This document shows, piece by piece, positions 1 through 23,331 of a stretch of DNA of 23,331 nt. A program made the position numbers and the translations under genes. Each line of letters starts with the position of its first letter. Positions within the stretch are counted from its first letter, which is position 1. This DNA comes from a virus: positions 1 to 23,331 of IMG/VR virus record IMGVR_UViG_3300018432_000047; one strand, written 5' to 3'. The notes under the pieces are model-generated. The model did not search any database. It saw only the letters and a list, made by a program, of their open reading frames with translations, and was not told where the DNA came from.

Positions 1-1749
1 ATCAATACGCTCCGCGTGGTCGATGGCCGGGTCCTCATCCTTGAGGAATGGAAAACGCAGGCCGAGCCCGCAATTCAGGGCCTCAAGTCCGACATGTCCA
101 AGCTGCTCGCCAGCACGGCGGGCAAGGTCGATCGCGTCTTTCAGGCTTACTTGCTCGAACAGCTTGCGCGCCTCAACGAGGTCGTGGGCGTCGATCCCAC
201 CGCCTCGTTCTCGTTCACCGACTATCTGCTGACGCTCGATCTCAGCGATAGCGACGACGAGCATATCTCGTTCGTCGCCAAGGTCGAGGAGGGCATCCGC
301 TTCGCGGCCGACAACCTCGATACGGGCGCGCTGACGCTGCTGACGCCCGGCGATCCCTCGATCCAGATTTCGGCCGGCGGCATGATGCTGCCGAAGTATT
401 CCGAGCTTACCCTGATCTCGGTGAAGGGGCGCGACGCGGAGGTTGCCGTCTCGAACGCCGGCTCGCAGACGATCGAGTATGTGCTCAAGACCGTCTCGCG
501 CACCCGCATCCGCTACGGGCAGTCGTTCCTCGTCTGCACGAACGGGTTTTGGTGGCACTCGGGGCGGTGGGATGTCGTCAACGGCATCTTCTACCACAAC
601 GACGGCGGCGCCTATAACATCGATTTCGTCGCGGAATACGGGCTCGGGCAGGCGCACTACGCGGTGCGCGCTACGCAGATTTTCTACGATAGCTATGAGG
701 AGCCATATTGGGCGGCGACGATCGTCAATGCTTCCTATAGCGGGCAGGTCGCCGGAAACTCATTCATGGTCCCGCGCTCGGCGTGGGTGACGGGCTTCAA
801 CCTCGGCTTCTCGCGCCTCGATACGGGCGGCGACGTTCGTCTCGTCCTTTGCGAGCTAAACGAGAGCGGGGCGCCGGCCTTTAACAAGTCCCTCGCCGCG
901 ACGACGGTCGTCCGCGCAAACCTCAAGGTTTGGCCGACGATGACCAAGTTCGCGATCGAGCCGACCTATCTTGAGGGCGGCAAGCGCTACGCATGGTTCA
1001 TCGTCACGCCGGGCAATCACTGGCTCGCGATGGTCGAGAACAACAAGTATGCGCAGGGCACGTTCTTTATCTCGACCGATGGCGTTTGGAGCCAAGGCAA
1101 CATCGCTCAGGACGCCTGCTTTGAAATCCTCGCGGCCGAGTTCGAGGCGTCGCGCCTCGTCGTCAACCTGAACAACTGGAACCTCTCGGGCGGGATCACG
1201 GATATCGATCTGCTCTTGCAACAGATCGGCAAGGAGGGCTCGTTCTATATCCAGTTCGAGGTTCAAGTCGGCGCCGCGTGGGTTCCCTTGATCGAGGTCA
1301 AGTCGGGCAACTCGCCCCTGTTCGGCCTGCCGGCTGCGCTCAATGCGCGGATGGTGATGATCGGGACGACCGACGTGATGCCCGGCATCCGGCTCGCGGC
1401 GAGCTTCGTGACGGTTTCGCGTCCGCGCGACGACGGCGTTCATATCAGCACGGCGCGGGTTGCCCCCGCCAACGTGGACGAAATCCACATCGTTGCCGTC
1501 CTCGAACACTACGTCGAGGTCGATCACAACTGCGTCGCAACGATCCTGCACGGCGCGGGCTTCTCGACGGAGCGCTCGGCCGCGTCGGTAAGCGATCTCG
1601 TTCTTCCGGACGGCTCGATCCGGCGGACGTGGGTCTTTACCGGGTTCACGCCGTTCGCCACGTGGAAGCGAAAGCTCACGATGGCGACGGTTTCCGCGCT
1701 CAGCGTGTATCTCGTTTCCGAGGTCACTGACATCGGGTTCCCGGCCTAA
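1..1749 (+). CDS. Phage tail fibre-like structural protein, 5' end cut by window edge
   Basis: The frame is open from base 1, so the GTG at 16 is only the first possible start inside the window and the gene very likely begins further left. At least 577 residues are visible. The protein has no signal peptide, is rich in aromatic and beta-forming residues, and reads like a beta-structured virion protein. Around residues 250-350 the text GQVAGNSFMVPRSAWVTGF followed by LEGGKRYAWFIVTPGNHWLA resembles the sandwich-type domains common in phage fibres and baseplate adhesins. It lies upstream of further fibre genes and of the sheath gene, the place where P2 carries I, H and G. Role as a fibre or baseplate adhesin is inferred from position and composition; I do not recognise a named family. 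Confidence 0.6.
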   Translation: MNTLRVVDGRVLILEEWKTQAEPAIQGLKSDMSKLLASTAGKVDRVFQAYLLEQLARLNEVVGVDPTASFSFTDYLLTLDLSDSDDEHISFVAKVEEGIRFAADNLDTGALTLLTPGDPSIQISAGGMMLPKYSELTLISVKGRDAEVAVSNAGSQTIEYVLKTVSRTRIRYGQSFLVCTNGFWWHSGRWDVVNGIFYHNDGGAYNIDFVAEYGLGQAHYAVRATQIFYDSYEEPYWAATIVNASYSGQVAGNSFMVPRSAWVTGFNLGFSRLDTGGDVRLVLCELNESGAPAFNKSLAATTVVRANLKVWPTMTKFAIEPTYLEGGKRYAWFIVTPGNHWLAMVENNKYAQGTFFISTDGVWSQGNIAQDACFEILAAEFEASRLVVNLNNWNLSGGITDIDLLLQQIGKEGSFYIQFEVQVGAAWVPLIEVKSGNSPLFGLPAALNARMVMIGTTDVMPGIRLAASFVTVSRPRDDGVHISTARVAPANVDEIHIVAVLEHYVEVDHNCVATILHGAGFSTERSAASVSDLVLPDGSIRRTWVFTGFTPFATWKRKLTMATVSALSVYLVSEVTDIGFPA

Positions 1750-1768
1750 CGGCCGGGGACTTGTCCCC
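1741..1768 (+). other. Two overlapping, mutually exclusive hairpins after the first fibre gene
   Basis: CCGGCC (1741-1746) and GGCCGG (1751-1756) flank the stop codon region. GGGGA (1755-1759) and TCCCC (1764-1768) form a second hairpin with a CTTG loop. The two share bases 1755-1756, so only one can form fully. No T-run follows, so this is not a classic terminator; an mRNA-stability or attenuation role is a guess. Confidence 0.35.
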
Positions 1769-1788
1769 TCTCTCAAGCGGAGGCTTTC

Positions 1789-1983
1789 ATGCCGAAATCC
1801 GAGACGCCGGCGATCGAGCCGGAAACTGTCTATCAGGTCGTGCTTGCCCACTCGATCAAGGTCGGTCGCTCGGCCGTTCATCCCGGCCCCAACGTCAAGC
1901 TCCGGGGCGACGTGATCGAGGCGCTTCGTGCTTCGGACCCGGAGGCAGTCATCAGTTACGAGCCGGCGAAGGAAAGCCGGTAA
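1789..1983 (+). CDS. Small conserved-looking protein between tail fibre genes
   Basis: This 64-residue protein starts at an ATG with a clear GCGGAGG ribosome binding site five bases upstream. It has no signal peptide or membrane segment. The core VVLAHSIKVGRSAVHPGPNV followed by KLRGDVIEAL suggests a small beta-rich domain with a short helix. It fits in the short space between two fibre genes in the same orientation, so it is probably co-transcribed with them. It may be a fibre accessory or head-tail accessory protein; the family is not recognised and no function is claimed. Confidence 0.65.
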   Translation: MPKSETPAIEPETVYQVVLAHSIKVGRSAVHPGPNVKLRGDVIEALRASDPEAVISYEPAKESR

Positions 1984-2013
1984 TACCTTCCCCGATCGGA
2001 GAGCGCTCCCACA

Positions 2014-3987
2014 ATGGCCGGGTTCACGGACTTTCTCGCGCGCAAGCTCAAGACCCTCGGGCCTAACCAGTGGGACGGCTTGATCCGCGCGATCGACGCC
2101 CGGTTCGGCGTCCTTGAGGAACAGCTAGGCATCGAGCGCCGCGTTACCGAGAGTATCTTGCAGCGCGGGTTGCAGGTGATCGAGGACGGTATCGGCCCGT
2201 CGATCATCGCCGCCCAAGAGGCGGCGGCCGAGATCGCCGCGATCGCCGATCTCGGGATGCTGCTAACCGCGCCCTCGGCGACGACCGTTACGATCGGGGT
2301 TGGGACCAAGAGCTTCGTAATCCCGGAGGCCAACCGGGATCAGTTTGCGCCGGCGGCGATCCTGCTCGCCTATGCCGGCGCCGACTATAGCAACGCGATC
2401 ATCGGGACAACCTCCTCTTACAACCGGACGACCGGCGTCGTTCAGCTTCTCGTTCTCGACACAAAAGGCGCGGGAACCCACAGCGAGTGGACGCTTACGC
2501 CCGTCGCCTCTACGGCGGACCTTGAGGCGCTCCGCGATCAGGTCGAGGCGGACAAGACCGACGCCGACGCCAGCGCGACTGCCGCAATCAACGCGCAAGA
2601 CAACTCGCTGACTTACCTTGAGAGCTTCCGCGCGAAGTATCTCGGGGCGAGCGCGACCGACCCGATCGTGGACGGCAACGGCGATCCGCTTGAGGTCGGC
2701 GCGATCTACACGAATACGGCTTCGGGCAAGTTCCGCTATTACGGCCCGGACGGCTGGCAGGATACGACGGCCGGCTCGAATATCCTCGTTCATGAGTTCA
2801 CGACGGACGGGCGAGGCACGGGCGCCTATACGCTCCCCGAGGCGCCCGCCGCCAAAGAGAATTGCTTTGTCATCCTCGGCGGCATCCCGCAGGCGAAGTC
2901 GTCGTTTGAGGTTGACGGGGCCGATTTCAGCTTTACGGCCGATCCGGGCTCGGGCCTCGCGGTCGAGGTTACGATCATCGGGCAGCTTGCGATCGGCGTC
3001 CCGTCCGACGAGAGTGTCGGCGCCGACCAGATCAAGGATAGCGACAAGGCGGCGATCCGCACCAAGCTCTCGGTCTTGAGCATCGCTCAGGTCGCGGCCG
3101 ATATCGCGGCCGCTATCGCGGGCCTTCTCAACTCAGCGCCGGGCCAGCTCGATACCCTAGACGAACTCTCGGCCGCTCTCGGCGACGATGCGAACTTCGC
3201 GGCGACGTTGACGGCGGCGCTGGCGCTTAAGGCGCCGCTGGCGTCCCCGCCGCTCTCGGGCGTTCCTACCGCCCCGACCGCTGCCCCCGGAACGAATACG
3301 ACGCAGATCGCTACGACGGCGTTTGTCAAAGCGCTCGGCGACCTTCGCCTAGCGCTTGCGGGCGGGTCGCTCACCGGGGCGCTCCTGCTCGATGACACGA
3401 CGAACGTCACGACGGCGCCGCCGCTCGCGTTCGATGGCGACCCGAATACGGGCATCGGCCACCCCGGCGCGGATCGCCTTGCGATCACAACCGCCGGGGT
3501 GCAGCGCGCCGAGTTCACGGCGGCAGGCGTGTTCGATCTCGCGTCGGGGCAGATGAAGTTCCCTGCGGTTCAGAACCCGAGCGGCGATGCGAATACGATC
3601 GATGACGTAGAGCGCGGGACGTGGACGCCGGCGCCCTATATCGGCGGCACTATCTTTGGCATAACTATATCCGCGTCAGACGGCAGCTATCAGAAGCTCG
3701 GCCGCCACGTATGGGTCGATGGCTGGGTATCCTTCGGGAAGGGCGCGGCAACCGGCACCTTCACGATCGGCCTTTTCCCCTTCGCCGCCCACGCCTCGGT
3801 CGCGCCCGGCGGGTTCAGCGGCTACTTCGGTTACCGTGGCGGGGCGACAGCGCTCGGGGGCCTACTGCTAGGCCCCGGCGCGTCGGATGCGGGCGTTTAC
3901 ACTACCTCGATGGTATCTGCGACGCACGCGGACTTGTCCGCGTCTGCCGATATTCGGTTCGGCCTCAGCTATGCGGCCGCCAATTAA
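2014..3987 (+). CDS. Phage tail fibre protein with tail-repeat segment
   Basis: 657 residues; GGAGAG lies 10 bases before the ATG. Residues 1-80 are helical and would attach to the baseplate. A middle part contains the helical linker LEALRDQVEADKTDADASA, then beta-rich text. Around residues 370-445 the sequence reads LDTLDELSAALGDDANF, then APLASPPLSGVPTAPTAAPG and TQIATTAFVKA. That is the classic phage tail-fibre repeat seen in many P2/lambda-type side fibres. The C-terminal 120 residues (from DVERGTWTPAPY) resemble the fibre tip domain in which GTWTP is followed by YQKLGRHVWV. Role: host-receptor binding. The next gene probably encodes an accessory or chaperone. Family level is well supported; the receptor is unknown. 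Confidence 0.85.
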   Translation: MAGFTDFLARKLKTLGPNQWDGLIRAIDARFGVLEEQLGIERRVTESILQRGLQVIEDGIGPSIIAAQEAAAEIAAIADLGMLLTAPSATTVTIGVGTKSFVIPEANRDQFAPAAILLAYAGADYSNAIIGTTSSYNRTTGVVQLLVLDTKGAGTHSEWTLTPVASTADLEALRDQVEADKTDADASATAAINAQDNSLTYLESFRAKYLGASATDPIVDGNGDPLEVGAIYTNTASGKFRYYGPDGWQDTTAGSNILVHEFTTDGRGTGAYTLPEAPAAKENCFVILGGIPQAKSSFEVDGADFSFTADPGSGLAVEVTIIGQLAIGVPSDESVGADQIKDSDKAAIRTKLSVLSIAQVAADIAAAIAGLLNSAPGQLDTLDELSAALGDDANFAATLTAALALKAPLASPPLSGVPTAPTAAPGTNTTQIATTAFVKALGDLRLALAGGSLTGALLLDDTTNVTTAPPLAFDGDPNTGIGHPGADRLAITTAGVQRAEFTAAGVFDLASGQMKFPAVQNPSGDANTIDDVERGTWTPAPYIGGTIFGITISASDGSYQKLGRHVWVDGWVSFGKGAATGTFTIGLFPFAAHASVAPGGFSGYFGYRGGATALGGLLLGPGASDAGVYTTSMVSATHADLSASADIRFGLSYAAAN

Positions 3988-4003
3988 AAGGGGAGCAACG
4001 ACG

Positions 4004-4465
4004 GTGGCGGCAAAGGTAACGACGCGATCCGGCATCGACCTGATCGGGTGGGACTTAGATGATCGCGGCGATCTCGCGGTGCGGGTTCAGAAGATGAGCT
4101 TCCTTGACGGGGTGCTCGTCTTTAAGGAGCCGCACCGCTTCGGGCTTCGTCCCGGCGACGATATCGACGCGATGGTTACGCGCGTCAACGCCGCCCTCGC
4201 GGCGGACGGGTCCGGGTCGTTCCCGCCGCTCCCCGACGAGGACGTTGCCGAACTCAAGGCGCAGGCCGAGCGCAAGTGGACGCCCGCGCGGATCGAGGCA
4301 AGGAAAGAGCGCGATCGGATCGCCGAGGAGGAGACCCGCGCGAGGACTGAGGAAGCGGCGGCCGCCAAAGCGGAACAAGACCGGGCCGAGGGAGCGCGTA
4401 TTCAGGCGCTCGTTGACGACGCGATCAAGCGCAGGGAAGCGCCCGCGAACGGCGGCAAAAAGTAA
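4004..4465 (+). CDS. Tail fibre accessory protein, possible fibre assembly chaperone
   Basis: The chosen GTG at 4004 follows AAGGGGAG (3988-3995) at good spacing. An ATG at 3971 in the same frame would overlap the fibre gene and lacks a binding site. The product is about 153 residues. The first 65 residues form a compact domain (LIGWDLDDRGDLAVRVQKMS, then a helix ending in VNAALAADG). The last 70 residues are almost purely charged and alanine-rich, from WTPARIEARKERDRIAEEET onward, which predicts a long helix or coiled coil. Its position directly behind a fibre gene matches the fibre-assembly chaperone slot of P2-like phages, but no sequence match to gpG is evident, so this is an inference. 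Confidence 0.6.
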   Translation: MAAKVTTRSGIDLIGWDLDDRGDLAVRVQKMSFLDGVLVFKEPHRFGLRPGDDIDAMVTRVNAALAADGSGSFPPLPDEDVAELKAQAERKWTPARIEARKERDRIAEEETRARTEEAAAAKAEQDRAEGARIQALVDDAIKRREAPANGGKK

Positions 4466-4489
4466 ACCAAACATGGGGGTGGCCGATGA

Positions 4490-5452
4490 ATGGCCCTGAC
4501 CAAAGTTGACGAGCGGATGCTGCCCGATCCGATCGGGGGCTCGCGCAACGCGCTGATTAACGGCGACGGCGCGATCAACCAGCGATCCGCCCTCTATACG
4601 ACCGTCGCCGATGACACCTATTGGTGCGATCGGCACTACGTCCTGGCGCAAACGGCGGCGATCACGCCGACGATCCTCTCGGACGTTGCGAACGGCATCC
4701 CGAGCATGATGCGGCTCTCGCAGTCGCAAGCGGTAGCGCAGAGGATGGGCAACGCCCAAATCCTCGAAAGCTCGATCTCGCGCGCTCTGCGCGGCAAGCT
4801 CGTGACCCTTGGCGGCAAGCTCCGCTGCTCGTCCTCGCAGCCGATCCGGTTTGCGGTCCTCGAATGGACCGGGACCGCCGACGCGCCCGTTTCCGATGCG
4901 GTCAACAATTGGGCGAGCGCGGATTTTACGGCCGGCAACTTCTTCAACTCGACCACGCTGAACGTCCTCGCGGTCGGAACGATCACGCCGGCCGCGAATA
5001 CGATCACGCCGTGGACCTTGACGGCGACGGTTGGCGCCAACGCGACGAACCTGATCGTCCTCTACTGGACCGAGGGCACGGCCGCGCAGAACGTCACCCT
5101 CGACATGCGGTGGTTCCTCGCCGAGGGCGACGCAACCGACGAGGACGACGCGTTCGGGCTTCGGCATATCGCGCAGGAGTTGGCGCTCTGCCAGCGCTAC
5201 TATCAACTGCGATCGGCGGGCAATACGATCTCGGCGACCGGGGCGGGCCAGTATGTCTCGGCGGACTTTCACACCTGCGTCGAAATGAGGGCAGTGCCAA
5301 CGGCGGCGCAGTCCAACGAAAGCGCCCCGAGCAACGTCAGCGCCGTTACGATCGCCGCCCTCTCCGCGCGCGGCGGGCAAGCCTACTGCACTTCCTCGGG
5401 GGCCGGCGCGGCGGTATTCCGAATAATCGTCCGGCTAAGCGCCGAACTCTGA
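4490..5452 (+). CDS. Tail fibre/carbohydrate-binding tip-like protein
   Basis: 320 residues. The N-terminus carries the motif SRNALINGDGAINQR, a variant of the N-x-INGDF-x-INQR signature often seen at the start of phage receptor-binding and collagen-type fibre proteins. The body (YTTVADDTYWCDRHYVL, then SSSQPIRFAVLEWTGTADAP and VTLDMRWFLAEGDAT) is beta-rich and resembles a carbohydrate-binding jelly-roll fold. The segment LALCQRYYQL followed by GQYVSADFHTCVEMRAVPTA is also typical of these proteins in phages of alphaproteobacteria. It lies 24 bases after the previous gene with GGGGGTGG as binding site. The role as an exchangeable adhesin is inferred. Confidence 0.75.
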   Translation: MALTKVDERMLPDPIGGSRNALINGDGAINQRSALYTTVADDTYWCDRHYVLAQTAAITPTILSDVANGIPSMMRLSQSQAVAQRMGNAQILESSISRALRGKLVTLGGKLRCSSSQPIRFAVLEWTGTADAPVSDAVNNWASADFTAGNFFNSTTLNVLAVGTITPAANTITPWTLTATVGANATNLIVLYWTEGTAAQNVTLDMRWFLAEGDATDEDDAFGLRHIAQELALCQRYYQLRSAGNTISATGAGQYVSADFHTCVEMRAVPTAAQSNESAPSNVSAVTIAALSARGGQAYCTSSGAGAAVFRIIVRLSAEL

Positions 5453-5467
5453 TCTACACCACGGCGC

Positions 5468-5488
5468 GGTTGATGCGCGCCATCAACC
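5468..5488 (+). other. Perfect 8-bp hairpin in the sheath gene leader
   Basis: GGTTGATG (5468-5475) and CATCAACC (5481-5488) are perfectly complementary around the loop CGCGC. The hairpin lies 25 bases before the sheath start codon. No T-run follows. It could stabilise or delimit the mRNA of the highly expressed sheath and tube genes. Confidence 0.45.
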
Positions 5489-5513
5489 AGCAGCACAACG
5501 GAGAGCTACCAAG

Positions 5514-6992
5514 ATGGCTGACCCGATTTTCGGAATTGGCATCCAGCGGATCGACAACGAGCCGCGCCCGGCCTCAACCGCCGACATGGCCGTTATCGGC
5601 CTCGTCGGCACGGCGCCGGACGCGGACGTGGACGTGTTCCCGCTCAACGACCCGATCCTGATCTTCTCGGACGACGCGGCGGCGATTACGGCCCTCGGGG
5701 AAACCGGCTCGCTTGCCGGGCAACTCGAACTGATCAACGCGCAGCTTGGCGAGTTCCAAGTCGCGGCGCGGGTGATCATCGCTCGCGTCGAGGAGGGCGA
5801 GGACGACGACGAGACGATCACGAACCTCGTCGGCAATTCCTCGCTCAAGACCGGCGTTCACGCTCTGCGCTCGGCCGGCCCCAAGCTCGGCGTCGTCCCG
5901 CGCCTGATCGCCGTCCCCAACTATACGTATCAGCGCGATACCGGCGTTTCGGCGATCGCCATCGGCGGGGGCGGCGGCACCGGCTACGAGGTCGGCGATA
6001 CTATCGCCGGCTCGGGCGGCGCCGGCACCGGCTTTGCCGGGCAGGTGGCGACGGTCGATGGCGACGGCACGATCCTGACTGTCACAATCACGACCGCAGG
6101 CAGCGGCTATACCTCCGCGCCGACCCTCGCGATCACGACGGACGCGGGCACCGGCGCGACCCTGACCGCGACGATCGATGATCTCGCCAACCCGGTCACT
6201 GCGGCGCTCGGCGCGCTCTGCGCCGCGCTGCTCGCGCACGCGGTCGTCAGCGGCCCGCATACGTCGTTGCAGGCGTTCACCGACTGGCGTGAGACGCTTA
6301 ACCACGGGCGCCTGATCCCGGTCGAGACGTGGGTCAAGGTCGGCGTCGATGCGACGTTGACCGATAGCGTCGGCGCGATCCTCGGGCTCGCGGTGCGCCG
6401 CGATCACGAGTTCCTCGGGCATCCGTTCCACTCGTGGGCCAACCAGCCCGTGCAGGGGATCGTCGGGCCGAACCGCTTCATCGACTTCTCGCTTACCGAT
6501 GGCAACACGGAGGGGCAGTCGATCATCGCGCTCAACGGCGGCGTGATCATTCGCGGCGAGGCCGGGATGGAGAGCGCGATCGCCTCGGGCGGCTTCGTCT
6601 ACGTCGGCACCGACAACGCGGGCGAGGACGATATCTGGCGGTTCTACAACGTGACGCGCGGCCGGGACTATATCCATATCCTGATGCTGCGCACGTTGCG
6701 GTTCTACCTCGGCCGCTTCAACCTCACGGGGCAGACCATTCAGGCCGTGCTCAACACGATCAACGGGGCGCTCCGCGATCTGAAAGCCGACAACGAAATC
6801 CTCGACTACCGGGTGACGTTCGAGCGCGGACAGAACAGCCCCGAGGAGCTTCGGCAGGGGCGGTTCACCGTCCTGTTCATGGCCGAGGAGGCGCCCGTCT
6901 TGCGCTATCTCGGCATTCGCTCTGCCCGCTATCGGCCGGCGCTCGACGCCCTGCTCGATGATCTGCTCGCGCAGATCGACGTAGCGGCTTAA
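5514..6992 (+). CDS. FI: Contractile tail sheath protein (P2 FI-like) with an inserted beta domain
   Basis: 492 residues, with GGAGAG before the ATG. The protein forms the outer tail tube that contracts during DNA injection. The N-terminus (IFGIGIQRIDNEPRPASTAD followed by AVIGLVGTAP) and the C-terminal half are typical of Phage_sheath_1 proteins: HPFHSWANQPVQGIVGPNR, IWRFYNVTRGRDYIHILMLR, then a final beta-hairpin with GRFTVLFMAEEAPVLRYL. P2 FI is about 396 residues. The surplus is explained by roughly 85 residues at 139-224, a glycine/threonine-rich stretch with GYEVGDTI and GSGYTSAPTLAI, placed between LIAVPNYTY and NPVTAALGAL. The tube gene follows at 26 bases. Identification is firm; the insert's role is unknown. 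Confidence 0.95.
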   Translation: MADPIFGIGIQRIDNEPRPASTADMAVIGLVGTAPDADVDVFPLNDPILIFSDDAAAITALGETGSLAGQLELINAQLGEFQVAARVIIARVEEGEDDDETITNLVGNSSLKTGVHALRSAGPKLGVVPRLIAVPNYTYQRDTGVSAIAIGGGGGTGYEVGDTIAGSGGAGTGFAGQVATVDGDGTILTVTITTAGSGYTSAPTLAITTDAGTGATLTATIDDLANPVTAALGALCAALLAHAVVSGPHTSLQAFTDWRETLNHGRLIPVETWVKVGVDATLTDSVGAILGLAVRRDHEFLGHPFHSWANQPVQGIVGPNRFIDFSLTDGNTEGQSIIALNGGVIIRGEAGMESAIASGGFVYVGTDNAGEDDIWRFYNVTRGRDYIHILMLRTLRFYLGRFNLTGQTIQAVLNTINGALRDLKADNEILDYRVTFERGQNSPEELRQGRFTVLFMAEEAPVLRYLGIRSARYRPALDALLDDLLAQIDVAA

Positions 6993-7018
6993 TCGGCAAC
7001 GCCGGAAAGGATACCGAA

Positions 7019-7555
7019 ATGAGCACCGTCTACCTCATGACTGCGGCGAACCTCTTTGTTGGCGATCACGACCCGACCAAGAGCAAGCACCTGACGCTCA
7101 CCGAACTCAAGCTGCCCGACTTGCAGGAAATCTTCGCCGACCACCACGGCGGGGGCACGCTGGTTGCGACCGAGTTCGCGGTCGGCGTCGAGAAGCTGGA
7201 GCCGACGTTCAACCTCGCCGGCTTCGATCCCGACCTGTTGACGGCCTTCGGGCTCAACACGCGCTTCCGGCACACGTTCACGGCCTACGGCAATATCACC
7301 GACCAGCGCAGCGGCCGTGAAATCCAGAGCAAGGCGATTATCGAGGCCCGGCTCGGCCGGGTCGCCCCGGACGCCTTTACCAAGGGCGAGTTGCAGGGGC
7401 ACGAATACGCGATGAACAGCGTCGTCCACTACGAATTGTGGTTCGATGGCGTCGAGAAGATCGCGTGGGATTTCTTCACGAACCTCTGGCGCGTTGACGG
7501 CATCGACCAATACGCGGCCGTCAACCGCAACCTTGGCGTCCCCGGCGTCGTTTAG
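7019..7555 (+). CDS. FII: Tail tube protein (P2 FII-like)
   Basis: 178 residues, the normal size for the Phage_tube family (P2 FII is about 172). The family pattern is visible: an N-terminal YLMTAANLFVGDHDP, the helix LPDLQEIFADHHGGG, and the beta-strand series ATEFAVGVEKLEPTFNLAGF. Near the C-terminus MNSVVHYELWFDGVEKIAWD is followed by the short tail NLWRVDGIDQYAAVN. It polymerises as stacked rings inside the sheath and forms the DNA channel. A GGAAAGGA binding site precedes the ATG. It ends a likely sheath-tube expression unit, because a terminator begins 28 bases after its stop. Confidence 0.94.
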   Translation: MSTVYLMTAANLFVGDHDPTKSKHLTLTELKLPDLQEIFADHHGGGTLVATEFAVGVEKLEPTFNLAGFDPDLLTAFGLNTRFRHTFTAYGNITDQRSGREIQSKAIIEARLGRVAPDAFTKGELQGHEYAMNSVVHYELWFDGVEKIAWDFFTNLWRVDGIDQYAAVNRNLGVPGVV

Positions 7556-7582
7556 GCCGGGTCGTCTCCTCCCCTGACCCTG

Positions 7583-7614
7583 CGCCCGCCGGTAAGCCCC
7601 GGCGGGCGTCTTTT
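7583..7614 (+). terminator. Rho-independent terminator after the tube gene
   Basis: CGCCCGCCGG (7583-7592) pairs with CCGGCGGGCG (7599-7608) around a six-base loop, and TCTTTT follows. It separates the abundant sheath and tube messages from the chaperone and tape measure, which are needed in small amounts. It is probably leaky, since no promoter is obvious before 7641. Confidence 0.8.
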
Positions 7615-7640
7615 CATCCCTCCCGCCGAAGGATATCCCC

Positions 7641-8045
7641 ATGCCGCCCGCCGACCCCGTAGAAACGCCTGTAGCGGCCCAAGACGCCCCCGCCGCTATA
7701 TCCCCCGCCCCAACCCCCGTCCCCGCCCGTGTAGCGGCCCCTGTAGCGCCCCCGTGGCCCGAAATCCGGCATACCCTCCGGTTCCCGATCACGCCGCCCG
7801 GCGGCGAGGTCGTTTCCGAGGTCGTTTGCCGCGAGCCGGATGTTGAGGCGCTTGAGCGGATCGACAACCTCGGGATGGTCGAGGGGCAGCCCCTCAAGGT
7901 CGCGCAGATCAGGGGGATTATCGCCGCCCTCTCGGGCCTGCCGGACGACGTGATCCGCAAGATGCACAAGACGGATTTCGCCGGGTTGACGGAGAAGGTC
8001 GTCCCTTTGTTGGAACTGTCGGCGGGCGGGGGAAAGCCACATTAG
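7641..8045 (+). CDS. E: Tail assembly chaperone (gpE/Mu gp41-like), zero-frame product
   Basis: 134 residues. The first 40 residues are low-complexity Pro/Ala (APAAISPAPTPVPARVAAPV). The rest follows the tail assembly chaperone pattern: IRHTLRFPITPPGGEVVSEV, then VCREPDVEALERID and a helical C-terminus (QIRGIIAALSGLPDDVIRKM). Such proteins bind the tape measure and recruit tube subunits. The gene sits between tube and tape measure, exactly where P2 has E/E'. A slippery heptamer GGGAAAG lies three codons before the stop, so a longer product is expected as well. Binding site: GAAGGA before the ATG. Confidence is high from context and moderate from sequence alone. Confidence 0.82.
   Translation: MPPADPVETPVAAQDAPAAISPAPTPVPARVAAPVAPPWPEIRHTLRFPITPPGGEVVSEVVCREPDVEALERIDNLGMVEGQPLKVAQIRGIIAALSGLPDDVIRKMHKTDFAGLTEKVVPLLELSAGGGKPH
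8030..8036 (+). promoter_or_regulatory. Programmed -1 ribosomal frameshift site GGGAAAG
   Basis: In the zero frame the bases read G-GGA-AAG, that is X-XXY-YYZ, identical to the known lambda G/GT slippery heptamer. Slipping by -1 gives GGG-AAA and enters the frame that stays open to 8209. The following 50 bases are very GC-rich and contain CGCGC and GCGCG segments that could pair as a stimulator. Confidence 0.82.
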
Positions 8046-8209
8046 GCGCGCTCCTCGCGTGGGCGGCATCGCGCGGCGGGCTTGATCGCGTCGTCGCCGA
8101 AACCTCGGCGGGGACTGCAACCCCGTTCCCCCAAGTCCGAAAAACCCGTATCACGCTGTTGATGCGGATGCACAAGGAAGCGCTTCGGCTCCTCGCCCGC
8201 GCTCGATAG
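8036..8209 (+). CDS. Frameshift extension of the tail assembly chaperone (E'/GT-like)
   Basis: This segment is in the -1 frame relative to the chaperone and has no suitable start codon of its own near its 5' end. It adds 57 residues after K132, giving a fusion of about 189 residues. The added part begins ATLGALLAWAASRGGLD and ends with the basic helix RITLLMRMHKEALRLLARAR. The stop at 8207-8209 is only 7 bases before the tape-measure ATG. In lambda and P2 the minor frameshifted protein contacts the tape measure, and this piece is likely to do the same. No strong sequence match to P2 E' is seen. Confidence 0.72.
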   Translation, partial: ATLGALLAWAASRGGLDRVVAETSAGTATPFPQVRKTRITLLMRMHKEALRLLARAR

Positions 8210-8216
8210 GGCACCG

Positions 8217-11200
8217 ATGGCAACGTTGACTTCCTCGCTCATCGTCCGCCTGATCGATCAGGTTACGGGACCGGCGCGCAAGATCGGCTCGTCCCTCCTC
8301 GGGCTCAACAACGTCGCGCGCGGGAGCTTCGGCGCCAACCTTACGGGCGCGATCGAGCGCAACAACGCCGCCCTCGCGACCGCGCGCGGGAAGCTGTTCG
8401 ACGCCGCCGCCGCTTTCTACGTGCTCAAGAACGCCATCGTCTCGCCCGTCAAGGCGGCGATGGAGTTTGAGAGCGCGATGGCGGACGTACGCAAGGTCGT
8501 GGATTTCCCGACCCCGCAGGCGTTCACCGACTTCCAGAAGCAACTCATCGAGCTTTCCAAGACCGTCCCGACCAGCGTCAACGGGCTGGCGCAGATCGCG
8601 GCCGCCGCCGGCCAGGCGGGTATCGCCGGGCCGGACTTGATCCGCTTCACGGAAGCGGCTGCCAAGATCGGCGTCGCCTTCGATATCACGGCCGATCAGG
8701 CCGGCGATGCGATGGCGAAGATGATGACCGGCCTCGGTATGTCGATCGATGAGACTGTTCGGCTCAGCGACGCGATGAACCACCTATCGAACGCGCAGGC
8801 GTCGAGCGCGGCCGAGCTTCTCGATTTCGTTCGCCGGTCGGGATCGATGGCGAAGGGCTTCGGCCTGACGGCCGCGCAGGCGACCGCCTTCGGCTCGGCG
8901 ATGATCTCCTCGGGCGCGCAGGTCGATGTCGCGAGCACGTCGTTTCAGAATATGGGCGCCGCCCTCGTCTCGGGGGTTGCCGCGACGCTCAATCAGCGGA
9001 AGGCGTTTCGTCGGCTCGGGCTCGACGCCAAGAAGGTCGCGACCGCGATGCAGATCGATGCCGATGGCACGATCCTAAGCGTCATGGAGAAGATCGGCGA
9101 ACTGCCGGCCGACGTGCGGCAGGCGACGATCTTCCAGCTTTTCGGCAAGAACGCCGACGCGATCCTGCCCCTCGTCAGCAACCTCGATCTCCTGCGCGAA
9201 AGCCTCGCGCTGGTCGATGACGAGACGAAATATTCCGGCTCGTCGTTCCGCGAGTTTGGTATCCGAGCGGCGACGTTCGAGAACGCCGTACAGACGTTCA
9301 ACAACCGGCTGACCGCGCTCAAGATCGCGGTCGGCGCCGCGCTGATCCCTGCCCTCAACGAATTGATGACGGCGCTTACGCCGATGATCGAGGGCTTCAC
9401 GGATTGGGCGGCGGCGAACCCGGAGCTTCTTGCGCAGATTACCCAAGTCGTCGCCGGGCTGATCGCCTTCAAGGCGGCGGCTGCGGCTCTGACGTTTCTC
9501 GGCCTGATCGGCAAGGGCGGCGCGCTCGCGCTCCTCGCGCTTGGCTTCAATACCGTAGGCAAGGCGGCGATCGCTGCGCACGGCGCGATCGCGGGCTCGC
9601 TCGGCTTGCAGGCGGCGCTCGCTGCCGGCGCCGGCGCCAAGTTCGGATGGATGGACAAGCTCGCCGTGAGCGCTCTCGCGCTCGTGCGGATCGTCCCCGG
9701 CCTCAATCTCGTCGGCCCCGCGATCGGCGCTATTGCTGGCGCGATCTCGTGGCCGGTCGTCGCCATTATCACGGCGATCGCAGCGGCGGGGGCGCTGATC
9801 TGGAAGTATTGGGATCGCCTCTCCTCGATCTTTGCCGGCGTCGGCCGCGCGATCGGGGAGGAGCTTGCGCCCTACCTCGAACAGATCAAGCCCATCCTCG
9901 AATGGTTCGCCCCACTCGGCAGCGCGATCGCTACCGGATGGAGCGCGGCCGCCGATGCGCTTGGCAAGGCCGCTGGTTGGATCGGCTCGATGTTCGAGCA
10001 GGAAATCCTCTCGGACGAGCAGAAGGCCGCCTTTGAGCAGGCGGGCTATAACGCCGCTACCTCTATGATCGAGGCGATCAAGAGCGGGTTCAGCGGATTG
10101 GTCGGGTGGTTTTCCAACCTGCCCGCGATGCTCGGGGCGATCGACTGGTCGGCCGCGATTAGCGGCCTCCTCAACGCGATCCTCGAAATCCCGCAGCGGC
10201 TTAAGGAGATCGATTGGGGCGGCGCCCTTGCTTCGATGAACGACGCGCTCCTCGGCATTCCGGGGCGCCTGATCGAGGGTATTACCGGGGCCTTTTCCGG
10301 CGTCGATTGGGGCGCGCTCTTTCAGGGTCTTGTCACCGCCGCGACGGAGGCGGCGCTGCGCTTGGGTCAAGTCGATTGGGGCGCAGCGGCGGCCGGCCTC
10401 GCCGCCAGCCTTGTCGAGGGCATCTTGTCGATCCCGGCCAAGATCGTCGGTATCGGAGAAAGCATCCTCAACGTCTTTCGCAATATCAAACTCAGTCCGT
10501 TGGCGCAAAAGACGGTAGACGAGTTCGTTGCCGTGATCCTCGGCATCCCCGGACAGATCGCGGGCCTGCCGGGCATGATCGTCGGGGCGATCGACAGTAT
10601 CGATCTCGGCTCGCTAATCAAATGGGGCGAGCCGCCAGATTGGAAGTCGTTGCTCGGCGTTTCTTCGGACGGGCAGTTCAATATCACGGCCAATCTTGGG
10701 ATGGGCGTGATCGATGACTTCGCGCTCTGGCTTCGCGCTCAAATCGGAACGGGAGTATCGATTGCCGTCAACTGGCTCGGCGGCGAAGTTGACGGCCTGA
10801 TCTCGTGGCTGCGCGGCATCGCCGGAACGGGGCTATCCCTCGCGGTGAATGTCCTCAGCAACCCCGACGAGTTTATTACGTGGCTCCGCGACGCGATCGG
10901 CACGACCGCGACGGTTACGATCAACGCAGCGCTCGGGGCGGTCGATGCCTTCCTCCAGTGGGTGCACGACGTGATCGGGACGGTTCAGAACTTCTCGATC
11001 TCGATTAACTGGCCGAGCCCGCCCGCATGGCTGACGTGGCTGATGCAGAATGCCGCGAACCTACTCGGCTTGAGCGGCAAGACCCACGGGACGCTCCCGC
11101 CGGGTGGACGGCCGAACAATAGCGCGACGATCAATGGCGTTGCTGATCCTGCCCTTCCGGCGCCGACGCCGCGCGCCAAGGGCGGGCCGGTATGGCCCGG

Positions 11201-11468
11201 CGGTAGGTTCCTCGTCGGCGAGGAGCAACCGGAGATTTTCGAGCCGAGGACGGCAGGAAAGATCACGCCACTAGATGAGTATCGCCCGCCGGCGGCTTCG
11301 GCGCCGGGCGGGAGGAGCGGTGGCCCGATTAGTCTATCGATCGGCGATATCATTATTCAGGCCGCAACTAATCCCGAGGAGACGGCGAACCGCGTCCGGA
11401 CCGCGCTCCGCGACGAGTTGAACGGAATGCTCCGGGCGGCTCATGCCGACGTGTTGGCGAGGACGTAA
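8217..11468 (+). CDS. T: Tail tape measure protein (P2 T-like)
   Basis: 1083 residues. Residues about 80-280 match the PhageMin_Tail/TIGR01760 core: AAMEFESAMADVRKVVDF, SKTVPTSVNGLAQIAAAAGQ, and GFGLTAAQATAFGSAMISSG. Two hydrophobic stretches lie near 411-443 and 495-528, the second ending AAAGALIWKYW. Two internal repeat families follow (642-741 and 833-935), then a flexible Pro/Gly-rich tail carrying GGPVWPGGRFLVGEEQPEIF. The protein sets tail length and is ejected with the DNA. At roughly 0.15 nm per residue the tail would be about 160 nm, longer than P2. The stop overlaps the U start (TAATG). Confidence 0.95.
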   Translation: MATLTSSLIVRLIDQVTGPARKIGSSLLGLNNVARGSFGANLTGAIERNNAALATARGKLFDAAAAFYVLKNAIVSPVKAAMEFESAMADVRKVVDFPTPQAFTDFQKQLIELSKTVPTSVNGLAQIAAAAGQAGIAGPDLIRFTEAAAKIGVAFDITADQAGDAMAKMMTGLGMSIDETVRLSDAMNHLSNAQASSAAELLDFVRRSGSMAKGFGLTAAQATAFGSAMISSGAQVDVASTSFQNMGAALVSGVAATLNQRKAFRRLGLDAKKVATAMQIDADGTILSVMEKIGELPADVRQATIFQLFGKNADAILPLVSNLDLLRESLALVDDETKYSGSSFREFGIRAATFENAVQTFNNRLTALKIAVGAALIPALNELMTALTPMIEGFTDWAAANPELLAQITQVVAGLIAFKAAAAALTFLGLIGKGGALALLALGFNTVGKAAIAAHGAIAGSLGLQAALAAGAGAKFGWMDKLAVSALALVRIVPGLNLVGPAIGAIAGAISWPVVAIITAIAAAGALIWKYWDRLSSIFAGVGRAIGEELAPYLEQIKPILEWFAPLGSAIATGWSAAADALGKAAGWIGSMFEQEILSDEQKAAFEQAGYNAATSMIEAIKSGFSGLVGWFSNLPAMLGAIDWSAAISGLLNAILEIPQRLKEIDWGGALASMNDALLGIPGRLIEGITGAFSGVDWGALFQGLVTAATEAALRLGQVDWGAAAAGLAASLVEGILSIPAKIVGIGESILNVFRNIKLSPLAQKTVDEFVAVILGIPGQIAGLPGMIVGAIDSIDLGSLIKWGEPPDWKSLLGVSSDGQFNITANLGMGVIDDFALWLRAQIGTGVSIAVNWLGGEVDGLISWLRGIAGTGLSLAVNVLSNPDEFITWLRDAIGTTATVTINAALGAVDAFLQWVHDVIGTVQNFSISINWPSPPAWLTWLMQNAANLLGLSGKTHGTLPPGGRPNNSATINGVADPALPAPTPRAKGGPVWPGGRFLVGEEQPEIFEPRTAGKITPLDEYRPPAASAPGGRSGGPISLSIGDIIIQAATNPEETANRVRTALRDELNGMLRAAHADVLART
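10140..10439 (+). repeat. Four imperfect IDW/VDW repeats in the tape measure
   Basis: Units begin at residues 642, 665, 696 and 719 with IDWS, IDWG, VDWG and VDWG. Three steps are 23, 31 and 23 residues. Units 1 and 2 end in IPQRL and IPGRL. The repeats are at protein level; the DNA has diverged. Confidence 0.75.
10713..11021 (+). repeat. Four WLR...IGT repeats in the tape measure
   Basis: Units of 25-26 residues start at residue 833 with DDFALWLRAQIGT, then DGLISWLRGIAGT, DEFITWLRDAIGT and DAFLQWVHDVIGT. Each is followed by an alternating strand such as VSIAVNW or VTINAAL. This helix-strand repeat is immediately before the Pro/Gly-rich C-terminal tail. Confidence 0.8.
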
Positions 11469-11899
11469 TGCTCTACATGCTCGGCGCGCTCCGGATCGAT
11501 ACATGGCCGTTCAACGTCAAGGACGTTCAGCAGACGGGCGCGACCGACTACGCGATCAAGCCCGTCGTCGGCGCCGAGCAGCCACTTGAGTTCGTCGGCG
11601 AGGGCGCCAACGAGTTTACGCTTGAAGGGTCGCTCTGGCCCTCCGAGCGCGGCGGCGCGGCCGCCCTCGGCGGGCTCGAACTCTTGACGCAGATGCGCGT
11701 AAGCGGTCGCCCGCAATACCTCATGCGAGGCGACGGGCGGCCGTTCGGCTGGTATTCGATTTTGAGCGTTGGGGCGAAATCGTCCTACCTCGGCCCTGAT
11801 GGCGTCGGCAAGCAAGTCGGCGTCACGATCAACCTACGGCGCGCGCCCAAGCCTTCCGCGCAGTCGTTCTTTTCGCTGATGATGAGGTTGATCGGATGA
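11468..11899 (+). CDS. U: Tail completion protein U (P2 gpU-like)
   Basis: 143 residues, close to P2 U (159). Family features are MLYMLGALRIDTWPFNV at the N-terminus, the strand LEFVGEGANEFTLEGSLWPS, and the loop GGLELLTQMRVSGRPQYLMR followed by GRPFGWYSI. The C-terminal strands VGVTINLRRAP are also typical. Members of this family cap or complete the tail near the tape measure. Start codon overlaps the tape-measure stop by one base, and the 3' end overlaps the next gene by four bases (ATGA), so the three are translationally coupled. Confidence 0.9.
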   Translation: MLYMLGALRIDTWPFNVKDVQQTGATDYAIKPVVGAEQPLEFVGEGANEFTLEGSLWPSERGGAAALGGLELLTQMRVSGRPQYLMRGDGRPFGWYSILSVGAKSSYLGPDGVGKQVGVTINLRRAPKPSAQSFFSLMMRLIG

Positions 11900-12201
11900 G
11901 CGAGGTCCGCCTGCCCGCGCCGGTCCCGGCGATCGAGTTAAGCCGCGAGACCTTCCGCGCCCGCGACGAGCCGGGCAGCTTCTACCTTGAGGACGAGGGC
12001 GAGGGTGCGTTCCTCTTTTGGTATCGCTGCCCGTGCGGCTGCGGTGCCAAGGGCGCGCTATTCGTCGGCAAGAACTTGAAGCCGAACGGCCAGCCGTCGT
12101 GGGAGTGGAACGGGTCGCGATCGGCGCCAACGCTCCGACCGAGCGTCAACCATGTCGGCCACTGGCACGGCTGGCTTACGGACGGGGCGTGGCACCAATG
12201 A
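11896..12201 (+). CDS. DUF6527-like small cysteine-rich protein
   Basis: 101 residues. Visible motif elements are FWYRCPCGCGAKGALFVG (Cys45, 47, 49), then SWEWNGSRSAPTLRPSVNHV and GHWHGWLTDGAWHQ. The pairing of CxCGC, a W-x-WNG-xxxPTLxPS block and a final H-W-H-G-W segment fits DUF6527, small phage proteins of unknown function sometimes mis-annotated as ammonia monooxygenase. The Cys and His residues (H86, H89, H91) suggest a metal site. It is coupled by ATGA overlaps to both U and X, so it is made together with tail proteins although P2 has no gene here. Function unknown. Confidence 0.7.
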   Translation: MSEVRLPAPVPAIELSRETFRARDEPGSFYLEDEGEGAFLFWYRCPCGCGAKGALFVGKNLKPNGQPSWEWNGSRSAPTLRPSVNHVGHWHGWLTDGAWHQ

Positions 12202-12428
12202 GCGCAACGATCGAGGCGATCACGGTAGTCGGCGAAAACCTGACGATCTCTCTGCTCGTGTGGCGCCGCTTCGGCGAGGCGATCCCCGATCTTGTCGAGC
12301 AGGTCTACGACATGAACCCCGGCCTCGCTCTCTTGGGGCCGGTTCTGCCGCTCGGCACGGTCGTTCGCGTCCCGATCCCGACGCCGCGCGCGAGCCGGGA
12401 TATCACGCCGGTTCGGCTTTGGGAGTGA
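12198..12428 (+). CDS. X: Tail protein X (LysM-like, P2 gpX family)
   Basis: 76 residues from the ATG at 12198, which overlaps the previous stop (ATGA). An in-frame upstream start at 12018 would run deep into the previous gene and is rejected. The sequence has the X-family features: DNLxxL-like NLTISLLVWRRFGEAIPDLV, then VYDMNPGLALLGPVLPLGT and the ending VVRVPIPTPRASRDITPVRL. The P2 protein is 67 residues. The LysM-like fold probably binds at the baseplate hub or peptidoglycan. Gene D follows after 7 bases. Confidence 0.9.
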   Translation: MSATIEAITVVGENLTISLLVWRRFGEAIPDLVEQVYDMNPGLALLGPVLPLGTVVRVPIPTPRASRDITPVRLWE

Positions 12429-12435
12429 GGATCGC

Positions 12436-13527
12436 ATGCGCGCCGTCTACGAGGTCACGGTCGGCGGGCAGAACATCACGGCGACCCTCAACCCGATCCT
12501 TTTGCGGCTTAGCGTCAGCGATCGCGCCGGGCAGGCGAGCGACAGCGCCTCGATTGAGATCGATGACACGAACGGCGCGGTAATCCTCCCGCCGCCGGGC
12601 AAGCCGGTGATCATCAAGCTCGGGTGGGAAGGCTCGGGCGTCGGCGTCGTGTTCGAGGGCGTCGTTGACGAGGTTCGCGCGAGCGGCGGCCGCAGCGGCG
12701 GCCGGACGCTCTCGATCTCGGCAAAGGGCATGGATACCCGCGAGAAGGCCAAGCAGGGCCAGCGGCGGCACTTTGACGACACGATGATCGGGGACGCGCT
12801 CAAGAAGGCCGGCAAGGCTGCCGGGATATCCGTAACGGTCGATAGCGAACTCGCCTCGATCATGCGGCCCTACATCGCGCTCGATGATGAGAGCTTCGTC
12901 GCGTTCGGCGAGCGGATCGCGCGCGAGGTTGGCGGCACCTTCAAGATCGTTGACAAGAAGGCGGTCCTCGCGAAGCGCAACGCCGGCAAGAGCGGGGGCG
13001 GCGCGTCGCTGCCGACCGTCCGCGCCGTGTGGGGCGAGAACCTTCACGACTACGATATTTCGCCCACGCTCGGCCGACCGGTCGAGAAAGAAACGCTAAG
13101 CCGGTGGTTCGATCCCAAAGCGGCGAAGTGGGAGCTTGAGAGGGCTGACACGGAAACCGAGGGCGGGATCACTACCAAGCCCGCGCGCTTCTCCGAGCCG
13201 GACAAGAAGCGCGCCAAGGAACAATCAACCTCCGACGCCGCCGAGAGCGACCGCAAGAGCGGCGAGGGGAGCGTTACGATCGAGGGCAATATCGGCGCGC
13301 AGCCCGAGGGGCTGTGCATCGTCAGCGGTTGCCGGTCCGGCGTCGATGGGTCCTATCGGATCGAGGGCGTCAACCACGAGCTATCGCGCGGCGGCTTTAC
13401 GACGAGCCTAGAGCTTCGCCAGCCGAAGGGCACCGCCGGCAAGGACACGCGCAAGGTCAAGAGCGGCCCCGGCGTCGATAGCGGGACCGACGACTTCGCG
13501 CTGCCGAGCGATCCCAACCTCGGCTAG
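12436..13527 (+). CDS. D: Baseplate hub protein D (P2 gpD, Phage_GPD family)
   Basis: 363 residues; P2 D is 387. Hub-protein features run in order: YEVTVGGQNITATLNPILLR, LSVSDRAGQASDSASIEIDD, a beta domain with KPVIIKLGWEGSGVGVVFEG, and the helical part DDTMIGDALKKAGKAAGISV. A second beta domain contains HDYDISPTLGRPVEKETLSR. The C-terminal part contains GCRSGVDGSYRIEGVNHEL followed by FTTSLELRQ, as in other members. It corresponds to the gp27-like ring at the tip of the tail tube. The traditional name late control D reflects P2 genetics, not a proven regulatory role here. It ends the conserved P2 tail order. Confidence 0.93.
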   Translation: MRAVYEVTVGGQNITATLNPILLRLSVSDRAGQASDSASIEIDDTNGAVILPPPGKPVIIKLGWEGSGVGVVFEGVVDEVRASGGRSGGRTLSISAKGMDTREKAKQGQRRHFDDTMIGDALKKAGKAAGISVTVDSELASIMRPYIALDDESFVAFGERIAREVGGTFKIVDKKAVLAKRNAGKSGGGASLPTVRAVWGENLHDYDISPTLGRPVEKETLSRWFDPKAAKWELERADTETEGGITTKPARFSEPDKKRAKEQSTSDAAESDRKSGEGSVTIEGNIGAQPEGLCIVSGCRSGVDGSYRIEGVNHELSRGGFTTSLELRQPKGTAGKDTRKVKSGPGVDSGTDDFALPSDPNLG

Positions 13528-13550
13528 AGGGAAAAAGGAACACGTAGGCG

Positions 13551-14597
13551 ATGGCTACCGACGAAACGCTTGCTCTAGCCGCCTCGCGCGTAGCGGGGGA
13601 CCTTCTCTCGGAAATCAACTCGCGGATCATAGAGTATCGCGCGATCCGCGCAGCCGTCGCGGAAGGGCGCGGCGATGTCGTCGCGCTAGCCGCGCAGGCC
13701 GCCGCGATTAGGGTTGAGATCGTAGAGCGGCAGGCCGCGATCGAGGCCGTAATCGCCGGCAATATCCCCGAGCACGAGTGGAGCGGCAAGAGCCTCCGGC
13801 TCAAGAACGCGGATGGGGAGTGGGGCGATTTTGTCAACCTTGCCGGCGCCGATGGCGAGGACGGCGCCGATGGGGCGCCGGGGGCTGACGGCGCGCCGGG
13901 GACTGACGGCGCGCCGGGAGCCGATGGGGCTGACGGCGAGGACGGCGCGGACGGCGTACCGGGAGCCGATGGCGCACCGGGAGCCGATGGGGCCGATGGC
14001 GCACCGGGAGTAGACGGAGCCGATGGGGCCGATGGGGCCGATGGGGCTCCCGGCTTTGACTTCGGCTGGCCGGCCGGCACCTACAAATCGAGCATCGTGA
14101 CGCACTCGGGGTCGTCCACGACGATTTCCACGTCCGCTCTAGAGACGGCGGTGCCGTTCTTCGTCCCAAGACAAACGACGATCGTAGCAATGGCCTTCGC
14201 GCTGGTGACCCAGCAGGCCGGCGCCGAATGCAGGCTTGGGCTCTACGCGGACAACAACGGCGTTCCCGATGCGCTAGTTGTGGATGCGGGGATTATCAAC
14301 CTTTCGAGCGGCACCGGCACGGTTAAGGAGACGGCGCCCTTTTCTCAGGTGCTTGCGGCGGGCTGGTATTGGACCGTCTGCCAGATGAAAAATGTTGCGA
14401 CGCAGGTGACGACTATTAGGAACGGCGGCACGCTTCCGGTGATCTCGCCTACTACGGCGATAATGCTGGCGACATCAGGAGCGCGCTACCTATCGCGTTC
14501 AATTACCTACGGATCGGCGTTGCTCGGCACGGCTTCTCCTTTGCTGGCGCCTTCGGCCGGGGCCGATGCGCCGATCATTTACCTAAAGGCGGCGTAG
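13551..14597 (+). CDS. Collagen-like tail fibre protein
   Basis: 348 residues, with AAAAAGGA before the ATG. Residues 1-80 are helical and probably trimerise or dock. Residues 99-170 are 24 uninterrupted Gly-X-Y triplets, mostly GAD, GAP and GED. The C-terminal 170 residues form a beta-rich head (ALETAVPFFVPRQTTIVAMA, AGAECRLGLYADNNGVPDAL, and FSQVLAAGWYWTVCQMKN), which resembles head domains of other phage collagen-like fibres. It lies just after D, before the lysis genes. The role as an extra receptor-binding or appendage fibre is inferred. The Y position is usually D rather than P, so stability would depend on charge rather than hydroxyproline. Confidence 0.82.
   Translation: MATDETLALAASRVAGDLLSEINSRIIEYRAIRAAVAEGRGDVVALAAQAAAIRVEIVERQAAIEAVIAGNIPEHEWSGKSLRLKNADGEWGDFVNLAGADGEDGADGAPGADGAPGTDGAPGADGADGEDGADGVPGADGAPGADGADGAPGVDGADGADGADGAPGFDFGWPAGTYKSSIVTHSGSSTTISTSALETAVPFFVPRQTTIVAMAFALVTQQAGAECRLGLYADNNGVPDALVVDAGIINLSSGTGTVKETAPFSQVLAAGWYWTVCQMKNVATQVTTIRNGGTLPVISPTTAIMLATSGARYLSRSITYGSALLGTASPLLAPSAGADAPIIYLKAA
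13845..14060 (+). repeat. Collagen-type Gly-X-Y coding repeat
   Basis: Seventy-two residues of Gly-X-Y, encoded by near-identical units of nine bases such as GCGCCGGGA with GCCGATGGG. The DNA similarity favours slippage or unequal recombination, so repeat number may vary between relatives. Confidence 0.9.
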
Positions 14598-14600
14598 GGG

Positions 14601-14945
14601 ATGGGGCGCCCTATAAAAAGCTGGCTCGGAGCCTTCGTGGTCAGCGCCCTCATGCTTGCTCAACCCCTCGCCCGTGACGTGTCATACGCCGATATTTTTG
14701 GTGACAAGCGCTACTGGCCGCCGAAATGCACGATCACGGAGTGCACACTTACCGGCCTCGGCGGGATCATTGGGGTGTGGCTCCAGCACGTTGACAAGCA
14801 CGAGCGCTTCGTCGTGCGCGGCGTATGCGCTAGCGCCTGCGAAATGGCCTATCGCTACGCGCGGGATATCGGCAAGTCGGTTCGGATCGCGCCCGGCGCG
14901 CGATTAATCCCCCATCACGTTCCGGGCGAATACGTCTCGCCGTAG
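14601..14945 (+). CDS. Small secreted protein with ClpP-like SAC motif
   Basis: 114 residues, starting four bases after the collagen-like gene. Residues 10-30 are a probable signal peptide (LGAFVVSALMLAQPLARDV). Residues 69-110 read RFVVRGVCASACEMAYRYA, then VRIAPGARLIPHHVPGE. This resembles exported ClpP/crotonase-like proteins of alphaproteobacteria, whose pattern is V-x-G-x-C-x-SAC, then a proline and FHAA. S78 would correspond to the nucleophile and H105 or H106 to the histidine. The protein stops soon afterwards, so the catalytic domain looks short and may be inactive. Two further cysteines (C43, C48) could form a disulfide. A terminator follows 48 bases after its stop. Family assignment is tentative. 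Confidence 0.6.
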   Translation: MGRPIKSWLGAFVVSALMLAQPLARDVSYADIFGDKRYWPPKCTITECTLTGLGGIIGVWLQHVDKHERFVVRGVCASACEMAYRYARDIGKSVRIAPGARLIPHHVPGEYVSP

Positions 14946-14992
14946 ACCTGCACGGCCCTTCATCAAGCGGAGCGCGAGCGCCCGACGATCTC

Positions 14993-15020
14993 AAGGCCCG
15001 CCCCTCGGCGGGCCTTTTCT
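14993..15020 (+). terminator. Rho-independent terminator after the structural block
   Basis: AAGGCCCGCC (14993-15002) pairs with GGCGGGCCTT (15007-15016) around CCTC, followed by TTCTTTT. It lies between the secreted-protein gene and the lysin gene and separates the tail/fibre transcript from the lysis genes. Confidence 0.85.
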
Positions 15021-15065
15021 TTTCCCGCAACCTCAACCCCGCCCGATGGGCGGAAAGGAGCCGCC

Positions 15066-15590
15066 ATGCCTAAGCGCCTTCCCGATACCGCCGTTCTCGC
15101 GACCGCCCGAAAGTATCTCGGGCAGAAAGAGATCAAGGGGCCGCATCACAACCCGCACGTCCTCAAGTGGTGGAAGTCGATCGGCGCCCCGTTCAAGGAC
15201 GACGAGACGCCGTGGTGCGGCGCGTTCGTCGGCGGCGTTCTCGCCGAGGTCGGGATCAAGCCGGTCGCCAGCGGCGCCTCTGCGCGCGCGTGGCTCAAGC
15301 TGCCCGTGAAGATCGATAAGCCTGCGGTCGGCTGCGTCGTCGTATTCTGGCGTGGCTCCAAGAACGGCGCCTCGGGGCACGTCGGGTTCGTCGTCGGCAA
15401 GGATCAGAAGGGCAACCTGATGGTCCTCGGCGGCAACCAGTCCGACGCAATCAATATCAAGCCGTTCGCAATGAGCGGGCCGAACGATCGCGTCCTCGGC
15501 TATCGCTGGCCGGGCTTTCATCCCTACCCCGAGCGGTTCGATCTGCCGATCGTTACGAGCGACGGCAAGCTCTCGACCAACGAGGCGTAA
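15066..15590 (+). CDS. Endolysin-type peptidase (TIGR02594, CHAP/NlpC-like)
   Basis: 174 residues with a strong GGAAAGGAG binding site. The fold pattern is that of TIGR02594 cysteine peptidases: the N-terminal helix ATARKYLGQKEIKGP, the catalytic segment DETPWCGAFVGGVLAEVG with Cys51, ASGHVGFVVGKDQKGN with His105, and VLGGNQSDAIN where Asn124 or Asp127 would complete the triad. There is no signal peptide, so release through a holin is expected. It would cut peptide bonds of peptidoglycan in the cell wall. It opens the lysis block directly after a terminator. A role in host lysis is inferred; a virion-associated lysin is less likely because of this position. Confidence 0.85.
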   Translation: MPKRLPDTAVLATARKYLGQKEIKGPHHNPHVLKWWKSIGAPFKDDETPWCGAFVGGVLAEVGIKPVASGASARAWLKLPVKIDKPAVGCVVVFWRGSKNGASGHVGFVVGKDQKGNLMVLGGNQSDAINIKPFAMSGPNDRVLGYRWPGFHPYPERFDLPIVTSDGKLSTNEA

Positions 15591-15633
15591 GCGCCTCGCC
15601 CCCCACAACCCTCGCATCACAGGAGAACCCCCG

Positions 15634-16284
15634 ATGCGTATTCTCAAGTTCTCGGCCGCCGCCCTCTTTCTGATCTACGCGGCCGGCTTCGCTCTGTTCG
15701 CAAGCCCGGCCGGCGCGCAGCCCGCGCCCGCCGATCCCGTCGTCGTCACCAACCCGGCAGGCGACACGACGACCGTCACGACTACGCCGGCGGGCGACGA
15801 TACGACGGTAATCAATACGCCTGCCGATCAGCCGACGACGGTCGAGACGGGCGACAATACGACCGTCGTTCTCCCCGTGGGCTCGTGGGTCGAACAGTTC
15901 ACCGCTGCGTTCCGCGACCTTGCGATTACGGCGCTGGGGCTTGTCCTGCTGTGGGCTTCTAGGCTCTTGCCCGAAGGCATTCGCCAGTACATCAATGCGG
16001 AGCGCATCAAAGCGGCCGAGCAGCTTCTTGGTAAGGCGGTCGATGCAGGGTTCAACGCCGTGAAGGGCGCGACCAAGGGCAAGGTGGTCGAGATCAACGT
16101 CGGCTCGTCGCTGGTAGCGGCGGGCGCTCAGTACGCAGTCGATAACGGGCCGGCGGCTCTCATCAAGTGGCTAGGGGGACCGGAAGGCGTCAAGGAAAAG
16201 GTTGCGGCCCGCCTTGATCTAGGGGCCGATCTCACCACTAAGGCCGTGCTGGCAGGAGCCCCGCCAGTCGTGGGAAAAAGGTAA
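15634..16284 (+). CDS. Exported membrane protein of the lysis block, possible LLH-type holin
   Basis: 216 residues. A signal peptide is likely (hydrophobic 7-23, then SPAGA before Q29). Residues 40-72 are three Thr-rich 11-residue repeats (NPAGDTTTVTT, TPAGDDTTVIN, TPADQPTTVET). A membrane helix covers 93-112 (FRDLAITALGLVLLWASRLL). The C-terminal 100 residues are amphipathic (EQLLGKAVDAGFNAVKG, VAAGAQYAVDNGPAALIKWL). One membrane segment plus this helical tail recalls LLH/holin superfamily 6 proteins, but the long Thr-rich part is unusual. Binding site: CAGGAGAA. The zero frame stops directly after a slippery sequence, and a -1 shift would add 25 basic residues. Confidence 0.65.
   Translation: MRILKFSAAALFLIYAAGFALFASPAGAQPAPADPVVVTNPAGDTTTVTTTPAGDDTTVINTPADQPTTVETGDNTTVVLPVGSWVEQFTAAFRDLAITALGLVLLWASRLLPEGIRQYINAERIKAAEQLLGKAVDAGFNAVKGATKGKVVEINVGSSLVAAGAQYAVDNGPAALIKWLGGPEGVKEKVAARLDLGADLTTKAVLAGAPPVVGKR
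16272..16278 (+). promoter_or_regulatory. Possible -1 frameshift site GGGAAAA
   Basis: In the zero frame the gene ends GTG-GGA-AAA-AGG-TAA. The bases G-GGA-AAA fit X-XXY-YYZ, and a -1 shift gives GGG-AAA and bypasses the stop two codons later. The new frame is open to 16355. Alternatively the run of five A bases marks an indel mutation or a sequencing error. Confidence 0.45.
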
Positions 16285-16355
16285 GCCGGCGACCCGTTCG
16301 TGATTGGATCGTCGGCAAGGTCATAGACCGCGCGCTCAAGAGGTTCGGAAGTTGA
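16278..16355 (+). CDS. Possible frameshift extension of the exported lysis-block membrane protein
   Basis: This -1 frame segment encodes 25 residues including VRDWIVGKVIDRALKRFG, a basic amphipathic helix, and then a TGA. There is no ATG, GTG or TTG in frame within it, so it can be made only by frameshifting from the 15634 gene (total about 240 residues). Codon choice (ATC, GTC, GGC, AAG, GCG, CTC) matches the neighbouring genes, which supports real coding. It may be a former C-terminus detached by an indel. Confidence 0.42.
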   Translation, partial: KVSRRPVRDWIVGKVIDRALKRFGS

Positions 16356-16419
16356 ATAGGCCGGGGGGCCGCGCTGCCGCACAGTGCAGCCCTCTCGCCA
16401 TCAAAAAGGACCTTTAGCC

Positions 16420-16704
16420 GTGGAAGCGTTTTGGACCCAGATCGTAACTTTTCTCATCCAAGGCGGCGGAGGTTTCGGGGTAGCGGCGGCCGCCGAGGGA
16501 CTTATCATCTGGCGGCTGTTCGATCTCCTGATGAAGAGCCACGACGCACGGCTCGCGGATAAGGACGCGGCGACCAAGGCGGCGGAGGCCACGACGAAAG
16601 CGGCGGCAGCGCTTGCGGATGAACTGCGTCGGGGGATGACGGAGAGAGCCGCTGAACTAGAGCGACTAACCTCGTTGCTCCAAAAGCAGAGGGGTAGGCC
16701 ATGA
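16420..16704 (+). CDS. Single-TM protein with coiled-coil tail (holin- or spanin-like)
   Basis: The GTG at 16420 is preferred because AAAAAGGA (16404-16410 region) precedes it; an upstream GTG at 16384 lacks such a site. The product is 94 residues. Residues 1-35 hold one membrane segment (FWTQIVTFLIQGGGGFGVAA through EGLIIWRLFDLLM). The rest is a charged heptad-like helix from HDARLADKDAATKAAEATTK to LERLTSLLQKQRG. This topology fits an inner-membrane spanin subunit or a class of small phage holins, and both choices are inferred from the lysis-block position. It overlaps the next gene by four bases (ATGA). Confidence 0.62.
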   Translation: MEAFWTQIVTFLIQGGGGFGVAAAAEGLIIWRLFDLLMKSHDARLADKDAATKAAEATTKAAAALADELRRGMTERAAELERLTSLLQKQRGRP

Positions 16705-16928
16705 GTGTAAGGACTGTCCTGATGGTGCTATTTTTTGGCCCTCCGAAGGCAGAGCTTCTTTCGGCGAAAGCGCCGCCCGAGGTTACGGCGGAGGGGATGC
16801 GCGCGACCATTCGTCCGGCGCAGAGCCGCCTTCAAAAAGCGCACGTCGGGTTTACCGATGCAGTCGCGGGCGTCGTTGCCGAGAACGAAAAACTGAGGAA
16901 CCGCACCGATGCCTCGCCGTATCATTAA
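16701..16928 (+). CDS. Small protein of the lysis block, unknown
   Basis: 75 residues. The start ATG overlaps the stop of the previous gene (ATGA), and AGAGGGG lies upstream. A short hydrophobic start (VRTVLMVLFFGPP) is too brief for a confident membrane helix and has no lipobox cysteine, so it is not an Rz1-type spanin. The remainder is helical (SRLQKAHVGFTDAVAGVVAE). It overlaps the next gene by 20 bases. Tight coupling to membrane genes suggests a regulatory or antiholin-like role, but nothing in the sequence proves it. Confidence 0.55.
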   Translation: MSVRTVLMVLFFGPPKAELLSAKAPPEVTAEGMRATIRPAQSRLQKAHVGFTDAVAGVVAENEKLRNRTDASPYH

Positions 16929-17424
16929 AAGCGTCCGTATCCGGTGGGCGCTCGCGATCATCGCCGCCTTTTGGGCGACCACGTTTTTTGTGCCAACGCG
17001 CGTCCTAGCGCTGACCCTTACCCTAACCCTCGCGGCGCTTTCGTTCGGCGTCATCGTCAAATATGGGAGGCAGGTCATCGTCTCGGTATTCGAGGATGAC
17101 CTCGGGCCGGTTTCGCAACTTGCGACCGGCATCCTGATCGGATTTACCGGCCTGCTGATCGGGCTGCTTTGGGCGATCGCCTCGCGGGCTGTTCCGGGTG
17201 GCGACTGGATGCTGTCCTCGCCGATGGTCCCGTTCTATCTCTTGCTCTACAACCTCGCTGCCGCCCTGCATATTACGGCGCGGCGCACGGGTTACGGTAA
17301 GGTCCCGCCGGGCGATTGGGCAATGCTGGCGTTCGCGATTGTCGGGGGCCTCGCGCTCGCGGCTATCATGGTTGAACTAGAGATCGTCGGCATCGTCCGG
17401 CCTCCTCCCCCGTCGTCACCCTAA
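16909..17424 (+). CDS. Multi-pass membrane protein ending the rightward lysis block
   Basis: 171 residues. Five probable membrane helices are near 12-28, 32-51, 71-93, 105-124 and 137-163, for example LATGILIGFTGLLIGLLWAI and MLAFAIVGGLALAAIMVELE. A basic N-terminus (MPRRIIKSVRIR) suggests the N-terminus is cytoplasmic. A FEDD loop lies between helices 2 and 3. The C-terminus ends in RPPPPSSP. GAGGAA precedes the ATG. It overlaps the previous gene by 20 bases and the opposite-strand small ORF by 4 bases. It could be a holin, a lysis regulator or a superinfection-exclusion protein; the family is not recognised. Confidence 0.68.
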   Translation: MPRRIIKSVRIRWALAIIAAFWATTFFVPTRVLALTLTLTLAALSFGVIVKYGRQVIVSVFEDDLGPVSQLATGILIGFTGLLIGLLWAIASRAVPGGDWMLSSPMVPFYLLLYNLAAALHITARRTGYGKVPPGDWAMLAFAIVGGLALAAIMVELEIVGIVRPPPPSSP

Positions 17425-17669
17425 CTCAGCGGCTCGCGCTCCTCATCCTTGCTCGGCGGCGGGACGGGTTGAGCGCGGCCCCTCGTCGCTTGGTTCGCCC
17501 GGCGGCGAGGGGCATCTTCCTCCTGACGGTCCGGTTTCCCCCAATGGGCCGGACCTACCTGCCCCGGTGCTTCGGCACCGGGGCCTTTTGTCGTTTCTAG
17601 GGCCTCGCGTTGCCAGCGCGATATCTCGATCAGCATCGCCTCGGCGACCTCATCGGGCGCGAGCCGCAC
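17421..17669 (-). CDS. Small hydrophilic ORF after the lipoprotein gene
   Basis: 82 residues from a GTG that follows the lipoprotein stop by 5 bases, with AAAGG close upstream. The first 27 residues look like genuine protein (RLAPDEVAEAMLIEISRWQR). The rest is low-complexity and proline/arginine-rich (PDRQEEDAPRRRANQATRG), and the segment that gives KGPGAEAP is the reverse of a strong rightward terminator hairpin. Its end overlaps the convergent membrane-protein gene by 4 bases. It is either a small real gene with a disordered tail or an accidental ORF. Confidence 0.45.
   Translation of the reverse strand: MRLAPDEVAEAMLIEISRWQREALETTKGPGAEAPGQVGPAHWGKPDRQEEDAPRRRANQATRGRAQPVPPPSKDEEREPLS
17561..17598 (+). 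terminator. TTCG-loop terminator closing the lysis block
   Basis: GCCCCGGTGC (17561-17570) and GCACCGGGGC (17575-17584) pair perfectly around TTCG, followed by CTTTTGTCGTTT. A weaker hairpin, GGTCCGG (17528-17534) with CCGGACC (17549-17555), lies just before it. It would stop rightward transcription before it collides with the leftward operon. Confidence 0.88.
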
Positions 17670-17674
17670 GGCCT

Positions 17675-17800
17675 TTAGCTCTCGCAGAGGACGCAGCGAG
17701 GCGGCGAGAGGATATCGGGCGCGAAGGGCGTCGGCCCGGTCGGGACCGTCGCGCAGCCCGCGAGGGCCAGCAGGATCGTCAGTAGGATAGCAATACGCAT
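17675..17800 (-). CDS. 41-residue proline-rich lipoprotein (o-spanin- or exclusion-like)
   Basis: The ATG at 17800 follows GGAGAG at good spacing. The protein starts MRIAILLTILLALAGC, a textbook lipoprotein signal with lipobox LAGC, so Cys16 would be acylated. The mature part has only 26 residues, with prolines at close intervals (TVPTGPTPFAPDILSPP), and ends CVLCES, giving a CxxC pair. Size, lipid anchor and proline content recall Rz1 outer-membrane spanins, and small phage exclusion lipoproteins such as T5 Llp are another possibility. It is on the strand opposite to the lysis cassette, which is unusual for a spanin. It lies 69 bases after the leftward operon's last long gene. Function not established. 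Confidence 0.75.
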   Translation of the reverse strand: MRIAILLTILLALAGCATVPTGPTPFAPDILSPPRCVLCES

Positions 17801-17835
17801 TTCTTTCTCTCCGTGTTGGCGGGTATCGCCAGTGA

Positions 17836-17856
17836 GGGCGCCCGGATTGGGCGCCC
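17836..17856. other. Perfect 8-bp GC hairpin between leftward genes
   Basis: GGGCGCCC occurs at 17836-17843 and again at 17849-17856, five bases apart, and because it is self-complementary the two copies form a hairpin on either strand. No T-run follows. It lies between the 375-residue gene and the lipoprotein gene and may mark a processing or pause site. Confidence 0.4.
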
Positions 17857-17869
17857 CGGCTTGCGTTAC

Positions 17870-18997
17870 TTATCGCTCAACCTCGTATTCCTTGGTGACG
17901 AACCCGAGGCCGGCGTCGCCTCGGACGTGATGCTCGCGCCAGACGATCATCTTCTCGCACTTGGCGCAGATCGCGTGGTCGCCCTCGACAAGCTCGGGGA
18001 CGGGCAGGTGCCGGCAGGCGCGCACGCCCTGCCGATACTCGGCGAGCATCCAGTGCCCGCGAACCTCATGCGCCCGGCGGGGCGTGCCCGGCATCGCCGG
18101 CGCCCGCTCGTCAAGGATGCGCTGAACGTGCGTCCGCGTCCCGTGGATCGTGCAAACGTGGCTATCGAGGTAAGCGATCGAGTTGCGGCGATGCAGGAAC
18201 CGTCCGCTGGGCTCGACGTGCTGATAGCGGATCGGCGCGCAGTTGATCAGCGCGAGGACGGTAACGAGGAACCGGAGATCGCCCCGGCTCTCTTTGGTGG
18301 CTGTCTCAACCGCCTTTGTCGCGTTATCGACGCCCTCCGTTTTGGGGCTGTTGAGAAACAAGTCCATGATCGGGCGCCAGACGCACGCCTCGGGGAGCGA
18401 CCCGCCGCGCGCGACGAGCGCGGGCGTCTGATCGGCGATACCCTCGGCGTCTCCCCGATATCCCCAACCCCGCAACATGATCTCGTCTATGACCGGGGCG
18501 AGATCGACGGGCGGCTCGGCCATATCCTCGCGCCCCGATCCGAGAACCTGTCCGGCCGGCCAGAGAAACGCGTCCCCTTCGTCGCCTCGGCCGGCAGCAA
18601 GGCCGGCGGCGAACCAATCGATCCCCTCGCCGGCCTTCTCGCGATGCAAGAGGAACCCGCCGAGCCCGCGATCCTCGCCGTCATAGTCCGGCGCCGACGT
18701 GCCGATCGCGATCTGCGTCCGAACGCGATGCTCCTGATCGAACTCGATCCAGACGGCCGGGAAGGGGAGGCGGGCGAGCACGGCGCGCGCGAGGATCACG
18801 TCGGGCTGGACCGAGGCGAAGTGGATCGCCTCGGTCACGAACTCGTTCGATAGCGTGAAGCGCCGGGCGCTGCGGAGCGTCCGGCGAAGGGTGGCGAAGC
18901 CGGGCGCTCCCGCCTCTTGAACCTTGCGCGGGAACTTGCGGAGGGCGTGCCACGGATCGGCGAGATACGCCTGCGCCTTGTCGGCGAGGGTCTTCAC
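17870..18997 (-). CDS. Uncharacterised conserved phage protein with Cys/His C-terminal region
   Basis: The GTG at 18997 overlaps the upstream stop (GTGA) and gives 375 residues; longer forms would run through the preceding gene. The N-terminus is helical (LADPWHALRKFPRKVQEAG). The middle has VWIEFDQEHRVRTQI and LFLNSPKTEGVD. The last 75 residues have RRAHEVRGHWMLAEYR, then a CRH pair at 328-330, ICAKCEKMIVW (C344, C347) and DAGLGFVTKEYEVE. This ending occurs in a family of unnamed phage proteins that I recognise by pattern but not by function. The cysteines and histidines suggest zinc binding. It is the last and largest of four coupled genes. The 346-residue frame on the opposite strand is rejected as its shadow. 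Confidence 0.82.
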   Translation of the reverse strand: MKTLADKAQAYLADPWHALRKFPRKVQEAGAPGFATLRRTLRSARRFTLSNEFVTEAIHFASVQPDVILARAVLARLPFPAVWIEFDQEHRVRTQIAIGTSAPDYDGEDRGLGGFLLHREKAGEGIDWFAAGLAAGRGDEGDAFLWPAGQVLGSGREDMAEPPVDLAPVIDEIMLRGWGYRGDAEGIADQTPALVARGGSLPEACVWRPIMDLFLNSPKTEGVDNATKAVETATKESRGDLRFLVTVLALINCAPIRYQHVEPSGRFLHRRNSIAYLDSHVCTIHGTRTHVQRILDERAPAMPGTPRRAHEVRGHWMLAEYRQGVRACRHLPVPELVEGDHAICAKCEKMIVWREHHVRGDAGLGFVTKEYEVER

Positions 18998-19449
18998 GCC
19001 TCGCCCCCGATCTTGCCGTGCTTGGCTTCCCACGCGGCGAGGCGATCGGCGCCCTCGGGCGTGAGCGCGCGCGCTTCGGTAAGCAGGCCCTCCTCGATCA
19101 GCGCCTCGACCATGCGGCGAGAGGCCCCGCCCATCGAGCGCGAGCGGCGCCAATGGGGCGAGCCGTAGCTTTCCGTCTCCCAATACTCCCAAGGGCCGTG
19201 CCCCTCGCGGACGGCATGCAGGCATCCGGCCTGCCGCTTGGTGAGGACGTGGTTCTTCGCGCGCTCGGCCCGGCGCTCGGCCTCGGCGGCGTTGCTACGC
19301 TCGCGCGCGGCGCGATCCTCGCGCTCCGATACAAGCTCGCGCTCGATCTTGAGGGCGATCAGGTGCTGCTGGCTCGCGCGAAGGGCGGCGATCGTCGCGA
19401 GCGCTTCGTCCTCGGAAAGGCGCGGCTCGATAAAGAGGGGGCGGGTCAC
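18994..19449 (-). CDS. Coiled-coil and winged-helix-like early protein, unknown
   Basis: 151 residues from a GTG at 19449 with AAGGGGGG upstream; GTGA overlaps link it to both neighbours. Residues 20-68 are a charged coiled coil (LKIERELVSEREDRAARERS). Residues 70-150 resemble a winged-helix domain: VLTKRQAGCLHAVREGHGPW, then SMGGASRRMVEALIEEGLLT and EARALTPEGADRLAAWE. The last part matches the helix-turn-helix-plus-wing style of proteins in which a helix ends GLL and a strand ends LTPEG. A DNA-binding or regulatory role is inferred. Confidence 0.72.
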   Translation of the reverse strand: MTRPLFIEPRLSEDEALATIAALRASQQHLIALKIERELVSEREDRAARERSNAAEAERRAERAKNHVLTKRQAGCLHAVREGHGPWEYWETESYGSPHWRRSRSMGGASRRMVEALIEEGLLTEARALTPEGADRLAAWEAKHGKIGGEA

Positions 19450-19949
19450 TTGCGACCCCCCTTGTCGAGGCGGTCGAGGACCATCAGCTTGAACGCCTGC
19501 CGGTTCGCCGGGGAAATCTGCCGATAAGCAAACGCGAGTTGATCGAGCGCGCGATCGAGGCGGGTTTCCTTCGCGGCCTTCGCCTCCTCAAGGGCGGATT
19601 GCTTCCTTGCGTTCGCTACGCGATCCTCGGCAACAAAGGCGTCGATGATCTCGCTAGCATACGGCTGGAGCCACTTTAGGGAGCCTACCCGAAGGGTTCG
19701 GATTAGGCCGTCACTCTCGACCGACGCCTCGCCGGAATAGACGCCTCCGACCGCTGCGGGAGCCCCCTTGGCTTCGTAGAGGCTCGCGTGCTTTTCGATA
19801 TAGCTCGCCGACTGCCCGGCGATACGATCGAGCTTTTCGCGCGGGATAAAATAGGCACCGAGCTTGCCGCTAGGGAGGAAGCGGCGGCCGAGATAGACGA
19901 TCTCGGTTGTCGCCAATTCGGCGTGCTGCGTATCGCGTTCCCCGCTCAT
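19446..19949 (-). CDS. Unknown early protein, coiled-coil C-terminus
   Basis: The ATG at 19949 overlaps the previous gene's stop (ATGA), giving 167 residues. An in-frame start at 20057 would lie inside the previous gene and is not used. Residues 10-45 contain TEIVYLGRRFLPSGKLGAYF. The middle has the beta-rich text APAAVGGVYSGEASVES. Residues 110-167 are helical and charged (DRVANARKQSALEEAKAAKE, RLDRALDQLAFAYRQI). No known catalytic motif is visible. Its ribosome binding site is weak, so expression probably depends on translational coupling to the 75-residue gene. Confidence 0.72.
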   Translation of the reverse strand: MSGERDTQHAELATTEIVYLGRRFLPSGKLGAYFIPREKLDRIAGQSASYIEKHASLYEAKGAPAAVGGVYSGEASVESDGLIRTLRVGSLKWLQPYASEIIDAFVAEDRVANARKQSALEEAKAAKETRLDRALDQLAFAYRQISPANRQAFKLMVLDRLDKGGRK

Positions 19950-20173
19950 TCGTTGAACCACGCGCGGGCGGCCTCGGGGAACCGGGCGAACATGACCGCC
20001 TTGAGAAGGTCGGCCTGATAGTGGGCCTGCGGCGGCGTCCCGGTCGCCTTCGGCCAAGCCGCAACGGCGGCGTCGAGGGCCTTGTCGTGCATCCGGGCCA
20101 GTTCATCGAACCGGCACTCAAGGGCCTCGCGGACCTGCTCGAACGCGGCGGCGGGCATCTTGTCGTGGGTCAT
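19946..20173 (-). CDS. First gene of the leftward operon, small unknown protein
   Basis: 75 residues from the ATG at 20173. A TTG three codons upstream is less likely because it would leave almost no space from the GAGAGG site. The protein is helical (AFEQVREALECRFDELARMH, then HYQADLLKAVMFARFPEAAR) with no membrane segment. It opens the operon 20173 to 17870, and three later genes are coupled by ATGA or GTGA overlaps. An inverted repeat overlaps its ribosome binding site, so translation of the whole operon may be controlled here. Confidence 0.72.
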   Translation of the reverse strand: MTHDKMPAAAFEQVREALECRFDELARMHDKALDAAVAAWPKATGTPPQAHYQADLLKAVMFARFPEAARAWFNE

Positions 20174-20185
20174 TTCAATCAATCC

Positions 20186-20208
20186 TCTCGGTCAATCCAA
20201 TACCGAGA
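20186..20208 (-). promoter_or_regulatory. Inverted repeat overlapping the leftward operon ribosome binding site
   Basis: TCTCGGT (20186-20192) and ACCGAGA (20202-20208) are perfectly complementary, nine bases apart. In the leftward transcript the downstream arm contains the GAGA of the GAGAGG ribosome binding site. It can act as a DNA operator or as an RNA hairpin hiding the site. Confidence 0.5.
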
Positions 20209-20223
20209 AGATAGGCGCTGAGT

Positions 20224-20236
20224 TGGATTTAATCCA
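20224..20236. promoter_or_regulatory. Palindromic operator candidate TGGATTTAATCCA
   Basis: Two perfect 6-base half-sites flank one central T. The half-site AATCCA occurs again at 20195-20200 inside the neighbouring inverted repeat. Location between divergent genes suits a phage repressor or regulator site; no promoter is certain. Confidence 0.45.
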
Positions 20237-20327
20237 CGCCGCGCAGTAGAAATCCGTTCTTATTCCGGGCGGAGTTGGAAATGGCATTGCGCGGCGCAGG
20301 GGCGCGGCGTAGCTTCCCCGCCATTGC

Positions 20328-20350
20328 CGGGCAGCCCTCGGGGCGGCCCG
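20328..20350 (+). other. GC-rich hairpin in the leader of the small acidic protein gene
   Basis: CGGGC (20328-20332) and GCCCG (20346-20350) pair, then a single mismatch, then GCCC with GGGC around a TCG loop. It lies 31 bases before the start codon of the next gene. Function unknown. Confidence 0.4.
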
Positions 20351-20380
20351 ATCAACCCGAAAAACTGAGAGGCAAATCGA

Positions 20381-20659
20381 ATGACGACGACCGTCAAAGT
20401 GACGACCAACGGAAACTACGTCGCGACCGTGAAGATCAACGACGAGGACAAGGGCGTTGTCGGCCCCGGCTCGATGCGCTCGCGCGACTTCGGCATCCCG
20501 CACGGCGACATCACTACGATCGAGATCGAGGAGCGCGAAGCGACGGCCGAGGAAGTCGAGGCGAGCAATCAGACCGGCGCCGACGCCGATCAGGGCGGCG
20601 ACGGCGCCGAAGTCCAGACTGAGGCGAAGCGCCTCGACAAGGACGATAGCGCGGTCTAA
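20381..20659 (+). CDS. Small acidic phage protein, unknown
   Basis: 92 residues with GAGAGG before the ATG. The first 55 residues form a likely beta domain (TTTVKVTTNGNYVATVKIND, then RSRDFGIPHGDITTIEIEER). The remainder is disordered and strongly acidic (GADADQGGDGAEVQTEAK). It is transcribed alone, divergently from the leftward operon, and is followed by a strong terminator, which suggests its own promoter. DNA mimicry or host takeover could explain the acidity, but the negative tail alone is weak evidence. I know similar small proteins in phages of alphaproteobacteria only by general pattern. Confidence 0.72.
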   Translation: MTTTVKVTTNGNYVATVKINDEDKGVVGPGSMRSRDFGIPHGDITTIEIEEREATAEEVEASNQTGADADQGGDGAEVQTEAKRLDKDDSAV

Positions 20660-20689
20660 CTCCGCACCCCTCCCGCCGAAGGGATCGAG

Positions 20690-20728
20690 GAGCCTCCGCG
20701 TTCGCGCGGGGGCTCTTTTGTCGTTTCT
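20690..20728 (+). terminator. TTCG-loop terminator after the small acidic protein gene
   Basis: GAGCCTCCGCG (20690-20700) and CGCGGGGGCTC (20705-20715) pair over 11 positions, one a G-T wobble, around TTCG. TTTTGTCGTTTC follows, the same tail as at the terminator near 17586. It also separates convergent genes. Confidence 0.9.
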
Positions 20729-20746
20729 GCTATCCTATTGCAGCAA

Positions 20747-20947
20747 TCAACCCATCCAATGTGAGCGACCGAGGAGCTTGTTGATCTCGTTCGCGATAAC
20801 GCCTGCCGCTCGGTCGGCCTCTCGGAACTCGGCGGAGTCCATCCCGTGCCTGCCCAGCACTTCGAGCGCGTGGTTCGCGGCAGCTACGAAGTCAACGTAT
20901 AGCTCTCGATGCTTGGCGTGCTGTTCGGGGGTGAGCGTCTCGGCCAT
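20747..20947 (-). CDS. Small helical protein, unknown
   Basis: 66 residues, with a strong GGAGG nine bases before the ATG. The sequence is almost wholly helical (AETLTPEQHAKHRELYVDFV, then LEVLGRHGMDSAEFREADRA) and ends LLGRSHWMG. There is no signal peptide, Cys or metal motif. It is a single gene with a candidate promoter just upstream and convergent to the small acidic protein gene. Function unknown. Confidence 0.72.
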   Translation of the reverse strand: MAETLTPEQHAKHRELYVDFVAAANHALEVLGRHGMDSAEFREADRAAGVIANEINKLLGRSHWMG

Positions 20948-20976
20948 CGCGGTCCTCCATGCAATTCCAAGCTGAG

Positions 20977-21006
20977 ATATTACTCGCTGCCGGGGCCTTT
21001 TGTCGT
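20977..21006 (-). promoter_or_regulatory. Candidate sigma70-type promoter for the 66-residue gene
   Basis: On the minus strand ACGACA (21006-21001) and TAATAT (20982-20977) are 18 bases apart and lie 30 bases upstream of the gene's start. The -10 is a fair match and the -35 is weak. This spot is one of the few AT-rich ones in the region. Confidence 0.35.
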
Positions 21007-21043
21007 ATCCGAGGACGGCCGACCTTTATGGTAGATCGCCGGC

Positions 21044-21310
21044 ATGGCCTCCCCCTTAGCGATCGCCGCCCCGTCCGCTTTCCGTCCCGTCGTGGTCGAG
21101 ATCAACAGCGCCGCGCACCGGGCATGCACCTGCCCGAAGGACTGCGGCCGGATGCTAGTTGCCGAGTGGCCGAAGGCCGGGCGCGGGCCGGCGTATCAAG
21201 CGGCGCTACGGGCCTGCCTCGCCGCGCTTGAGGGAACCGGCTCGGCCGACGCCGCCCGGCGCGCGTTCGTCGCGGCCGCGCGCGAGGCCGATATCTACGT
21301 GAGGGGGTAA
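21044..21310 (+). CDS. Small cysteine-containing phage protein, unknown
   Basis: 88 residues from an ATG with no good ribosome binding site, so it may be leaderless or the start may be wrong. The motif ACTCPKDCGRM holds three cysteines that could bind a metal. The rest is helical (GRGPAYQAALRACLAALEGT, then SADAARRAFVAAAREADIYV). It lies divergent to the 66-residue gene across a 96-base gap and is followed by a hairpin at 21387. The function is unknown. Regular codon use and steady alanine helices make it more likely real than accidental. Confidence 0.65.
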   Translation: MASPLAIAAPSAFRPVVVEINSAAHRACTCPKDCGRMLVAEWPKAGRGPAYQAALRACLAALEGTGSADAARRAFVAAAREADIYVRG

Positions 21311-21386
21311 GGCCGAGGGCCGCACCGTCGTTGGACTGACGGCCGCCCTCGGGTAGTCTGAGAACCGAACCTCGTGGCCAACGAGA

Positions 21387-21430
21387 ACGGCCCGCTCTCC
21401 TTATGGAAGGGAGGCGGGCCGTATTTGTCT
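21387..21430 (+). terminator. Probable terminator downstream of the cysteine-containing gene
   Basis: ACGGCCCGC (21387-21395) pairs with GCGGGCCGT (21414-21422), extended by CTCC with GGAG across a one-base bulge. ATTTGTCTT follows, a modest T-rich tail. It lies 76 bases after the stop codon. Confidence 0.65.
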
Positions 21431-21684
21431 TGAGGGGGTGCCGGCTGTCTAGCGGTCAATGACGCACAGAAGCGGCTCGGATAGCGCCGGTTCGCAGAAC
21501 GAATACAAACGTCACTCGCTGCGACGGTCGGTCGCAGCAACAACGGCTATCGCAACCCTATTGCGAAGCGCGCGAGGGCCGGTGTAGCTTCGGGCTCCTT
21601 GAGAGGGCCGGCACACACCCCGGCTAGGTCGTTGGGCGTTTCCGGTGCCCCGTCGATCGACCGAAAACAAAAACCGGCGCGCAC
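21428..21684. other. Gene-poor stretch with small inverted repeats
   Basis: No convincing gene is seen on either strand. GCTGCGAC (21518-21525) and GTCGCAGC (21531-21538) form a perfect 8-bp hairpin around GGTCG, and GTTC-GCA-GAAC lies at 21490-21500. Short minus-strand frames cross here (for example 21547-21798, from TTG) but lack binding sites. Confidence 0.45.
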
Positions 21685-21880
21685 GGCGTCCCCGTAGGGA
21701 GCCAGAAGCGCGACAATTCGAGCGGGGAGCGCCGCGAGAGGACAAGCCGGGCGACCGGAGAATGCCCCGAAGCCCCACCGATGGCATATGACCCGCAAGG
21801 GACCATCGGGAACAGCGGCACCCTATAACCCCCGGAGAGCGAGTTGCCGGGGCCGGTTCCCGCGTTCATGGGAACCGGCC
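21685..21880 (+). ncRNA. Candidate structured RNA next to the integrase (C4/P4 CI-like possibility)
   Basis: A chain of hairpins is visible on the + strand. One is at 21685-21703 with a CGTA loop. The next has outer stem CCGATGG (21778-21784) with CCATCGG (21803-21809), bulge CATATGA, and inner CCC/GGG closed by a GCAA tetraloop. Then CCCCGG (21830-21835) pairs with CCGGGG (21847-21852), and an 11-bp stem lies at 21851-21880. GCAA is a GNRA loop only on this strand, favouring + transcription. Hairpin arrays of this sort next to phage integrases include the C4 antisense RNAs of P1/P7 and P4 CI RNA, which act in immunity; resemblance here is by pattern only. No promoter is certain. The minus-strand ORF 21547-21798 overlaps it and may be an accident. 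Confidence 0.42.
21851..21880. terminator. Strong hairpin beyond the integrase stop codon
   Basis: GGCCGGTTCCC (21851-21861) and GGGAACCGGCC (21870-21880) are perfect arms around an 8-base loop, 10 bases beyond the integrase stop on the minus strand. No T-run follows on either strand, so termination is uncertain; it may protect the transcript end or belong to the structured RNA. Confidence 0.5.
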
Positions 21881-21890
21881 CTTGCGGTGA

Positions 21891-23087
21891 CTAGCGGGGC
21901 GCTACGGGCAAGGGTTTCAGATCGGCCGCCTCGAACCCTTTGTTATCGTTGGCGGCCCGTACTTCCCTAGGGAGCGCCACGATCGTTTCCGCCCAAGGGG
22001 TTAGAGGCGGCGGATCGAGGGTTTCAACTTGAAACCCCGAACCCGGATCGAGCTTCCGCATCGCCTCGCCGGCCATCGCCGTTTGGCTCGCGGCCTTCGT
22101 GTAGCGCTCGACCTCAGCGAGGGTCTTGTGCCCGCTCATCGACATGATCTCGTGCGCCGTACAGCCCGCCTCGGCGAGGCGCCGGCAGGCCGCCTTGCGC
22201 AGGCCGTGAGCGTTGAAGCCCGACCCGAGGCCCGCCTCCCGGCAGCGATCGCCGAACCATCCGCCGAAGCCCGCCGGCGAGAAGGGGCGGCCGTATTCGG
22301 TCAGGAGGTAGGCCGGGAGATCGCCGGCCGGTAGGAGATCGGCGAGCCGAGGATGCACCGGGATTTCGAGATAGGCGCCGGTCTTGCGCTGCGTCAGGCA
22401 GAGGCGCCCGCGCTTGAGGTTGCCCGGCCCGAGGCGAACCACGTCGCCCCGGCGCTGCGCCGAATACAGCAGGAGCGCGAGCGCGAGCCGCGCCTTGCTG
22501 CCCTCGGGGTGCCGCCGCTCGAATGCGGCGATGTGATCCTCGCCCCACGGCTTGAAGCCGTCGCCCTTGCTCTTGAGCTTCTTGATCCCGAGGCAGGGGT
22601 TGTCCGGGCGATCCTCGTCCTCGACGGCGAGGGACATCAGCATGCGCAGCATCCGAAGGGCTTGGTTCGCGGCCTCGGGCCGATCGGCGAGCTTGCCAAG
22701 GATCGCGCGGACGCCGCGCCGGTCGAGATCGCGGAACGGCTTGTCGCCATGCTCGCGGCGAAGGCGCTCGATGATGTTGCGGTAGGTCGCTTGCGTGACC
22801 GGCCCGAGGGCGACGTAGCGGGCGGATTGATAGAACCGGCGGCAGAGATCGGAGAAGCTATCCGGGGCGCGCTCCGGGGGCGCAGTTATATTTCGGGTTA
22901 TATTTTGGGGTCGGTTTTTACCCTCGGGCTCGGTCGCCAGCGCCGCCGTGTAGGCGGCTGCGAAGCCGGGATCATCCGGCGCGGGAAGTGTCGCCCGAGG
23001 ATAGCCCTCGCGGCCGAAGTAAAACCGGCGATGCCCGTGCCGGTCTAAGATCGTGTGAACGTATTTGGGGCGAGGGGTGGCATTCAT
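21891..23087 (-). CDS. int: Phage integrase, tyrosine recombinase
   Basis: 398 residues, normal full length. The N-terminal 60 residues (HTILDRHGHRRFYFGREGYP) form an arm-binding-type domain, followed by a core-binding domain near 75-165 (CRRFYQSARYVALGPVTQAT). The catalytic set is complete: Arg212 in SAQRRGDVVRL, Lys235 in TQRKTGA, His294 and Arg297 in AHGLRKAACRRL, His320 in MSGHKT, and nucleophile Tyr329 in VERYTKAA. It joins attP to attB during lysogeny. GGAAGG precedes the ATG. It follows the Xis-like gene by 19 bases, so the two are co-transcribed leftward from outside the window. The attachment site itself is not identified. The + strand frame at 22353-23048 is its shadow. Confidence 0.95.
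   Translation of the reverse strand: MNATPRPKYVHTILDRHGHRRFYFGREGYPRATLPAPDDPGFAAAYTAALATEPEGKNRPQNITRNITAPPERAPDSFSDLCRRFYQSARYVALGPVTQATYRNIIERLRREHGDKPFRDLDRRGVRAILGKLADRPEAANQALRMLRMLMSLAVEDEDRPDNPCLGIKKLKSKGDGFKPWGEDHIAAFERRHPEGSKARLALALLLYSAQRRGDVVRLGPGNLKRGRLCLTQRKTGAYLEIPVHPRLADLLPAGDLPAYLLTEYGRPFSPAGFGGWFGDRCREAGLGSGFNAHGLRKAACRRLAEAGCTAHEIMSMSGHKTLAEVERYTKAASQTAMAGEAMRKLDPGSGFQVETLDPPPLTPWAETIVALPREVRAANDNKGFEAADLKPLPVAPR
22885..22908. repeat. AT-rich 12-bp tandem repeat inside the integrase gene
   Basis: GTTATATTTCGG is followed directly by GTTATATTTTGG, differing at one base. It encodes part of the linker ahead of the core-binding domain and stands out from GC-rich surroundings. 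Confidence 0.6.
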
Positions 23088-23106
23088 TGGCCGCCTTCCA
23101 CTTCAA

Positions 23107-23331
23107 TCAATCATGCCAAGGATTAGGCCCGCGAAGTTTCGCGTCGTCGCCTTCAATAGGCAAGGCGCGGAACGCCGCGTCGAGGGCGTCGATATCCCAA
23201 AGTCTAGCGCCGTCTATTCTTCGCGGCCGTGGCATCCGCCCGTCCGCGACGCACTCGCGGAACTTCGTCGCGCCGAGCCCGACATAGATCGCGGCCTCGG
23301 CCTCGCCGAGCCCTCGGCGCACCGGCAGGCG
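23107..23331 (-). CDS. AlpA/Xis-like DNA-binding protein, 5' end at window edge
   Basis: At least 71 residues are visible from a GTG at 23322, but the frame stays open to the window edge, so the true start may lie outside. The pattern EAEAAIYVGLGATKFRECVA then DGRMPRPRRIDGARLWDIDA is the helix-turn-helix and wing of excisionase/AlpA-type proteins. The ending LDAAFRALP then NPWHD is usual for small genes beside integrases in alphaproteobacterial phages. It would bind att or promoter DNA and control excision or int expression. It precedes int in the same leftward transcript. Confidence 0.82.
   Translation of the reverse strand, partial: RLPVRRGLGEAEAAIYVGLGATKFRECVADGRMPRPRRIDGARLWDIDALDAAFRALPIEGDDAKLRGPNPWHD

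Follow-up and report, generated by a model that had tools for sequence, protein, structure and literature searches.

The gene at positions 15634–16284 (plus strand) of a virus record of 23,331 bases, the whole of which is referred to below as the window, ends in the codons GTG GGA AAA AGG TAA. This raises the question of whether every ribosome terminates at this stop or whether some slip into the −1 frame and produce a second C-terminus. A preliminary description of the sequence had offered two explanations for the open frame beyond the stop, namely −1 frameshifting, or an indel in the A5 run by which a longer protein was truncated. In our analysis, a weak programmed −1 site that would yield a minor extended isoform ranks first, with a probability of about 0.42, and the site is best treated as a testable candidate, not as an established frameshift.

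Gene context and homologues

The zero-frame gene encodes a protein of 216 aa with an N-terminal hydrophobic, signal-like segment, a Thr/Asp-rich linker, and long helices. The structure model likewise consists of long helices (mean pLDDT 74.6). Pfam and PHROG searches gave no family above threshold, and neither the model nor a BFVD search, with zero matches at E 0.001, led to an informative match. The gene adjoins an endolysin-like gene with a CHAP domain (15066–15590; Pfam CHAP), the top PHROG match of which is 'baseplate hub subunit and tail lysozyme'. It is by this position only that the gene has been labeled part of a lysis block and can be considered a candidate for a role in lysis timing. 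The window also carries genes of tail and baseplate type, together with genes for proteins of 94, 75, and 171 aa, the last of which is hydrophobic. A collagen-like repeat (GADGAPGADG...) occurs in the gene at 13551–14597, between a gpD-like gene (12436–13527) and the endolysin-like gene.

The stop codon is followed by a G+C-rich intergenic stretch of 135 nt, reaching from the TAA at 16282 to the GTG at 16420. This GTG, with AAGGA upstream, starts the 94-aa gene (16420–16704, plus strand), which comprises a hydrophobic segment and a predicted coil and is i-spanin-like by its layout only; a search with it yielded zero confirmed relatives.

Homologues of the 216-aa protein were collected by tblastn and profile searches, and 65 other homologous loci were compared, while a single-protein scan of genome contigs gave zero matches. 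The loci include the Microcystis phages Mwe-JY25 and Mwe-JY07, Methylobacterium plasmids, 18 IMG/VR loci, and 20 genome loci, mostly from Methylobacterium and other Hyphomicrobiales, plus additional genomes. The family is one of alphaproteobacterial phages and prophages. Their identities range from approximately 20 to 47%, the best values being found for L022 and L040. As these searches returned no relatives above 47%, conservation of the signal could be assessed at long distance only. Close relatives sharing the gene block were not found via the endolysin, the 171-aa hydrophobic gene, the gpD-like gene, the 94-aa gene, or a profile of the small open reading frames (ORFs) at L002 and L041, which are described below.

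A slippery heptamer with two flanking elements

Signals for −1 frameshifting in bacteria have three known parts, a slippery heptamer, an upstream Shine–Dalgarno (SD)-like element, and a downstream structure, as for example in dnaX and IS elements. At the end of the gene studied here, the heptamer GGGAAAA (16272–16278, plus strand) is read in the zero frame as G_GGA_AAA (X_XXY_YYZ), one codon 5′ of the stop, just as the preliminary description had it. Two further elements had escaped that description. The SD-like sequence AGGAG (16254–16258, plus strand) lies 13 nt 5′ of the heptamer and could stimulate −1 slippage. Downstream, a hairpin with an 8-bp outer and a 3-bp inner stem is predicted at 16285–16316 (plus strand). 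It starts 6 nt 3′ of the heptamer, within the 5–9 nt expected for a downstream structure, and the zero-frame TAA (16282–16284, plus strand) falls inside this spacer. The predicted hairpin has a free energy of −18.4 kcal/mol (z −2.45); an equally stable fold arose in 4 of 200 shuffles, and among random 37-nt windows drawn from the contig 2.5% reached this stability. An Rfam search of 15000–17500 gave zero matches.

To judge how often such elements coincide, in-frame heptamers of the XXX-AAA/TTT type were surveyed in phage loci with crude gene calling (longest ORFs), which makes all rates from this survey rough. They are rare, with 136 cases in approximately 144,000 codons. Among these 136, a hairpin of this kind accompanied 2.9% and a strict SD-like 5-mer at such a distance 3.7%, and only the heptamer at 16272 combined a strict SD-like 5-mer with a hairpin at least as stable as −18 kcal/mol. 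This joint rarity speaks against a mere coincidence of purine run, hairpin, and open frame. In favor of coincidence, 14 in-frame heptamers were located no more than 15 codons from a stop among the 548 gene ends of the surveyed loci. The genes of the window contain three in-frame heptamers, CCCTTTG at 8003, GGGAAAG at 8030, and GGGAAAA at 16272, and the form G_GGA_AAR is in frame at the latter two only.

The reading frame beyond the stop

The −1 frame is open from 16242 up to a TGA at 16353–16355. A ribosome slipping at the heptamer would read ...GK-KVSRRPVRDWIVGKVIDRALKRFGS and add 25 residues (16278–16355 with the TGA, plus strand), the length that had been described before. The absence of an ATG, GTG, or TTG start from this open frame was likewise borne out; the sole near-starts are ATC at 16308 and ATA at 16323. 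At 16281–16283 (plus strand), the window has GTA, whereas in many homologues this position is occupied by a start codon, GTG or ATG, that overlaps the stop (RTGA). A 21-codon ORF with a TTG start (16352–16417) overlaps the TGA of the tail (TTGA) and ends just 5′ of the GTG at 16420; it is probably due to chance.

Properties of the tail itself contribute little. Open −1 runs as long as this one are commonplace, arising in 42% of shuffles. The codon use that had been called native-looking did not exceed composition when compared with shuffles of the tail's own bases (p 0.12). Ranked among true coding segments, the codon score of the tail falls at the 2nd percentile; among off-frame segments, it falls at approximately the 98th to 99th. 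The basic amphipathic helix of VRDWIVGKVIDRALKRFG, put forward earlier as a sign of function, has a helical moment within composition as well (p 0.27). Since both values lie within composition, neither codon use nor helix speaks clearly for the tail. We also considered an i-spanin remnant in the tail, based on a DW motif that the tail shares with L024, L059, and L102, but did not keep it (p 0.02 against shuffles, 0.10 against random segments).

Comparison across the family

The zero-frame ends of the homologues lie at a comparable position, soon after the conserved ...RLDLD... helix, and have short, variable tails. None of the 65 loci has the tail fused in frame, and an A/T-type frameshift heptamer within the last 20 codons was likewise found in 0 of 65, with GGGCCCG present in one. 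Therefore, judged from the sequences, the short form is the family's normal form. For the same reason the idea of an indel in the A5 run, be it a sequencing or assembly error or a recent frameshift mutation, fails. It could draw on the homopolymer and on the 25 codons by which the −1 frame continues, but homologues at approximately 20 to 47% identity terminate close to the zero-frame stop or at it, none is longer there with similar residues, and the run consists of only five A. We consider this reading very improbable. Frameshifting, too, is without comparative support, heptamer and tail both being absent from all 65 loci. In addition, several homologues (L031, L058, L072) have comparable or stronger hairpins 3′ of the stop without a heptamer.

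In part of the family, the stop itself overlaps the start of a further ORF. In approximately 20 of the 65 loci (21 counted, a few possibly spurious), the same −1 frame opens at the stop, by RTGA or TGATG, into an ORF at least 30 codons long. At L002 (3363–3460) and L041 (3390–3490), this is a hydrophobic ORF of 31 and 33 aa (MSRGALLWIAA... and MSRRAPGWIAL...). It lies between the membrane-protein gene and an i-spanin-like ORF, and starts overlap on either side of it. In an alignment anchored at the overlap, the tail (V)SRRPVRDWIVGKVI... showed a weak similarity to these small ORFs, with p 0.005 versus L002 and 0.03 versus L041 against a background of random open segments starting with AGC, in a test made after the resemblance had been seen. 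However, the small ORFs are hydrophobic and the tail of the window is charged, and the sequence GTAAGC is also found 3′ of L019, a homologue without a small ORF. A different gene junction, at L087 (2549–2561), has GGGAAAAGGGTGAGC with an in-frame heptamer one codon 5′ of the stop, and there a GTG start in the −1 frame overlaps the stop and opens an ORF with a hydrophobic segment and a coil-like stretch. As this junction illustrates, a purine run of this type can stand ahead of a −1-frame GTG start that overlaps the stop.

Weighing the explanations

From the motif, its spacing, and the predicted hairpin we infer slippage, an isoform, and any role that it may have, in the following way. The 216-aa zero-frame protein would be the main and ancestral product. 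A ribosome moving past GGA-AAA may be held up both by the hairpin that begins 6 nt downstream and by pairing of the upstream AGGAG with 16S rRNA, and occasional re-pairing on GGG-AAA would carry it past the TAA out of frame and into the 25-residue basic tail. This would give the membrane-associated protein, whose gene stands next to that of the endolysin, a minor isoform with an extended C-terminus. A low level of slippage would be expected, since early work found G_GG.A_AA.A to be inefficient in E. coli (Sharma et al. 2014, PMC4066793). Overall, a frameshift site is favored by the local anatomy, in which AGGAG and a strong hairpin flank the heptamer, the latter across a 6-nt spacer. The comparison with homologues lends it no support, but these are also too distant to refute it. 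For the two C-termini suggested in the preliminary description, the local signal is thus better than had been described, while conservation of heptamer or tail did not appear.

A coincidence, in which the gene simply ends at the TAA at 16282 and the GGGAAAA run, the hairpin, and the open −1 frame meet by chance in a G+C-rich intergenic stretch, is the next reading in rank, possible though somewhat doubtful. It would account for the lack of conservation, and it agrees with the shared end point of the homologues, the ordinary length and codon score of the open run, the post-stop hairpins elsewhere in the family, and the heptamers near other gene ends. It has to face the joint rarity of a heptamer with a canonically spaced hairpin and an SD-like element, as well as the resemblance between the tail and the small ORF of L002 in the anchored alignment. 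That resemblance would be explained if the −1 frame held a small gene of its own, or the relic of one, once coupled to the zero-frame gene through an overlapping start that is now GTA and either very poorly read or dead, in which case the purine run GGGAAAAAGG would be its old ribosome-binding region. The overlapping ORFs of the relatives, the alignments with L002 and L041, and the junction at L087 all fit this proposal, which explains both the place and the weak similarity, but without a start codon: GTA stands at 16281, and then only ATC and ATA follow. The difference in hydrophobicity, the GTAAGC after L019, the insignificant resemblance to an i-spanin start region, and the post hoc nature of the similarity test also count against it, and we regard it as rather unlikely on its own. 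Frameshifting and such a relic are not exclusive. A combination, in which two forms arise by −1 frameshifting and the basic tail of the minor form is a former coupled small gene with a lost start, so that a coupled pair turned into a frameshift fusion, appears less probable still.

Programmed −1 frameshifting remains the reading we prefer. A working site would be an example of −1 frameshifting in a phage gene other than the well-known tail chaperones, and in a family in which relatives rely on overlapping stop/start coupling at this very position. How evolution passes between coupling and frameshifting could then be tested directly. A small, partial literature search turned up no title or abstract on a frameshift-extended membrane protein of a lysis block.

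Comparison with known systems

Overlapping stop/start coupling (ATGA, GTGA, TGATG) is a feature of phage gene blocks, and it is to these that the homologues with an ORF at the same stop are alike. Unlike coupled phage genes, the window has GTA at this point, and its −1 frame is without any canonical start.

The −1 signals of IS1/IS3-family elements and of IS911 are laid out with an upstream SD and a downstream structure. As at 16272, a slippery heptamer is combined with stimulatory elements, but in these elements the shift leads to a fusion with a large downstream domain, whereas the extension considered here is short and without relatives. The motif G_GG.A_AA.A is itself among those used by IS1/IS3-family elements (Sharma et al. 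2014, PMC4066793).

A parallel to a phage system is found within the window. The heptamer G_GGA_AAG at 8030 is in frame near the stop of the gene at 7641–8045, which lies directly 5′ of a 1083-aa tape-measure-type gene, in the position of a tail-assembly chaperone; the −1 extension stays open as far as 8209, and the heptamer is followed by a hairpin with −22 kcal/mol (45-nt window). By position and motif, 7641–8209 is a putative frameshift arrangement of the type seen in the lambda tail-assembly chaperone gpG/gpGT. The site at 16272 differs from lambda gpG/gpGT in that it belongs to a different gene, after an endolysin-like gene, adds 25 residues only, is without a conserved second domain, and is not conserved in homologues. 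Like lambda gpG/gpGT (G_GGA_AAG), it has a G_GGA_AAR heptamer close to where the gene ends, and the longer product would be encoded in the −1 frame.
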